Shown: positions 1 to 64,000 of the stretch, one piece after another | Numbering within the stretch: position 1 is the stretch's first letter | Layout of the letters: every line of letters starts with the position of its first letter | NCBI RefSeq assembly: GCF_014634745.1 | Contig: NZ_BMBP01000011.1 | Span: forward strand, 1 to 64,000 | Direction of reading: 5' to 3' | DNA: 64,000 bases | From: Leuconostoc pseudomesenteroides KCTC 3652 | GTDB lineage: Bacteria > Bacillota > Bacilli > Lactobacillales > Lactobacillaceae | Made by a program: the position numbers and the translations under genes | The notes under the pieces: model-generated | What the model was told of the DNA's origin: nothing | Databases searched by the model: none | The model's input: the letters and a program-made list of their open reading frames with translations, nothing else

Positions 1-28
1 CACAGGTCATTTTCACAATCGCACGCAC

Positions 29-51
29 GCTAACTTACATCACCCGTTAGC
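29..51. other. Hairpin near the left edge
   Basis: A six-base inverted repeat (GCTAAC / GTTAGC) encloses an 11-base loop. It lies about 60 bases downstream of the outward promoter at 119-147, so it would sit in that transcript's leader. A 22-codon frame starting at 98 on the minus strand ends inside it. No function can be assigned. The rest of 1-300 holds no gene I can support. Confidence 0.25.
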
Positions 52-118
52 TTTCTTGGCTTTGATAAACTGTTACTTTCCTGTTCAATTCGTTTCATTC
101 TAAAAATCGTTATAGATA

Positions 119-147
119 ATATTACATCCCATTCAAACTAATGTCAA
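119..147 (-). promoter_or_regulatory. Sigma-A promoter firing out of the left edge
   Basis: On the minus strand there is a perfect -35 TTGACA (142-147), a 17-base spacer and a -10 TAATAT (119-124). Transcription would start near 112 and leave the window, so the gene it serves is not visible. Confidence 0.6.
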
Positions 148-306
148 CCAACAACTTAAATGACCACTGTTTTTCATTACAAATAAATATCGTAGTAAAA
201 AATGGTAGATCAATTTTGCAGTTAATATTCAGAAAAAAGCAATGTCATGAACAATCACATACCAACATTTCTTAACGGTGTTTTCGTTGTTGATTTAGAT
301 AAATAT

Positions 307-348
307 AAAAAATGCTCAACTTCTCTGTTTGGAAGAAGTTAAGCATTT
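307..348 (-). terminator. Intrinsic terminator after tRNA-Thr
   Basis: Read on the minus strand, a stem of about 12 pairs with one mismatch (313-324 against 334-345) is followed by a run of T at 307-312. It closes the tRNA-Asn/tRNA-Thr unit. Confidence 0.75.
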
Positions 349-375
349 ATATGATTATAAATTGATAAGTAGATA

Positions 376-448
376 TGCCGACGAGAGGATTCGAACCTCC
401 GACCCCAGGTTTACGATACCCGTGCTCTACCAACTGAGCTACGTCGGC
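376..448 (-). tRNA. tRNA-Thr (anticodon CGT)
   Basis: The reverse complement folds into a full cloverleaf of 73 bases. The seven-base-pair acceptor stem is GCCGACG/CGTCGGC, the anticodon loop ATCGTAA gives anticodon CGT, and the T-loop is TTCGAAT. It reads ACG threonine codons. The 3' CCA is not encoded. It lies four bases downstream of a tRNA-Asn and is almost certainly cotranscribed with it. Confidence 0.93.
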
Positions 449-452
449 ATGA

Positions 453-525
453 CTCCGACTGCCGGGCTCGAACCGGCGACAACCTGATTAACAGTCAGGT
501 GCTCTACCAACTGAGCTAAGTCGGA
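453..525 (-). tRNA. tRNA-Asn (anticodon GTT), copy 1
   Basis: A 73-base cloverleaf with acceptor stem TCCGACT/AGTCGGA, anticodon loop CTGTTAA (anticodon GTT) and T-loop TTCGAGC. The discriminator base is G and CCA is not encoded. The sequence is identical to the copy at 637-709. It is the first gene of a two-tRNA unit with the tRNA-Thr. Confidence 0.95.
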
Positions 526-555
526 ATGACATTTGTTGCTTAACACAACTATTTT

Positions 556-584
556 ATTATGCCATGAACAACCCGTCATGTCAA
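556..584 (-). promoter_or_regulatory. Promoter of the tRNA-Asn/tRNA-Thr unit
   Basis: -35 TTGACA (579-584), a 17-base spacer and -10 CATAAT (556-561), about 31 bases upstream of the mature tRNA-Asn 5' end. Confidence 0.7.
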
Positions 585-598
585 CCATTTATTAGTTG

Positions 599-628
599 AA
601 AAAAGAAGCAAACCAACTGGTTTGCTTC
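599..628 (-). terminator. Intrinsic terminator after tRNA-Asn copy 2
   Basis: A perfect ten-base-pair stem (605-614 with 619-628) with a four-base loop is followed on the minus strand by six T (599-604). It lies just downstream of the tRNA-Asn at 637-709, so that tRNA is a separate transcription unit. Confidence 0.85.
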
Positions 629-636
629 TCATAAAA

Positions 637-709
637 CTCCGACTGCCGGGCTCGAACCGGCGACAACCTGATTAACAGTCAGGTGCTCTACCAACTGAGC
701 TAAGTCGGA
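637..709 (-). tRNA. tRNA-Asn (anticodon GTT), copy 2
   Basis: Base-for-base identical to the tRNA-Asn at 453-525, with the same cloverleaf and anticodon GTT. It has its own promoter (735-764) and terminator (599-628). The flanking bases on its 5' side also resemble those of copy 1, which suggests a tandem duplication of a whole unit. Confidence 0.95.
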
Positions 710-734
710 ATAACATTGCTGACACAACTTAATA

Positions 735-764
735 ATTATAACTAATTGTGCAGCAATTTGTCAA
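735..764 (-). promoter_or_regulatory. Promoter of tRNA-Asn copy 2
   Basis: -35 TTGACA (759-764), an 18-base spacer and a consensus -10 TATAAT (735-740) on the minus strand, 25 bases upstream of the tRNA. Confidence 0.75.
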
Positions 765-792
765 TAGTTTTCTAATAAATCGAATGATTCAT

Positions 793-2280
793 TTATTCTG
801 GACGCATCGTTGGGAACAAAACCACATCACGAATTGTGTCAGAATCAGTCAGTAACATAATCAAACGGTCAATACCAACACCTAATCCACCCGTTGGTGG
901 CATACCGTATTCCAAAGCCTCAATAAAGTCTTCATCAATACCCTCAGCCTCATCATTACCATTTTCACGTTCGGCAGCCTGTGCTTCAAAGCGTGCCCGC
1001 TGGTCGATAGGATCATTTAATTCAGTGAAGGCATTGGCATATTCACCACCCATGATAAACAACTCAAAACGATCCGTGAAACGTGAATCGTCAGCGTTAC
1101 GTTTTGCTAAAGGTGAGACTTCAACAGGATGACCATAGACAAATGTAGGTTGAACCAAAGTATCTTCAACAAATTCCTCAAAGAATGCATTGATGATGTG
1201 ACCAACTGCCCAATACTTTTCGTATTTGACATGATGCTCATCTGCTAACTTTTGAGCCGCTTCAACTGACATATCTTGCCAAAAATCAACACCAGTGCGA
1301 TCCTTAATCAAGTCAATCATGTGTGCACGTGCAAAATTCTTTGATAGATCAATTTCAGTGCCTTGATAAGTAATTTTTAGGTCATCAGAAACAACGCCTG
1401 CCGCTGCCTTAAAAATACCTTCGGTTTCGTTCATGACATCAGTGAAGTCCCAATAAGACGCATACGATTCCATCGTCGTAAATTCAGGATTATGCTTGGG
1501 ATCCATCCCTTCATTTCGGAAAATACGTCCGATTTCATAAACACGTTCCATGCCACCAACAACCAAGCGCTTCAAATAAAGTTCTGTGGCAATACGCATA
1601 TACATATCAATGTTCAAAGCATTGTGATGTGTGATGAATGGACGAGCGGCAGCGCCACCAGCTTCTGTTTGTAGAATGGGTGTCTCCACTTCTAAGAACT
1701 CATTTTTGTCCATGTAAGCGCGAATGGCTGATATAATGTGTGACCGTTGTTGGAACTTTTTGAATGATTCCTCATTAGCAATCAAATCCAAATAACGCTT
1801 ACGGTAGCGTGTTTCGACATCTGAAATACCATGGAACTTATCAGGCATTGGGCGAAGTGCTTTTGACAAGTGTGTCAAATGCGTTGCCAAAACTGTTAAT
1901 TCGCCGGCTTCCGTCTTCATCATGATACCCTTAATACCAAGAAAATCACCCAAGTCAGCGCGCTTAATAATTGGGTAATTTTCGCCTAAGTCATCACGCT
2001 TAGCATAAACTTGGATTTTGCCTGACACGTCGCGAAAGTCCGCAAAAATAACTTTACCGGCACCACGCTTAGCCACCATACGGCCAGCAATCGTCACCTC
2101 ATGTTGTCCTGCTTCAAGTTCTTCTAAAGTACTATTATCGTACAAATCATGTAATTCTTGCGCTTTAGCTGAGCGTTCGAATCGTTTGCCAAATGGATCT
2201 AAATGTAAATCATCAACAAGAGTCGCTAACTTCTGACGACGGGCTAACATTTGATCATTAAGGGCTTTTTCTTCAGCCAT
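793..2280 (-). CDS. lysS: Lysine--tRNA ligase (class II)
   Basis: Lysyl-tRNA synthetase, 495 aa, the usual length for the bacterial class II enzyme. It charges tRNA-Lys with lysine in the cytoplasm using ATP. An N-terminal OB-fold anticodon-binding domain (about residues 55-150) precedes the class II catalytic core. Motif 2 is seen around [15 protein letters not shown] and motif 3 at the C-terminus as [11 protein letters not shown]. The ATG start is supported by GGGAAGGA upstream. The gene follows hslO by 87 bases. An hslO terminator (2345-2373) and an extended -10 (2337-2345) suggest it is transcribed separately. No T-box leader is seen. A short stem-loop lies at about 2301-2321 in the leader. 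Confidence 0.97.
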
Positions 2281-2336
2281 TCGTATAAAATCCTTCCCTG
2301 ATGAGCGCTTTTTGAACGCACTCCCACTAATTAAAT

Positions 2337-2345
2337 ATCATACCA
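2337..2345 (-). promoter_or_regulatory. Probable extended -10 promoter of lysS
   Basis: The minus strand reads TGGTATGAT, an extended -10 element. Only a weak -35 (TTTGAG, 18-base spacer) is visible. It is placed between the hslO terminator and the lysS ribosome binding site. Confidence 0.35.
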
Positions 2346-2373
2346 AAAAAACAGCATAATCTCAAAATTATGC
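2345..2373 (-). terminator. Intrinsic terminator overlapping the hslO stop codon
   Basis: A seven-base-pair stem GCATAAT/ATTATGC (2354-2360, 2367-2373) with a six-base loop is followed on the minus strand by a T-rich tail (2345-2351). The hslO stop codon (2368-2370) lies inside the upstream arm. Confidence 0.65.
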
Positions 2374-3261
2374 GTTGTTTTCTTCAATTTGTTTCAAAAT
2401 TTCTCGCAATTCTGTTGCTGTGAAAAAGTAACGTTTGCCTGAAAACTTACCCACAACTTCTGCACCATCATCTTCATCAATCATGGCTTTTATTTCTTCT
2501 GCCGGTAACGTCGCTAACATCTTAGCATAAGCAGATTTTGGTGGTTCGGCTGCTAAACCGACACCGGCTGTTTGCAAAATATTAACTTCACCTTTTCCAA
2601 ATATTTCTTCTAAGATGTCTAGCGGTGTGTACCCATCTGACAGCATATCAGATAGCGGTCGCATGTTAGCCAGTGCTTTCTCAAGTTGATCAATTGATGC
2701 ATCGCTGGCGCCTGGTAATGCTTGTACTAAGAATCCACCTGCCACACCAACTGTATCATCTTCGTTCATATAAACCGAAACACCAATTGCCGATGGAATT
2801 TGTTCAGACTGTGCCAAATAGTAAGTAAAATCATCACCAATTTCACCGCTCACCAATTGACTTTGTCCAATATAGGGATTGGCGTATGGTGCAAATTTGG
2901 TTACTTGCAAAACCCCATTGTGCCCGACTGCTTGCGCAACATCCAATTGTCCGGCATCATTCAATATCACATCTAGTTGCGGATTGGTCACATACCCGCG
3001 TACACTGCCTTTAGCGTCTGCTTCTACCACAACGTTGCCAATTGGTCCACGGCCATTGAGCTGAATTGAGAGACGTTCTTCCCCTTTTAAAACAGCCTGT
3101 GCCATTAACGTTGATGCTAATAAACCACGACCCAAAACAACCGAAGCGATACGCGATGTATCATGAGTTTGTGCTGCTTCTCGAACTAAATTTGTCCCAT
3201 TCACAGCAAATGCACGAAAGTCATTATTTTTTGTAATTGCCTTAATAAACTGATCAGCCAT
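2368..3261 (-). CDS. hslO: Hsp33-family chaperone lacking all cysteines
   Basis: 297 aa, full Hsp33 length. Classical Hsp33 is a redox-switched holdase chaperone. Four C-terminal cysteines (CxC and CxxC) bind zinc when reduced and form disulfides on oxidation, which activates the chaperone. The core fold is clear: an N-terminal domain with LNGRGPIGNVVVEAD around residues 68-82 and the linker region to about residue 230. The C-terminal GAEVV...F...Y.F motif is also recognisable. However, the positions of the cysteine pairs are replaced (ILQTAGVG, then VVGKFSGKRYFF), and the protein contains no cysteine anywhere. A zinc or disulfide switch is therefore not possible, so it may be constitutively active or activated by heat or unfolding. 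The start is supported by AAGGAAA. It follows the ftsH terminator. Confidence 0.9.
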   Translation of the reverse strand: MADQFIKAITKNNDFRAFAVNGTNLVREAAQTHDTSRIASVVLGRGLLASTLMAQAVLKGEERLSIQLNGRGPIGNVVVEADAKGSVRGYVTNPQLDVILNDAGQLDVAQAVGHNGVLQVTKFAPYANPYIGQSQLVSGEIGDDFTYYLAQSEQIPSAIGVSVYMNEDDTVGVAGGFLVQALPGASDASIDQLEKALANMRPLSDMLSDGYTPLDILEEIFGKGEVNILQTAGVGLAAEPPKSAYAKMLATLPAEEIKAMIDEDDGAEVVGKFSGKRYFFTATELREILKQIEENNA

Positions 3262-3285
3262 TTAATTATTTTCCTTAACTTCAAA

Positions 3286-3311
3286 TAAAAAAGTCGACCT
3301 GACGGTCAACT
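3286..3311 (-). terminator. Intrinsic terminator after ftsH
   Basis: Eight paired bases including one G-T pair (3292-3299 with 3304-3311), a four-base loop, and a minus-strand run of six T (3287-3292). It lies between ftsH and hslO. Confidence 0.8.
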
Positions 3312-3320
3312 TCTATTTTA

Positions 3321-5417
3321 CTAATTTTTATCATGATTGTCATCAGTTGGTGCATCATCAGGTGCTTCAACAACTTCTGAATCGGAAGTTGTATCATCAT
3401 CTTTTGACTCACTATCTGGATGTTCATATTTTTCTTCAGCTTGAGAATCTTTTGCATCGGCTGCTGCCTTAGCTTCTTCAAACGACTTGGCAGTTGCCAA
3501 TTGATCATCATCTTGGACATCTTTACGTGTAAATTCACCCGTTTCATAAATGTCTTTAATTTGTCTTTCGTCCAACGTTTCAACTTCAAGCAAAGCTTCA
3601 GCAATAGCTGTCAACTTATCTTTGTGCTCTTGCAAAATCGTTAACGCATCGTTGAAAGCCTCTTGTGCCAAACGACGAACTTCTTCATCAATCAGACGTG
3701 CAGTTTCTTCAGAATATGCGCGATTGCCACCTTGATCAGCATAACCAACACTGGCATTACCTTCAAGTTGTACCATACCTAACTTATCTGACATACCAAA
3801 AGCAGTTACCATTTGACGTGCCAATCCTGTTGCTTGCTGGAAATCGTTGGAAGCACCAGAACTTGCTTCATTAAACATGAAGATTTCGGCGGCACGACCA
3901 CCCATCAAACCAGCTAATTGTTCCTTAGCTTCAGAATACTTCAAGTTGTAACGATCGTTTTTGGGCGTCATTAGGGCATAACCACCAATGCGACCACGTG
4001 GGACGATTGTTACCTTACGAACAACTGAAGCTTCTGAACGGACCAACCCAACCAACGCATGCCCCGCTTCGTGATAAGCGGTTGTACGTCGTTCTGATTC
4101 TGACATACCACGATTTGTTTTCGCAGGACCTTGGAAAATACGATCTTCCGCTTCATCAATATCAGCAGCATCAACCTTTTTCTTATTGCGACGAGCTGCT
4201 AACAACGCTGCTTCGTTCAACAAGTTTTCTAAGTCGGCACCGACATATCCTGGTGTCTGTTGCGCAATTGCTTTCAAATCAACGTTGTCAGCTAATGGCT
4301 TATTTTTGGCGTGAACATTCAAAATTGCTTCACGTCCTTTAACATCTGGTGCACCAACCAAAATCTTACGATCAAATCGACCAGAACGAAGCAAAGCCGG
4401 ATCCAATACATCTGAACGGTTGGTAGAAGCCAAAATAATTACACCCTCTGAACCTTCAAAACCATCCATTTCAATCAAAATTTGGTTCAGAGTTTGTTCA
4501 CGTTCATCGTTACCGCCACCCATTCCGGTACCACGGCGACGACCAACAGCATCAATTTCATCAATGAAAATAATTGCTGGGGCAGACTTCTTAGCGTTTT
4601 CAAACAAGTCACGAACACGTGAAGCACCAACACCAACAAACATTTCCACGAAGTCCGAACCAGACATTGAGAAGAATGGTACACTGGCTTCACCAGCGAC
4701 AGCCTTTGCCAGTAATGTCTTACCAGTTCCCGGAGGTCCTTCCAAAAGAACCCCCTTTGGTATACGAGCCCCTAAACTCACAAATTTCTTTGGTGATTTT
4801 AAGAATTCAACAACTTCAACCAGTTCTTGTTTTTCTTCTTCTGCACCAGCGACATCGGCGAACCGAACTTTATTGTCTTTGGGATCTGATGGCTTAGCCT
4901 TTGACTTGCCAAAGCTCATCATACCGCCTTGACCGCCTTTACCACCACCAGCTTGATTCATCATGACATAGAAGACAGCCACGATTAGCAACACTGGAAT
5001 GAGTGATACCAACAAGTTTAGCCAAAAACCAGAATTTTCAGCCTGTTTTGTAACTAATTCAGTCTTCGTCTTGCTTGCAGCTTGCGTAACTTCCTTCAAT
5101 GAGGCATCGTTAGGTAGCAAAGTTGACGTGAATTTTGTCACCTTTTGAGTTGGCTGTAAGAAACTAATACCGCTATCTTTAGAAGCAGTTTGTGCTTTTT
5201 TATAAGTACCAGTAATATTATAAATACTGTTACCAGGTTGCACTGTAATTGACTTGATTTCTTTGTCATTCAGCGCCTTAATAAATTCACTTGATGTTAA
5301 GGTTTTAGTCGTTGACTTATCGTTACCGAACAAGCCATAAAACATGCCAACAACAACAAGAAAGATAAAGACGTAGAAAATACTATTTCGAAAGAAACCG
5401 CCTTTGTTATTTTTCAT
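3321..5417 (-). CDS. ftsH: ATP-dependent zinc metalloprotease FtsH
   Basis: Membrane-anchored hexameric AAA+ protease, 698 aa, which degrades misfolded membrane proteins and some regulatory proteins. Two transmembrane helices (about residues 10-30 and 132-153) flank an extracytoplasmic FtsH-ext domain. The AAA module has Walker A GPPGTGKT (227-234), Walker [10 protein letters not shown] (282-290) and the second region of homology ending SGRFDR (345-350). The protease domain has the zinc motif HEAGH (449-453). The C-terminus is an extended acidic, Asp/Glu/Ser-rich tail of about 60 residues. The start is supported by GAGGAA. It lies 16 bases after hpt in the conserved tilS-hpt-ftsH order. Confidence 0.97.
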
Positions 5418-5433
5418 CGTAATTCCTCAATTT

Positions 5434-5973
5434 CTATTTGGTGTACACTTCTTTTTTCAAAATACCAACGTACGGTAAGTTCCGATAAAAGTCTTTGTAA
5501 TCTAGACCATATCCGACCACAAATTGATTACGGACATCAAAGCCAATATAGTCAGCAGTTACTTCAACCTTACGTCCCTCTTTTTTGTCCAATAAAGTCG
5601 CAACTTTAATTGATCGCGCACCCCGTTTAGCCAGTAATTCTTTCATAAACAGCAAGGATTGACCAGTATCGACAATATCTTCTAAAATAATCACATCACG
5701 ATTCTGAACATCTGACCGAATGTCTGTCACCAATGTGATTTCATCAGTACTTGCAACGCCGCCGTGATAACTAGAAATTTTAATAAATTCTAATTCTGCG
5801 TATAAATCAACCTCACGGATCAAATCAGCCGTCCAAAGGTAAGCACCTTTCAACACTGACAAGAACAAGGGACGCTCGCCTGCGTAATCTTCAGTAATTT
5901 GCTTACCTAAACGCTGGGCAGCTTGCTGAATGCTTGCCTGATCGTACAAGACTTCTTCTATATCGTTATCCAC
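5434..5973 (-). CDS. hpt: Hypoxanthine-guanine phosphoribosyltransferase
   Basis: 179 aa. Salvages hypoxanthine and guanine with PRPP to give IMP and GMP. The PRPP-binding signature ILEDIVDTGQS covers residues 96-106, and the LKG loop is at 41-43. The C-terminal stretch VVGYGLDYKDFYRNLPYVG is typical of the family. It directly abuts the tilS stop codon (tilS ends at 5974), which indicates cotranscription. The tilS-hpt-ftsH order is conserved in Firmicutes. Confidence 0.96.
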   Translation of the reverse strand: MDNDIEEVLYDQASIQQAAQRLGKQITEDYAGERPLFLSVLKGAYLWTADLIREVDLYAELEFIKISSYHGGVASTDEITLVTDIRSDVQNRDVIILEDIVDTGQSLLFMKELLAKRGARSIKVATLLDKKEGRKVEVTADYIGFDVRNQFVVGYGLDYKDFYRNLPYVGILKKEVYTK

Positions 5974-7263
5974 TTATGTTTCCTCAATTCGCCATACAAG
6001 CCAATTTGGCTGCGTATTTTGTTTAACAGTATATTCTGCACTGACACGCCATTCATCGTTGCGTACCTGCACTGCGACAATACGATCATCCGCCGTTGTA
6101 AGCACTAACATTGCTTCACGTTCTTGTAACGTTAGTTTTTCATCAATTGCTAGTCGTCTCAACTTTTTATGGCCGTTTATGAGAGCAATTTTATCACTAG
6201 CGTTAGCCAAACGCAAGCAAAGCACTGCCTTTTCGGAACCGATTGAAAATGCAACAGCAGAATCGTCAAGAATTGGCTCGTGATCAGTCCATAACCATGA
6301 CTTATTTGCCAAAAAATACCGTTGATTCAATTTTAACATAAGTGGCGACAAAACTTGGTTCCTATTTTGCTCTTTTTGTAGTCCAAGTTGATTATAGCTT
6401 TTGACTAGTTGCACACCTTGATTCAAAGTAATACGACCATTTGGCTTTGAATCATTATTGAGAAGTTGAAGCGCTTGCAAAATTTGGCTCTCTTTAATAT
6501 TAAATATTTGTTGTGCTTGCAACCAATATTTTAATGTAGGTGCCTGCCATGCCTGTGGAATCGTATGCCAAGACGCGATATTTTGCGCATAAATGGCAGC
6601 TTGTTCGTCAATTAAACGTTCTTGATTTTGAATTTGTTGCGCCATGTCATTAATATGTCGAACAGCTTGCGCATTAATGGTTGTGAGTTTTGGCAGCACA
6701 TCATTACGCAATAAGTTTCTCGGCGTGTAATCGGGATCCGAGTTAGTACTATCTTCTCGCCATTTCAACTGATTACGATGAGCATAGGCAATTAATTCTT
6801 GTTTAGTCAACGTCAAAAAAGGACGAATAATACGGTTCGTTTTAGTCATCATGCCCGCCATCTGACGTAATTGACCACCTCTAATCATTTTCAATAAAAC
6901 TGTTTCTGCCTGGTCATTAGCATGATGCGCCACGACGATGGTGTCCGTTTGATACCGATTTGCTAACGCATTAAAAAAATCATAGCGAAAAATTCGAGCT
7001 TCTTTTTCAACGGCATGATTAGGTCTGTTTTGCCAGTCACGCTGTTCAAAAATGACATTCATTTTTTGGGCTAGTTTGGCCACAAAAGACGCATCTGCAT
7101 CGCTTTCTGGACGTAAATGATAGTTGACGTGCGCGACGACAATCCGGATTGGCATTTGCGCTAGTGCGTGGAGTAACACAACAGAGTCCACGCCACCAGA
7201 AACAGCCACAATAACCGTTGCTGGCCACGACTTTTGTTTAATTGCTTGTTTAATTTTTTCCAT
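5974..7263 (-). CDS. tilS: tRNA(Ile)-lysidine synthase
   Basis: 429 aa from the chosen start. Converts C34 of the CAU anticodon of tRNA-Ile to lysidine using ATP and lysine, so that AUA is read as isoleucine. The PP-loop SGGVDS is at residues 22-27, followed by the N-type ATP pyrophosphatase domain and less conserved C-terminal TilS domains. An upstream in-frame ATG at 7407 would overlap divIC by 110 bases and add a non-homologous basic extension, so I prefer 7263. The only Shine-Dalgarno-like bases (AAGGGGTG) lie in the downstream arm of the terminator hairpin at 7271-7293, about 14-16 bases upstream of the start. Confidence 0.93.
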   Translation of the reverse strand: MEKIKQAIKQKSWPATVIVAVSGGVDSVVLLHALAQMPIRIVVAHVNYHLRPESDADASFVAKLAQKMNVIFEQRDWQNRPNHAVEKEARIFRYDFFNALANRYQTDTIVVAHHANDQAETVLLKMIRGGQLRQMAGMMTKTNRIIRPFLTLTKQELIAYAHRNQLKWREDSTNSDPDYTPRNLLRNDVLPKLTTINAQAVRHINDMAQQIQNQERLIDEQAAIYAQNIASWHTIPQAWQAPTLKYWLQAQQIFNIKESQILQALQLLNNDSKPNGRITLNQGVQLVKSYNQLGLQKEQNRNQVLSPLMLKLNQRYFLANKSWLWTDHEPILDDSAVAFSIGSEKAVLCLRLANASDKIALINGHKKLRRLAIDEKLTLQEREAMLVLTTADDRIVAVQVRNDEWRVSAEYTVKQNTQPNWLVWRIEET

Positions 7264-7270
7264 TATTATG

Positions 7271-7293
7271 AAAAAGGCACCCCTTCGGGTGCT
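7271..7293 (-). terminator. Hairpin/terminator between divIC and tilS
   Basis: A GC-rich six-base-pair stem GCACCC/GGGTGC (7277-7282, 7287-7292) with a four-base loop and a minus-strand T5 tail (7271-7275). It fills the 34-base divIC-tilS gap and its second arm contains the tilS Shine-Dalgarno-like bases. Partial termination is likely rather than complete. Confidence 0.6.
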
Positions 7294-7297
7294 TCTC

Positions 7298-7696
7298 CTA
7301 GTTATTATCTGCAGGTAAGTTATAAATGATTTCGCCGGGTTTTGAGTAACCATATTTATCGCGTAGTAATTGTTGCAAATAAGTAGGATTTTTAAGACGC
7401 TTAACATTTGTCGCTAACTGCGTATTTGTTTTTTGAACGTGTTCCAAGCGATCCTGAGTTTTGGTCAGCTGCTGATTAGCCGCATGTAGTTTTACCTGAC
7501 CAATCAATAATTGCACGGCAAAAATAGTCGCCACTAGCGCGCCAATCAATAAAATGTTTTTCTCGCGACGCGCATGGGCTCTACGATAATGCTTCGCTGC
7601 CTGTGCATTTGCTAATTCAGAATTTTGAATTTCACGTGCAATTGCTGGATTAAGTGGCGTAATATTTGATTGTTTTTTTTGTCTATAAACCGCCAT
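7298..7696 (-). CDS. divIC: Septum formation initiator DivIC/FtsB family protein
   Basis: 132 aa from the ATG at 7696; an upstream TTG (7747) would add 17 residues. Bitopic division protein that bridges FtsL and the late divisome. It has a basic cytoplasmic N-terminus (about 50 residues), one transmembrane helix (LLIGALVATIFAVQLLI), then an extracellular coiled coil and the family end motif with NPTYLQQLLRDKYGYSKPGE. It sits between rqcP and tilS, the usual position in Firmicutes. Ribosome binding sites are weak for both starts. Confidence 0.88.
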   Translation of the reverse strand: MAVYRQKKQSNITPLNPAIAREIQNSELANAQAAKHYRRAHARREKNILLIGALVATIFAVQLLIGQVKLHAANQQLTKTQDRLEHVQKTNTQLATNVKRLKNPTYLQQLLRDKYGYSKPGEIIYNLPADNN

Positions 7697-7773
7697 GTGA
7701 ATTTTACCTATAACAAGTGTCGCACGTTCTTTAACACTTTTCAACAATCTTTAGATTTGTTTAATAATTGTGC

Positions 7774-8058
7774 TTACTTTTCGTCACCGACTTCTCGAAA
7801 GTCTTGCGCATACGTTTCACGCAAAACTTCGTACATGTCAGCAGATTCTTCTTTTTTGGTCGTTTCCACAATCTTAACCACTTTAACAGTCACCGTTTTG
7901 TTACCAAAACGAATTTCAAGTTCATCGTTTGTAGCAACATCTGTTGAAGACTTTGCCACCTTACCATTAATTGAAATACGTCCCTGATCGGCAATTTTCT
8001 TTGCAACGGTACGCCGCTTAATTAAGCGAGAAATTTTAAGGTATTTATCTAAACGCAT
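7774..8058 (-). CDS. rqcP: S4-domain RNA-binding protein RqcP (YabO/Hsp15-like)
   Basis: 94 aa, a single S4 RNA-binding domain beginning [16 protein letters not shown]. In Bacillus the homologue binds stalled 50S subunits and assists RqcH in adding C-terminal alanine tails (ribosome quality control). The length and the position between mfd and divIC are characteristic. It starts three bases after the mfd stop region (8062), consistent with translational coupling. The function is taken from the family; the S4 domain is directly visible. Confidence 0.9.
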
Positions 8059-8061
8059 AAG

Positions 8062-11000
8062 TTACTCCTTTTCTAGTTCAGTTTGTTCTTTTTCAATCAC
8101 GACTAATAGGAAATCTCTCAAAATATTGAGCCATATACTGCTTTCAGCAACATCATTAACGGTCAATATTACCTGCAAGTCACCTGATTCGGTTCGTACT
8201 GCTGCTTTCAGTGGCACATCTATGAGCGCTTCAAAAATCGTCTCACCTGATAACTTTGCCGTGGCTTGTGCATTAAATGTAATGGTTAACTGCTTACGTT
8301 GACGCCGTATATTGACAATTTGCGCTTGATCAGCTAATTGTTTAATCCGACCGACCAACAATAAGCGAGCCACTTCATCCGGCATTTCGCCAAATCGATC
8401 CAACATGTCCGCTTCAATATCTTCAAACACATCGTCTGTCTTTGCTTGCCGTACCCGTGTATAAAGTTCAATTTTTTGCGCATTATCACTGACATAATCG
8501 TCTGGTAAATAAGCTAGAACTCCTAAAATCAGCTCAGCATCTGTTTCTGGTTGATCTGAAGTAACAGCCTGCCCTTGCTTTTGAGCAACAGTGTCTTTCA
8601 ACATCTGTGTATACATATCATAACCCACAGAGTCAATAAAGCCATGTTGTTGCTTCCCTAACAAATCACCCGCACCACGAATACTCAAATCACGCATTGC
8701 AATTTTAAAACCAGAGCCCAATTCAGTAAAGTCGCGAATTGCTTCCAATCGTTTTTCAGCTTCTTCAGAAGGTGTTCTAGTAAATGGATAAGTGAAATAT
8801 GCATAAGCTAGTCGTGTTGATCTTCCAACCCGACCACGCAATTGATACAATTGTGACAATCCCATGTGATCAGCATTTTCCACAATTAACGTATTAGCGT
8901 TAGGAATATCCACACCAGTTTCGATAATTGTTGTTGTCACCAAAACATCATATTCACCATTCAAGAAATCATATAAAATACTTTCTAACTGTGTCTCAGA
9001 CATTTGGCCATGAATTGCTGCCACTCTGGCACTTGGCACAAGATCTTCGATTTGACTCACAACACGATCTAAATCCATCACACGGTTGTGTAAATAGAAG
9101 ACTTGGCCATCACGTGCAATTTCTTTTTCAATGGCATCACGTACCACAGTCCAATCAGCTTCCATGACATAAGTCTGAATGGGATAACGGTTGGCTGGTG
9201 GTGTCTCAATGACTGACAAATCACGTGCTCCGACCATTGCCATATTCAATGTTCTAGGAATTGGCGTCGCTGTCAATGTCAACACATCAACGCTAATGCG
9301 CAACTGCTTGAGGCGTTCTTTATGTTTGACGCCAAAACGTTGTTCTTCATCAATAATCAACAACCCTAAGTCAGCAAAGTTAACATCTTGACTCAACAAA
9401 CGATGCGTACCAACCACAACATCTAATTCATGTGCCTTGAGCTGGCTAATCACTGCTTTGTTTTGAGATGGCGTCTGAAAGCGACTCAATACGCCAATTC
9501 TGATTTCTGGAAAATCGTCAAACCGCGCTTTCATTGTTTCATAATGTTGTTGTACCAAAATCGTTGTTGGTGCTAAAAAGGCAACTTGTTTCCCAGCACG
9601 AGCCGCTTTAAACACTGCACGTAAGGCAACTTCCGTCTTACCAAAGCCGACATCCCCGACCAATAAGCGATCCATTGGTCTGATTTTTTGCATATCAACT
9701 TTAATTTCTTCGATACTGCGAATTTGGTCTGGGGTTTCAGGATAGCGAAAGGCTGTATCAAACTTCAATTGCGCCGTATCGTCCGGTGGAAATGCAAATC
9801 CTTGTTGTGCTTCACGCTTGGCATATAATTCAAGCAAATCATCCGCAATATCTTCTATTTTTGCGGCAACTTGTCGCTTGGTTTTAGCCCATTCACTGCC
9901 ACCTAACTTATTCAGCTTTGGTGCCTTAGCAGCATCTGACGCACCGATATATTTCTGAATTAAATTCAGTTGCGTCACTGGAATGAAAATCTTAGCGTTT
10001 TGTTGATAAGCAATTGATAGATAATCTTGCTTGCCACCATCTGCTTCAATGGTTTGAAGGCCTTCGTAACGTCCAATACCATGATTAATGTGAACGACAT
10101 AATCACCAACGTTCAACTCATTATACGATTTCAAACGCTCTGCGTTAGCAATCTTTCGCGTACGTGGTGCTGTTTTGTGCGTTTGTGCAAATAATTCTCG
10201 TTGCGTGAATACTGTCAAATGCAACTGTGGCCACTCAAATCCCGTTGTCAACGCGCCAGACATAATCTGAACTTGATTAGGTAAAACTTCGGTTGTTTCA
10301 GTAATTGGTATTTTAAAATCAACAAGTGACGACGCAAAATCATGGCGCTGCTTGGCATCATCAATCATCAAAATGACTGTCGTCCCAGCTTCTTGTGCGT
10401 ATGTTAAATCATTCTTGAGGGCATTGATTTGGCCATAATATTGGTTCGCTGGTCGCGTTGTTATTTCAACCATTGCATCAAATTTAATACGATTCAAACC
10501 ACGTTGAAAGTTGGCCAAATATAAACTGGTGCGTTGATTATGCGCAATTTGATCAGCAATGTCAACACGCCACGTTTGGTGTGGCAATAATTGAAAGCTT
10601 TCAATTTGTTTGTCAATCCATTCTTGGTCACGGGTTAATTGCTGTAATCTTGTTTCGGTGAGACGCGTGTACTCATCAATCACTATCAAGGCGTCATCAC
10701 GAAAATAATCGAGTAAGGTTGTTTGTCCATTGAAAAAATATTGCATATAAGGCAACAATTCCGGTCCACGTTCATGGGCATTTAGAACATGTTGTGTTAA
10801 AGCAAAACCGTCAGTAGCATGTTTTTTTGCAGCCCCATTTAGGCGGGTACGATTATCACTAAACGCGGTTTCAATGGCTAATTTAGCCTGATCGTATTGT
10901 GACTCTGACACAACAAAGTCAGTTGCTGGATCAATTGTTACTGCTTCTAAACTAGCGATGCTTTTTTGGCTTGTAACATCAAATTGTTTTAATTGATCTA

Positions 11001-11589
11001 ATTCATCGTCAAAAAAATCCAAACGAATCGGATCGTTGGCTGTTAGCGGATAAATGTCAATGATTGAACCACGTTGCGCGAACTCACCGGGTGTTTGTAC
11101 GAGCTTTACTGGTGAGTACCCCATCATCATCAACGTGTTCTTGATCTCTGAAAATTCATAGGTCTCACCAACGCGAATCGTCAAGCGAGCAGCCGTCACG
11201 GTTGCCATATCAGGCAGTAGACGTTCTGCACCCGCTAAATTAGTCACAACTATCATAGGTTGACCAGTCACGAGTGCCATCAGTGTTTGTAAACGCTGCA
11301 AGCGTAATTCTGATGAACTAATCGCCATCTCCGTTGCCACTGATTCTTCTGCTGGAAATTGGTATACATCATCAACTAATGCAGCAACGTCAAAATAAAG
11401 TTGTTCCGCGTGTGTTTGTGTGTCAGCAATGACCAGAATTTGACGGGGATTAGCATTAAAAATAGCGGCAATGCTTGCTGCCTTTACTGTGCCATTCACG
11501 CCTAAAAGCAACTGTGTTGCGGCACCAGTTGCTTGTTTGACAATTGTTTGAATTGTATCTGTTTGACTTAAATATTTAACTAAACTCAT
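8062..11589 (-). CDS. mfd: Transcription-repair coupling factor Mfd
   Basis: 1175 aa, full length. Removes RNA polymerase stalled at DNA lesions and recruits UvrA. N-terminal UvrB-like modules are followed by the CarD-type RNA polymerase interaction domain (around NVGDYVVHINHGIGRYEG). The SF2 translocase has Walker A GDVGFGKTEVALRA and the DEEQ box LLIIDEEQRFGVKHKE, with a second RecA-like half containing LRGRVGRS. A C-terminal TRCF domain ends the protein. It abuts pth exactly (pth ends at 11590) and is followed by rqcP, a conserved Firmicute arrangement. Confidence 0.97.
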   Translation of the reverse strand: MSLVKYLSQTDTIQTIVKQATGAATQLLLGVNGTVKAASIAAIFNANPRQILVIADTQTHAEQLYFDVAALVDDVYQFPAEESVATEMAISSSELRLQRLQTLMALVTGQPMIVVTNLAGAERLLPDMATVTAARLTIRVGETYEFSEIKNTLMMMGYSPVKLVQTPGEFAQRGSIIDIYPLTANDPIRLDFFDDELDQLKQFDVTSQKSIASLEAVTIDPATDFVVSESQYDQAKLAIETAFSDNRTRLNGAAKKHATDGFALTQHVLNAHERGPELLPYMQYFFNGQTTLLDYFRDDALIVIDEYTRLTETRLQQLTRDQEWIDKQIESFQLLPHQTWRVDIADQIAHNQRTSLYLANFQRGLNRIKFDAMVEITTRPANQYYGQINALKNDLTYAQEAGTTVILMIDDAKQRHDFASSLVDFKIPITETTEVLPNQVQIMSGALTTGFEWPQLHLTVFTQRELFAQTHKTAPRTRKIANAERLKSYNELNVGDYVVHINHGIGRYEGLQTIEADGGKQDYLSIAYQQNAKIFIPVTQLNLIQKYIGASDAAKAPKLNKLGGSEWAKTKRQVAAKIEDIADDLLELYAKREAQQGFAFPPDDTAQLKFDTAFRYPETPDQIRSIEEIKVDMQKIRPMDRLLVGDVGFGKTEVALRAVFKAARAGKQVAFLAPTTILVQQHYETMKARFDDFPEIRIGVLSRFQTPSQNKAVISQLKAHELDVVVGTHRLLSQDVNFADLGLLIIDEEQRFGVKHKERLKQLRISVDVLTLTATPIPRTLNMAMVGARDLSVIETPPANRYPIQTYVMEADWTVVRDAIEKEIARDGQVFYLHNRVMDLDRVVSQIEDLVPSARVAAIHGQMSETQLESILYDFLNGEYDVLVTTTIIETGVDIPNANTLIVENADHMGLSQLYQLRGRVGRSTRLAYAYFTYPFTRTPSEEAEKRLEAIRDFTELGSGFKIAMRDLSIRGAGDLLGKQQHGFIDSVGYDMYTQMLKDTVAQKQGQAVTSDQPETDAELILGVLAYLPDDYVSDNAQKIELYTRVRQAKTDDVFEDIEADMLDRFGEMPDEVARLLLVGRIKQLADQAQIVNIRRQRKQLTITFNAQATAKLSGETIFEALIDVPLKAAVRTESGDLQVILTVNDVAESSIWLNILRDFLLVVIEKEQTELEKE

Positions 11590-12156
11590 TTACCCGTTAT
11601 ATTGATTGCTTAACTCGGCGATTGTTGCCCCGTTGATCCAATCAGAAATGGCCTGCGTGCTGCGTGCAAGCATTGTCTCGACGATTTCTGACTCTGCTTT
11701 TGAAAAATGACCCAAAACATAGTTAATCACCACTTGTTTTTCATGCTCTGGGTGTCCCAGTCCAAACTTCAAGCGCAAAAATGTTTGTGAATCTGTGTGC
11801 GCCATAATACTTTTGAGTCCATTGTGTCCACCGGCTGATCCTTTCGCACGAAAACGTAATTTGCCAAAGGGCATATCCATGTCATCAGCTAACACCATGA
11901 TATCAGTCACATCACCATCATAGTAATCTAAAATTGCCCGAACCGCTTTACCTGAATCATTCATATAAGTGGTCGGCTTGACCAGCATAACTGGTACGCC
12001 ATCAACTTGAATTTTAGCGGTTAATGCAAACTGCTTTGTTGGTGAAAAAGTTGCATTGTGAGCAGCCGCAAAAGCATCAATTGCCATGAATCCAATGTTA
12101 TGACGCGTCTGATCGTACTTTTCACCAATGTTTCCTAACCCAAAAATAAATTTCAT
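11590..12156 (-). CDS. pth: Peptidyl-tRNA hydrolase
   Basis: 188 aa. Cleaves the ester bond of peptidyl-tRNA released by drop-off so that the tRNA can be recycled. The N-terminal signature FGLGNIGEKYDQTRHNIGF includes the catalytic histidine (His19); the usual NPG is NIG here. KPTTYMNDSGKAV and the conserved ADDMDMP and GSAGGHNGLKS motifs are present. First gene of the pth-mfd-rqcP-divIC run. A GC-rich extended -10 (TGGTATACT) lies upstream, but no good -35 is visible. Confidence 0.96.
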   Translation of the reverse strand: MKFIFGLGNIGEKYDQTRHNIGFMAIDAFAAAHNATFSPTKQFALTAKIQVDGVPVMLVKPTTYMNDSGKAVRAILDYYDGDVTDIMVLADDMDMPFGKLRFRAKGSAGGHNGLKSIMAHTDSQTFLRLKFGLGHPEHEKQVVINYVLGHFSKAESEIVETMLARSTQAISDWINGATIAELSNQYNG

Positions 12157-12273
12157 AATGACTATTTCTTTCTATAATTTCACTTCTTCCAGTATACCAC
12201 GCGCGCAGCGTGATTTTGTGTTATCATATTGTATGGCGGTTTCATGATAAAAAAATTAGATTAGGACACGAAT

Positions 12274-12918
12274 ATGTTTCAAAAATCTTTAGTTATCCCA
12301 AAATCACAATTGACCACTGTGACCGAAAATACGACAATTCAAGAAGTTTATGATATTTTCGATAATCCAGACAACGCTCACACTCGCACCATGCCTATAT
12401 TAGATGAGTCTGGACGCCTTTTTCGTGGGAACATTTATAAACAACACGTCTTTGAACACATTGCCAAAGGCGGTGATATGAGTTTGCCAGCAACGGCTAT
12501 TATGCGCAACTCAACTAAATTTATTTATACCACAAGTAAATTCTACGAGGTTTTCTTTGCCATTCGCGATTTACCTTTTATAGCTGTTTTAGATGAAAAT
12601 CATCAATTTTATGGCATTTTCACACACGATGCTTTAATGGATTTATTATCTCAAAGTTGGTCCGTTCGCTCTGGCGGTGTTGCTATCGCTGTGGCAACAC
12701 ATAATAAGCAGGGTGATCTAAGTAAAATATCGAAGATTATCACTCGTTACTCAAACGTCGAATCTTTATTAACGATTCGCTCTGAAGGTAAACCGTTGAC
12801 CGTTCTTTTCACATTACCCCTACAGGCAGAAAGTGAACAGTTAGACAAGCTTATCAAACATTTAGAAAAAAAACAATACACTGTTGATAGTGTCGAAAAT
12901 TTAAATCGCTTCAAATAA
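12274..12918 (+). CDS. CBS-pair domain protein with C-terminal ACT-like region
   Basis: 214 aa cytoplasmic protein. Two CBS repeats (about residues 8-60 and 75-130, the second marked by FIAVLDENHQFYGIFTHDALMDLL) are followed by a C-terminal region of about 75 residues that resembles an ACT-type regulatory fold. CBS pairs bind adenosine nucleotides, and several Firmicute members bind cyclic di-AMP. That ligand is inference here. It is transcribed alone and convergently with the prenyltransferase gene, and they share a bidirectional terminator. The start follows TTAGGAC. Confidence 0.75.
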   Translation: MFQKSLVIPKSQLTTVTENTTIQEVYDIFDNPDNAHTRTMPILDESGRLFRGNIYKQHVFEHIAKGGDMSLPATAIMRNSTKFIYTTSKFYEVFFAIRDLPFIAVLDENHQFYGIFTHDALMDLLSQSWSVRSGGVAIAVATHNKQGDLSKISKIITRYSNVESLLTIRSEGKPLTVLFTLPLQAESEQLDKLIKHLEKKQYTVDSVENLNRFK

Positions 12919-12996
12919 AAAATCTGTGACATACAATGCGGATTTAAAAAGTTACGCTAACTTTTTAAATCCACGTTAAACATCACAGATTTTTTT
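12917..12996. terminator. Large bidirectional terminator
   Basis: A nested double hairpin. The outer arms AAATCTGTGA/TCACAGATTT close it, and an inner perfect stem GGATTTAAAAAGTTA/TAACTTTTTAAATCC has a three-base loop. A or T runs on both sides give U-tails in both directions, for the CBS gene (+) and for menA (-). Confidence 0.85.
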
Positions 12997-13885
12997 ATAA
13001 CCATATACCAGCCATAATCACAACGGTCATCCCCAACATCACAACAACCAAATTTTTAATGGCCAAAACAAATGTCTCTCTTTTGATTGGGCGGTCTACA
13101 AAGCCCTTGGCATTTTTTAAGACAATTGGTAACAGTGCAATCATAGCGTATGTCGTAATTGGTAACCAGCCCACACTTGTAGCAATCAGCAATTCAACAA
13201 ACGCCAAAATGGCAAAAAAAACATACATGCGCTTAGCCAACGCAATCCCCATATAATGGACCAATGTATGTCGATTATTGCTTTCATCCTCATCATGATC
13301 GGCAATATTATTCGCAAACATAATTTCTGCAATAAATATCACCAACGGGAAACTGACAATAAACCATTGAAACAAGACACTCACCGTTGGTGTCATTCTC
13401 GTGTTGACGTACACTTGTGCCACAAATATAAAGTATCCCATTGTAATACCTGAGACAATTTCACCAAACGGCGTATTGGTAATTGGCTTTGGACCGGCAG
13501 AGTACAAATAACCAATCACAAAACTCAAAATACCAATAATCCATGTCACATAGTCAGTCAACAACGCCACTGTAATGCCCGCTAAAACAGCAATTAACGC
13601 CAACCACATGGCAACATGTAAAACTTGTTTATCAGTAATCACCTCACCAGCAGCTTGTTCCCTCAAAAAATCGTTTGCTTTTTGTCGCTTATTATCTTCA
13701 TAGCGATTGAACGTATTCACCGCAAGATGCACACTGACAGTCGCAATAATCAATAATGCAGCGTTTAACCAATTTAATCTGCTATACTGCCATTGACTGT
13801 ACACCAATCCGACCAAAAGAGGCGCAACACTAGGAATCACCACGCGAATTTCAACTAAATCTAAAAATTGTTTTGGTGTCATCAT
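12995..13885 (-). CDS. menA: UbiA-family prenyltransferase, probable DHNA polyprenyltransferase
   Basis: 296 aa integral membrane enzyme with about eight or nine hydrophobic helices. It is expected to attach a polyprenyl chain to 1,4-dihydroxy-2-naphthoate in demethylmenaquinone synthesis. The first metal-binding motif region is NTFNRYEDNKRQKAND, and the second is NNIADHDEDESNNRHT. No other men genes are in the window, so the substrate rests on family similarity. The ATG start (MMTPKQ) is supported by GAGGA eight bases upstream. Its 3' end lies in the shared terminator with the CBS gene. Confidence 0.82.
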   Translation of the reverse strand: MMTPKQFLDLVEIRVVIPSVAPLLVGLVYSQWQYSRLNWLNAALLIIATVSVHLAVNTFNRYEDNKRQKANDFLREQAAGEVITDKQVLHVAMWLALIAVLAGITVALLTDYVTWIIGILSFVIGYLYSAGPKPITNTPFGEIVSGITMGYFIFVAQVYVNTRMTPTVSVLFQWFIVSFPLVIFIAEIMFANNIADHDEDESNNRHTLVHYMGIALAKRMYVFFAILAFVELLIATSVGWLPITTYAMIALLPIVLKNAKGFVDRPIKRETFVLAIKNLVVVMLGMTVVIMAGIWL

Positions 13886-13916
13886 TTCAAAAATCCTCTG
13901 ATATTCATTGTATCAG

Positions 13917-13948
13917 AAAATAAAAACGCGACACAATTAAAGTGCCGC
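13917..13948 (-). terminator. Terminator over the 3' end of the small hypothetical gene
   Basis: Seven paired bases GCGACAC/GTGCCGC (13928-13934, 13942-13948) including one G-T pair, followed on the minus strand by a GTTTTTATTTT tail. The stop codon of the gene ending at 13937 lies in the loop. Confidence 0.7.
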
Positions 13949-14323
13949 AACAAAATCATCAAATTGCTGATCTAAAGCTTGAAAATAAGCGTCTCGTCCT
14001 TTTTTAGGTGCTTCCAAAACATACCCTAAGAGAAAATCTTGTACATCGTCATTAGTAATCAGTGACATAAAGGCTAACAAGTCAGCTTCCGTGGGTAATT
14101 CTAGATTCTTCTTTAGAATCATAATACCAACATCACCAAATAAAAGATCTGCCTGAAAACCTGTTGGTCCGCCTTTGATAGCGACAAAAATATTCTCGTC
14201 ATGGTCAATCCAAACTCTTAGCTCATCTTGGCTTTCAGCTAGAAAAGGTAATTGGGCTCTTTCCGCAGCATGCGTCAGTGCCGCCAGTTGTTGCTTATCC
14301 GTTAATCCTACTTGTTTTGTCAT
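13937..14323 (-). CDS. Small hypothetical protein
   Basis: 128 aa from the ATG at 14323, which is supported by AGAAGG eight bases upstream; a GTG at 14332 lies within that Shine-Dalgarno site and is rejected. I do not recognise the family. It is soluble and acidic, has no signal or membrane segment, and is rich in Asp, Glu and Leu. The middle (VWIDHDENIFVAIKGGPTGFQADLLFGDVG) looks like beta strands. It is preceded by a possible cre box (14371-14384) and followed by its own terminator, so it is probably monocistronic. Confidence 0.75.
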   Translation of the reverse strand: MTKQVGLTDKQQLAALTHAAERAQLPFLAESQDELRVWIDHDENIFVAIKGGPTGFQADLLFGDVGIMILKKNLELPTEADLLAFMSLITNDDVQDFLLGYVLEAPKKGRDAYFQALDQQFDDFVAAL

Positions 14324-14370
14324 TTGTTGCACCTTCTTCTAAGCTAATCATGATACTTTTTAGCCTAAAA

Positions 14371-14384
14371 TGCAAGCGTTTACA
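14371..14384. promoter_or_regulatory. Candidate cre (CcpA) box
   Basis: TGCAAGCGTTTACA fits the catabolite-responsive consensus WTGNAANCGNWNNCW, including the flanking A. It lies between the DUF421 gene stop (14387) and the small hypothetical gene (start 14323), so it could control the latter. CcpA binding is inferred from the sequence. Confidence 0.5.
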
Positions 14385-14386
14385 CT

Positions 14387-15025
14387 TTAATGACGTTCGT
14401 ATGGTGTTAAACGCACCTGTCCGTCAAGATACTCGCCAACAAAAATATCACTGACTTGCTCATATCCTTGTCGCTTGACCTCGTCTGCCAACCATTCTGA
14501 ATCACGACCAATTAAATCAAGTAAATCAGCGTTAATTTGGCCATCAAAAATGATGGGATACTTCATATTTTCTTCACCTTCAAGAATCACGGTTAGTTGA
14601 CCATTCTGCTCTAGAACGGCACGCTTAACTTTGGAAAGATCGTAAACACTTTGCGCACGTAATTTAAACATCAAGTCATTCGCAGATAGACCGGCACGCA
14701 ACACATTTTTAATAGCTACTTCACCACGCTCAACCACTACTTTTGGCTGTCCGTCAATAAGGAGCTTGACGAAGTGATTATGTTCTTTCATGAATTTGAC
14801 CGTCATCACCAACATTGTCCAAATGATCAGCACAATGGTGAATTGAAACACAGTGATAGTGTCAGAGTAAATGACGGCACCAATAATGCCACCTAAAACG
14901 TAGTTTTGCACTTGATCCAGTGCATTAGTTGGTGCCAAATTGCCTTTGCCCATAATATTGATTTGCACGATTAAGGCAAATAGACCAATGGCAAGCTTCG
15001 TTAAAATTGGTAAATAAATACTCAT
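14387..15025 (-). CDS. DUF421/YetF-family membrane protein
   Basis: 212 aa. Three N-terminal transmembrane helices (roughly residues 5-25, 40-55 and 60-78) are followed by the soluble YetF-type domain (about 85-200, with IDGQPKVVVERGEVAIKNV). The molecular function of the family is unknown; Bacillus relatives are linked to spores or stress. Its start overlaps the stop of the DUF3290 gene by four bases, so the two are translationally coupled. The pairing of DUF421 with DUF3290 is a recurrent arrangement in lactic acid bacteria. Confidence 0.85.
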   Translation of the reverse strand: MSIYLPILTKLAIGLFALIVQINIMGKGNLAPTNALDQVQNYVLGGIIGAVIYSDTITVFQFTIVLIIWTMLVMTVKFMKEHNHFVKLLIDGQPKVVVERGEVAIKNVLRAGLSANDLMFKLRAQSVYDLSKVKRAVLEQNGQLTVILEGEENMKYPIIFDGQINADLLDLIGRDSEWLADEVKRQGYEQVSDIFVGEYLDGQVRLTPYERH

Positions 15026-15465
15026 TTGACAACCTTCACTTCCGGATTAACTAGATAAGCACGCGTTAAACTATAGGATTGCTGATCTGCACTAATAGTG
15101 ACACGATAATATTTTTTAGACATTTTAACAATCATGCCATCACTGACAGCTTGCGTGTTAAAAAATATCTTATCTTTCGCAACACCCTGTGTCGTCGCAA
15201 ATTCACTGACAAATGAAGCCATTTGGGTTTGTTGATCATCACGTGATTTGGCTTGCTGATAGTCCGTATATCGAGCACCCGCCAAAAAAAGAAATAATAG
15301 CAACGCAATAATACTTAAGTCACGATAACGTGTTTGCATACGATTCCGCAAAAACGCCACTGCACCAACAGCCATGAACACAAAAGCAATCACCATCAAA
15401 TAAATGCCGATTGTATCATTAATGTTAGTTTGTTGTACCAAATACTTGGCAGAATAAAAAGTCAT
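15022..15465 (-). CDS. DUF3290 family membrane protein
   Basis: 147 aa. Two hydrophobic segments (about residues 17-37 and 48-64) precede an extracytoplasmic or soluble C-terminal half that ends in beta-rich sequence (MSKKYYRVTISADQQSYSLTRAY). The function is unknown. It is cotranscribed with the DUF421 gene with a four-base overlap. The ATG start follows GAGGT. It is divergent from pepC. Confidence 0.85.
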   Translation of the reverse strand: MTFYSAKYLVQQTNINDTIGIYLMVIAFVFMAVGAVAFLRNRMQTRYRDLSIIALLLFLFLAGARYTDYQQAKSRDDQQTQMASFVSEFATTQGVAKDKIFFNTQAVSDGMIVKMSKKYYRVTISADQQSYSLTRAYLVNPEVKVVK

Positions 15466-15519
15466 CGTATATTACCTCGGTAATTATCATACCACACAAC
15501 AAATTGCTGACACCGTCCC

Positions 15520-15548
15520 TTGAAGCACATCTTAAAAAGCGCTATATT
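15520..15548 (+). promoter_or_regulatory. pepC promoter
   Basis: -35 TTGAAG (15520-15525), a 17-base spacer and -10 TATATT (15543-15548), 28 bases upstream of the pepC start. Confidence 0.6.
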
Positions 15549-15575
15549 GGACTTATTATTAAAAAGGAGTTCATT

Positions 15576-16913
15576 ATGTCTTCAGAAATTACAACACAAT
15601 CAATTGCACAATTCCGTGAAGCAACAGCAACGTCACAAAATGCAGTTGTTCGCCGTGCCGTCACCAAAAATGGTATTAACAATGCAAGTTACAATCAAGA
15701 GGTTGTTAATGCCAACGTGCCAACTTTCGCCATTGACCTTGATACAGGCAAAGTCGCTAATCAAAAACAATCTGGTCGTTGCTGGATGTTTGCTGCTTTG
15801 AATACCATGCGTCATGACATGAAAGATATGTTTCATCTCAGCGACGAGTTCCAATTGTCTCAAAGTTACACTTTTTTCTGGGATAAATTTGAAAAAGCTA
15901 ATTACTTTTATGAAAATATTTTAAACACTGCCAATGAACCACTGGATTCACGTCGCGTCGCTTTCTTATTAGCAACGCCACAACAAGATGGCGGTCAATG
16001 GGATATGATTGTTGCCATCATCGACAAGTATGGTGTTGTACCACAATCAGCTTATCCAGAGTCCCAAGCCTCTTCTGCGTCAAAAGAGTTTAACACGACA
16101 TTCAACACACTTTTGCGCCACGATGCTGTTATTTTGCGGGAACTAGTAGCTAATCACGCCGGTGAGCAAGAAATTGCAAATACACGTCAGAAAATGTTGG
16201 CTAATGTCTACCGCGTCTTGTCAATTACATTTGGTGAACCACCAGTTAAATTTGACTTTGAGTATCGTGATGAATCACAGAACTTCCACATTGAGCGTGA
16301 TTTGACACCTCAAACCTATTTCGACAAATTTGTTGGTTGGGATTTGGGCAATTACGTTTCAATTATTAATGCGCCTACTGATGACAAGCCATTTAATGCC
16401 ACTTATAATGTTGATATGCTTGGCAACGTTGTCGGTGGACGAGAAGTTAAGCACCTCAACGTGACTATTGATAAAATGAAATCACTTGCTATTGCACAAT
16501 TGAAAGCAGGTCAAAGCGTCTGGTTTGGTGTTGATATGGGACCTCAAGTAGATCGCGACAATGGTCTGATGGCGGACGGCGTCTTTGCAACTGATTCACT
16601 ATTTGACATTGATTCAACAATGACAAAGGCCCAACGCCTTGACTATGGCGAAAGTTTAATGACACATGCTATGGTATTGACCGGTGTTGATTTTGACGAA
16701 AATGGTCAACCAACCAAGTGGAAAGTCGAAAATTCATGGGGTGAAAAAGCCGGTAAAAAAGGATATTTCACAATGTCTGACGAATGGATGAGTGAATATG
16801 CCTACCAAGTTGTGGTCAAAAAAGAATTCCTCGGCGCTGACTTAGTCGATATTTATGATAACGCTACGCCAAAATTGCTCGCCCCTTGGGACCCAATGGG
16901 TGCATTGGCTTAA
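15576..16913 (+). CDS. pepC: Aminopeptidase C (bleomycin hydrolase family)
   Basis: 445 aa cytoplasmic C1-type cysteine peptidase that removes N-terminal residues from peptides, part of lactic acid bacterial peptide utilisation. The catalytic cysteine is in QKQSGRCWMFAA (Cys69), the histidine in THAMVLTGVD and the asparagine in KVENSWGEKAGKKGYF. A TTG 24 codons upstream is in frame, but AAGGAG at 15563-15568 fixes the ATG at 15576. The neighbouring DUF2785 gene follows by 28 bases and may be cotranscribed. Confidence 0.97.
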   Translation: MSSEITTQSIAQFREATATSQNAVVRRAVTKNGINNASYNQEVVNANVPTFAIDLDTGKVANQKQSGRCWMFAALNTMRHDMKDMFHLSDEFQLSQSYTFFWDKFEKANYFYENILNTANEPLDSRRVAFLLATPQQDGGQWDMIVAIIDKYGVVPQSAYPESQASSASKEFNTTFNTLLRHDAVILRELVANHAGEQEIANTRQKMLANVYRVLSITFGEPPVKFDFEYRDESQNFHIERDLTPQTYFDKFVGWDLGNYVSIINAPTDDKPFNATYNVDMLGNVVGGREVKHLNVTIDKMKSLAIAQLKAGQSVWFGVDMGPQVDRDNGLMADGVFATDSLFDIDSTMTKAQRLDYGESLMTHAMVLTGVDFDENGQPTKWKVENSWGEKAGKKGYFTMSDEWMSEYAYQVVVKKEFLGADLVDIYDNATPKLLAPWDPMGALA

Positions 16914-16941
16914 TATTTGGATTAAGGAGTGAACATTTGGC

Positions 16942-17745
16942 ATGTCGCTAAAAGAAAAATTGCAATGGCTAAGTCAATCTGAAGGCCAATCTATTCCAGA
17001 CGATTTGTTAGATCAGATGATTACAAATATTGGCTCACTAGATTCAGAACTCCGGGACACGTTAAATTACAACCTATTTGCAGAGGCAGTGACAGCTGGC
17101 AACTTAACATTAAAGCAACAGCAAGAAGTAACACAACGTTTGTTGCGTAATCGATTTTTACTCACCAACATTGATAATTCTCAGGACAATGAGTCCATTT
17201 TCAAAAGAAGTTTTACGGCACTCTTTTTGGCAGCGTTAGCTTATCGCCACAATAACTCACCATTTTTGTCGCAACAACAAGAACGAGAACTTATTAAGCA
17301 AACCATTTCTTATTTGCAATTAGAACATGATTTCAGAGGTTTAACTTTACACGGCTGGGCTCATGGTATTGCACACAGCGCTGATTTGATTGATGAAATC
17401 ATTAATTTTCAATCATTAAATCACCAAGATATTATTGCATTCTTGACTGCAATTAAAAATGTATTGCATCGTCCATTTTTGCTCACAGCCGATGAACCTG
17501 GGCGTTTGGTCATACCCGTTCAGCATTTGAGTCATACCAAATTGATAACTGATGAAGAGTTGACAGAATGGCTAACAGACCTAAACCATATTAATGCAGA
17601 TGAATTTGATGCTTATGGTAATGTTTCGTTGTTCATGGTTAAATTACAGTCTTTATTGCTTATCACGGAAAATCCTGACCACTCTCTTTCAGAAACTGTG
17701 AGTTGTATCATTAAAAACAATTATCAACGTTTTGGATATCTTTAA
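16942..17745 (+). CDS. DUF2785 domain protein
   Basis: 267 aa, all-alpha and cytoplasmic, with no signal or membrane helix. It matches the DUF2785 family by its pattern, including LTLHGWAHGIAHSADLIDEI around the middle. The family's biochemical role is unknown. The start follows AAGGAG by 12 bases. It sits directly downstream of pepC on the same strand and ends before a bidirectional terminator. Confidence 0.75.
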   Translation: MSLKEKLQWLSQSEGQSIPDDLLDQMITNIGSLDSELRDTLNYNLFAEAVTAGNLTLKQQQEVTQRLLRNRFLLTNIDNSQDNESIFKRSFTALFLAALAYRHNNSPFLSQQQERELIKQTISYLQLEHDFRGLTLHGWAHGIAHSADLIDEIINFQSLNHQDIIAFLTAIKNVLHRPFLLTADEPGRLVIPVQHLSHTKLITDEELTEWLTDLNHINADEFDAYGNVSLFMVKLQSLLLITENPDHSLSETVSCIIKNNYQRFGYL

Positions 17746-17831
17746 TGCCAATATTAAACAGAAACATACTGTTGTTTTCAACTAACCGTTTTGGGTCACT
17801 TTGATGACAATTTTTCAATCTTTAACATAAA

Positions 17832-17885
17832 TAAAAACGCGACATATCGGGTGTTCATCATCCGGTATGCCGTGTTTTTATTTTG
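17832..17885. terminator. Bidirectional terminator
   Basis: An imperfect long stem joins AAAAACGCG-ACATA-CGGG with CCGG-TATG-CCGTGTTTTT, and A or T tracts lie on both sides. It separates the convergent DUF2785 gene (+) and the efflux pump gene (-). Confidence 0.7.
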
Positions 17886-17890
17886 TACCA

Positions 17891-19459
17891 TTATGAAGGA
17901 TTATTGCCACCTGTTTTGATCAGAATTGCAGCGAGAACACCACCAATAATCAACAGAATCGCATCCAAACGTGTAACATTGATGAAACCATAATCAAATG
18001 CTTGTCGAACAGCTAATTCTAACTCATGAGCATAAGGTGTAGCTAAAACACGCTTGCTAGTAATAATTGCATGACCAGAAAACGGTCCTGCCTCAACCAA
18101 GACTTTGTGTAATGCCGTGATGATAGCATTCGGTACATGACTTAAAGTAACAAAATGATGTGTCAACCCTGTTTGATAGCCATCGGCCAATCGCAATCCT
18201 TGGAACACCACACCAAAACTAACCCCAACTTGCATGAAAGTCGAAATCATGCCCGAAGCCATTCCCATTTGATAAGGTTGGACCGACGACATCGCCGCTG
18301 TTGTCATTGGCGGATTTATCGAGCCACCTCCGATACCAATAATAATAAATGCAGGCCAGAAATCAGCAAATGTCGCTGTCTCGCTCGTCAATGCGCTCAA
18401 GGTAAACAAGCCAATTCCTATAAAGAAGGCTGAAAATGCCAGCATATAGCCATGTCGTAAACGATTTGTCAACATACCAGCGATTGGTCCTAAAATCAGT
18501 GAGAAACCTGATATAGTTGCTTGACGCAACCCAGTTTGCCAAGCTGTATAGCCGACATAGTTTTGCATAAAGGTAGAAAGGTAAGCAAAAAAGCCATACA
18601 AACCAGCACCCAAGAAAAATGCAATAATAACTGCACCTGTAAATGAAGATGATTTGAACATGCTCAAATCCATCATGGGATTTTTAGCAGTCTTTTGTCG
18701 CCAAATGAACAATGCAAACAAGATAACAGCTGCTGCCAAGTAGCCAGCCACTTGAAGCTCACCCCAACCCCAATTAGTGTGCATTTCCTTTTGAACCAAG
18801 CCAAAAACCAAAGAAAAAATTGTCCCAGCAGATAACAGCATACCCAAAAAATCGACTCGGCCACTAGCATGATGGACCTGTTTGTTAGAAATGAAAAGCC
18901 ATGCCAAAATCAATGTTACGACGCCAACCGGCAAATTAATTGTGAAAATAGATTGCCATGAAAACGCATCAACAAGCCAACCACCTAACAGTGGACCCGA
19001 AGCAGTTGAAAGACCAATAATTGAGCTCAAAATGCCCAAAGCAATACCACGCTCTTTGCCATCAAAACTTGTGCCAATTAAAGCAAATGATAGTGACATG
19101 AGTGCAGATCCACCAATAGCTTGGATTGCACGGAAAATATGTAACATGCCAATGGTCGTTGATGCAGCATCAAGCCCAGAACCAATCGTGAAGATAACTA
19201 GTCCAATCATAAACATCAATTTGCGACCGTATAAATCACCCAGTTTTGCCCAAATTAACAACAAGACTGAAAAAACAATTGTATAAGAGGAAATGACCCA
19301 TTGTAAATCAGAATATGATGCATTCAAACTCGTTTGAATGCTAGGTAAAGCAACATTGACAACTGTCGTGTCAATCAAAGCCATAAACACCCCAAGTGAA
19401 ATTGCAATTAACGCTAACCAGCGCTTAGGGTTTGTTTTTTCGTGTCCTGAATTTTGCAT
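17891..19459 (-). CDS. DHA2-family MFS drug/proton antiporter
   Basis: 522 aa with about 14 transmembrane helices, typical of the EmrB/QacA (DHA2) subgroup. The N-terminal LIDTTVVNVALPSIQ is the family's TM1 motif (motif D1), and WAKLGDLYGRKLMF is the loop 2-3 motif A. Motif C is visible near GLSTASGPLLGGWLV. It probably exports toxic amphiphilic compounds using the proton gradient; the substrates are not predictable. Its ATG overlaps the stop of the PadR-type regulator gene, so the pump is coupled to its presumed repressor. Confidence 0.9.
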   Translation of the reverse strand: MQNSGHEKTNPKRWLALIAISLGVFMALIDTTVVNVALPSIQTSLNASYSDLQWVISSYTIVFSVLLLIWAKLGDLYGRKLMFMIGLVIFTIGSGLDAASTTIGMLHIFRAIQAIGGSALMSLSFALIGTSFDGKERGIALGILSSIIGLSTASGPLLGGWLVDAFSWQSIFTINLPVGVVTLILAWLFISNKQVHHASGRVDFLGMLLSAGTIFSLVFGLVQKEMHTNWGWGELQVAGYLAAAVILFALFIWRQKTAKNPMMDLSMFKSSSFTGAVIIAFFLGAGLYGFFAYLSTFMQNYVGYTAWQTGLRQATISGFSLILGPIAGMLTNRLRHGYMLAFSAFFIGIGLFTLSALTSETATFADFWPAFIIIGIGGGSINPPMTTAAMSSVQPYQMGMASGMISTFMQVGVSFGVVFQGLRLADGYQTGLTHHFVTLSHVPNAIITALHKVLVEAGPFSGHAIITSKRVLATPYAHELELAVRQAFDYGFINVTRLDAILLIIGGVLAAILIKTGGNNPS

Positions 19460-19980
19460 TATTCTAACTCACTTTCAATCTTGTCGACATATTCTAAATA
19501 TGTGTTGGCTAAATCAATTTGCAACTGATTCAATCTTCGCGCAGAGGGCAAAAAAGAGGCGCCTGCATGTCGACTTTCTAAATCAGCCAAATGATCCTTG
19601 TAACCATCACGTTGCGCTAATTTTTCCGAACGAAAATCATTGATGATTTGATGTGCCAATTGTTCATCAACCAATTCCAAGCCAGATAATTTAAATAAAT
19701 AAACATCGTCTAAATGCGCATTTTGTTGTACTGGCGCTTTCATTAATTCATCAAAACGAGCTCTCCCAGCGGACGTGACATGTATTTTTTTCTTGCCACG
19801 CCAATCAAGATCATCTGTCATCACAATTGTTCCAGCAGCTTTCATCTTGTCCAGCAAGGGATACAAAACACCAAAACTAACTTTTCGATGAGCGCCCAAA
19901 ATATTTTCCAAGACAAAACGTAATTTATATGCTGAGCGGTCCGTGAATAGCAACTGACCTAAAATATATAGTTCATACAT
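19459..19980 (-). CDS. PadR-family transcriptional regulator
   Basis: 173 aa. The N-terminal winged helix of the PadR family (about residues 1-75, with YELYILGQLLF and GVLYPLLDKM) is followed by a C-terminal Vir_act_alpha_C-type helical dimerisation region. PadR proteins repress operons, often drug pumps, and are relieved by the pump's substrate. It overlaps the MFS gene by one base, and its own promoter is covered by a striking double palindrome (19993-20043). Autoregulation and pump control are therefore strongly suggested. The start follows AGGGG. Confidence 0.9.
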   Translation of the reverse strand: MYELYILGQLLFTDRSAYKLRFVLENILGAHRKVSFGVLYPLLDKMKAAGTIVMTDDLDWRGKKKIHVTSAGRARFDELMKAPVQQNAHLDDVYLFKLSGLELVDEQLAHQIINDFRSEKLAQRDGYKDHLADLESRHAGASFLPSARRLNQLQIDLANTYLEYVDKIESELE

Positions 19981-19992
19981 AAAGCACCCCTT

Positions 19993-20050
19993 GTGTATCT
20001 AATAGATATATCCATTCCAATATATTATATCTATTAGATACACTTGTCAA
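19993..20050 (-). promoter_or_regulatory. Promoter with PadR-type double operator
   Basis: A consensus promoter, TTGACA (20045-20050), 17 bases, TAATAT (20022-20027), lies on the minus strand. A perfect 18-base inverted repeat covers it (19993-20010 and 20026-20043, 15-base spacing). Each arm is itself a near-palindrome ATCTA-N-TAGAT. One arm fills the spacer and the other lies at the start of the transcript. This is very probably the operator for the PadR regulator; binding is inferred. Confidence 0.8.
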
Positions 20051-20063
20051 GTTTTTTTCAAAT

Positions 20064-20089
20064 AAAAAAACAACCCCATTACGGGTTGC
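20064..20089 (-). terminator. Intrinsic terminator after groEL
   Basis: A CAACCC/GGGTTG stem is followed on the minus strand by a run of seven T. It lies 15 bases past the groEL stop codon. Confidence 0.8.
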
Positions 20090-20103
20090 TGTTAAATATG
20101 TCC

Positions 20104-21723
<1,620 letters not shown>

Positions 21724-21748
21724 TTAACTATCTCCTTTGATTTGATTA

Positions 21749-22033
21749 TTATTCAACGATTGCAACAATGTCTTTTTCATGAAGTGACAAGTAATCTTGT
21801 CCTTCAAATGACACTTCTTGCCCTGCATACTTATCAAACAAGACTTCATCGCCTACTTTAACTGTCAAATCGCGAATTGTGCCATCATTCAAGACATAAC
21901 CCGTTCCCGCAGCTACAACTTTGCCAGTAACAGGCTTGTCTTTAGCATTACTTGCCAACACAATCCCACCGACAGTTTGTTCTGCAGCTTCCGTTACTTC
22001 AATAATCACACGATCACCTAATGGCTTCAACAT
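21749..22033 (-). CDS. groES: Co-chaperonin GroES (Hsp10)
   Basis: 94 aa. Heptameric lid of GroEL. The protein starts [13 protein letters not shown], and the mobile loop region is [17 protein letters not shown]. The ATG at 22033 follows GGAGG; an upstream in-frame ATG at 22069 would lie inside the CIRCE operator and is rejected. First gene of the groESL operon. Confidence 0.97.
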
Positions 22034-22062
22034 GGATTCATACCTCCGAGATTTTTTTCGCT

Positions 22063-22089
22063 TTAGCACTCTATATATGTGAGTGCTAA
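22063..22089. promoter_or_regulatory. CIRCE operator (HrcA site) of groESL
   Basis: A perfect TTAGCACTC, nine bases, GAGTGCTAA. This is the full consensus inverted repeat bound by the heat-shock repressor HrcA, placed between the promoter and groES. Confidence 0.97.
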
Positions 22090-22100
22090 CTACAACTATT

Positions 22101-22128
22101 AGTATATCACGCTGGTTGCAAATGTCAA
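22101..22128 (-). promoter_or_regulatory. groESL promoter
   Basis: -35 TTGACA (22123-22128), a 16-base spacer and -10 TATACT (22101-22106), immediately upstream of the CIRCE element. Confidence 0.8.
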
Positions 22129-22173
22129 CATTTTTTGATTGAAAATATCAAAATTCAACGTCTATTTTTAAAT

Positions 22174-22208
22174 AAAAAACTCGTCGGTCTTTTTATCACC
22201 CACGAGTT
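22174..22208 (-). terminator. Terminator overlapping the DMT transporter 3' end
   Basis: AACTCGT/ACGAGTT arms (about 22178-22184 and 22202-22208) with a minus-strand T run. The stop codon of the transporter gene (22196-22198) falls in the loop. Confidence 0.65.
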
Positions 22209-23113
22209 ATGATTCTATTGGTAAATATTTTTTTGAGCGGTAAACTAATCAACAAAATCGTTGACAAAATGAGTAAAATGCCAATCAACTGCAAGCTTCT
22301 CAAGTGAGTCCCTAGTAATGTCACCGACAAGGTCGTTGCTACTAACGGTTCAATCGTGCCCAGCAAACTAGCAGACGATGGTTTTAGACCTGCTAGGCTC
22401 ATGACGTACAGTGCATACGGTATCAACGTTCCAAATAAAACAATTGCGAGAACAATCCAGAAATCTTGCCAGTCAACAGCCCTCGAAATATGCCACACTG
22501 GATGTATGAAATTAGCGACCAGTCCACCTATTAATAATCCCCAACCCACAATAACTAAAGGTGGGGTTTGATGTAACAGCGGTTTTGGGATCAAGGTATA
22601 CCCTACCAAACCAAACGCTGATATAATACCCCAATAAAGTGCTCTTGGATTGATTTTCAGATGGTTAATGTCACCATTAGTTACTAACAAGAAGACACCC
22701 AATAATGCCAAAACAATCGCAACAAACTCAACGCGCGATGGCCACCGTTTACTAAATATACTCATCAACACAACAATGATCGCCGGTCCGAGTGATTGCA
22801 ACACTGTTGCTGTGGCTGCATCCCCATAATAAACCGACAAAAAGAAACTTGATTGCGCCAGCAAAACACCAAAAAGACCAAACAAAATGATCAAAAATGC
22901 TGTGTTTTTATGCCGCCAAACCGAAAAAACAGCCTCTTTAGTAAAGAAAGTCAGCACACAAAGTAAAATCGCACCTGCACACAACATTCTAACGCCCACT
23001 AGCCATTCTGGTGCCACCGTCGCTTGTCGAAATAAAATACTAGCCAGTATGCCACTAATACCAAATAAAGTTGCACTGATAATACCACAAATTATACATT
23101 TAAAAGATGACAT
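22196..23113 (-). CDS. EamA-type drug/metabolite transporter (DMT)
   Basis: 305 aa with ten predicted transmembrane helices in two EamA halves. The first starts at GIISATLFGISGILAS and the second near IISAFGLVGYTLIPKP. Members export amino acids or other metabolites; the substrate is unknown here. I chose the ATG at 23113, preceded by GAGGG; an in-frame TTG at 23134 would add seven residues. It is monocistronic, between groESL and an acetyltransferase gene. Confidence 0.87.
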   Translation of the reverse strand: MSSFKCIICGIISATLFGISGILASILFRQATVAPEWLVGVRMLCAGAILLCVLTFFTKEAVFSVWRHKNTAFLIILFGLFGVLLAQSSFFLSVYYGDAATATVLQSLGPAIIVVLMSIFSKRWPSRVEFVAIVLALLGVFLLVTNGDINHLKINPRALYWGIISAFGLVGYTLIPKPLLHQTPPLVIVGWGLLIGGLVANFIHPVWHISRAVDWQDFWIVLAIVLFGTLIPYALYVMSLAGLKPSSASLLGTIEPLVATTLSVTLLGTHLRSLQLIGILLILSTILLISLPLKKIFTNRIITRG

Positions 23114-23223
23114 ATCATGACCCTCAATCCCCAAATTAAAAAATTCACACGTGATTTTATATTATCACATTTTTTATTAAGATTGCAGTATCAATGATAA
23201 AAATGTCATTTTATGGTCAACAG

Positions 23224-23679
23224 TTATGAAATTAGTTGACAAGTTAATGTTAGTGACCGTTGCGCCGATAACATATCAAAACCATTATGCCGATAAAATT
23301 TTTCAGCCGGCGTATGACTTTCTGTCTCTAAAATAATGGCAGGAATATCATTTTTTATCAAATCATTTTTGATTGAAGCGAGTAATTCAGTTCCAACGCC
23401 TTGTCCTTGATAGTTCGCATCAACAAAAAAATTATCCAACTGATATTCAACACCCAAATGCCAAGGTTTCACATACCCTAGTGCCATGGCTATGATATGG
23501 TCAGATTTTTTATAAACATAGCAGCGATTAGTATTCATTTGTAAAAGACGTGTGATATAGCGAAAAATATCGTCATAGTCATTCTGCTCACACCAAGGTG
23601 CCTTCGAAAATACGTCAATATATAACGTTGTTGCTTGTGCAATGTCGTCAGTAGTCAAAAATGTAATTTCGGGTTTCAT
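23224..23679 (-). CDS. GNAT-family N-acetyltransferase
   Basis: 151 aa single GNAT domain. The acetyl-CoA-binding motif A is seen as VDANYQGQGVGTELLASI (the R/QxxGxG/A pattern), and motif B as ILETESHTPAEKFYRHNGF. It transfers an acetyl group from acetyl-CoA to an amine; the acceptor is unknown. The start follows GAGGAAAAAA. It appears to be a single-gene unit. Confidence 0.88.
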   Translation of the reverse strand: MKPEITFLTTDDIAQATTLYIDVFSKAPWCEQNDYDDIFRYITRLLQMNTNRCYVYKKSDHIIAMALGYVKPWHLGVEYQLDNFFVDANYQGQGVGTELLASIKNDLIKNDIPAIILETESHTPAEKFYRHNGFDMLSAQRSLTLTCQLIS

Positions 23680-23721
23680 AATGTTTTTTCCTCATTAAAC
23701 ATCTTAGCATATTCATAAAAA

Positions 23722-23750
23722 AACAAAAAAGACATGAATGGCTAATTCAT
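23722..23750 (-). terminator. Weak terminator after yitT-like gene
   Basis: A six-base-pair ATGAAT/ATTCAT stem (23734-23739, 23745-23750) is followed on the minus strand by a long T-rich tail. It lies right after the YitT gene stop. Confidence 0.5.
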
Positions 23751-23754
23751 ACCT

Positions 23755-24588
23755 TTAAAGAAATGTACCGCCATGCGCTTCACTAATGTCATACGCAATT
23801 GTGAACGCCTCGGGATCAACCTCGTGAATGCCTCGTAGAAAATGATTGTATTCTTGATTGTCCAAGACAACCATCAACATTTCTCGGCCATCACCCATGT
23901 AACCGCCTCTAACATCCATAATCGTAAAACCCTTGTCCCCATCTAGCAAATACTGTTTTAATTCGTCAATTCGCTCATTAGTCGTAATATAAACCATTTT
24001 GCGTCGGTCTAAACCTGTCTCAATATAATTCATCACAAACGCCGTGATTACCAATGAAAACAATGCTAAAATAAGCGCTTCAAGCCCTTGCGTCACTAAA
24101 TTACCTAATGACACTACTGTATCAATTGCTAGTAAAGACAAGGCTGGTGTAATACGAAAGTATTTTTTTAGAATCATCGGTGGAACAGCTGTACCGCCAC
24201 TCGAAGCATCAATACGATACAAAAGTGCGACACCAACAGCAAAAATACTGCCACCAACCAAAACAGCTAAGGTACGATCTGTTAGAATTTGAAAACTAGG
24301 TGTAATTTTCAGTAAAACAGGTAATAAAAAACTGCCCAACGCAATGCGGGCTGTGGTGCCACGATCCAAAAAGATTGCCGCCAAAACAATCATGATCATA
24401 TTAACTACTAATACCGTAATGGCACGATCGACGCCGGTTAATTCATTGACCAAAATAGCAAAACCTGTGGCGCCACCTGCAGCAACCTTTGCCGGCGCGT
24501 AGAAGAAGTTAATGCTAACAGCCACAATTTCTAAGGCTAGAATAATCGTAAAATATCGTATAATTTGACTTTTTTGTAATTGCTTCAT
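23755..24588 (-). CDS. YitT family membrane protein
   Basis: 277 aa. About five N-terminal hydrophobic helices (YitT_membrane) are followed by a cytoplasmic DUF2179 domain (about residues 195-275, with MVYITTNERIDELKQYL and TIMDVRGGYMG). The function is not established for the family. It lies 19 bases after the DUF956 gene, so it may be the last gene of the mannose PTS transcript. The start follows a GTAGGA site. Confidence 0.85.
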   Translation of the reverse strand: MKQLQKSQIIRYFTIILALEIVAVSINFFYAPAKVAAGGATGFAILVNELTGVDRAITVLVVNMIMIVLAAIFLDRGTTARIALGSFLLPVLLKITPSFQILTDRTLAVLVGGSIFAVGVALLYRIDASSGGTAVPPMILKKYFRITPALSLLAIDTVVSLGNLVTQGLEALILALFSLVITAFVMNYIETGLDRRKMVYITTNERIDELKQYLLDGDKGFTIMDVRGGYMGDGREMLMVVLDNQEYNHFLRGIHEVDPEAFTIAYDISEAHGGTFL

Positions 24589-24607
24589 CTAGTGTCCTAC
24601 TGACGTC

Positions 24608-24976
24608 TTAAGCGTCCTTTTGTTTCTTAAAGCGCGCCAACACACTGCGCCACAGCGTCGGCTGGCGCAACACTTTTTCATCTCCAAGATGTTCTCGCAT
24701 AATTTTAAGTACTTTGCCAGATTCTTTTGCGGAAAAATCAAAATTTCCACTGTCAGTGGTTACCCTGAAACGACGCCCTATGTGTGTCTTGCTGACTTGT
24801 GCATAAACAGCCTTAACATTGGCCCATGGAATTTGGATGTAATCAGCGACATTATTTTCATTAAAAAATTCGAAAGCTTGATCGCCAATTAAAAAGTGTC
24901 CGTACTTTGCACCCATACCTAGATACGAAATACCCTGAGTTGTTAATTCTGCTGTCTTGTTTAAAGATTGTACCAT
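24608..24976 (-). CDS. DUF956 family protein (ManO-like)
   Basis: 122 aa soluble protein of the DUF956 family. It is almost always found just downstream of mannose-class PTS genes in lactic acid bacteria, where it has been called ManO. The role is probably regulatory and is not proven. A beta-rich core (FRVTTDSGNFDFSAKESGKVL) looks PH-like. It follows the IID gene across a hairpin (25002-25040). GGAGTAGATT precedes the ATG. Confidence 0.85.
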   Translation of the reverse strand: MVQSLNKTAELTTQGISYLGMGAKYGHFLIGDQAFEFFNENNVADYIQIPWANVKAVYAQVSKTHIGRRFRVTTDSGNFDFSAKESGKVLKIMREHLGDEKVLRQPTLWRSVLARFKKQKDA

Positions 24977-25001
24977 AATCTACTCCATTAAACGTATGTA
25001 C

Positions 25002-25040
25002 TGACAAAAGTGCTCGTCAATAAGGCGAGCACTTTTTGTC
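25002..25040 (-). terminator. Hairpin between the IID gene and DUF956
   Basis: An 11-base perfect stem AAAAGTGCTCG/CGAGCACTTTT is extended by GAC/GTC with a one-base bulge. The minus-strand tail is only four T, so it may be a partial terminator or an mRNA-stabilising 3' structure that lowers DUF956 and yitT expression relative to the PTS. Confidence 0.6.
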
Positions 25041-25047
25041 AAAATTT

Positions 25048-25965
25048 TTACATGATGTGGAAGGCATGCATTGCGATACCAAAGATAAAGATACCAATGA
25101 TCATCACGATTGGTGATACCTTTTTCTTCAACAACCACATTGCCAAGAATGTCAACAGCAATCCCATCAATCCAGGAATCAAACTATCTAAATTGGCTTG
25201 CAACGTGTTAGGGACAACCTTTGTCAATGACAAACCTGACGCTTGTTCACCTAAAATCTTTTGCAACTGCTCACCAGAGACTGGTCCGTTAGGGAAGTTG
25301 ATATAAGCGCCTTTTGCTAACTTCTTAGCAGGCAATTCTAGGATAAACTTAATTGATACCCAACGTTCAACCAAAACAGCCAAGATGAACATACCAAGAA
25401 TCGAAGCACCCTTAGTGATGTCTTTCAACAAACCACCAGACAAATCTTGTGTAATAGCACTTCCAGCTTTGTAACCAAATTCTTGTGTATACCACAAGAA
25501 TGCCATACGAATAACGTTCCACAAAACGAAGAATAAGATGGGACCAAGGATATTACCAGTCATGGCAAGTGAAGCACCTAAGGCACCCAGGATTGGTCGT
25601 ACAGTAAACCAGAAGACTGGATCACCAATTCCGGCCAAAGGTCCCATCATACCAACCTTAACACCTTGAATCGCAGTATCATCAATTGGCGCACCATTGG
25701 CACGTTCTTCTTCCAATGCCAATGTCACACCAATGATTGGTGAAGCAACATAGGGATGTGTATTAAAGAATTCCAAGTGTCGCTTCAATGCGCTGGCACG
25801 GTCCTCTTTTGACTTATATAATTTTTTAATCGCTGGAATCATGGCGTAAGCCCAACCAACGTTTTGCATACGTTCGTAGTTCCATGAACCTTGCAAGAAC
25901 TGTGAGCGCCAAGCAACTGACAAACGATCTTTTTGCGTTAATTCAATTTTTTCTGCAGCCATCAT
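25048..25965 (-). CDS. manZ: Mannose-class PTS component IID
   Basis: 305 aa membrane component that forms, with IIC, the translocation channel of the mannose/glucose phosphotransferase system. The family signature around FLQGSWNYERMQNVGWAYAMIP and the membrane segment GMMGPLAGIGDPVFWF are present. A soluble N-terminal half precedes hydrophobic helices towards the C-terminus. It follows the IIC gene by 11 bases. In many Gram-positives IIC/IID also act as receptors for class IIa bacteriocins. Confidence 0.95.
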   Translation of the reverse strand: MMAAEKIELTQKDRLSVAWRSQFLQGSWNYERMQNVGWAYAMIPAIKKLYKSKEDRASALKRHLEFFNTHPYVASPIIGVTLALEEERANGAPIDDTAIQGVKVGMMGPLAGIGDPVFWFTVRPILGALGASLAMTGNILGPILFFVLWNVIRMAFLWYTQEFGYKAGSAITQDLSGGLLKDITKGASILGMFILAVLVERWVSIKFILELPAKKLAKGAYINFPNGPVSGEQLQKILGEQASGLSLTKVVPNTLQANLDSLIPGLMGLLLTFLAMWLLKKKVSPIVMIIGIFIFGIAMHAFHIM

Positions 25966-25976
25966 GTTGCTCCCTT

Positions 25977-26789
25977 CTAGTACTCGTTCAAGATGTCGCC
26001 GACTGGGTCACCGCCATTCGAACCACCGCCATTTGAACCGCCACCGTTACCACCCATCTTTGATAGGTTGATGTAAATCAAAGCAATGGCAACACCAATG
26101 GCACCAAGAGCAATCAAAGTCAATTGACTAACCGCAGCCAACGCGAAACCAATAGCGAAGAATGGCCAAACTTCACGCGTAGCCATCATGTTGATTACCA
26201 AAGCATAACCAACGGCAACAACCATACCACCACCAATGGCCATACCACCAGTTAGCCATTCGGGCATTGATGTCAAAGCGCTCTTAACGGCTGCGGCAGG
26301 CACAGCGATCAAAATTGCGGCAGGAATAGCAATACGCAATCCCTGTAATAGCAAACCAAACAAGTGAAGACTTTCAATGGTACGGAACTTACCTTCTTTG
26401 GCAGCCGCATCGGCACCATGAGTTAATCCAACGGCAATAGTACGCACGACCATTGTTAGGAACAATCCAGCAACAGCCAATGGAATAGCTGTCGCAACGG
26501 CAACTGATATTCCTGTTCCAGAGAAGTCGCCACCTTTGACCATTATGATCGAAGATGCAACAGAGGCCAAGGCAACATCGGGCGCAACAGCGGCACCGAT
26601 GTTAGCCCATCCAAGCGCGATCATCTGCAAGGTTCCACCTAAGATGATACCGGCTGTTAAATGACCTGTAACCAAACCAATCAAAGTCGCTGATACTAGC
26701 GGCTGATGAATCTGAAATTGATCCAAGATACCTTCCAACCCTGCAAAGAAGGCAATGATTACGACTAAAATTATCGCAATAGTAGACAT
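25977..26789 (-). CDS. manY: Mannose-class PTS component IIC
   Basis: 270 aa, highly hydrophobic, with the EIIC-Man fold (LEGILDQFQIHQPLVSATL and GHLTAGIILGGTLQMIALGW). It forms the sugar channel with IID. The last 20 or so residues are a Gly/Asn/Ser-rich tail, GGNGGGSNGGGSNGGDP, a known kind of extension in lactic acid bacterial IIC proteins. It lies 34 bases downstream of the IIAB gene. Confidence 0.95.
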   Translation of the reverse strand: MSTIAIILVVIIAFFAGLEGILDQFQIHQPLVSATLIGLVTGHLTAGIILGGTLQMIALGWANIGAAVAPDVALASVASSIIMVKGGDFSGTGISVAVATAIPLAVAGLFLTMVVRTIAVGLTHGADAAAKEGKFRTIESLHLFGLLLQGLRIAIPAAILIAVPAAAVKSALTSMPEWLTGGMAIGGGMVVAVGYALVINMMATREVWPFFAIGFALAAVSQLTLIALGAIGVAIALIYINLSKMGGNGGGSNGGGSNGGDPVGDILNEY

Positions 26790-26823
26790 ATTTAGACACC
26801 TTTCTTAATTAAACATTTTAATG

Positions 26824-27771
26824 TTATTTAACATTTGCTTTCTTGATTAAATCAAACAAGTTAGATTTGCTGTCATTTGGTACCTTACGGACATCAAATT
26901 CAACACCTAGATCACGTAACTTTTCGAAAGCAGCAACGTCAGTCTTATCCATTGACAAAACCTTGTTGACCATTGTTTTTCCTTCTGAATGGGCCATAGA
27001 TCCGACGTTAAGTGATTTCAATGGTACGCCGCCTTCAACAGCTCTCAAGACATCTTCAACTGTCTCAAACAAAAGGAAAGCATCAACACCACCAAATCGA
27101 TCGTCCTTGGCAACTTCAATCATTTTACTGATTGGCACAATATTTGCTTTGACACCATTAGGCGCCGCTTGTTGAATAAGACTCTTGCGCAATTCGTCCT
27201 TAGCAACTGCATCAGAAACAACAATGATTCGGTTTGCCTTTGAATCAGGTGTCCAAGCAGTAGCAACCTGACCGTGCAATAAACGTGTATCCAAGCGAGC
27301 CAACTTAATATTAATGTGACCCTCTTTAAGACCAACAGTTGACTTTTCTTTACTTGCAGCTGGTGCAGCTTCTTGGAACTCAGGTACAGACTTAACACCC
27401 TCACGAGCTACCGGCACCAAATACTTAGCCAAATCCGCAGCCTTTGTTTGACTCAAACGCCCACCGTAGGCCTCAATTAGCATTGGCAGGTTTAATCCTG
27501 ACACAATAGCCATTTTATCTGGGTTTTGCTTTTGAATCAGGCTGGCACGATTAAAGGGTGAACCACCCCACAAATCAACCAAGAACAGCACTTCATCATC
27601 ATTGTTAAACTTCGACAATGCTTCTTGATAGTGCTGATCCAAATCATCAGGGCCTTCATTAGGTAGGAATGTCACAACTTCAACGTTTTCTTGCTCACCG
27701 AAAATCATTGATCCTGACATCAAAATGCCTTTTGCAAAGTCCCCATGGCTGGCAATAATCAAATTAACCAT
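26824..27771 (-). CDS. manX: Mannose-class PTS component IIAB
   Basis: 315 aa fusion of IIA and IIB. The IIA domain (about 1-125) has the phosphoryl-accepting His9 in IIASHGDFAKG. An Ala/Glu/Lys-rich linker (about 132-150) leads to the IIB domain with His166 in LDTRLLHGQVATAW. It takes phosphate from HPr and passes it to the incoming hexose. First gene of the operon. Two tandem promoters with cre boxes at their -35 elements lie upstream (27809-27914), so CcpA-mediated carbon control is likely. Confidence 0.96.
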   Translation of the reverse strand: MVNLIIASHGDFAKGILMSGSMIFGEQENVEVVTFLPNEGPDDLDQHYQEALSKFNNDDEVLFLVDLWGGSPFNRASLIQKQNPDKMAIVSGLNLPMLIEAYGGRLSQTKAADLAKYLVPVAREGVKSVPEFQEAAPAASKEKSTVGLKEGHINIKLARLDTRLLHGQVATAWTPDSKANRIIVVSDAVAKDELRKSLIQQAAPNGVKANIVPISKMIEVAKDDRFGGVDAFLLFETVEDVLRAVEGGVPLKSLNVGSMAHSEGKTMVNKVLSMDKTDVAAFEKLRDLGVEFDVRKVPNDSKSNLFDLIKKANVK

Positions 27772-27808
27772 TAGGAAATCTCCTTCTCAATAAATTGTTT
27801 ACTTAATG

Positions 27809-27845
27809 ATTATAGCGAAATGAAACCATTTTGTAAACGCTTACA
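27809..27845 (-). promoter_or_regulatory. Proximal mannose PTS promoter with cre box
   Basis: -10 TATAAT (27809-27814), a 17-base spacer and -35 TTTACA (27832-27837). A consensus cre, TGTAAACGCTTACA (27832-27845), begins exactly at the -35. A seven-base inverted repeat CAATAAC/GTTATTG (27846-27852, 27859-27865) follows just upstream. Confidence 0.75.
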
Positions 27846-27877
27846 CAATAACAATTTAGTTATTGTTTACAAATCAT

Positions 27878-27914
27878 ATTATAATGTATCAGAGCAAAAA
27901 AGTAAACGCTTTCA
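27878..27914 (-). promoter_or_regulatory. Distal mannose PTS promoter with cre box
   Basis: -10 TATAAT (27878-27883), a 17-base spacer and -35 TTTACT (27901-27906). A second cre, AGTAAACGCTTTCA (27901-27914), begins at the -35, as in the proximal promoter. The two units are 69 bases apart. Confidence 0.7.
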
Positions 27915-27971
27915 TATTTGTTTACAAAAAAGTAGAATAACTTTCATAAAATCCTTTCAGCATGTTTACAT

Positions 27972-28928
27972 TTAAAATCGTTGATCTGGATTATCGTCTT
28001 TCGTGACAAAACTTTTAATGATTGTCATGTCGCCATCTAATGCGTAAGATATTGCTTCATCGTCAAAAAGAATAAAACTGTCACCTTTTTTGACAGCAGT
28101 CTCGTTAACACGGCCTGCACCATCTATAACCGTGAATAATTCATAATGATGTGCCAAATTAAACATTGATAAACCACGAACAGATAGTTTCTCAACAGTA
28201 AACTTCACAGAGGTTACCAATCGCGTCACAATCGTTTGATCAACAATAGTGGTTGTTTGCTTTAAAACAGGATCATGATGTGGCACAGTCGTAACATCGA
28301 GTGCATCGGCAATCTGCAAATCACGCTTTTGTCCTGTCGTGGCATCAACACGGTCAAAGTCATAAAAGCGATACGTTGTATCGGAGCTTTGTTGCGTTTC
28401 TAAAGCGACAATTCCTGCTCCCAGCGCATGAAAAGTGCCAGCGGGAACATAGAAGAAGTCCCCTTTTTTAACAGGAACAGTTCGAAGCATATGATCCCAA
28501 TCTTCTTTTTCAACCATCGCCTTTAGTTCATCACGACTTTGCGCATAATGTCCATAATAAATTTTAGCATTTGGGGTCGCATCTAAAATGTACCAGCATT
28601 CAGTTTTGCCGTATTTTTCACGTGATTGTGTATCGTTTGGGTGAACTTGAATCGATAAATCTTGGTGCGCGTCAAGAATTTTAATTAACAACGGAAAGGC
28701 CTCATTGGCCTCATGACCACCAAAAAGATTGGGATTATCTTGCCATAATTGTGTTAAGGTTTGTCCAGCAAATGGGCCATCCTTGATGATTGATTCGCCA
28801 TTTTTATGGGCGGCAATAGCCCAAGCTTCACCAACGTGATCGCCTTTAATAGGAAAATGAAAATCTTTCAAGGCCGTACCACCCCAAATTTTATCGTGTA
28901 AGGCTGCTTCTAATATTACTAATGTCAT
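27972..28928 (-). CDS. manA: Mannose-6-phosphate isomerase, class I
   Basis: 318 aa zinc-dependent cupin enzyme that converts mannose-6-phosphate to fructose-6-phosphate, the step after uptake by the neighbouring mannose PTS. Signatures are the N-terminal KIWGGTALKDF, zinc-ligand region LDAHQDLSIQVHPND, and VPAGTFHALGAGIVALETQQSSD. It is the short bacterial form. The start is preceded only by a weak AGCGG that overlaps a cre box (28931-28944). It lies 35 bases downstream of the nitroreductase gene on the same strand. Confidence 0.95.
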   Translation of the reverse strand: MTLVILEAALHDKIWGGTALKDFHFPIKGDHVGEAWAIAAHKNGESIIKDGPFAGQTLTQLWQDNPNLFGGHEANEAFPLLIKILDAHQDLSIQVHPNDTQSREKYGKTECWYILDATPNAKIYYGHYAQSRDELKAMVEKEDWDHMLRTVPVKKGDFFYVPAGTFHALGAGIVALETQQSSDTTYRFYDFDRVDATTGQKRDLQIADALDVTTVPHHDPVLKQTTTIVDQTIVTRLVTSVKFTVEKLSVRGLSMFNLAHHYELFTVIDGAGRVNETAVKKGDSFILFDDEAISYALDGDMTIIKSFVTKDDNPDQRF

Positions 28929-28930
28929 TT

Positions 28931-28944
28931 TGTAACCGCTTTCA
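28931..28944. promoter_or_regulatory. cre box over the manA ribosome binding site
   Basis: TGTAACCGCTTTCA fits the cre consensus. It lies two bases upstream of the manA start codon, overlapping the Shine-Dalgarno region, where CcpA could act as a transcription roadblock. Binding is inferred. Confidence 0.55.
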
Positions 28945-28945
28945 T

Positions 28946-28978
28946 TTTAATTTAAATAAAAACTTATTTTAAATTAAA
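28946..28978. repeat. AT-only inverted repeat between nitroreductase and manA
   Basis: TTTAATTTAAATAA (28946-28959) pairs with TTATTTTAAATTAAA (28964-28978) with a one-base bulge. It may be a weak terminator or a structured spacer; the nitroreductase stop codon lies inside it. Confidence 0.45.
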
Positions 28979-29704
28979 GCCTTTATTTTGAGTGTATTGT
29001 GTCAATTCAGATGTGTCACGATTGGCTGTTAGCATTCTAACATTGTTGCTAATCCACGAACGAGTCACACCACGTTGCGCATAATAATCCGTCATGATTT
29101 TATCATATCGCATCACTGCCTCAACCATTTGTTCTTGATGATAACCATCTTTCATCAAAACACCGTCTAAATCAAGCTTTGGTTTAATACCAGGGTCTTG
29201 GGCCGGATAACCAATTGAGAATCCCATAACTGCTTTCACATACTTAGGTAGGTTGAGTTCTGATTCATAAAGCTCAAAAGCTTTTAAAGCGCCGGCCATG
29301 GTCACGCTTCCTAATCCAAGTGATTCAGCAGCGACTTGCGCACGTCCTAACGCAATACCAGCACTAATGATGCCACCTTCAAGCACATTATACCGCTTTA
29401 TATTTTCCTCAGCTAACGCTTTTTCTTCTGGCGTCAATCCGATGAGGTCTTTATTGTAATCCACTGCGACAACAAAGTAACGCGTAGCGGTTTCAATATA
29501 TTTCATCCCCACCTGAGCAGTAATTTCCGCCTTCAGCTTCTGTGAAGTAATTTCAATGAAGGTTACCGGTTGGTAATTATTCATGTTTGGTCCAGCGACA
29601 GCTGCATGAAAAATTTCTTGAACCTGTTCGTCTGTCACGGGGTCATCAGTGAAGGCACGTATCGACATATGTTGGTTCAATAAATCAAGGGTTGGGTTTG
29701 ACAT
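28964..29704 (-). CDS. NAD(P)H-dependent nitroreductase / flavin reductase
   Basis: 246 aa FMN-dependent oxidoreductase of the NfsA/FRP-like nitroreductase family. The family start HMSIRAFTDDPVTDEQVQEI and the FMN-phosphate region GPNMNNYQPVTFIEI are seen, as is the conserved SLGLGSVTMAGAL. The physiological substrate is unknown (quinones, nitroaromatics or flavins). The ATG at 29704 follows AAAGGA; an earlier in-frame start would add 14 unrelated residues. It is divergent from the FUSC gene across a palindromic operator-like site. Confidence 0.88.
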   Translation of the reverse strand: MSNPTLDLLNQHMSIRAFTDDPVTDEQVQEIFHAAVAGPNMNNYQPVTFIEITSQKLKAEITAQVGMKYIETATRYFVVAVDYNKDLIGLTPEEKALAEENIKRYNVLEGGIISAGIALGRAQVAAESLGLGSVTMAGALKAFELYESELNLPKYVKAVMGFSIGYPAQDPGIKPKLDLDGVLMKDGYHQEQMVEAVMRYDKIMTDYYAQRGVTRSWISNNVRMLTANRDTSELTQYTQNKGFNLK

Positions 29705-29760
29705 TTTGTCATTCCTTTCTAGAGCGTGTTTTGATTGTCTAAACAACCTACCTAGATAGT

Positions 29761-29776
29761 ATCACAAAGTTGTGAT
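29761..29776. promoter_or_regulatory. Palindromic operator-like site
   Basis: ATCACAA-AG-TTGTGAT, a perfect seven-base inverted repeat with a two-base centre. It lies between the divergent nitroreductase and FUSC genes, next to a minus-strand GATACT -10-like hexamer. A second shorter repeat, TTGTCTAAACAA, lies at about 29735. The regulator is unknown. Confidence 0.5.
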
Positions 29777-29806
29777 AAAATAACAAAATATTCATTGGAG
29801 AAATTT

Positions 29807-30289
29807 ATGCAAATAGGAAAATTTCGGTTAGGTTTAAGAACACTAAAGACAGCCTTCGCTGTTATGATCATTATCACATCTTTTTACTTTTTTAATCGGC
29901 CACCGTTTGTAGCTGCTTTAGCGGCAGTTTTTGCTTTACGAGAAAGTTGGGACAAAACCCTTAACTTTGCTAAAGTACGGCTAATATCAAACACGGTTGG
30001 TGGTGGTTTCGCGCTCATTTACTTTATCGTACGTGAACAAACTAACCATGCCCCATGGACTTCGATGATTCTACTACCACTATTGGTCATTGTCGCAATT
30101 GTTTTGCTTGACGGCTTCGATTACAATAGTGGCGTAATCGGTGCCATGGCTGCTTTGCTAATGATTTCATTAAATATTCCAGCCGGTGCCACTATTGTTT
30201 ATGTTTTTGAACGAATTGTGGATACTTTCATTGGTGTTGCTGTTGCCATCTTGATTAATCGCTTTGGATCACCAAAAAATGTTAATTAA
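29807..30289 (+). CDS. FUSC/aromatic acid exporter family membrane protein
   Basis: 160 aa, mostly hydrophobic, with four or five helices. The N-terminal pattern GLRTLKTAFAVMIIITSFYFF and ALRESWDKTL is typical of the short Firmicute ArAE/FUSC-like proteins. It probably exports organic acids or has a membrane role; this is not proven. The ATG at 29807 follows TTGGAG; a TTG four codons upstream is also possible. Its stop overlaps the stop of the convergent HAD gene by two bases, with no terminator between them. Confidence 0.8.
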   Translation: MQIGKFRLGLRTLKTAFAVMIIITSFYFFNRPPFVAALAAVFALRESWDKTLNFAKVRLISNTVGGGFALIYFIVREQTNHAPWTSMILLPLLVIVAIVLLDGFDYNSGVIGAMAALLMISLNIPAGATIVYVFERIVDTFIGVAVAILINRFGSPKNVN

Positions 30290-31104
30290 ATGCCTAAATA
30301 ATTTTCGATTGTTTTCAATACACCGTCGTTGACATTCACGTCAGCGGCTTTTTTTGTCACAGCATCTTGCATAAACGCTTCAGCGTTAGGCATCACAAAA
30401 CCATTTTCATATTTAGTCAGCATCTCTAAATCGTTACCATTATCGCCAAAGACCATCACTTCATCATCCAAAACATCATAGTAGTCTTGCAGCACTTGCA
30501 GTCCCGTTGCCTTATCAACACCACGCCCTAAAACGTCCACTGAGCCAAAACCAGAACCCGTAGCATGTAGCTCATCTCCAAAAACTTCACGTAGCGCAGC
30601 GACATGTTGTTGTACTTCATCATTTGGCCATACAAAAGTAATTTCTAAGATGTGGTCATCAACCGCCATTAATTTTTCAACTTGTTTGACGTTTGGATAG
30701 AATTGAAACACCATTTTAGCCACAGGGCCAGTGGCATGATTAGAAACATAGGTCGCATTATCGCCTGTCATAATAATAATATTTTCAGCAGATTCTGGAT
30801 TTTTTGCATTCCAATCAATGACTTTGGCTAATTGTTCCGCCGATAAATGAACTGAATAAAGTTGTTGTTCACTCGTCGCAACAACCGCACCATTTGAGCC
30901 AACAAAGTCTAATGCATACCCTTTGGCAATGGTCGGTGCAAACAGTTGTTGCAAATTTTTGACTTGACGTCCAGACGCCGCCACAAACTTCATATCCCGT
31001 TTGGTCATCTCTGACAATACACGCTCAAAGCGTGCTTGATTATACATATCATTAGCAGTTAAGAATGTACCATCCATGTCAGAAGCAATTAATTTAATCG
31101 GCAT
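30286..31104 (-). CDS. Cof-type HAD-IIB phosphatase
   Basis: 272 aa. HAD motif I is LIASDMDGTFL with the nucleophile Asp, followed by a C2B cap and motif IV VMVFGDNGNDLEML. The family dephosphorylates sugar phosphates, FMN or PLP precursors; the substrate is not predictable. The start follows TAGGAGATGAAC. It is a single gene, convergent with the FUSC gene. Confidence 0.9.
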   Translation of the reverse strand: MPIKLIASDMDGTFLTANDMYNQARFERVLSEMTKRDMKFVAASGRQVKNLQQLFAPTIAKGYALDFVGSNGAVVATSEQQLYSVHLSAEQLAKVIDWNAKNPESAENIIIMTGDNATYVSNHATGPVAKMVFQFYPNVKQVEKLMAVDDHILEITFVWPNDEVQQHVAALREVFGDELHATGSGFGSVDVLGRGVDKATGLQVLQDYYDVLDDEVMVFGDNGNDLEMLTKYENGFVMPNAEAFMQDAVTKKAADVNVNDGVLKTIENYLGI

Positions 31105-31443
31105 TGTTCATCTCCTAGTCGTAAATATAACTTTATTATTATACCATCTCTTGGTATTACTGCAAAACGAGTAACTTTCCCCGACTTTTCCCCAACCAAA
31201 CAATCACTTCCGATAGCAAGGTGTACATATACAAATAAATCTAGCCGTTCTTAATACTAGTATATGGTAAATCCGGTGAAGGAACCGTTTTTTCTACGGC
31301 ATCTGGTGTCAAAATGATAAACCACGTAAGTTTCAATAAACATTTTAGAATAAATCAAAAAAGGTGATGAACTTCTCCGCCAAGGACAATCTCCACCTCT
31401 AATGTGAGTAGATTTTTAATGTTAAGAGCAAATCAAAGAGCAC
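31105..31443. other. Gene-free stretch, possible insertion-sequence remnant
   Basis: No frame longer than about 30 codons that I can support. It marks the boundary between the core genes and the polysaccharide locus. On the minus strand a GGTG...CACC arrangement followed by six T (about 31364-31400) could be a weak terminator for the polysaccharide operon. The end next to rmlD reads GGTGCTCTTTGATTTGC on the minus strand, which loosely recalls the ends of ISL3-type elements. This resemblance is unverified. Confidence 0.3.
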
Positions 31444-32277
31444 CTATCTATATAAAAATCGCTTTAATGCCTCACGCCAACTTGGTATCTTAAATCCTGT
31501 TTCCTTCGCCTTCTCTAAGTTCATCACTGAATGCTTTGGTCGATACGCTTTTTGCGGAAATTCTGCACTAGTCACTGGTTCGACCACCACTGTGGTATCT
31601 TTTAAGATCTCTTTTGCAAAGTCAAACCATGTCGCAGTCTCATCATTCGACAAATGATATATTCCGTATGTCGCCTCGACCGCTATCAAATGCAACATGA
31701 ACTCGGCTAATGTTCTGGTCCACGTTGGTCGGCCCAATTGATCATTAACTACCGTCAGTTTAGGATGGCTTTCTGCCAATCGTTGCATCGTATAGACAAA
31801 GTTATTTCCAAATTCGCCAAACACCCAACTCGTTCTAACAATATACGCTGCTGCCCCACTCTCTATGACAGCTAATTCACCAGCTAATTTGGCACGCCCA
31901 TAAGCGTTTCTTGGATTAACTGGATCTGTCTCGCGATATTCTCCAACATTCAGCCCATCAAAAACATAGTCTGTCGACACTGCCACTAGTTTGGCGCCAT
32001 ATTGTTTGGTAGCGTCGGCGATATTCTTGGTGCCTGTTACGTTAACCTGCCAATTCATGGCGCGTCCTTCATCTTCGGCCAAGTCCACTTTTGTATACGC
32101 AGCCGCATGGAGCACAACGTCCGGTTGTTCTGCTTTAAAAGTTGCCATCACTGCTTCACGATTTGTAATATCTAACGCCTTTGAATCATAGGCAACAAAT
32201 GTTAACCCACGCTCGCGTAACAACTTTTGCAATTCTTGACCTAACTGTCCATGCGCGCCTGTTATTAAGTATTTCAT
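31444..32277 (-). CDS. rmlD: dTDP-4-dehydrorhamnose reductase
   Basis: 277 aa short-chain dehydrogenase/reductase that performs the last step to dTDP-L-rhamnose. The Rossmann motif TGAHGQLGQEL is at the N-terminus and the catalytic YGRAK in the middle; STDYVFDG is typical. Last gene of the rmlA-rmlC-rmlB-rmlD block and of the polysaccharide operon. Confidence 0.96.
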   Translation of the reverse strand: MKYLITGAHGQLGQELQKLLRERGLTFVAYDSKALDITNREAVMATFKAEQPDVVLHAAAYTKVDLAEDEGRAMNWQVNVTGTKNIADATKQYGAKLVAVSTDYVFDGLNVGEYRETDPVNPRNAYGRAKLAGELAVIESGAAAYIVRTSWVFGEFGNNFVYTMQRLAESHPKLTVVNDQLGRPTWTRTLAEFMLHLIAVEATYGIYHLSNDETATWFDFAKEILKDTTVVVEPVTSAEFPQKAYRPKHSVMNLEKAKETGFKIPSWREALKRFLYR

Positions 32278-32316
32278 ATTCCCTCCGAAAAAAAGGCCGC
32301 TTCCGCTGACCTTTGG

Positions 32317-33965
<1,649 letters not shown>

Positions 33966-33967
33966 AT

Positions 33968-34840
33968 TTATCCTTCTTCCGCCACAATTCTTAACAAATA
34001 TTGGCCATAATCATTCTTTTTCAATGGTTGCGCCAGCTTCTCTAATTGCGCGATGTCGATATACCCCATCCGGTAAGCAATTTCTTCTAAGGAAGCCACT
34101 TTTAAGTTCTGTTGCTTTTGGATTGTGGCAATGAATGAGGAAGCTTCCAACAAAGAATCATGTGTGCCAGTATCTAGCCAAGCATAACCACGACCCATGA
34201 CCTGAACATCCAAATCACCACGCTCTAAGTAAGCTTGGTTAATATCAGAAATTTCAATTTCACCACGCGCTGATGGTTTCACATTGGCAGCTATCTCGAC
34301 CACGTCATTGTCATAGAAATAAAGACCAGTCACCGCATAATTTGATTGCGGCTGTGCAGGCTTTTCGACAATCGATATTGCCTTACCAGCTTGATCAAAG
34401 TCAACCACACCAAAACGTTCTGGATCTTTCACTTGATAACCAAACACTGTCGCACCAGTTGTTTTCAAAGCGGCTGCTTGTAACTTCTCTGATAGCCCAG
34501 CACCGTAGAAAATGTTATCGCCCAGTACCAACGCTACCGAATCATTGCCAATAAAGTCAGCACCAACGATAAATGCATCGGCCAAGCCACGAGGTTCTTC
34601 TTGAATGGCATAGTCAATCTTTAACCCAAGATCATGACCATTACCGAATAATTCTTCAAATTGTCCAACATATTCTGGCGTCGAAATTAACAAAATATCC
34701 GTAATACCCGCTAACATCAAAACAGACAACGGATAATAAATCATTGGCTTGTCATAAATTGGCACCAATTGCTTACTAGTTGCTTTGGTAATTGGATAAA
34801 GTCTTGTGCCGGACCCTCCGGCTAGGATAATGCCTTTCAT
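33968..34840 (-). CDS. rmlA: Glucose-1-phosphate thymidylyltransferase
   Basis: 290 aa from the ATG at 34840, which follows AAGGAGGG; an upstream in-frame start (34918) overlaps wzx and is rejected. Makes dTDP-glucose from dTTP and glucose-1-phosphate. The nucleotidyltransferase signature [18 protein letters not shown] and the EKPAQP motif are present. First gene of the dTDP-rhamnose pathway block, which supplies the rhamnosyltransferases upstream in the operon. Confidence 0.97.
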
Positions 34841-34889
34841 TTTTTCCCTCCTTATCGAGTATACTAATTTTTTAGTTTTTAGCCAATAT

Positions 34890-36437
34890 TTATGACTTAA
34901 AGTGTTGTAGTAGAGCAACGATACTAAAAGCCTCTAAATCTTTTGGATAAAAAATCTTATTCAAAATCATAAACATAACGAAAGCCGCTAGCTCTGCTAG
35001 AATTGCAATTAGAACACCATTTACAAATTTTTGACCTGAAAAGTTTTCCACAGTATACACTATTACAAAAATAACTATCGCACTACCAATTATATAAGAT
35101 ATATAAAGACATAAAAAACGCCGCACTTTTGTATTTAAACCATAGCGAAGAACAATCCATGATTCCCAAAAGACATTAACAAGTAAATTACTGGTAATGG
35201 TTCCAATTAAAACACCAGAAATACCCAAATCAGTATATTTAACCAAAGTCCAAGACACAACTAGATTAACTAATGATTCAAATATTGGTTTCCATCGTGC
35301 ATACCAATAAAGCCCATAAGCATTCGTATAATTAATAACACTTTGCCTTAAACTCTGAAAAACAAAATTCAGAGAAATAATCAAAAGTGGCAGGAATGAA
35401 TACACCATTTTATTACCTAACCATAGTGTCACAAAAGTTGATGAAAAAGCACTAAATCCAACCGCTACTAGAATAGACAATAAACTACTGATATAAAAGT
35501 ATTTATAAAAGACCTCCTCTTTCTTCTTTTGACTCTCTTTAGAAGCTCCCAAATTGCCAATAGAAGAAGTGACAGCAGATATTAGTTGCCCCATAACTTG
35601 GGTCAAACCAGTAATAATCATTGTGTAGTTAGCATACATGGCAACAGATGTCAGACCAATATAGTAAGAAAGTAATAAGTTATCGGTACCATTCACAATG
35701 ATTCCGCCCATTTTTGCTGAGAGCATCCCACTGATGTTTTTCTTCATATATCCAATGACCTTACCGCTTACTTTTTCTTGACGGTATTCTTGTAAGTATG
35801 GATACAACTTATCGACTACTCGTGATACATGGTAGTTTGATACAAACATGATTACGGCTTGAATCACGAGAAAAAGATAGAAATTTTTAAATATATATAA
35901 AGTAGCGATTTGAAGCAATTGACCGGCAATATTATAGCCAACTGTATTTAAAGTATTTATATATCCTTTTTGATCTGCAAGCAAGAGTGTTCTTTTGTAA
36001 GTCAGAAGATAAGAAAGGACAGTGTTTGATAATGCCAGTAAGAATGCGATATATACATTAATATCTAAATGACTGACCCCTCCATTTATAAGTTTGGGGA
36101 CAAAGGGTGTTAAAATCAAGCCTCCTACCAATACAAATAATGCAATATAACGATACCATTTTTTGAAAAGGTTCATGATAGCTACAATTTGCGGTTTATC
36201 ATCATTAACCAGAGGATCAAATAAGGAAAAAGTAATTGCAGCACCTAAGCCGAGCTCAGCAAAGTTTAGATATCCTAATAAATTAAGAAACAGTCCGTTC
36301 AGTCCCAAAAATTCGGCACCCAATACATTAATAAAAACAGATCGGGAAATAAATTGCATAATTAATTGTACTAATTGTGCTGTACTAGCAACTACAGAGT
36401 TAATCGTCGCTGCTTTTGTTCGAGTTAATTTATTCAT
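34890..36437 (-). CDS. wzx: Polysaccharide flippase Wzx
   Basis: 515 aa with about 12-14 transmembrane helices, MATE/MVF-type oligosaccharidyl-lipid flippase. N-terminal [18 protein letters not shown] and [20 protein letters not shown] are typical of lactic acid bacterial repeat-unit transporters. It moves the undecaprenyl-linked repeat unit to the outer face of the membrane. It overlaps the wzy stop by four bases and is AT-rich like its neighbours. Confidence 0.93.
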
Positions 36438-37693
36438 AATAGATTGTTTTTCTCTTTTAAGTTTTCATAAGCGTCAGGAGATTTATTCAAAGAACATAAA
36501 GTTATAAATCCAGCAATTCCCACAGCATAACTAATATTATTGGCAAAACCTATTATTAGAATAGACAAGCTTAAGGATGCTAGTATATACTGATCTTCTC
36601 TCAATGATTGTACAAATGTCTGTCGATGGGCTATAAATATTATTAACAGTCCTAACAATCCTAAATCAAAAAAAATATACATGAAAAAATTGTCAACAAC
36701 ATATCGTCCGTTTATATTCATAGTAGCATTAGCAAGATTTTGCCATCTATTAGAAAAATTTTGCCCTATAAGAATATTTTTCGTACCAAAACTCAACACC
36801 GACTCATAGTACTTAATACCATCAAATCTACTTAATAATGATGGCAACTTTTCAAAAATACTATCGGGTATTTTTGAAATAATCCACTGACTTACTAATC
36901 CTATAAACCATAGACTATAATATGTCCATTTATACAGGAACTGTTTTTCTTTATACACTCGCTTAGTGATTATATAAAAACTCAAACCCACAATAATAGT
37001 ACTTGTCAAAGTCAAAAAGGAAGTTAAGTAAAATACACCTCGAATCATGTTTCTCCATTTAGTGTGTGGCCACATTTCAATGATTGCTATACAACAAAGG
37101 CACAAAATTCCTAACCCAAGTCCTGAGCCCATTGTCCCTGAAGCACGAACTAAATAATTTGCATTCAGCAATGACGAATCTCCAGTTCCACCTTGACCGA
37201 CTATATAATAGATAGAACTAACAATTTGTTGCCCATTAATACTTGTTGGTAGAAGCGGGCTTTTTAAGACAAACTGAAATATACCAAGTACTGATTCAAT
37301 TAGTCCAAAATATACAACTAACAGAAAATGACGATCACCTATTTTGTGTTTTGTAATTGGACGCAACCACAATATTATAAACATAAACAAGAAAGGTAGA
37401 TAACGAACTAATGTAGACTTTATTTCAGATGTAACAGAATAACTAGGTGAAGAAGCTATAGAAAATCCAACTAACAGAAGAAATAATACCAGACATACAA
37501 ATCCCTTCACTGAAAAAAAAGCTTTTGTTGTTAATATGTAAAGTAGAATAATAAGCAAAAACAATATAGGAATCAGCAATTTGGTAAGAAAGTTAGACTG
37601 CGTAAGTTGCACTATTGTTGGTGAAGATAATACAAAAAAAATAATAATAATAAACGGTTGAATACCTTTTACAATCCACTGATTCTGCGTCAT
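36434..37693 (-). CDS. wzy: O-antigen/EPS polymerase Wzy
   Basis: 419 aa with about 11-12 hydrophobic helices and one long extracytoplasmic loop, the Wzy pattern. Sequence similarity is inherently low in this family, so the call rests on topology and position between the glycosyltransferases and wzx. The ATG at 37693 follows GGAAG; a TTG at 37717 is less likely. It would polymerise flipped repeat units outside the cell. Confidence 0.8.
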   Translation of the reverse strand: MTQNQWIVKGIQPFIIIIFFVLSSPTIVQLTQSNFLTKLLIPILFLLIILLYILTTKAFFSVKGFVCLVLFLLLVGFSIASSPSYSVTSEIKSTLVRYLPFLFMFIILWLRPITKHKIGDRHFLLVVYFGLIESVLGIFQFVLKSPLLPTSINGQQIVSSIYYIVGQGGTGDSSLLNANYLVRASGTMGSGLGLGILCLCCIAIIEMWPHTKWRNMIRGVFYLTSFLTLTSTIIVGLSFYIITKRVYKEKQFLYKWTYYSLWFIGLVSQWIISKIPDSIFEKLPSLLSRFDGIKYYESVLSFGTKNILIGQNFSNRWQNLANATMNINGRYVVDNFFMYIFFDLGLLGLLIIFIAHRQTFVQSLREDQYILASLSLSILIIGFANNISYAVGIAGFITLCSLNKSPDAYENLKEKNNLL

Positions 37694-37700
37694 ATTTATA

Positions 37701-38786
37701 TTACTTCCAATCTTCAAAAATTGAGTTTAATTTGTAAAAAGATACTTCCTTTGAAAGTTTCTTAACTAAATTGTAACCATTTTCAGCCATGGTAATTCTT
37801 TTATAGTTATCGTCTAATAGGCTAATAATATCTTTAGACATTTGTTCCTTATCACCAACTTCAGACAAAAGAGCTGTTTGTTGGTTGATTCCAAAATCAT
37901 TAACTCCCCCATTCTTTGAACTAACAAGTGCTGCGCCGCACATCATAGCTTCAGTAGCAGTTAATCCCCATCCTTCTATACGGCTAGGAAACAAGTATAT
38001 CGCTGATTGATTATATAAATCCTTTAATTGTTTTGATGTCGCATTTTGGGTGTAAGAAAAATATTCTGGGAGATTTTCAGGCACATGTGGGGTGCCAAAA
38101 AGTTTTACTTCTAAATCTGGTATCTTATCATGTACCTTTTTTAACACTTCAATACCTTCTGCTGTTCCTTTGAAAGGATTATCGTGATTTAGCATACTTA
38201 CAACATGTTTTCTATTAGTCAAACTATTTGATATATCAAACTCTTCACTATTAACAAAGTTCTTAACAACCTCAGCCTTAACACCTAATTCATTTTGCAA
38301 CATTTCTTTTAACCAACTGGCTACTACTATGCGCTTCATGTCAAATGACCATGTTGGCTTAACAAATTCAGCTGGTCCAAATATTCGCTCATCATGTTGA
38401 ATAAAATAAACTTTTGTTCCTTTTCTTGAGGATAATTTATTTACTGTATAGGCTGTTGTCCATGCTGTAGCAATAACAATATCACTGTCTGGAAAATACT
38501 TTTCTTGGGGTAAAACGAAGTTAAGTTTAATACGACTATCCAAATTAAACCATGTTACCTTTTCTTTTGATTCAACAAGAATGCCAACATGATACAAAAT
38601 ATTGCGTTTTATTTTGCCTAACACACCTCGCAGACCAACACACTTATTTGGCACCCTATCATATAGAGTGAAATTTATTGTTACGTCATCTCCATTAGAC
38701 GCAAACATATTTGCATACTCGTAAATAACTTTATATCCACCAATAGGATGATCCGAATTATTAGGTAATACAAAACTAATTTTCAT
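37701..38786 (-). CDS. GT4-type glycosyltransferase
   Basis: 361 aa retaining GT-B transferase. The C-terminal nucleotide-sugar site shows PSRIEGWGLTATEAMMCGAALVSS (the E-x7-E motif). The N-terminal half binds the lipid-linked acceptor (FVLPNNSDHPIGGYKVIYEYA). The ATG at 38786 follows GCGAGGT. Donor and linkage cannot be read from sequence. It is probably the transferase that adds a late sugar or side branch of the repeat unit. Confidence 0.85.
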   Translation of the reverse strand: MKISFVLPNNSDHPIGGYKVIYEYANMFASNGDDVTINFTLYDRVPNKCVGLRGVLGKIKRNILYHVGILVESKEKVTWFNLDSRIKLNFVLPQEKYFPDSDIVIATAWTTAYTVNKLSSRKGTKVYFIQHDERIFGPAEFVKPTWSFDMKRIVVASWLKEMLQNELGVKAEVVKNFVNSEEFDISNSLTNRKHVVSMLNHDNPFKGTAEGIEVLKKVHDKIPDLEVKLFGTPHVPENLPEYFSYTQNATSKQLKDLYNQSAIYLFPSRIEGWGLTATEAMMCGAALVSSKNGGVNDFGINQQTALLSEVGDKEQMSKDIISLLDDNYKRITMAENGYNLVKKLSKEVSFYKLNSIFEDWK

Positions 38787-38800
38787 AGTAACCTCGCTAT

Positions 38801-39853
38801 TTATCTCCAACTACTAATCATATCATCAAACATATTAGTGATTGTATAATCTGGATGCCAACCAATTGTCCTCAACTTCTTACTACTTAACTTCATTGTT
38901 GTATCTGGAGCAAATTTTTGTTTTTCAATTTCATTATTTTCAATAATCACTTTAGATTTTTTACTTGAAAAACGTGTAGAAACTAACAGAGCTAATTCAT
39001 CTATTGACATGGTAGAATCCTCATTCACAGCCGTGTATGTTTTACCTACTTCGCCCTGCTGGCTTACGACCAAAATCGCCGTAATTGCATCTCTTATATC
39101 AACATAGTTACCCATACTTTTCCCTGAAGACTTAATAGTAATATCCTTGTTTTGCAATGCGCTATTTGCAAAATACGAGAAAACTCTATTATCATTTCTA
39201 TCTGAACCAGGACCAAATGATTGCGCAAGCCTCACATTATGAGTTTTTAAATTATATTGTGCTGCGTATGCCGTTGTTAAAAGCTCACAAACCCTTTTCC
39301 CTTCAGAATAGGTGCTTCTAATGCTAGTTAAATCTATGTATCCTATATCTTCTTCTTTTATGATTGATTTATTAGGATCAGTTATTCCAAATGCTTCCAT
39401 TGATGAGATGTATACAAACTGACTGCGATGCTGACGTGCAATTTCGAGTAACCGCTTTGTGCCTTGGTACATAATATCCAGTGTATCAACCGGATACTCT
39501 ACCATAAAACTAGATTGCGTTACAGCTGCTGTGTGAAATATAATGTCAATGGAATGTTCAATTTTAGTGATTTCACGAACATCTGCTTCTATAAAACTGA
39601 TTGATGAATATAACTTTCCGAAAAGATTCTTTGCTTTTTCATTGTTTCTAATCAAAGCAATGATATTGACATTCTTACCATACAATTGATTATATAAAGC
39701 AAAAGATAATACCATTTGTCCACCAATTAGCCCAGTGGCACCAGAAATCGCAACCGTTTTATTGTCAAACTTATCGAATAACTTTTTATGTTTATTGACT
39801 AACTGACTTAACTCTTTTTTTACAATCAAGTTTATTTCTAAATTTTCTAGCAT
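38801..39853 (-). CDS. NAD-dependent epimerase/dehydratase family protein
   Basis: 350 aa extended SDR. The nucleotide motif GATGLIGGQM lies near residues 38-47 (VAISGATGLIGG), and the catalytic YSEGKR motif is in the middle. Its unusual N-terminal 35 residues, before the Rossmann fold, are helical. It sits between the IspD-like cytidylyltransferase and a GT4 gene. I infer that it modifies the sugar or polyol that becomes CDP-activated for LicD. The start could also be the GTG at 39865; AGGAG fits either. Confidence 0.8.
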   Translation of the reverse strand: MLENLEINLIVKKELSQLVNKHKKLFDKFDNKTVAISGATGLIGGQMVLSFALYNQLYGKNVNIIALIRNNEKAKNLFGKLYSSISFIEADVREITKIEHSIDIIFHTAAVTQSSFMVEYPVDTLDIMYQGTKRLLEIARQHRSQFVYISSMEAFGITDPNKSIIKEEDIGYIDLTSIRSTYSEGKRVCELLTTAYAAQYNLKTHNVRLAQSFGPGSDRNDNRVFSYFANSALQNKDITIKSSGKSMGNYVDIRDAITAILVVSQQGEVGKTYTAVNEDSTMSIDELALLVSTRFSSKKSKVIIENNEIEKQKFAPDTTMKLSSKKLRTIGWHPDYTITNMFDDMISSWR

Positions 39854-39878
39854 TATCTCTCTCACTCCTAACAGTCGT

Positions 39879-40601
39879 CTAAAAAATTTGATTCACTCTT
39901 CTTGCTTCTAAAATACCTTTGAAGATATAATAATCAATCGGAGTTGTTATTTTTATATTGTTAGTTGTTCCGTCAACATAAAAAAGTTTTGTTCCAAAAC
40001 TCTGCATTAATTGTGCAGAATCAACAAAATCAACTTTCCCTGATTCTGCAGCTTTACTGTGAGCAGAAAAAATATCTTTATAATGATAGCTTTGAGGCGC
40101 AACGGCCATTCTATAATCATCACGATTCAGCACTTGGTCGACCTGATTATCATTAGTTACAGTAATAACTGTTTCTATCGCTTTTTTGACTGTGATGGCG
40201 TTACCATGCTTTCTTACACTGTTAATGTTGTTTTTTATGACTTCATTATCAATTAAAGGGCGAACGCCATCATGTATCAGCACAGTGGTTTGATCATTTA
40301 CAAATTCTGCCATTGCTTTTAAAGCGTTGAATTGAGAAATTTGACTTGTTTCGCCTCCCTCAACTATTTTAACTACTTTTTGTAAATTATACTTTTTAGT
40401 CAATTTGTCCAAAAAGTTTTTCCATCCTGGAGTAATTGAAATAAATATTCCGTCAATATCTTGACTTCTTTCAAATATTTCCAATGTGTGTATAATTATA
40501 GGCTTACTTTCCACTTCTAAAAATTGCTTAGGTAGTGAACCATTGTTCATTCTTGAACCCACTCCGCCAGCAAATATTAGTACTACGTTATCACACTTCA
40601 T
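39879..40601 (-). CDS. IspD/TarI-like cytidylyltransferase
   Basis: 240 aa CDP-alcohol/sugar-forming nucleotidyltransferase. The N-terminal GGVGSRMNNGSLPKQFLEV and TTVLIHDGVRPLI are the IspD/TarI signatures. It probably activates a polyol or sugar phosphate with CTP, in the manner of ribitol-phosphate cytidylyltransferase TarI. A role in the MEP isoprenoid pathway is unlikely because no MEP gene is near and it is embedded in the polysaccharide operon two bases after licD. Confidence 0.85.
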   Translation of the reverse strand: MKCDNVVLIFAGGVGSRMNNGSLPKQFLEVESKPIIIHTLEIFERSQDIDGIFISITPGWKNFLDKLTKKYNLQKVVKIVEGGETSQISQFNALKAMAEFVNDQTTVLIHDGVRPLIDNEVIKNNINSVRKHGNAITVKKAIETVITVTNDNQVDQVLNRDDYRMAVAPQSYHYKDIFSAHSKAAESGKVDFVDSAQLMQSFGTKLFYVDGTTNNIKITTPIDYYIFKGILEARRVNQIF

Positions 40602-40603
40602 CG

Positions 40604-41392
40604 TTACTCCTTACTTTCTTTGTTAAGCGCCACATAAGTGTACCCATGCGCCACTTGTTTTTCTTTCGGTGGGACAACCATATATTCACCAAAGTATTTA
40701 TGTAATAAGCTATCATATCCTATTGGAGCTGGAAAATCATGCCCTTCAAAAGTGACAGTAACTTTGCCATCAAACCATTCTCTTTGATACGATATGTCCC
40801 ACTGTGACCCTGTTGTAATAGTAGAAACTTGTAATCCTCTTGGTACCTTAATAATATGCTCATTAAAACTCTTGATAATTTTTTTATGATTAAACAGCTT
40901 GACAAACTGCCTTAAAACTATCTTTAAAACGTTGCCATCCTTCTTGACTTCTTTTTCATTAAGATGCATTAATATACGTTTATAGACATAAGCTCGTAAG
41001 AAATAAATGTTTTTCTTAAAACAGCTTTGAGGAACATTGTCTATAGGAAAAACATCAATAAAAACACCATAGTGTGTTTTTTCATTGCTGTCCTTAATAG
41101 TTGTTTGCCTATCGGTCACTTTAGAAAACGCATAATAATAATTTTCATCATTTTCTATACTTAGTGAAGAATATTGATTGGACATATTTTTGTCTATGTT
41201 TAAAAATCTCTCGTAATCCTCTCTTGGCATACATATATCGATGTCATCATCCCAAGGAATAAACCCTTGATGTCGTAATGCACCAATTAATGTTCCTCCA
41301 TGTAAAAAATAATTCAAACCATTATCATCACAAATTTTCTTTACATACAATAAGATATCTAGTTCACGTTGCTTGATCTCTTTCAAGCTCAT
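40604..41392 (-). CDS. LicD-family phosphotransferase
   Basis: 262 aa from the ATG at 41392; an ATG at 41434 would add 14 residues but has no ribosome binding site. The LicD nucleotidyltransferase core is clear: NYFLHGGTLIGALRHQGF followed by PWDDDIDICMPREDYERF with the metal-binding Asp pair. LicD proteins transfer phosphocholine, phosphoglycerol or phosphoribitol from a CDP donor to a glycan. The IspD-like gene immediately downstream supports a CDP donor. The substituent is inferred, not known. Confidence 0.87.
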   Translation of the reverse strand: MSLKEIKQRELDILLYVKKICDDNGLNYFLHGGTLIGALRHQGFIPWDDDIDICMPREDYERFLNIDKNMSNQYSSLSIENDENYYYAFSKVTDRQTTIKDSNEKTHYGVFIDVFPIDNVPQSCFKKNIYFLRAYVYKRILMHLNEKEVKKDGNVLKIVLRQFVKLFNHKKIIKSFNEHIIKVPRGLQVSTITTGSQWDISYQREWFDGKVTVTFEGHDFPAPIGYDSLLHKYFGEYMVVPPKEKQVAHGYTYVALNKESKE

Positions 41393-41423
41393 TACATATT
41401 CCAATTTTAGGTTATCCTTACTC

Positions 41424-42374
41424 TTATAATCCATTAGTAAATAGCATTAAAATCTTCATTAATTGATAGTTGATAGGTGCTTCTGAAGAAGTAACCTTTA
41501 TTTTTTTTGAGAACAAGATGTATAATTTCTTGGAAAAACTATGTTTGTATTCTGAAAATGCTGTTAAACTTTTTATGTCATTCTCCGATAATTGTTCCCG
41601 GTACCCTTTTAATAATAGCTGAGCTCTGTAATCCATATTCTGAGAAAATTGTTTTTTAGCTAATTTATTAACTAAAAGTTTTACTTTTTGAAAAAAATTC
41701 AATGGTCCTTCAGTGTTGGTCGTGCCAGAAACATTATTAATATGCCTTCTATAATTTATAAAGGCGCGTTTGTCATACACTACTTTTCCCATAAAAGTAA
41801 ATACAGCTGTAACCCATTCATCATGAGTTATATTATACGGAATATACTGTTCTAATAAATTTTGTCCTGCTTTATTCCACACCTGTACACATCCAGCGCC
41901 CCTTGAGTCAACAAATCTTGAAATAGGAGTAGCGTTCCAATTATATGGTGGATAATTATCATAAACCTTTCCAGTCACTTTAGACAAATCCTCATTAGCA
42001 ATATATCTATCGCTTATGTATAGTGTGGGAAGATTAGCACTTTTGTTACTCAACATTTCAACCGCCTGCATTAACTTTTCTGGTAGCCATTCATCATCTT
42101 GATCAGAAAAAGCGTAATAATCGGCATCTTCTTTACGCAAGTTAGAATACAAAGAAATGAAGCTTTCTCTGAATCCCACATTTTCACCAACTGTTACACT
42201 AACATTAGCCAATTGGTTATATTCCGTTAAAATTGAAACCGTCTTGTCGGTCGAGCCGTCATCGCGAACTGTTAAGAAAACTTTGACATCTCTTTGGTTT
42301 AGAATAGAATCTATCTGTTGCTTAACGTATTTTTCTCCATTATATGTTGACATTAAAACATTGACAATACTCAC
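41424..42374 (-). CDS. GT2-family glycosyltransferase
   Basis: 316 aa from a GTG at 42374. A TTG at 42404 would add ten residues, and neither has a good Shine-Dalgarno site. GT-A fold: VLMSTYNGEKYVKQQIDSIL, RDDGSTDKT, and the DxD-like DQDDEW. It resembles alpha-rhamnosyl and related inverting transferases. It follows a 208-base gap in the operon. Confidence 0.83.
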   Translation of the reverse strand: MSIVNVLMSTYNGEKYVKQQIDSILNQRDVKVFLTVRDDGSTDKTVSILTEYNQLANVSVTVGENVGFRESFISLYSNLRKEDADYYAFSDQDDEWLPEKLMQAVEMLSNKSANLPTLYISDRYIANEDLSKVTGKVYDNYPPYNWNATPISRFVDSRGAGCVQVWNKAGQNLLEQYIPYNITHDEWVTAVFTFMGKVVYDKRAFINYRRHINNVSGTTNTEGPLNFFQKVKLLVNKLAKKQFSQNMDYRAQLLLKGYREQLSENDIKSLTAFSEYKHSFSKKLYILFSKKIKVTSSEAPINYQLMKILMLFTNGL

Positions 42375-42404
42375 TTTTTTCTCACTTTCTAATAATAATC
42401 TCAA

Positions 42405-42612
42405 AAAACTTTAGGGAGGAACAAGTATTAGATTTGTGTTATCAAAAAAATTTGATAATGAACAGACCACAGTTAAGTATACTACGTTGAATTAATCGAC
42501 ACTCTACGCTTCCAAACCGAGTAGTCTATCGAGTAAAATTACTACTTATAAAGCCACTTTCACAACGAATATTTGTTAACATATTACCAGTGCATGTAAT
42601 TCTACTAAAAAA
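42405..42612 (-). other. Non-coding gap inside the polysaccharide operon
   Basis: The longest gene-free gap within the operon. It contains a symmetrical AT hairpin TTATCAAA/TTTGATAA (42439-42446, 42451-42458). The minus strand also has a TTGTGA-18-TAATTT pair that could be a weak internal promoter. No small gene is supported. Confidence 0.4.
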
Positions 42613-43500
42613 CTATTTATATTTTCCAGTTACATCATTCATACCATGCCAGATACCTTTTACTATCATTACAGTGCGTTTTTTCTTGCTTTCAGCAACC
42701 ACTATTTGAAAAACTGCCTTCATGAATAAATGGCGGTACCAACCAAAACTAAACGAAAAGGATGGGCTATACCTTTTAAGTGAAACAATTAAATTTCTAT
42801 ACACATAATACAGACGATCTGGATTATCAATTCCTTTACCAAGTATAGTCCTTAATTGACCAGTAGTTTGATGATGTAGAAACACATCATGATCCATCAT
42901 TACCTGATAACCGAGCGTTTGTGCTTTCCAGCACCATGCAAAATCTATAAAGTCAATAAAAAGTTCTTCATCAAAGTAACCCACTTTTTTAAAATCACCC
43001 AAACTGACAATAGATCCTGAACTAATTATATGAGAAGCAATCGTCGTTCCAATTTCAGAATCAGAAGAATTTGTTGTTGCTCCTAACATAATAACCTTCC
43101 TATTCTTCTTTTTTTCTAAAATTAAATGATTTGCTAGATTCAACAGTTGCTTTTTTTCTATATAACTGTCTTGATCAAAAAACAACAATAAATCATCATC
43201 ACCATATTTATTATCGATGAGATAACGAACGGCCTCATTTTGGGCAGATCCAATTCCATTATTACTTTCTAACCGTCGATAAAAAATATTGCTATGATTT
43301 TTAGCCTTTGATTTAATCTGTTCACAAATTAAAGAATCATCGGAATTATCAACTAGAAAAACTTTATTAACACTTGCACAAAATTTGCTTAAATTATTAA
43401 ATAAATCCATAACCCTTGGATTGAATGTTACGACAATAACATATATTGACGGACACGTCATATATGTGTCATCTTGATGTAATTGTTTATACTGTTTCAT
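42613..43500 (-). CDS. GT2-family rhamnosyltransferase
   Basis: 295 aa. GT-A domain with IVVTFNPRVMDLFNNL, FLVDNSDDS, SNNGIGSAQNEAVRYL and the FFDQDSYIEKKQL metal motif, the pattern of RfbF/WbbL rhamnosyltransferases. dTDP-rhamnose from the rml genes of the same operon is the likely donor. The start overlaps the preceding gene's stop by 14 bases; the ribosome binding site is weak. Confidence 0.85.
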   Translation of the reverse strand: MKQYKQLHQDDTYMTCPSIYVIVVTFNPRVMDLFNNLSKFCASVNKVFLVDNSDDSLICEQIKSKAKNHSNIFYRRLESNNGIGSAQNEAVRYLIDNKYGDDDLLLFFDQDSYIEKKQLLNLANHLILEKKKNRKVIMLGATTNSSDSEIGTTIASHIISSGSIVSLGDFKKVGYFDEELFIDFIDFAWCWKAQTLGYQVMMDHDVFLHHQTTGQLRTILGKGIDNPDRLYYVYRNLIVSLKRYSPSFSFSFGWYRHLFMKAVFQIVVAESKKKRTVMIVKGIWHGMNDVTGKYK

Positions 43501-44617
43501 AAAGATTATCCATAATGCTTTCAAAATTTTTTAGAGAATATCTACTTTGATTTGCTACCTGTACATACTCTTTTCTTTTCTGTCTATCCACGGATAATTG
43601 CATATTTTGAACCCACATCTCATCATTCTCCTGTACATCCATAAAACTAATGAGGTTTTCAGTAATTACTGCTTGTTGTGGAATAGCATTAGAAGCAAGT
43701 ATTGATAAGCCATTAGCTTGCGCTTCTAAAACAGAATAGGGTAATCCTTCATAGATTGAAGGCATTAACAAGATATCACCAACACTATACCAAAGTTGCA
43801 TATCACTTTGGGCACCTAGAACATGAATTTTCTGTTTAATATCTTGAGGATAATAATTTACAGTTTCCTTGATCAATGGCATTTCTTCGCCGTCTCCAAC
43901 AATAATTAAATGCTGAGCAACATCCTTCTCAATCGCTAATTTTGCAATTGAAAGGGACTTACCAATATTTTTTTGTGCTGTTAATCTTGAAGCGACCAGT
44001 AATGTGGTATCGCTCGTTAAAATATGTAACATCGATCTGCCATCTACCCTTTTTTCACTAGAAAACTTTACTTTGTCAAAATCAACACCATTAGGTATAA
44101 TCTGAACATCCTGATTATTGTCAAACATCCATTTTGCTGCGTTATCACTAACGGCAACCCTTTTAACATCTAAGCTGGACAATCTTTTCCTTTGAAAGGA
44201 ACGCACTTGTGAAATTAAATTTTTATATTTTTTATCCATAACAAATGATTCTGCACTGTCATTATGTGAATGATATATAACTTTTGCGCCACTTGTAAGT
44301 GCAGCTAACGCAAAATCATAATTTGACGGAGAATTGGCATTTACATGCACTATGTCAAATTTAAATTTTTTGAAAAATTGCTTGTATTGAATTTTCCGTG
44401 AAAAATGTCCCAATTTGCCTCCTACATTTGCAACCTGAAGAACCTTCACACCAAATTTTTTAGTCAATATATCTTGATAGGCAATTTTCTGATTACTGAA
44501 ATTATAGATATAAATTTCATTATCATAGTTCATAACCTTGCAAATATTCATTATAAATGTTTCAATTCCACCTTGAAAAGGTGTGGCGCCGAATAGTAGT
44601 ATTTTTTTCATGGCCAA
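43487..44617 (-). CDS. GT4-type glycosyltransferase
   Basis: 376 aa GT-B transferase. N-terminal LFGATPFQGGIETFIMNIC binds the acceptor, and the donor site SIYEGLPYSVLEAQANGLSILASN carries the E-x7-E motif. AGGAG lies nine bases upstream of a TTG at 44617 and 15 from an ATG at 44611, so the TTG start is preferred. The donor sugar is unknown. Confidence 0.86.
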   Translation of the reverse strand: MAMKKILLFGATPFQGGIETFIMNICKVMNYDNEIYIYNFSNQKIAYQDILTKKFGVKVLQVANVGGKLGHFSRKIQYKQFFKKFKFDIVHVNANSPSNYDFALAALTSGAKVIYHSHNDSAESFVMDKKYKNLISQVRSFQRKRLSSLDVKRVAVSDNAAKWMFDNNQDVQIIPNGVDFDKVKFSSEKRVDGRSMLHILTSDTTLLVASRLTAQKNIGKSLSIAKLAIEKDVAQHLIIVGDGEEMPLIKETVNYYPQDIKQKIHVLGAQSDMQLWYSVGDILLMPSIYEGLPYSVLEAQANGLSILASNAIPQQAVITENLISFMDVQENDEMWVQNMQLSVDRQKRKEYVQVANQSRYSLKNFESIMDNLYETV

Positions 44618-44721
44618 TACATATTTCTCCTAAGTTTTTATTAATTTTTAATTTAAGTCCATTATTTATAAACCCAAATTGCTTTTCAATCTGAATAATC
44701 TATAAATATATTTAGCTGTAA

Positions 44722-46005
44722 TTAACTAGATAAACTAACATATAACTTACTAACTTTTTCGAAATGTTCTTCTGGTGATAATATATTTATTAATGTTTCT
44801 TTGTTTTCAATACATTCAGAATTAATATTACGCATATCATCAAACTGCAACCAATTAGGAACAATATCCGACGCTCCCATTTTACTAGCAACAGCCACCT
44901 TAGTTCCCGTTGATAATGCCTCAATAGCTATCAAGCCAAAAGTTTCATGCCATTGACTAGGTAAAATTACTAAATCAATTTTATTCATATATTTTTTAAA
45001 AGAAACCTGGTCATATCTTCCTAAGTCAGTTACTTTTCCAATATCTACACTAGAGTTATCACCCATCACAAAAAAAGACATATTAGGATTTTCTAATTCA
45101 AATACTTTTACAAATTCTAAAAATTTAAAAAAACCTTTTTCTTCAGTATAAGGACCAATATATGCAATTGAATTAATTTTTTTGTTTAATAGTAAAACCT
45201 CACCTGATCTTTCAATATTATTACTGGATATTGAAAGCGTTACAGTTTTCCACGTCATATTTGGTAGAAACTGCTCATAAACTTTTTTTGAAACGCTACT
45301 GTTAAAATGAACAATATTAACACATTTCAACATACTTAGATAATATTTTTTCAGCTCTTGAAAGCCTGAATCGACTTCAGTTGACCAGCAAGTTTGTACA
45401 GGTAAATCATCCACTAATGCAGATGATTTCTTCAACTTTTTTATCAAGGTACGTAGAGCTGGATATATGCTTAACTGATTAATTCTTAGTTTAATAGTTC
45501 TACTTCCATATGAACGTATATTATTCCATATATCATACTTCTTGTCTTCAACAAAATCATGACCATCTAAATACATTTTGGGATGGGGCGAAATGCCAAA
45601 ATAATCGTGCGTTGTAAAAACTATCTTGATATTATGTTTCTTAGCCTCTTCTAAAAACTCGCCATATAAACCCATCAATGTATGAATATGTATAACATCT
45701 GGTTTCTCTGACTCTAAAAGATTAATAAATACTTTAGAATCTGTATGTTTCATAAAATCTTGCGGATTTTTTATATTACCAATTAACGGAAGTGGCAAAG
45801 AATTAACTAATTCCGCATAGGGAATATTTTGACGTTTACCAAATTTAAAATAAGGTTCTCGTTTTAAAAAATTTACTCGACCAGGAAAAACCATGACTAC
45901 TTCATGTCCCTGATTTATTTGTTCATTCATTAAGTCTAACGAGTACTTTACCAGTCCACCTGTTCTTTCGGGCGGAAATCCTAAAGCATAATGTAATATT
46001 TTCAT
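44722..46005 (-). CDS. GT4-type glycosyltransferase
   Basis: 427 aa GT-B transferase, long for the family because of a middle insertion of about 70 residues (around ISPHPKMYLDGHDFVEDKKYD). KILHYALGFPPERTGGLVKYS begins the N-terminal domain, and SQWHETFGLIAIEALSTGTKVAVA is the donor site. The ATG at 46005 is chosen; ATG 46029 lies inside the previous gene. A 104-base AT-rich gap follows it. The donor is unknown. Confidence 0.85.
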   Translation of the reverse strand: MKILHYALGFPPERTGGLVKYSLDLMNEQINQGHEVVMVFPGRVNFLKREPYFKFGKRQNIPYAELVNSLPLPLIGNIKNPQDFMKHTDSKVFINLLESEKPDVIHIHTLMGLYGEFLEEAKKHNIKIVFTTHDYFGISPHPKMYLDGHDFVEDKKYDIWNNIRSYGSRTIKLRINQLSIYPALRTLIKKLKKSSALVDDLPVQTCWSTEVDSGFQELKKYYLSMLKCVNIVHFNSSVSKKVYEQFLPNMTWKTVTLSISSNNIERSGEVLLLNKKINSIAYIGPYTEEKGFFKFLEFVKVFELENPNMSFFVMGDNSSVDIGKVTDLGRYDQVSFKKYMNKIDLVILPSQWHETFGLIAIEALSTGTKVAVASKMGASDIVPNWLQFDDMRNINSECIENKETLINILSPEEHFEKVSKLYVSLSS

Positions 46006-46009
46006 TGAT

Positions 46010-47179
46010 TTATTCGAACACCATTTCATATTTAGCAATTATTTTTTGCCAAGTATATTCTCTAGCAATGATTTGCTTAGCCGTCTTTCCATTATTAAAT
46101 AATTGCTCTTCAGTATAATGATCAGCTGCATCAATCGCACGTGCCAAATGACCGTCTTCCTTTGTCCAATAAATAGCTGCATCATGGGCAACATCTCGAT
46201 TAAAACCAACATCAACAAGCAAGTTCAGCTGTGTACTGGACAATGATTCCAAAAGGCTAGGGTTTGTTCCGCCGACTTCGTGTCCATGAATATAAGCAAA
46301 TGCATTTTCTCGAATGTAGCGAAGTAACGGTTGGTCATACACCGTGCCAACAAACTTGATACGCTTATCTTGATTAAAGGAAGTTATTTGTAGTAACTTC
46401 TGATAGAACTTATTTTTTTCAACGTTAGTGACAATCACCAAATCTTTTTGAGAATCAGACTTCATAAATTCACGAATCATTGTTTCATAATTATTCTCAG
46501 GTACAAAACGACCAACAATTAAATAATAATTATTTTGTTGTATGTTTTTTTCATGAAACCAGTTTTCAACAATGGCATCATTTTTATTCAACGACGAAGG
46601 CGTAGTATCTGTGCCATAAGCTATAAAAGTTGTATCAGGTTTAAATGCCCCATACTCCTCTTGAATATATTCTTCTATTTTACGGTTATCACACACCACC
46701 AAATCAGCATGTTTAATCATACCTTTTTCAGACACTTTCCAGTACTTTCTAACTGGTAATGGCCATTTGGCGCGTTTCCACTCATGTCCGTCTGGATTAA
46801 TTAAATATGTACCACCAAGCGCATGAATTTGCTTGACATACCTTCCAATGAAAGGCCCGATGCGTGCCGCTAAAATGTAAAATATTGGCGCCTTTGCTTC
46901 AATGTCTTTAGCATTTTGAATTGCCCACTGGAGTGCTTTTATATCGTATGCTATCGCTTGTGCTGGACCAATACTAGGAACATCAATTGAAAAAATCTCC
47001 GCACCATTGTATTCAAAGACATCATTTTCTTGGCTTAGTTCGGTATTATCTCGGCGAGAAGCTACATGATACGTAATGTCGGGTGATTCTTGACCCGCAG
47101 TTAATTTCTCAACAAACGTTTCATAGCCACCATATCTGGCCGGTATACCTTTAGATCCAATAATATAAATATGCTTCAT
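46010..47179 (-). CDS. DUF1972-type rhamnosyltransferase (Cps2T-like)
   Basis: 389 aa. The N-terminal DUF1972 signature KGIPARYGGYETFVEKL and the DGHEWKRAKWP motif mark the family that adds the second sugar to the lipid-linked primer, often a beta-1,4-rhamnose. The C-terminal GT4 domain includes HGHEVGGTNPSLLESL. The ATG at 47179 follows GGAG. It starts two bases after the priming transferase gene ends, which fits action as the second enzyme of assembly. Confidence 0.9.
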   Translation of the reverse strand: MKHIYIIGSKGIPARYGGYETFVEKLTAGQESPDITYHVASRRDNTELSQENDVFEYNGAEIFSIDVPSIGPAQAIAYDIKALQWAIQNAKDIEAKAPIFYILAARIGPFIGRYVKQIHALGGTYLINPDGHEWKRAKWPLPVRKYWKVSEKGMIKHADLVVCDNRKIEEYIQEEYGAFKPDTTFIAYGTDTTPSSLNKNDAIVENWFHEKNIQQNNYYLIVGRFVPENNYETMIREFMKSDSQKDLVIVTNVEKNKFYQKLLQITSFNQDKRIKFVGTVYDQPLLRYIRENAFAYIHGHEVGGTNPSLLESLSSTQLNLLVDVGFNRDVAHDAAIYWTKEDGHLARAIDAADHYTEEQLFNNGKTAKQIIAREYTWQKIIAKYEMVFE

Positions 47180-47180
47180 T

Positions 47181-47786
47181 TTAATAAGCTCCAGTCTTTT
47201 CACTTGGGAACATCAATAGAACTGTTTTGCACAGAATCACAATATCTCCCCAAAGGCTTTGATTAGCAATATACTTTAAATCCAAGTCAATCATTGTATC
47301 AAAATCAACATTACTTCTCCCACTGACCTGCCATAGCCCAGTAATACCAGGCTTAACATTAAGCCTAAGCATTGCGCGTTTTGGGTATTTTTCGACTTCT
47401 TCCCGAAGCGCTGGACGTGTACCGACTAAAGACATATCACCTTTTAATACATTCCAAAATTGAGGTAATTCATCCAACGAGTGTCTACGGATAAATTTGC
47501 CTATTTTTGTCACCCGAGGGTCTTCTTTCATTTTAAACATACCGTCAACGTCACTTTGTTCTAACAAATCTTGACGAATTTCCTCCGCATTAGTGACCAT
47601 TGAGCGTATTTTCCACATCATGAATGGCTCACCACCTTTACCAATTCTCTCTTGCTTAAAGAAAATAGGGCCACCATCCTTTTTAACTTGAATGGCAATC
47701 AAAATAACAGGAATTACTGAAACAAGTAAGCCAAGTAATGATCCAATCAAATCCAATATTCGAATGAATATATTTTGCACTCTCAA
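47181..47786 (-). CDS. Priming sugar-phosphate transferase (undecaprenyl-phosphate)
   Basis: 201 aa, the catalytic core of bacterial sugar transferases without the long N-terminal membrane region of WchA/CpsE. One N-terminal membrane helix (GSLLGLLVSVIPVILIAIQ) is followed by IFFKQERIGKGGEPFMMWKIRSM, RHSLDELPQFWNVLKGDMSLVG and LNVKPGITGLWQVSGRS. It transfers a hexose-1-phosphate to undecaprenyl phosphate to start the repeat unit. A TTG start (47786) is supported by GAGGAG eight bases upstream. Confidence 0.93.
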   Translation of the reverse strand: MRVQNIFIRILDLIGSLLGLLVSVIPVILIAIQVKKDGGPIFFKQERIGKGGEPFMMWKIRSMVTNAEEIRQDLLEQSDVDGMFKMKEDPRVTKIGKFIRRHSLDELPQFWNVLKGDMSLVGTRPALREEVEKYPKRAMLRLNVKPGITGLWQVSGRSNVDFDTMIDLDLKYIANQSLWGDIVILCKTVLLMFPSEKTGAY

Positions 47787-47824
47787 TTTATTCTCTCCTC
47801 AAATCTCTTACTACTTTATGCTAC

Positions 47825-48595
47825 TTAGTTTTTGTTTCCCCCATAACCGTAACCGTATCCATAACCATAGCCGTATCCTGAACTCCCTTTCTTTCTACGA
47901 CTTTGATCATTATAAATAAATCCTAATACTGGCGCCTCAGCAATTTTCAACATTTCGTTCGTTCGTTGAAGGGCGCCTTTATTAGTTTTACCACCATTAA
48001 TCACGATAGCTACACCATCAACTTTAGACATGAGAACCTGTGCATCTGTTACCATCAAAAATGGCGGTACATCAAAGATAATCAGATCATATTGTGACTT
48101 GAGCTGCGTCACCAATTCAGTCATTCTACCCGAACCCAATAATTCAGCCGGGTTAGGTGGAATTGGTCCTGATGTTACCACATCCAAATTATCCATCGCC
48201 GTACGATGAACAACATCGCTGATTTCTTTATGATTATCGCCTAAGTAATTCGTTAAACCAGCTGAATTACGATTTAAGCCAAAGGAAACTGCCACAGTAG
48301 GGCGTCGCAAATCAGCGTCAACTAATAATACTTTCTTTCCTTGCTGTGCATAGACAATCGCTAAGTTTGAAGTTACTGTGGACTTGCCTTCAGATGGCAA
48401 TGCCGAGGAGATTAATAATGTTTTAATTTCGCCTCTAGATACTGCAGCAAACTCAATATTAGTGCGCAAAGTACGAAACTGTTCTGATACAGGGTTCTTT
48501 GGTTCAGCCGCTGTAATCAATCTAGCGCCCTTAGTCATTGTTTCAACAGACAAACCATCTTTACCGACACTTGATTGTTTCTTAAAAAAACTCAT
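47825..48595 (-). CDS. cpsD: Bacterial tyrosine kinase (CpsD/Wze)
   Basis: 256 aa cytoplasmic BY-kinase that controls polysaccharide chain length and export with CpsC and the phosphatase CpsB. Walker A is SSALPSEGKSTVTSNLA, Walker A' LLVDADLRRPT and Walker B LIIFDVPPF. The C-terminal autophosphorylation cluster is an unusually regular Gly-Tyr repeat with six tyrosines, ending GGNKN. It follows cpsC by 16 bases. Confidence 0.95.
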   Translation of the reverse strand: MSFFKKQSSVGKDGLSVETMTKGARLITAAEPKNPVSEQFRTLRTNIEFAAVSRGEIKTLLISSALPSEGKSTVTSNLAIVYAQQGKKVLLVDADLRRPTVAVSFGLNRNSAGLTNYLGDNHKEISDVVHRTAMDNLDVVTSGPIPPNPAELLGSGRMTELVTQLKSQYDLIIFDVPPFLMVTDAQVLMSKVDGVAIVINGGKTNKGALQRTNEMLKIAEAPVLGFIYNDQSRRKKGSSGYGYGYGYGYGYGGNKN

Positions 48596-48611
48596 AATTA
48601 TCTCCTCCCCT

Positions 48612-49511
48612 TTATTCCCGATCTAAACGACTCAAACGTGATCGTTGTGTCCCATTACTCTGGTTTACCTTAACTGCAGCACTACTTGAAGGTGCCATAC
48701 TGAAGTTTTTGACTGGCTTAACATGACCGATAACACCTAAGTTAGTCATACCAAATAATTGTGAGACTTCATCTGGAGACTTAATCGTCGTGTCTGCCAA
48801 TTCTTTAATCAGCATATAAAGGAAAGTTAATCCGCCAATAACTACTAATCCAGCCAATGTGAACAACTTAGTATTTGGTGAGACTGGCTTCTTGTTGGCT
48901 TTGGCTGAATCTATAATTGACACGTTATTAATTTTCATAAAGCCACCGATTTTGTCTTTAAAGACATCAGCCACTTCATTAGCTACGTCTGCGGCTAATT
49001 TGGGGTCTTTTGACTTAACATTAATTGAAAATACTTGTGAATTTTGTTGACTAGAAATCGTGACCATACTTTTCAATTCATCAACTGAAAGCTGGTACTT
49101 TGTTTTGTTAGAAGGCTTGGTGATTTCTTTTTGGGCCGGTGTGACTAAGCGTCGTGTGCCATCAGCAAGTGTGTCATAGACAGCATCTTTAGCCTTTTGG
49201 ACAACAATTGGTGCTGGATTTTCTAATTTATCAGAAACAGCGCCTAATACATTGCTTGAAATAATTAAATTCTTATATGTATTGATCAGCTGGACATCCG
49301 CCTGTTGATCAGACAAGTTAGCTGTGGCAGTACTCATATCATCAGTTGATCGGTTAACTAGCATACTAGTTGATGCACTATATGTTGGCGCAATAACAAA
49401 TTTAGCCACACCATAGCCAGCACAAGCGCCAATAATAGCCATAAAAATAAGCGCAAAAAAATGCTTTTGAATGATATGCCATAATTGGCGCAGTTCAAGA
49501 ACGTTATTCAT
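48612..49511 (-). CDS. cpsC: Polysaccharide co-polymerase / kinase adaptor (CpsC/Wzd)
   Basis: 299 aa. Two transmembrane helices (about residues 19-38 and 218-238) enclose an extracellular Wzz domain. The C-terminal cytoplasmic tail of about 60 residues would activate the kinase CpsD. The proline motif before the second helix is KKPVSPNTK. It determines chain length of the exported polymer and is next to cpsB and cpsD. Confidence 0.93.
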   Translation of the reverse strand: MNNVLELRQLWHIIQKHFFALIFMAIIGACAGYGVAKFVIAPTYSASTSMLVNRSTDDMSTATANLSDQQADVQLINTYKNLIISSNVLGAVSDKLENPAPIVVQKAKDAVYDTLADGTRRLVTPAQKEITKPSNKTKYQLSVDELKSMVTISSQQNSQVFSINVKSKDPKLAADVANEVADVFKDKIGGFMKINNVSIIDSAKANKKPVSPNTKLFTLAGLVVIGGLTFLYMLIKELADTTIKSPDEVSQLFGMTNLGVIGHVKPVKNFSMAPSSSAAVKVNQSNGTQRSRLSRLDRE

Positions 49512-49533
49512 GGTTCTTCAATCTCTCTCTTCT

Positions 49534-50304
49534 CTAAAATTTACTAAAAAACTTTCTTTTCACAATGGGCTCTGGTAAAAGTGTTGTGACATCATTACCA
49601 TCTAAAATAGCTTCAGCATTGCTCTCCAACAATTGCTGATACTCTTTACCTAACTGCTTTTCAACTTTAACCATTGCTTCAGCTAATTCATAACTACGGT
49701 TAGGCAAATCATGGGCGTCAGACACAAAAACATGCGCTAGATTATGACTAAGAATTTGCTCAGCAAATTTCTCAACTTTTTTACCGAATGTTCCTACATA
49801 AGAACTAGCAGTTACCTGAGCCAACGCCCCCGCTTCGATTAAATCAAATAGAATCCTTGGTGTTGACATAATTTTGGTATTTCTTTCTGGATGAGCAATT
49901 TCGACCGTAATACCACGCTGCATGATTTGAAAAATCATATCTGTGCTGTAAGTAGGCACATCATCATCAGGAAACTCTAACAATAAGTAACGATTAGACT
50001 CATCGGCGAACAAAATGTCATCATTATCTAAAGCGTGAAGTAAATCACCGTTTATCCTAACTTCTTGTGAGGGGAAAACTTGCAATGGAATATGATTATT
50101 ATCCAAGTGACTTTGAAATTCTTCAGTTAACCGAATAACGTCTGGTTTATGATTCACATAATGCCCATTCATATGATGAGGCGTCATCAATGCAGCTCTA
50201 ATACCGTCATCAACCGCCTCTTTAGCCATACGAATAGAAGCTCTATATGATTTCGATCCATCGTCAATATTTGGCAATAGATGGCTGTGCAAATCTACAA
50301 TCAT
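49534..50304 (-). CDS. cpsB: PHP-type protein-tyrosine phosphatase (CpsB/Wzh)
   Basis: 256 aa manganese-dependent PHP phosphatase that dephosphorylates the BY-kinase. The metal-binding motif is DLHSHLLPNIDDGS at the start, followed by MTPHHMNGHY, EIAHPERN and VSDAHDLPNR. The ATG at 50304 follows GAGGA; an in-frame upstream start overlaps the promoter. First gene of the locus; no LytR-CpsA-Psr gene precedes it. Confidence 0.95.
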   Translation of the reverse strand: MIVDLHSHLLPNIDDGSKSYRASIRMAKEAVDDGIRAALMTPHHMNGHYVNHKPDVIRLTEEFQSHLDNNHIPLQVFPSQEVRINGDLLHALDNDDILFADESNRYLLLEFPDDDVPTYSTDMIFQIMQRGITVEIAHPERNTKIMSTPRILFDLIEAGALAQVTASSYVGTFGKKVEKFAEQILSHNLAHVFVSDAHDLPNRSYELAEAMVKVEKQLGKEYQQLLESNAEAILDGNDVTTLLPEPIVKRKFFSKF

Positions 50305-50327
50305 GAAAAAATCCTCATTTACTTGTC

Positions 50328-50356
50328 TGTATAAGATTACCACTTTTTTTTTACAA
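50328..50356 (-). promoter_or_regulatory. Probable promoter of the polysaccharide operon
   Basis: -35 TTGTAA (50351-50356), a 17-base spacer with an A-tract, and -10 TATACA (50328-50333), giving a very short leader before cpsB. A TTGACA at 50442-50447 further upstream lacks a good -10. Confidence 0.5.
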
Positions 50357-50505
50357 TGCTTTTTTTTTCGAGTAATGTAAACAGATAGTAATCTTTGTTA
50401 CTTAATGAAAATAAATTGTAACTAATGATATAAAGATAATTTGTCAACGATACTCAATTAACAAACTGCTTCTAGTATGATACAAAAATTTTTATTCAAT
50501 TCTTA

Positions 50506-50587
50506 TGCAATTAAATGTTAAGTAATTTGCGCTTTTTTTATGACATGATATACTTGTATTTACACGCTGCAATTTAGTTATGCAATT
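50506..50587. repeat. Three TGCAATT direct repeats around the recombinase promoter
   Basis: TGCAATT occurs at 50506-50512, 50568-50574 and 50581-50587, flanking the putative recombinase promoter. They could be recombinase subsites or autoregulatory sites; this is inference. The rest of the divergent 50305-50601 region is AT-rich with no gene. Confidence 0.35.
50527..50554 (+). promoter_or_regulatory. Putative recombinase promoter
   Basis: TTGCGC (50527-50532), 16 bases, TATACT (50549-50554) upstream of the recombinase gene, whose ribosome binding site is GAGGTGA (50592-50598). Confidence 0.5.
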
Positions 50588-50601
50588 TTATGAGGTGAAA
50601 T

Positions 50602-51171
50602 ATGACGATATATGGATATGCTAGAGTATCTACTGCTGGACAATCTCTGAATGAACAAAAGGAGACTCTAAAAACATCAGGAGCTGACATAATTTTCAGT
50701 GAAAAATATTCGGGCACCACTACATCACGACCACAATTTGAAAAACTCGTCAACCTAATTGAACCCAATGACACATTGATCGTCACCAAGTTAGATCGCT
50801 TTGCTCGTAATACACGTGAAGCATTAAATTTAATTGATGATCTCCTGAAAGAAAGAATTATAATTAAGGTATTAAACTTAGGTACCATTGATAATACCCC
50901 AATGGGTCGTATGATTGTCAGAACCTTATTATCGGTTGCTGAGATGGAGCGTGACATGATTATCGAAAGAACTCAGGCCGGTAAAGTTTTTGCAAAACAA
51001 CATAATCCTAATTATAGGGAAGGTAGACCAAAGCGAAAAAAAGACAGCCGTAATATGGCTATCTTTGAATATGCTAATCGTCACACAATTAAAGATACTG
51101 CAATCGCCTTTGATATATCTCCCAGAACCGTTAATTATATTAAAAGTATGTTCATGAAAAAAGAATCATAG
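50602..51171 (+). CDS. Serine site-specific recombinase (resolvase/invertase family)
   Basis: 189 aa. The N-terminal catalytic domain has IYGYARVSTAGQSLNEQ with the nucleophile serine (residue 10), and VTKLDRFARNTREAL and GRMIVRTLLSVAEMERD are the family motifs. A basic linker (EGRPKRKKDSR) leads to a short helix-turn-helix domain. It cuts and rejoins DNA at dimeric sites for resolution or inversion. It lies alone between the polysaccharide and accessory Sec loci, suggesting mobile or rearranging DNA at this border. No inverted segment could be established by eye. Confidence 0.93.
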   Translation: MTIYGYARVSTAGQSLNEQKETLKTSGADIIFSEKYSGTTTSRPQFEKLVNLIEPNDTLIVTKLDRFARNTREALNLIDDLLKERIIIKVLNLGTIDNTPMGRMIVRTLLSVAEMERDMIIERTQAGKVFAKQHNPNYREGRPKRKKDSRNMAIFEYANRHTIKDTAIAFDISPRTVNYIKSMFMKKES

Positions 51172-51220
51172 TCTATTACTTATCATGTATATGGCCAATT
51201 GCATGCATTAACTAGTACAA

Positions 51221-52042
51221 TTACAGTGCTAAAAATGTATCCACATTATCTGCACGAAACATATATTTTAGAAATAAATCATTTTTTCCAGTATTCTTTT
51301 GTATGTTAGCCCACTGACGATAGAAATTAGAAACTAAGTAAATCGTATATCTATGTTTGCATAAAACAAGAGATTCTTTAATATAGTATTCACTCAGTTG
51401 ATATTCACCATTTTCAACCAAAAAGTCAATATAATTACTTCTAACTTTCAAAATACATCTACACTGTTCATCTGAAATGACACTTGTGTTAGGTTCATTA
51501 GCAAGCATTTCGTCGAAATAATTTCTAGCTGCCTTAACGCATCCCAGACCGTTTTGGCACAATGCCAAGTATTGATAGATGACATATTGATTTAATTTAC
51601 TTATACTTTTAAATTGGGATTCTTGTGCAGCTAATTTTAAGTTTTCTAATGCCTTATAATAATCCGGATTTTTATTATAAAAGTGATCAAGAGCACGGAT
51701 TATATGTTCATAAAAATCAGTTTTGTTTCCACTTTTTATTTTTTGTTGTTCAAATTGAAATGAAACAGGATTTTTAATCTCCTCATGAATTAGATGTCTT
51801 GTAAATAAAGTTTCGATTTCTTGTTCATCTGAATTGTTAGAACCAATATCAGTAAATTCCAAGTTTAATCGACTTAATATTTCCAAAAGGATAACGATGT
51901 TGGGAACTCTATTTTGATTCTCCATTAAAGAAATTGTTGCCTGCGTTGTTATATTTTTGGCAAGATCAGATTGTGACATTTTCAACAGTATCCGTCTATC
52001 TTTTATTTTCTTCCCATCCAAAAATATACTTTTATCTTGCAT
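51221..52042 (-). CDS. XRE-family regulator with TPR-like C-terminal domain
   Basis: 273 aa. An N-terminal Cro/CI-type helix-turn-helix (about residues 10-62: IKDRRILLKMSQSDLAKNI, then TTQATISLMENQNRVPN) precedes about 200 residues of helical repeats resembling the TPR domains of PlcR/Rgg-type peptide-responsive regulators. Whether it senses a peptide is unknown, and no pheromone gene was found beside it. It lies downstream of the accessory Sec operon on the same strand. An 11-base inverted repeat is in its leader (52064-52095). The start follows TAGGAG. Confidence 0.85.
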   Translation of the reverse strand: MQDKSIFLDGKKIKDRRILLKMSQSDLAKNITTQATISLMENQNRVPNIVILLEILSRLNLEFTDIGSNNSDEQEIETLFTRHLIHEEIKNPVSFQFEQQKIKSGNKTDFYEHIIRALDHFYNKNPDYYKALENLKLAAQESQFKSISKLNQYVIYQYLALCQNGLGCVKAARNYFDEMLANEPNTSVISDEQCRCILKVRSNYIDFLVENGEYQLSEYYIKESLVLCKHRYTIYLVSNFYRQWANIQKNTGKNDLFLKYMFRADNVDTFLAL

Positions 52043-52063
52043 TATTTTCTCCTAGTTGCTAAT

Positions 52064-52095
52064 AAGTCAATAAATTGGACTATTTTTATTGACTT
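52064..52095. promoter_or_regulatory. Inverted repeat upstream of the XRE regulator gene
   Basis: A perfect 11-base inverted repeat AAGTCAATAAA/TTTATTGACTT with 10-base spacing, 22 bases upstream of the start codon. There is no T tail, so an operator, possibly for autoregulation, is more likely than a terminator. Confidence 0.55.
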
Positions 52096-52157
52096 CTTAG
52101 TACATTATTCCCACTAATCATTACGTCTGTTTATTATTTTTTGACATTTGACATTTA

Positions 52158-52340
52158 CTATTTATCAAATTGTTGTATCAATATTACGATTAATCCAGCA
52201 ATCACTCCCACACTCATCATCACCGCTACAATAAATTGCAGCCAATTATTGCTTTTCTCATCGTTCCGACGCCCATCATTTCTAATATTACTGAGCCTTC
52301 CATCTATAATTTCTTGCATACTATCTTTTTTTTCATTCAT
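52158..52340 (-). CDS. Small single-TM protein at the end of the accessory Sec operon
   Basis: 60 aa from the ATG at 52340, which is supported by AAGGGG 11 bases upstream; an earlier ATG at 52379 lies inside gtfB. The N-terminal 32 residues are charged and amphipathic (MNEKKDSMQEIIDGRLSNI), then one transmembrane helix (about 34-56) near the C-terminus. The layout matches both XhlA-like small proteins and SecE. Streptococcal accessory Sec loci contain small SecE/SecG-like subunits (Asp4, Asp5), so an Asp4-like role is possible. Identity is not proven. Confidence 0.6.
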   Translation of the reverse strand: MNEKKDSMQEIIDGRLSNIRNDGRRNDEKSNNWLQFIVAVMMSVGVIAGLIVILIQQFDK

Positions 52341-52356
52341 ATACGCTTTAACCCCT

Positions 52357-53691
52357 TCACAAGTTACTATTGATTGCATTTCTAAAACTACTGATATCCG
52401 TCTGATTATTATATTGGTGTTGTTCAATAATTTTTTGTTCATATGATGTAATATTTTCTGATACATCGTTCATCAAACTAATCATGTTTCTCACATCCTC
52501 ACTATTAAACTTATTATTATCGACCGTGAACAAGCCATGACTGGTTTCTGTGAACGACAAAATTAATTGATTGTTAAGAAATGCTTGTCTAGTGGCAGCC
52601 ATTATCTCCGACCCGTGGTTAATATCTAAATATATAGCGCAAATTTTTCTAAGCCTATCTACTAAATCATTTGAAACATTTGGGTGAAGTACAACATTTT
52701 TTATTTTTCCAAAATCCATTAACTTATCGGACATTTCTGTTAGTGCAGCGATATGAAATTCAACTTCTGGTAACGCACTTACAAGTTGATCTAATTTTTC
52801 TATATGATCAGAATTCGTTAATATTAGAGCTCGAGATGTTTTGTCCCTATGATGTTTGGTAATTGGATACACGTTACCAATATGCAAAATTTTTTCCTTA
52901 TATTCTGGATGCTGATTAACGGCTTGATCGTACTGACGCTTATCTTGGAATATTACCAAACTATCTTTTCTGATATCAGTGAGCAAAGCAACCATATTAC
53001 CAGGTAATTCTCCATTACTATCGATGTCTTCTTGCCAAAATAACCAATCCTTTTTCGAAATATCTCCAGCATAAGTTACTAGAAAAGGGACAGACAGCGA
53101 ATTGTATAAAACATGGTCATCGTTATAGCCAACACTCTTAATAAAAAATGCTACAAAATCACTTTTGGACTTAAAAACAATCACCTTCCCATCCTGATTA
53201 AGAATAATATTTTTGGTTTGGTAATTTTCAACTATAACTTCTTTTTTATCTTTGGTGTAGTACGTAGTCATGATTTTCTGATGTTTGATATTATAACTAG
53301 TTTGAGCAAAACGCCAGCCTGAAATTCCATAATGATCAACACTACGAATGCCATTATTACCATCTAACCATTCAACTCGTGATACTATACGCTGACTATT
53401 TAAGTTCGAGGTGTAAATTACATTGGCCCGCCTCATATTTTTGTCATATACTCCAGATTCTAAATTAGTCCCACGAATTTCCCAATAGTCTGGTTTGACA
53501 ATTTGGTTAAAATAAGTTGGGTTAAAATCATCTTCGTATAAATGAATATAAAAAGCGTAAGGAGAAGTAACACGTTTAGGCAAAAAACCATCCTCGTTTA
53601 CGATAATGGTCTTATTGTTATAACCTGACGCCATTAAAGAATGATGTAAGTCTCTCGTCTTCTGTCCATAATTATCAAACAAATTAATCAT
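52357..53691 (-). CDS. gtfB: Accessory Sec glycosyltransferase chaperone subunit GtfB
   Basis: 444 aa, GtfB (Gtf2) family. It forms a complex with GtfA that adds N-acetylglucosamine to serines and threonines of serine-rich repeat adhesins. GtfB is the acceptor-binding, co-activating subunit and lacks a full catalytic motif. N-terminal MINLFDNYGQKTRDLHHSLMA and C-terminal GSEIMAATRQAFLNNQLILSF are typical. It overlaps gtfA by eight bases, so the pair is translationally coupled. Confidence 0.9.
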   Translation of the reverse strand: MINLFDNYGQKTRDLHHSLMASGYNNKTIIVNEDGFLPKRVTSPYAFYIHLYEDDFNPTYFNQIVKPDYWEIRGTNLESGVYDKNMRRANVIYTSNLNSQRIVSRVEWLDGNNGIRSVDHYGISGWRFAQTSYNIKHQKIMTTYYTKDKKEVIVENYQTKNIILNQDGKVIVFKSKSDFVAFFIKSVGYNDDHVLYNSLSVPFLVTYAGDISKKDWLFWQEDIDSNGELPGNMVALLTDIRKDSLVIFQDKRQYDQAVNQHPEYKEKILHIGNVYPITKHHRDKTSRALILTNSDHIEKLDQLVSALPEVEFHIAALTEMSDKLMDFGKIKNVVLHPNVSNDLVDRLRKICAIYLDINHGSEIMAATRQAFLNNQLILSFTETSHGLFTVDNNKFNSEDVRNMISLMNDVSENITSYEQKIIEQHQYNNQTDISSFRNAINSNL

Positions 53692-55192
53692 TGATAACCT
53701 CCTTAATAACTCGATCCCACAATAAACTTACCTCACTGACAAGATATTTCGATGCCCTGAGGTAGGATTCTGCATGAAACTTTGTGTTTTCATCATTCAT
53801 AAAAAGTTTTACTATTCTTTCCGATAATTCATTAATAATTTTTTGTTCGGGCTCTTCACTATGATATGGTACCAAATAACCATTTTCTCCTTCACTTATA
53901 AAGGTTTGATTACCATAAGGAACATCAAAACCTACTAGAGATAATCCTGAACCAACTGCTTCCATAAGTGTTAAACCAAATCCTTCACTCGTTGAGGCAG
54001 ACACGTAGGCCGAATACTGCTTATAAATATTATCCAACTTAGCATGGCCCCTTAATACAATATACTTTTCAGCTGAATTGTCCTGAATTATTTTTTCGAT
54101 TTTATTTTTTTCACCTCCACTTCCATAAATATCAAATTTTATATCTGGAATTTCTTGACGAGCTACCACAACAGCTTTTACCAACCAGTCAACATGTTTC
54201 TCGGCTGCTAGTCTAGAGGCTGTAATGAGTGTGTGATTCCCTCTCGGCTTTTCTGGATAAATCAAGTGTTCAAGGTTACCTACCGGAATGGACTCTATTT
54301 TAGGTTGGAAACTGGTATACTTACGAAAGTGTCCCTCTAAAACATTCTTTTGCTTTTGAGTCGCTGTGATAAATAGGTCAACATGCTGGGCTTCATCAAA
54401 CTGATACTCGTAAAAATTGTTCCACAATATATGATGATCATTTGTATGAACTGGGTTAAAGTGTTCCGCATGAATAGCCACAGCTAATTTTGCTGGAACA
54501 ACATTTTCAAAAATAGCTTGCCCAACACCGGTTGCCCTATCAACAATCACCATATCATCTTCTTGTAACTTTAAGCACTTTATAAAATATGCTACTAGTT
54601 CTGACTTCCCATAAATCAACTGATCATTAATGCGGAAAAGATCTTGATCTCCATCAACAATCTCTTCATAGGCTAGTGATCCATCCCGATTAAAAAAGTG
54701 CCGTTCATATAAGTACGCACGATTATCGTGTGGCGCATAATATTCAGAAAATAAACGTTTTGAAGTAAAAAAATCTTTTCGAATTAATTTACCACCAGCA
54801 ACAAATTCTACTCGTTCGATGGCATTATGATTTTTTTTTGCTTTGTAAGCAGTAACAATCCTATCATTGTCATCAAAAAAGTATCTACGATATGTATCTT
54901 GATCCTCTATACGAGAATATGGCATATCAAAAGTGCTCTCCAACTGTTGGGCAGCATATGTTGTTGGCTCAATGGGCATATCTGTAAAATATTGATATAT
55001 CCAAATAACATCTTCATCATAAAATCCAATGTTTTCTGTCAAATGCTGGATATTATCCGCCCCAATAAAATCTAAAAAAATAAATTTGGCGGATTGATTA
55101 ATTTTTCTAAATATCTGAGAACGGTACAGCTGTGCGTATTCAACGCCACTACTTGCCCAACCGATTCCTAAATTGAAATTATAGATTGTCAT
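53684..55192 (-). CDS. gtfA: Accessory Sec glycosyltransferase GtfA
   Basis: 502 aa, the normal length. Catalytic subunit of the GtfA-GtfB O-GlcNAc transferase. NFNLGIGWASSGVEYAQLYR begins the protein. The GT-B donor domain shows TASRLAAEKHVDWLVKAV and TSEGFGLTLMEAVGSGLS, the E-x7-E motif. It starts glycosylation of the adhesin in the cytoplasm before SecA2-dependent export. It lies 17 bases after the gtf3 gene. Confidence 0.94.
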   Translation of the reverse strand: MTIYNFNLGIGWASSGVEYAQLYRSQIFRKINQSAKFIFLDFIGADNIQHLTENIGFYDEDVIWIYQYFTDMPIEPTTYAAQQLESTFDMPYSRIEDQDTYRRYFFDDNDRIVTAYKAKKNHNAIERVEFVAGGKLIRKDFFTSKRLFSEYYAPHDNRAYLYERHFFNRDGSLAYEEIVDGDQDLFRINDQLIYGKSELVAYFIKCLKLQEDDMVIVDRATGVGQAIFENVVPAKLAVAIHAEHFNPVHTNDHHILWNNFYEYQFDEAQHVDLFITATQKQKNVLEGHFRKYTSFQPKIESIPVGNLEHLIYPEKPRGNHTLITASRLAAEKHVDWLVKAVVVARQEIPDIKFDIYGSGGEKNKIEKIIQDNSAEKYIVLRGHAKLDNIYKQYSAYVSASTSEGFGLTLMEAVGSGLSLVGFDVPYGNQTFISEGENGYLVPYHSEEPEQKIINELSERIVKLFMNDENTKFHAESYLRASKYLVSEVSLLWDRVIKEVIND

Positions 55193-55209
55193 TATATGCC
55201 TCCCATCCT

Positions 55210-56223
55210 CTATTCAGTTAAGAGCCTATAAACAGTATCGATTAACAATTTTTTCGTAAAATATCCATTTTTGATTAGATAACTCACTTTTTTCACATTC
55301 CGAACCATTTGTTGATACTCCTCAATTGACGTTTGTTTAACAATCCTATCCACATCTGATAAAGAATTAGCAACTAACCCAATGCCATTTTTCTCCAAGA
55401 ACATTTGCGTTGAAATCCCCTCGTTCACAATTATAGGCAACCCAGCCGCAAGATACGAACTCAATTTATAAGAAAGATTATACATAGAATAAGTTCTTTC
55501 TTTCTGATTGTCTATTTCTTCACTCCAAACCAGACCAAATCCTGATGATAAATTCAACATCAATTCGTCATCTGACATCCAGCCTTTCAAATCAATGTTG
55601 CTTTTATTAATTGAATCAGACTCTTCTAAATCACCAAAAAACTGCAAGCGTGTGTCAAAATGCCAATCTTTCACAAATGGAAATCGGCTCGCTGATCCAA
55701 TAAAGTTAACGGTTTTCTGATAGTTTGGCTCATGGTAGTCAACTTTTGATAAGTGATCCCAAAGGCCCTGAAAAACAATTTTTTTAGTTTTAAGACCCTC
55801 TTTTTCTAAACGTGTAAACATCGATCTCGTTGGCAAAATTAGTCCCTGAGCTTTATTACAAAGTTCAATAAATTTTGGCATTAAGTAGTAATTGTTTTCA
55901 AACATTAACGGTACAACATCGTGAATAAAAATTGCAACTTTAATATCCCTATATGATAATAGTTTATCAATGAGCATTGTATCAAATTCAATTGAATTCC
56001 ATGTTGGAAATTGAGCGATTACAATGTCATCAGATCCAACAGCTGCAAACATACCATCGATTCTTTTGTTTAATTCATTAGGACTATCCGTATGAACCGG
56101 ATACGAATAAATGCCAATTTCTTTAAATCCCATAGTAGTTGCCACATCTGTTACCATATTTTGAGCAATCAATGCTGTGCTACGGCTAGATTGTCCATAA
56201 AGATTGGTAATATGTATTTTCAT
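55210..56223 (-). CDS. Gtf3/Nss-type glucosyltransferase
   Basis: 337 aa. Related to the Gtf3 (Nss) family that adds the second sugar, often glucose, to GlcNAc-modified serine-rich adhesins. The N-terminal KIHITNLYGQSSRSTALIAQN, IAQFPTWNSIEFD and SYKLSSYLAAGLPIIVNE are characteristic of the family. It lies between secA2 and gtfA. Its presence predicts at least a disaccharide on the adhesin; the sugar is inferred. Confidence 0.88.
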   Translation of the reverse strand: MKIHITNLYGQSSRSTALIAQNMVTDVATTMGFKEIGIYSYPVHTDSPNELNKRIDGMFAAVGSDDIVIAQFPTWNSIEFDTMLIDKLLSYRDIKVAIFIHDVVPLMFENNYYLMPKFIELCNKAQGLILPTRSMFTRLEKEGLKTKKIVFQGLWDHLSKVDYHEPNYQKTVNFIGSASRFPFVKDWHFDTRLQFFGDLEESDSINKSNIDLKGWMSDDELMLNLSSGFGLVWSEEIDNQKERTYSMYNLSYKLSSYLAAGLPIIVNEGISTQMFLEKNGIGLVANSLSDVDRIVKQTSIEEYQQMVRNVKKVSYLIKNGYFTKKLLIDTVYRLLTE

Positions 56224-56256
56224 TATGTCTCCCTTTATACTTTGTGTCTTATCATA

Positions 56257-58620
56257 TTATGGAAATGAAATAGTCATTTTCCCATTATCCGAAACGTCAA
56301 TATCACTAAGCATGATGTTTTTCAAAATAGCCTTGTCTACTTGCTTTTTCATTTCTTTAAATGAATTCCTTGCTTCTTTCTGATATTCAAAAATAGGATT
56401 CTTTTGTGAAAATTGACGATTAATAACAATATTTTTTAGCTGTTGCAATTGATCTACCTGATCAATCCAACAAGTATCAACAGCTTTCAAAATTGCAATT
56501 CGTTGAAATACTTTTCTTCCCTCATAGGATTTCAAATTTCGATACTTAATTGTCAGTAATTTTACTATCATACCAATCAATTTATCTCTGATCTGTTCTT
56601 TATTCCGAGAACCCGCAATGAATTCACTTTTCTTTAAATTGTAGTTAAGATTATCTAATATAAACCGTGTTATATGTTGCTGCGTCATAAAATGTGATCT
56701 GTCTAAAAAATTATCAACAACTCGTACAGCAATTTTCATAATTTCGTCGTCAAATACTGAGGTCGCCTCCAATAATTGTTTTCGAGTAGCATAAATCAGG
56801 TTTCTTTGTATTCTCGATATTTCGTCAAATTCTAATGCATTTTGTCTAGCACTACGTGCTTGACTTTCTTCTCGTGCTTGAGCTTTATTTACAACGCTAG
56901 TGAACCGTCTTTTCTTGAGCTCCTTGGGGTTTCGCACGTCGAAGTCGTTCATATGTTCTTGATAATATTTGTGCATCCTCTCAGATCCACGATTAATAAC
57001 GATATCATCTTCTAAACTCACAAAAAACTGACTAAATCCAGGATCCCCCTGTCGTCCAGCTCGACCTCTAAGTTGCATATCAATACGCTTGCTAGTCATT
57101 CTCTCCGTTCCAATAACGGCTAATCCACCCTTTTCAGCTACACCACGGCCAAGCTTTATATCGGTTCCTCTTCCAGCCATAACAGTTGCTACAGTGACCG
57201 CTCCCAATTGGCCAGCTTCGGAAATAATCTCTGCTTCTTTGGCAACATTTCTAGCGTTCAAAACATTATGTGCTATCCCCTGTTTTAATAGCATTTGAGA
57301 ATATATTTCAGATAATTCCACCGAACCTGTGGTTAACAACACAGGCTGTCCTTGCTCATGGCATCTGATCACTAATTCCATCGAAGCATATAATTTTTCT
57401 GGCAGTGTCGTATATACCTTATCTGGATAATCTTTTCTTAATAGTGGTTTGTGTGTTGGAATAACAACAACCGCCATATTGTAGGTCTGAATAAACTCTT
57501 CTTCATCATATCGACCAGTTCCGGTCATACCAGATAATTTTTTAAACATTCTAAATAGATTTTGATAGGTTATAGAGGCCACAGCCCTCATTTGTTGTGT
57601 TATTTCCAAACCCTCTTTGGCCTCTATCGCTTGATGCAGACCTGATTGTAACTTTGTTCCAACCATAATACGACCGTTTGTAATATCTAAAAGTTTTACT
57701 TCATTGTCCTCAACCACATAATCCCTATTCAATTTGAATAGTGTTCGTGCATGTAAAGCCAATTGAATATGCTTAACAAGCATATAATTATCAGCAGAAT
57801 AAAACTTATTACGATTAAAAAAGCGTTTTGCTTGTGAAAGACCAACATCAGTTAGCCAAACATGCTTTTTTTCATCGTCCATTTCAAAATCTTCATTAAT
57901 AATCAATGTATTGACAAATTGATTAGCAATACTAAATAAATTTGATTGGACTCTGGGTGCTCCCGAAATAATTAACGGCATTTGTGCTGAATCGAGCAAA
58001 ATCGAATCCACTTCATCCAAAATGGCATAATTATAGGGCCTCAAAAATTGGTCATTTGCTTGACTAACTAAATTTTCTTGTAGATAATCAAACCCTAAGA
58101 CATCATTAGTTGTATAGATAATATCCGAATTATAAATGTTTTTCTTATCTTCTGTTGTGAATTTATGATTCGGATCTTCATGTGTCCCTGATGAGACAGA
58201 TAACCCCAACCACTCGTAGACCTCCTTTAGTTCATTATAATCTCGATTAGATAAATAACTATTGGTCGTGATTACCATTACACCTTGTCCGGTCAATGCA
58301 TTGAGATACACTGGCATTGTAGCGGTGAGTGTCTTTCCCTCTCCTGTTTTCATTTCTGCAATATTTCCTTGGTGTAAAACGATTCCCCCCAATACTTGAA
58401 CGTCATAAGGAAATTTTCCTAAAATTCTCTTGTCTGCCTCTCTGATAGTGGCAAACGCCTCCGGCAAAATTTTGTCAAGAGTATCGCCATGAGCTATTTT
58501 ATCTCTAAATTTTTTTGTCTGACCTTGTAATTGTTGGTCTGACATTCTCGATAGTGTATCTGCATACTGATTGACACGATATAGTATCTTATTAACTTTT
58601 TTTAAACGTTTCCTACTCAT
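56257..58620 (-). CDS. secA2: Accessory preprotein translocase ATPase SecA2
   Basis: 787 aa, shorter than housekeeping SecA and without the C-terminal zinc-binding linker. Walker A is MKTGEGKTLTA (residues 90-100), the DEAD-like box is AILDEVDSILLDSAQMPLI, and the helicase motif is MAGRGTDIKLG then QLRGRAGRQGD. It drives export of the glycosylated adhesin through SecY2. It overlaps asp3 by eight bases. Confidence 0.96.
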   Translation of the reverse strand: MSRKRLKKVNKILYRVNQYADTLSRMSDQQLQGQTKKFRDKIAHGDTLDKILPEAFATIREADKRILGKFPYDVQVLGGIVLHQGNIAEMKTGEGKTLTATMPVYLNALTGQGVMVITTNSYLSNRDYNELKEVYEWLGLSVSSGTHEDPNHKFTTEDKKNIYNSDIIYTTNDVLGFDYLQENLVSQANDQFLRPYNYAILDEVDSILLDSAQMPLIISGAPRVQSNLFSIANQFVNTLIINEDFEMDDEKKHVWLTDVGLSQAKRFFNRNKFYSADNYMLVKHIQLALHARTLFKLNRDYVVEDNEVKLLDITNGRIMVGTKLQSGLHQAIEAKEGLEITQQMRAVASITYQNLFRMFKKLSGMTGTGRYDEEEFIQTYNMAVVVIPTHKPLLRKDYPDKVYTTLPEKLYASMELVIRCHEQGQPVLLTTGSVELSEIYSQMLLKQGIAHNVLNARNVAKEAEIISEAGQLGAVTVATVMAGRGTDIKLGRGVAEKGGLAVIGTERMTSKRIDMQLRGRAGRQGDPGFSQFFVSLEDDIVINRGSERMHKYYQEHMNDFDVRNPKELKKRRFTSVVNKAQAREESQARSARQNALEFDEISRIQRNLIYATRKQLLEATSVFDDEIMKIAVRVVDNFLDRSHFMTQQHITRFILDNLNYNLKKSEFIAGSRNKEQIRDKLIGMIVKLLTIKYRNLKSYEGRKVFQRIAILKAVDTCWIDQVDQLQQLKNIVINRQFSQKNPIFEYQKEARNSFKEMKKQVDKAILKNIMLSDIDVSDNGKMTISFP

Positions 58621-59581
58621 TCAGACCTCCATTACTTTGTTTACTGGTTAAGTGGTTAACCCAATCCACTAATACCTTATCATAATCCATATCCATTACG
58701 TCACTAATCTGCACCTCACTAATAGTTCCCAATTCCTCATAAACCATAACACGTTGTTGTGCTCTAACGTTTTCATTTTCATATGTTTCTGAAATAAACA
58801 ATTTCGACTTAAAATCATTTTTCGCCGCATATACTTGTGCCGCCTGATTAGAAACTGGTCCATGCCCAATCCAATTTATATTTTCAATATTATATTGGAG
58901 ATAAATTTCATTCAACCATTCCTCAATGATTTCTCTACTTTTAGGAGATACATATATATCTGATAATTGTCTAATCGTTCCAATTTCAATTGAATCGCCT
59001 AATTTTTGTTGAGTTATCGACGGTAAAAATGATACAAAACCTTTCTCGGGCTCTCTAAATACTATGTTGAGTGTCGTAGAGTTTTCATCGGCAGATATGT
59101 GATTAGATAACAATAGTCCTCCCTCCTCGTACGTGATTTTACTATGAAAATCGATTTCAGAGATTGATATACTATAAAATTTTAAATGGGTCATTCCTGC
59201 ATTCAGTAAAGAAATTTCATAATAATACGCCGCTTCAGGATACAAAAATTTTTGCTCTTCATTTTTCGCAATTACTCGATCGACAATGTCGTGAAATCGA
59301 TTAAAAAAAATGATTTGTACATAAACAGATTGTTCAGGGTATGAAATCGCATCTAGTTTCACCACATACTTTTTATTTTTTTCTAATAGCGGTAATTGAA
59401 CACTTGATCGATCTTCTTGATAGTTTCCCTTTGATCGCCACGTATGAATCTTAGTACCGCTTGGAAAGCGATCATTTTTAAAATCAACACTGCCCTCCTT
59501 TAAAAAATCAATTTTTGACCCATATAGATAGGTTTCTCCAACACCACTTTCCCAGTACACCACAATTCTCTGATTTGTCAT
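58613..59581 (-). CDS. asp3: Accessory Sec system protein Asp3
   Basis: 322 aa. An N-terminal beta-sandwich (about 1-160, with VVYWESGVGETYLYGS and KKYVVKLDAISYPEQ) resembles carbohydrate-binding folds, as known for Asp3. It is part of the Asp1-Asp2-Asp3 complex needed for adhesin export. It lies between asp2 and secA2, with an overlap into secA2. The family call rests on position and the N-terminal pattern. Confidence 0.88.
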   Translation of the reverse strand: MTNQRIVVYWESGVGETYLYGSKIDFLKEGSVDFKNDRFPSGTKIHTWRSKGNYQEDRSSVQLPLLEKNKKYVVKLDAISYPEQSVYVQIIFFNRFHDIVDRVIAKNEEQKFLYPEAAYYYEISLLNAGMTHLKFYSISISEIDFHSKITYEEGGLLLSNHISADENSTTLNIVFREPEKGFVSFLPSITQQKLGDSIEIGTIRQLSDIYVSPKSREIIEEWLNEIYLQYNIENINWIGHGPVSNQAAQVYAAKNDFKSKLFISETYENENVRAQQRVMVYEELGTISEVQISDVMDMDYDKVLVDWVNHLTSKQSNGGLNE

Positions 59582-59596
59582 TTAACTACTCCTCAT

Positions 59597-61129
59597 CTAA
59601 AATTCATCAATCATAATACGCCTATACTGTGTTATAAACCATTGATTAATGGTTGATGATGCATCATTATGCCGTCCTGGAATACCTTTACTGATTATCC
59701 TTGATTGACTATGACTTAATTTTTCTAATAAATCAGGATAAGCCGTTTCATCATAGTCATCATTTATCATATATGCAATAGCAAATAATGTTTCATCAAA
59801 ATTTCCTTGCCCAAATTTCTGCCAAAATTTCAAATTCAGTAAACGAGCTGACTCTAATGTCGAGCCTTTTTCATTAGCTATTAACAAATCTAATGATGTC
59901 CCAAATCCCCCAGGTCGCTTCAACTTTTCATTTAAAGCCATAGTGCCTAAGTTCACTAACGGTTTTCCAACAATTACAGCTTTTGGACGAAAATTTCCAC
60001 TGTAGTACAACGCACCAAAAGTCCCCATTGATAATCCTGACATAATCAGTTCCCTTGACTTGAAACCAAGATTTCTGAGAGTATTGTTGATTATCGAAAC
60101 TATTGAATTTTCTAACTGGCTTGAACCTATATAAAATGCTCCTCCCTCTAATCGTGGGTCTGTTACTAATAAAAATGGATGACCCAGTGATTTCATCATG
60201 CCATATCCTTCGAACCCTTCAGCAGTTCGGTAACCTGAAAAATAAACATTCAACGGAGGCTGATAATTGCCCGGATTAAAATATGTCATAATTTCTTGAT
60301 TACTATCATCAACATATCTACTGCCGCCGAGTGTAAAGGTCCCAAATTTTTGCCTAGAACGTCTATTATGTAAATTCCCAACTCTAAGGGATCCCTCTCC
60401 TTTGGCCTTTAGCGTCATTGCTAAATAATACTGATTTTCATCATAGTTCTCAATGATAAGAGGATTATTATCACTAAAATTTTCTGTCTGCCAGGACCTA
60501 ACTATGTCAGAAGAGCCTGCATTTATCAAATGAACAAGCAGAATGACCCTAACTTTCTCGTCCGCAGCATACTCTAACCATAACTCCTGATTATAATTTT
60601 CTCCTAATATACCATTGTATCGCCACGAAATAATCGGTTGAAAATCTTTACCAAAATTTCCAATTAAATCAACCCCTACATGTCCAATATATTTGACTTC
60701 TCCAGAAAAATTTGGATTAACTTTTATACTGTCAACTTTAAACTTTTCACCATACTGACCACTAAAAAAATATTTGGTTAACTCATATAAAATCTTTCTT
60801 TCATCACTCATATTAATAGCATATGCCAAGTGATTTTCAAAAATTTTCCTTATATCAGGGCTTTCATCAACAATTTTTTCATCATATAAAACTGAATATT
60901 TTTCCACACTGCTCAGGACCAATTCATATTGGAGTTTTTCTTCTTGTGACAATATTAAGACCGCATCAAAATTTTTAATAAATTCATTAAAATCATCTCC
61001 ATGGTCGCTCTGCAAACTATTTATATCCCAATATGCTCGTATATCGATATGATTCTCAAAATCTTCTATACTTTTTCCCCATGAATGATCTCCAATCTGT
61101 AAAACTTTAATTTTATTCGTTTTCATCAT
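59597..61129 (-). CDS. asp2: Accessory Sec system protein Asp2 (glycan O-acetyltransferase)
   Basis: 510 aa. The alpha/beta-hydrolase-like half carries the nucleophile motif GLSMGTFG with Ser367, and the histidine His487 is in IPGRHNDASS; an acidic residue of the triad lies between them. In streptococci Asp2 O-acetylates GlcNAc on the adhesin and is also required for export. Its start overlaps asp1 by 17 bases. Confidence 0.92.
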   Translation of the reverse strand: MMKTNKIKVLQIGDHSWGKSIEDFENHIDIRAYWDINSLQSDHGDDFNEFIKNFDAVLILSQEEKLQYELVLSSVEKYSVLYDEKIVDESPDIRKIFENHLAYAINMSDERKILYELTKYFFSGQYGEKFKVDSIKVNPNFSGEVKYIGHVGVDLIGNFGKDFQPIISWRYNGILGENYNQELWLEYAADEKVRVILLVHLINAGSSDIVRSWQTENFSDNNPLIIENYDENQYYLAMTLKAKGEGSLRVGNLHNRRSRQKFGTFTLGGSRYVDDSNQEIMTYFNPGNYQPPLNVYFSGYRTAEGFEGYGMMKSLGHPFLLVTDPRLEGGAFYIGSSQLENSIVSIINNTLRNLGFKSRELIMSGLSMGTFGALYYSGNFRPKAVIVGKPLVNLGTMALNEKLKRPGGFGTSLDLLIANEKGSTLESARLLNLKFWQKFGQGNFDETLFAIAYMINDDYDETAYPDLLEKLSHSQSRIISKGIPGRHNDASSTINQWFITQYRRIMIDEF

Positions 61130-62696
61130 TATTCCCTAAAAGTAATTTCCATTTGTCTACGATAGAGCCACTATTATAATCTTGAATTTTCCGTACAGAA
61201 TAAATTAATGCCTCGTTCCAGTTCTTTAATCCATCTAAATAAAAATTCATCGCAGATTCAATATCCATAATATTTTCAACAACATATCCATTCTTTAAAT
61301 GTTCAACATAAGATGTCTTGGACGCATTAATTTGCGGTATACCTGCACTTATTCCCGCAATCTGAGTAAATATATTCGGATCATCACTCGCATCGATGAT
61401 CAACCGAACCGTATCAAACAAACTTATAATTTGCTCTTCTTGATCTAATGGTTGAAACAAAACTTTATTGTAATACTTAACCACATCACTGATGACCGGG
61501 TTCATCTCATCATTATTATCTATCTCATTTTCCCCCTGTACACCATTAGACTCCCATATAATGTTTTGATCCTCCACGCCAAAATATTTTACAAACCACT
61601 CTTTTGTGTGTAAAACAATTCGTTCACCACTTTCTCTATCATGACCTATAACAATCCGAACATTGTCATGCATTAACATATAACCTAGTACTTGGTCCAA
61701 AATTTTTAACATATCACTTGAATGGATATCAATAATAGTAAATACAACCAATTCCTTATATTGTTGACTAGTTCCCAATTTAAATCTTGTGTCATATGGT
61801 GTAACATGATTAATTTTACTCAACAAATGTTGGGTAAATGGCGTTTGACCATTTCGTGCCGTGATTATTTTCTTCATTTTGATTGCTTTCTGGGGTGTAT
61901 CAACAATGATTAAATCTGCCATAGCTATTTCCCCAATCAAGTTATTTGAATTTTCATATGCTGCACGTGACTCAAAAAAGGAAAGAATTGTTTTATTAGG
62001 TTTTACTGGCAATTTAAATAGTTCCTCCTCCTGTTCTCCATCAGCTGCAACAATCAACACATCATCTTTAGAAATGTTTCTCTTCTCAAAATACTGTGTT
62101 AAGATTTCGGATCGCAGTTCATTGATATTTTGGTATTCTAATTTCCCAAACCGTTTACTTTGAGTCGGATTCATGACAACACACGTTTGACCATCTCGTT
62201 CAATCATACGGAATTGCCAGACACCATTTAGATCAAAAAATTCTTGGTATCCCTTATCGTAATAAACTGCACTAGATAAAAAGCCACGATCATCAAAAAT
62301 ATCAATTTTGATAATCTCTCCCTGTTCATAATAGATTACCTTAAAAATTTGCCCCCCAATGCCAAAAACAACTTGTGCATGTAAATTACTTTCAACTAAA
62401 ACATTGATTCTAAATGGCGTATAAATAAACTCAGAATTTTCCGGCCAGATAATATCACGAATGGTTAACAATTTTTTTCTGATATCTACCGTATTCTGTA
62501 AATAATCAAAAACAGACCATTTGGGAACCTCAAGTAAGTCCTGTTGATGTAAGGAATACGAAAGTTCCGGCATATAACGAGTAATTATATTTTCAATGCT
62601 CTCCCCACTTCTATAAAACATCTTAATTTGGTTGACCGTATCGTCAAACGATAAACCATCATTACTTTCTTCCCATGATGGAACAAAATAAAACAT
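61113..62696 (-). CDS. asp1: Accessory Sec system protein Asp1
   Basis: 527 aa, the usual Asp1 length. The N-terminus MFYFVPSWEESNDGLSFDDTVNQI is typical of the family. Asp1 has a GT-B-like fold without proven catalysis and bridges Asp2, Asp3 and SecA2. It lies 15 bases after secY2. Confidence 0.93.
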   Translation of the reverse strand: MFYFVPSWEESNDGLSFDDTVNQIKMFYRSGESIENIITRYMPELSYSLHQQDLLEVPKWSVFDYLQNTVDIRKKLLTIRDIIWPENSEFIYTPFRINVLVESNLHAQVVFGIGGQIFKVIYYEQGEIIKIDIFDDRGFLSSAVYYDKGYQEFFDLNGVWQFRMIERDGQTCVVMNPTQSKRFGKLEYQNINELRSEILTQYFEKRNISKDDVLIVAADGEQEEELFKLPVKPNKTILSFFESRAAYENSNNLIGEIAMADLIIVDTPQKAIKMKKIITARNGQTPFTQHLLSKINHVTPYDTRFKLGTSQQYKELVVFTIIDIHSSDMLKILDQVLGYMLMHDNVRIVIGHDRESGERIVLHTKEWFVKYFGVEDQNIIWESNGVQGENEIDNNDEMNPVISDVVKYYNKVLFQPLDQEEQIISLFDTVRLIIDASDDPNIFTQIAGISAGIPQINASKTSYVEHLKNGYVVENIMDIESAMNFYLDGLKNWNEALIYSVRKIQDYNSGSIVDKWKLLLGNNDENE

Positions 62697-62711
62697 CAGC
62701 GTATCTCCTCT

Positions 62712-63968
62712 CTACTCTATCAGTTTGGGATAGTCATTTTTGATCAGTAATGCATGTATTTGATCATAAATATTACTCGAAAGACTTACTAAAATAATCA
62801 CCGTCCCTGCTGCAAGACCATATTGAGTGAAATCAGAATTTATCGTTCCTATGTACAACGGAATACCTGAAATAACATCTAAATAAAGAGCACCTACTAT
62901 ACCTAAATGATATATTTTTGTCGTTAGGTACTGTCTTGTTGCTTCCCCTGGCTCCATATTTTCTATATAATCTCCACTATGTAAAAGGTCGGTGCAAATC
63001 TTTTCCGGATCAACATTAACAAAGGAGAATCCCATTGTCAGCATTGTTAATATGATAATATAGGCTGTAACACCCATTGGTTGGGAGAGACTACTATTGT
63101 TCATTAAGTAAGTAACGTAATAATTATGAGGATAAAAAGAGTGAATTAGCTGCAATCCATATTGTGGTAGCACAGTTACAGTCATACTGTACATCAACGG
63201 CATCCCACCTGCTGGATTTACTTGTATGGGTAAATATGACTTAGAGACAAAATCACCATTGCCTAATGTATTCCTAATTGGCAATCTTAACTCTGATTCT
63301 TGCATGATAATAGCAATTCTTACTAAGAAGATAAAAGCAATAATAAAAACAATACATTGAACAATATCCGTTATATTAAGATGTTCTTGAGACATATCCC
63401 CTAAGTATGTCACGACATAATCAGGAACTTTAATAACGATACCTGCTAATATCAGTACGATTGGTCCTCCTATTCCAAATGCCTCATTCATATTTGAAAG
63501 CCATATTAAAAATATTGCTCCAGTTACCATTATAAATGCTAACATTATGTTAGTTATTAACGGGTTATTCCCTATGAATAAAAAATTAGAGCGCACTGAT
63601 ACTGTTGAACTAATAGCAATTGCTTGAATACCCGCAATAATACTGGATAAAATAATTTTAAGTATGTAACTCTTTTTTAACGTCAGCTTGTCTAGTTCAA
63701 ATTTTTTTATTAACCCAAAAACACGCCACAATATTAATGTAGACATCCATGGGCCTAATCCTAAAGAAAAAAATGACAGGGTACTTAAATCTCCACCTGT
63801 CATACCACTAACAAATTTAAACAAAGATTGATTATCTCCTACTGATAGAATCTGTTTAACATCTACCCCTGGAATTAATATATGTCTACCAAGAACATAA
63901 ACAAATATGATCGTCCCCGTTGTTAAAATTTTTCGTTTAATTATTTTGCTCTCTACGTTAATAGTCAC
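62712..63968 (-). CDS. secY2: Accessory Sec translocase channel SecY2
   Basis: 418 aa with ten predicted transmembrane helices. N-terminal RKILTTGTIIFVYVLGRHI and the segment PIQVNPAGGMPLMYSMTV are SecY2 patterns. It forms the membrane channel for the glycosylated serine-rich adhesin. A GTG start (63968) follows GGAATGAGGT. The upstream sequence ends 32 bases later at the window edge, so the preceding gene is not visible. Confidence 0.95.
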   Translation of the reverse strand: MTINVESKIIKRKILTTGTIIFVYVLGRHILIPGVDVKQILSVGDNQSLFKFVSGMTGGDLSTLSFFSLGLGPWMSTLILWRVFGLIKKFELDKLTLKKSYILKIILSSIIAGIQAIAISSTVSVRSNFLFIGNNPLITNIMLAFIMVTGAIFLIWLSNMNEAFGIGGPIVLILAGIVIKVPDYVVTYLGDMSQEHLNITDIVQCIVFIIAFIFLVRIAIIMQESELRLPIRNTLGNGDFVSKSYLPIQVNPAGGMPLMYSMTVTVLPQYGLQLIHSFYPHNYYVTYLMNNSSLSQPMGVTAYIIILTMLTMGFSFVNVDPEKICTDLLHSGDYIENMEPGEATRQYLTTKIYHLGIVGALYLDVISGIPLYIGTINSDFTQYGLAAGTVIILVSLSSNIYDQIHALLIKNDYPKLIE

Positions 63969-64000
63969 TACCTCATTCCAATCCCTTTTCTTGTTGTCGA

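Follow-up and report, generated by a model that had tools for sequence, protein, structure and literature searches.

A clade-wide Hsp33 variant without the zinc/redox cysteines in Leuconostoc and its relatives

In Leuconostoc pseudomesenteroides KCTC 3652, the gene hslO encodes an Hsp33 chaperone without a single cysteine. Judged by its sequence, the protein is the true Hsp33 orthologue of its clade minus the zinc/redox switch, with the rest of the protein kept. Cys-less relatives were found in a clade comprising Leuconostoc, Fructobacillus, Convivina, Oenococcus, and a genus that is probably Weissella. As the most likely explanation, at a probability of roughly 0.45, we propose a zinc-free, redox-blind holdase, the lid of which still folds and which would be triggered by unfolding. 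The window, i.e., the whole stretch of DNA analyzed, comprises 64,000 nucleotides (contig NZ_BMBP01000011.1, positions 1 to 64,000). Its features relevant to this work are the following:

2368..3261, minus strand: hslO, cysteine-free Hsp33 of 297 aa (ORF translation, HSP33 profile matches)
2737..3261, minus strand: N-terminal core domain, residues 1-175 (alignment, structure model; boundaries set for the alignment)
2566..2736, minus strand: linker region, residues 176-232 (alignment, structure model; boundaries set by us)
2407..2565, minus strand: former redox-switch (zinc) domain, residues 233-285, without Cys and predicted to be folded (alignment, branch lengths, model)
2548..2550, minus strand: codon of A238 (alignment, Cys in 77/77 sequences outside the clade; codon read)
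2542..2544, minus strand: codon of P240 (alignment, Cys in 77/77 outside; codon read)
2449..2451, minus strand: codon of G271 (alignment, Cys in 77/77 outside)
2440..2442, minus strand: codon of S274 (alignment, Cys in 77/77 outside)
3321..5417, minus strand: ftsH, upstream neighbor (ORF; name by sequence recognition)
793..2280, minus strand: lysS, downstream neighbor (ORF; name by sequence recognition)

The open reading frame (ORF) at 2368-3261 starts with ATG and is translated into 297 aa with no Cys, as had been claimed in a sequence-only reading of the window. The coordinates given there were correct, and the strand has to be set to minus; the plus strand at these positions is closed by stops and holds no frame. 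The protein matched the entire PF01430 profile (positions 1-273; 276.6 bits, E = 2.9e-82, cutoff 21.4) and the NCBIfam model NF001033 ("Hsp33 family molecular chaperone HslO") with 285 bits, above the cutoff of 244. These matches bear out the earlier description as an Hsp33 of full length. Among the best 80 of the 202 named loci, which were those compared, its closest relative was the Hsp33 of Leuconostoc falkenbergense (96% identity). Because the protein has no Cys, it can form neither an intramolecular disulfide nor a zinc-thiolate center, and the statement that classical activation by zinc loss and disulfide formation is impossible is upheld. We infer that oxidants are unable to switch this Hsp33 by the disulfide/zinc route. 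The Cys-bearing second copy of hslO considered in the sequence-only reading was not found in the window's own assembly, in which this gene is the sole HSP33 match.

The order ftsH-hslO-lysS was found in nine displayed loci, five from the clade and four from outside, and at least one ORF lies between hslO and lysS in the latter. This neighborhood is thus common to the clade and to Cys-bearing Hsp33 relatives. An ORF of approximately 330 aa, which we take to be a dihydrouridine synthase gene, separates hslO from lysS in the outgroup loci L048, L049, and L059 and is absent from the window (2281-2367) and from five clade loci. No CIRCE site with up to three mismatches was detected near hslO, and CtsR-like sites were at chance level (14 vs. 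12.08 expected), so that heat induction of hslO has no support from regulatory sites. The promoter scan gave 26 sites vs. 19.0 expected (SD 3.9), and the terminator scan gave 7 vs. 7.3 expected. A terminator-like hairpin between ftsH and hslO (3289-3314, minus strand; 11 pairs and a T run) could uncouple hslO from ftsH transcription; such sites occur in chance numbers in the region. Elsewhere in the window, a perfect CIRCE operator (22063-22089; 0 mismatches, 0.01 sites expected at up to three) is located at the start of two ORFs, recognized by eye as presumably groES (21749-22069, minus strand) and groEL (20104-21720, minus strand).

The four zinc/redox positions were inspected in an alignment of 124 rows, 47 inside and 77 outside the Cys-less clade. 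Each of the four columns contained Cys in 77/77 rows outside the clade vs. 0/47 rows inside. The claim that all four sensor cysteines are replaced was therefore borne out, and one of the two motifs named for the replacements was correct: GKFSGKRY contains G271 and S274. In contrast, ILQTAGVG lies several residues too early, because the alignment puts the first Cys pair at A238 and P240 in LAAEPPK. The replacing residues were A, P, G, and S in each of the 27 rows that make up Leuconostoc and the Fructobacillus/Convivina set (L032 and L035 included). They were P, a variable residue (I, T, L, or N; mostly I), D, and T in all 15 Weissella-like rows. The five Oenococcus-group rows showed mixed residues at 238 and 271. 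No consistent His/Asp/Glu set was present among these replacements, and on this sequence evidence we rejected the idea that the replacing residues form a new metal site.

All 19 genomes of the genus survey encoded an Hsp33 with 0 Cys. Among the best 80 of the 202 named loci, the motif C.C...C..C was found in 51/51 loci outside the clade and in 0/29 clade loci. The family survey covered 397 genomes sampled evenly from a larger group, 389 of them with HSP33. The clade accounts for 69 of the 397 (19 in g1, 13 in g2, 2 in g7, 1 in g8, 25 in g18, 7 in g29, and 2 in g39), and an HSP33 match was obtained in 69/69, one of them with a broken frame. Names were given to survey genera when their Hsp33 was identical to that of a named locus. 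By this means, g2 corresponds to Fructobacillus (L044) and "Leuconostocaceae bacterium" (L035), g7 to Convivina, g29 to Oenococcus kitaharae, g39 to Lactobacillaceae bacterium L1_55_11, and g5 to Pediococcus; g18 is probably Weissella and is called Weissella-like here by its place in the tree alone. The motif was found in none of the 68 intact clade proteins, and 66 of them had no Cys whatever. The other two are from Convivina (L033 and L039) and contain one Cys each, at residue 30, outside the old switch. In the broken frame, which belongs to the Leuconostoc fallax draft (g8; L046/L157), the C-domain is encoded in another frame and is also Cys-less; this may be either a draft error or a real pseudogene.

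Outside the clade, the motif was kept in all 62 intact proteins of the same family that were read (the 30 from L100-L129 and 32 more). In the class survey of other families, HSP33 was present in 149/151 genomes, and the motif was found in all 29 of the 149 proteins read, i.e., the lowest scorers and some others. The surveys for Cys loss were confined to Bacillota. A Cys loss restricted to one genus was rejected, since the same state was found in intact copies of five further genus labels. The sequencing error or frameshift that the sequence-only reading had named as a way to overturn it is likewise excluded by the 0 Cys in 19/19 genus genomes and the missing motif in 68/68 intact clade proteins. 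The loss in this single gene was thus correctly seen, but its scope was drawn too narrowly: it is clade-wide and accompanied by the loss of the DnaJ zinc module (see below).

The surveys also revealed irregular HSP33 genes and genomes without a match. No HSP33 was matched in 8/397 genomes of the family survey, comprising 4/4 of g10 (G027, G065, G095, and G121) as well as G120, G168 (g9), G177 (g24), and G394 (g12), and in 2/151 genomes of the class survey, both g67 (G420 and G453). In single genomes outside the clade, HSP33 was split into two or three frames (L188 in G171, L189 in G020, and L350 in G479); L188 and L189 are broken before the zinc domain. G439, from another family, has two HSP33 copies: L348, one of the 29 proteins with the motif, and L351, which stops before the zinc domain. 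L159 (G094, g9) is an Hsp33 that has diverged very strongly (branch longer than 4) and contains 8 Cys; two other g9 genomes were without a match.

In a gene tree of 126 proteins, made by a quick method and with long branches flagged (including L047, which groups with the Oenococcus rows), the 47 Cys-less rows formed one side of a single branch (SH-aLRT 100, stem length 0.54). Aligning relatives and mapping the cysteine loss on a tree, the check suggested in the sequence-only reading, thus placed the Cys-less proteins in one clade. The simplest history suggested by the sequences is that the zinc center was lost once, in the common ancestor of the clade, and that the groups then settled into different residues. 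Several separate losses inside the clade are conceivable.

The C-terminal domain has outlived its cysteines. The sequence-only reading had spoken of C-terminal fold remnants; a domain is indeed there, but "remnants" is too weak, since the entire domain is present and conserved. Its constraint was measured as the C/N ratio, i.e., the summed branch lengths of the C-domain over those of the N-domain, with a fixed topology and the Cys columns left out. The ratio was 1.01 in the clade vs. 1.21 (25.99/21.51) outside. Within the clade it was 0.96 in Leuconostoc, 1.07 in Fructobacillus/Convivina, 1.27 in the Weissella-like rows, and 0.79 in Oenococcus. Four Cys-bearing groups were above the clade (Pediococcus 2.76, Secundilactobacillus 2.45, Furfurilactobacillus 1.76, and Lentilactobacillus 1.57), and two were not higher (Apilactobacillus 0.86 and the Bacillaceae set 1.15). 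A tighter C-domain constraint than in all Cys-bearing relatives was therefore dropped as a claim, two of the six comparison groups being in disagreement. Because of these two groups and the 1.27 reached by the Weissella-like rows, only the statement that the constraint was not relaxed in the clade is safe.

K242, Y245, D264, F273, F280, and L285 were invariant in 47/47 clade rows, and T251 and P253 were kept in 46 and 45 of the 47, respectively; Y245 and T251 are not the most frequent residues outside the clade. Among 13 Leuconostoc sequences (78 pairs, most of them saturated, with medians from pairs with dS <1.5), the median dN/dS was 0.072 for the N-domain (11 pairs), 0.106 for the linker (13 pairs), and 0.098 for the C-domain (34 pairs). 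Between the window and L. falkenbergense, the C-domain showed a dN of 0.017 and a dS of 0.480. Decay of the C-domain was rejected in view of the residues fixed in 47/47 rows, the C/N ratio of 1.01, and the low dN relative to dS. Instead, the sequences indicate that the domain is under purifying selection, with fixed residues of its own. The ratio of linker to N-domain branch lengths was alike in the clade (1.09) and outside (1.10), giving no sign of a new trigger in the linker.

The predicted structure points in the same direction. An AlphaFold2 model made from 36 clade sequences had a mean pLDDT of 93.9 and a pTM of 0.89, with the C-domain blocks (231-290) at 91-97, and showed the three-part Hsp33 fold of core, linker, and C-terminal domain. 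When this model was used in Foldseek, the top match was Bacillus subtilis Hsp33, followed by Thermotoga maritima 1vq0. Superposition gave TM scores of 0.89/0.92 and an rmsd of 2.0 over 285 columns for 1vzy_B, and TM scores of 0.86/0.88 and an rmsd of 3.0 for 1vzy_A; 1VZY is the reduced form of Hsp33 (PMC7423844, excerpt). A Cys-bearing Pediococcus control yielded nearly the same elements (mean pLDDT 91.6, C-domain blocks 88-94). Because this control folds alike, AlphaFold must be regarded as blind to zinc. The modeled clade sequence is thus compatible with a closed fold like that of reduced Hsp33, and the model speaks to the fold and not to the stability of the domain.

DnaJ and ClpX were compared in 16 clade and 12 outside genomes of the family (DnaJ loci L265-L292, with G000 as L285), a set to which L. 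fallax does not belong. The DnaJ zinc domain PF00684 was above the cutoff in 0/16 clade genomes and in 12/12 outside genomes. Weak matches below the cutoff were present in 14/16 clade genomes; the ORFs concerned are long (750-976 aa), and UvrA or UvrA-like proteins are among them. PF01556 (DnaJ) was found in 28/28 genomes, inside and outside the clade. With start codons picked mechanically, the clade DnaJ proteins had 299-318 aa and 0 Cys (16/16), and the outside ones 374-391 aa and 8 or 9 Cys (12/12). In the alignment, the cysteine-rich module is absent from the clade proteins between intact flanks. The top NCBIfam match of the clade protein was DnaJ_bact with 311 bits (below the cutoff of 377.2), vs. 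182 bits for curved DNA-binding protein. In five displayed loci, the ORF before the clade dnaJ has a C-terminus that we recognized by eye as presumably DnaK-like. Since DnaJ_bact outscores curved DNA-binding protein and a DnaK-like ORF precedes the gene, the clade J-protein is best read as a dnaJ product from which the zinc module was removed. Like J-proteins without a cysteine-rich domain (CbpA-like or "type II"), it has a J domain, a G/F region, and C-terminal domains, and no CXXCXGXG. Unlike CbpA-like proteins, it is closest to DnaJ_bact and is encoded behind a DnaK-like ORF. The ClpX finger was above the cutoff in 28/28 genomes, and UvrA in two clade genomes had kept its CxxC pairs.

Cysteine is scarce in the sampled clade ORFs as well. 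Counts were made in 300-kb samples of one genome per group, with ORFs defined by length alone, and are therefore rough numbers (clade, L190-L219 and L250-L264; outside, L220-L249). Cys made up 0.175% of ORF residues in Leuconostoc, 0.232% in the Weissella-like sample, and 0.317% in Oenococcus, vs. 0.373% in Pediococcus and 0.570% in g6; the share in the window's own ORFs was 0.258%. Cys-free ORFs amounted to 52-67% in the three clade samples vs. 28-39% in the two outside samples. Reciprocal-best pairs had fewer Cys on the clade side in 6/6 comparisons with 17 or more pairs, among them 3 vs. 48 in 28 pairs (G005/G062), 2 vs. 13 in 17 pairs (G005/G166), and 13 vs. 24 in 23 pairs (G110/G166). A comparison between the two outside genomes gave 39 and 62 Cys in 30 pairs. 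Among hslO neighbors, Cys per protein was lower in the clade than outside for Hpt (0.04 vs. 1.58), FtsH (0.00 vs. 0.52), and TilS (2.24 vs. 2.93), whereas LysS showed the opposite direction (0.29 vs. 0.13). The three clade samples contained 1, 2, and 1 proteins with two Cys-pair motifs, compared with 0 in the Pediococcus sample and 8 in that of g6; these counts in the 300-kb samples do not support a general loss of zinc-finger proteins. Because the sampled clade orthologues are Cys-poor, the most suitable view is that the Hsp33 switch disappeared during a retreat from cysteine across the whole lineage, in which the chaperone itself was kept. The driver was probably a retreat from dispensable cysteines.

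According to the reading that we prefer, a lid without zinc or thiols would be blind to oxidants and would be kept shut by its own packing. Heat, acid, or ethanol would destabilize the protein and release the lid, exposing the linker and the substrate surface. The opened Hsp33 would then act as an unfolding-triggered holdase and pass its clients to the DnaK system, the DnaJ of which would likewise be independent of zinc. A precedent is an algal Hsp33 with one lost Cys, which we believe to be that of Chlamydomonas. This protein, which also lost zinc binding, is described as responding more readily when conditions favor unfolding, as in mild heat (PMC7423844, excerpt), and a handover of Hsp33 clients to DnaK/J has been described (PMC4516975, excerpt). 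In the alga, zinc binding disappeared from an Hsp33 that was kept, as in the clade; one Cys is gone there, and all four are gone here across a bacterial clade. More tentatively, we suggest that the relay from holdase to DnaK has been rebuilt in the whole clade, the probable Weissella included, so as to need neither zinc nor thiols. The Hsp33 lid would have been packed anew around residues that became fixed in the clade, yielding a module that needs no metal and senses unfolding stress directly, and the DnaJ zinc domain would have been dropped in step. Natural evolution would thereby have turned an oxidant sensor into a sensor of heat, acid, and ethanol.

The main rival, which we regard as unlikely, is a locked, "reduced-like" Hsp33. 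Its lid would never open, and by analogy it would perform a redox-independent job, binding EF-Tu via the folded switch domain and steering EF-Tu unfolding and turnover. Reduced Escherichia coli Hsp33 does act as an EF-Tu unfoldase/aggregase; the closed form does so independently of its thiols, provided that the redox-switch domain is folded (PMC8614738, excerpt). A locked form needs a conserved, folded C-domain without a switch, and the clade C-domain is conserved and predicted to be folded. E. coli Hsp33 becomes fully active only upon both unfolding and oxidation, and zinc release by itself leaves the protein inactive (PMC10598452, excerpt); the latter is also in favor of the locked form. The same holds for an hslO mutant of L. 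reuteri, which survived HOCl like the wild type, though it showed a growth lag with oxidants (PMC6722424, excerpt). However, the EF-Tu activity is known here from the E. coli system only, where it was reported for zinc-bound, reduced Hsp33.

In the sequence-only reading, the protein was proposed to be a constitutive or heat-activated holdase. The constitutive half, with a molten zinc-less C-domain and a permanently exposed substrate site, is the less likely one and seems improbable to us. Zinc stabilizes the domain in known Hsp33 proteins (PMC4516975, excerpt), and the residues replacing the ligands are mostly small (A/P/G/S/T/D), with no evident substitute metal site. Yet the lid is conserved and predicted to be closed, and the release of zinc does not suffice to activate the E. 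coli protein (PMC10598452, excerpt). Six residues kept in 47/47 rows and a rate of evolution roughly as low as that of the N-domain would be surprising for a permanently unfolded domain, and the closed fold is predicted with confidence, albeit by a method blind to metal. An always-on holdase would also be expected to be costly. We give the same low weight to a neutral by-product of cysteine depletion, with a role of Hsp33 that is now marginal. The Cys-poorer clade orthologues in all six comparisons, the high percentage of Cys-free ORFs, and the loss of the DnaJ zinc module agree with it. Depletion accounts for the loss of Cys but not for the retention of the domain, and clade Hsp33 is under strong constraint. 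Furthermore, HSP33 was matched in every clade genome, whereas eight survey genomes of other genera have none, and the cysteine fingers of ClpX (28/28) and UvrA (two clade genomes) were kept. An artifact (sequencing error, frameshift, or second hslO) has practically no probability left and is already refuted for the window gene. The broken L. fallax frame would be in its favor, but its C-domain is Cys-less in the other frame too; the window's assembly has a single copy, and the same state recurs in the 19 genus genomes and under five further genus labels.

Clade Hsp33 shares full-length homology, domain order, and predicted fold with the redox-regulated Hsp33 proteins of B. subtilis (1VZY), E. 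coli, and T. maritima (1VQ0), which carry CxC and CxxC zinc cysteines; the clade proteins are without all four. In an excerpt of PMC7423844, the four cysteines are called fully conserved, and the second is said to deviate in <10 of 1579 sequences; that set may have contained few members of the clade or none. Another zinc protein version without the full cysteine set, C2 DksA, takes over in zinc-starved Pseudomonas (PMC8262869, excerpt). It is, however, an extra copy under zinc starvation, and the window Hsp33 is the only copy found. No report of a Cys-free Hsp33 or a zinc-less DnaJ in the clade was found by title or abstract start in the open-licence literature. We consider the Cys-free clade Hsp33 a new variant within the known Hsp33 family, not a new kind of protein; the loss of the DnaJ zinc module in the clade is new here.

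The bacteria of this clade are of importance for fermented foods, in the making of which stress by heat, acid, and ethanol is common. It would be misleading to annotate their hslO genes as "redox-regulated". The loss of the DnaJ module alongside offers a testable case that the holdase-DnaK pathway can drop thiol-zinc chemistry. Finally, clade Hsp33 separates the chaperone from the switch and thus provides a natural experiment on the roles of the lid beyond redox sensing.
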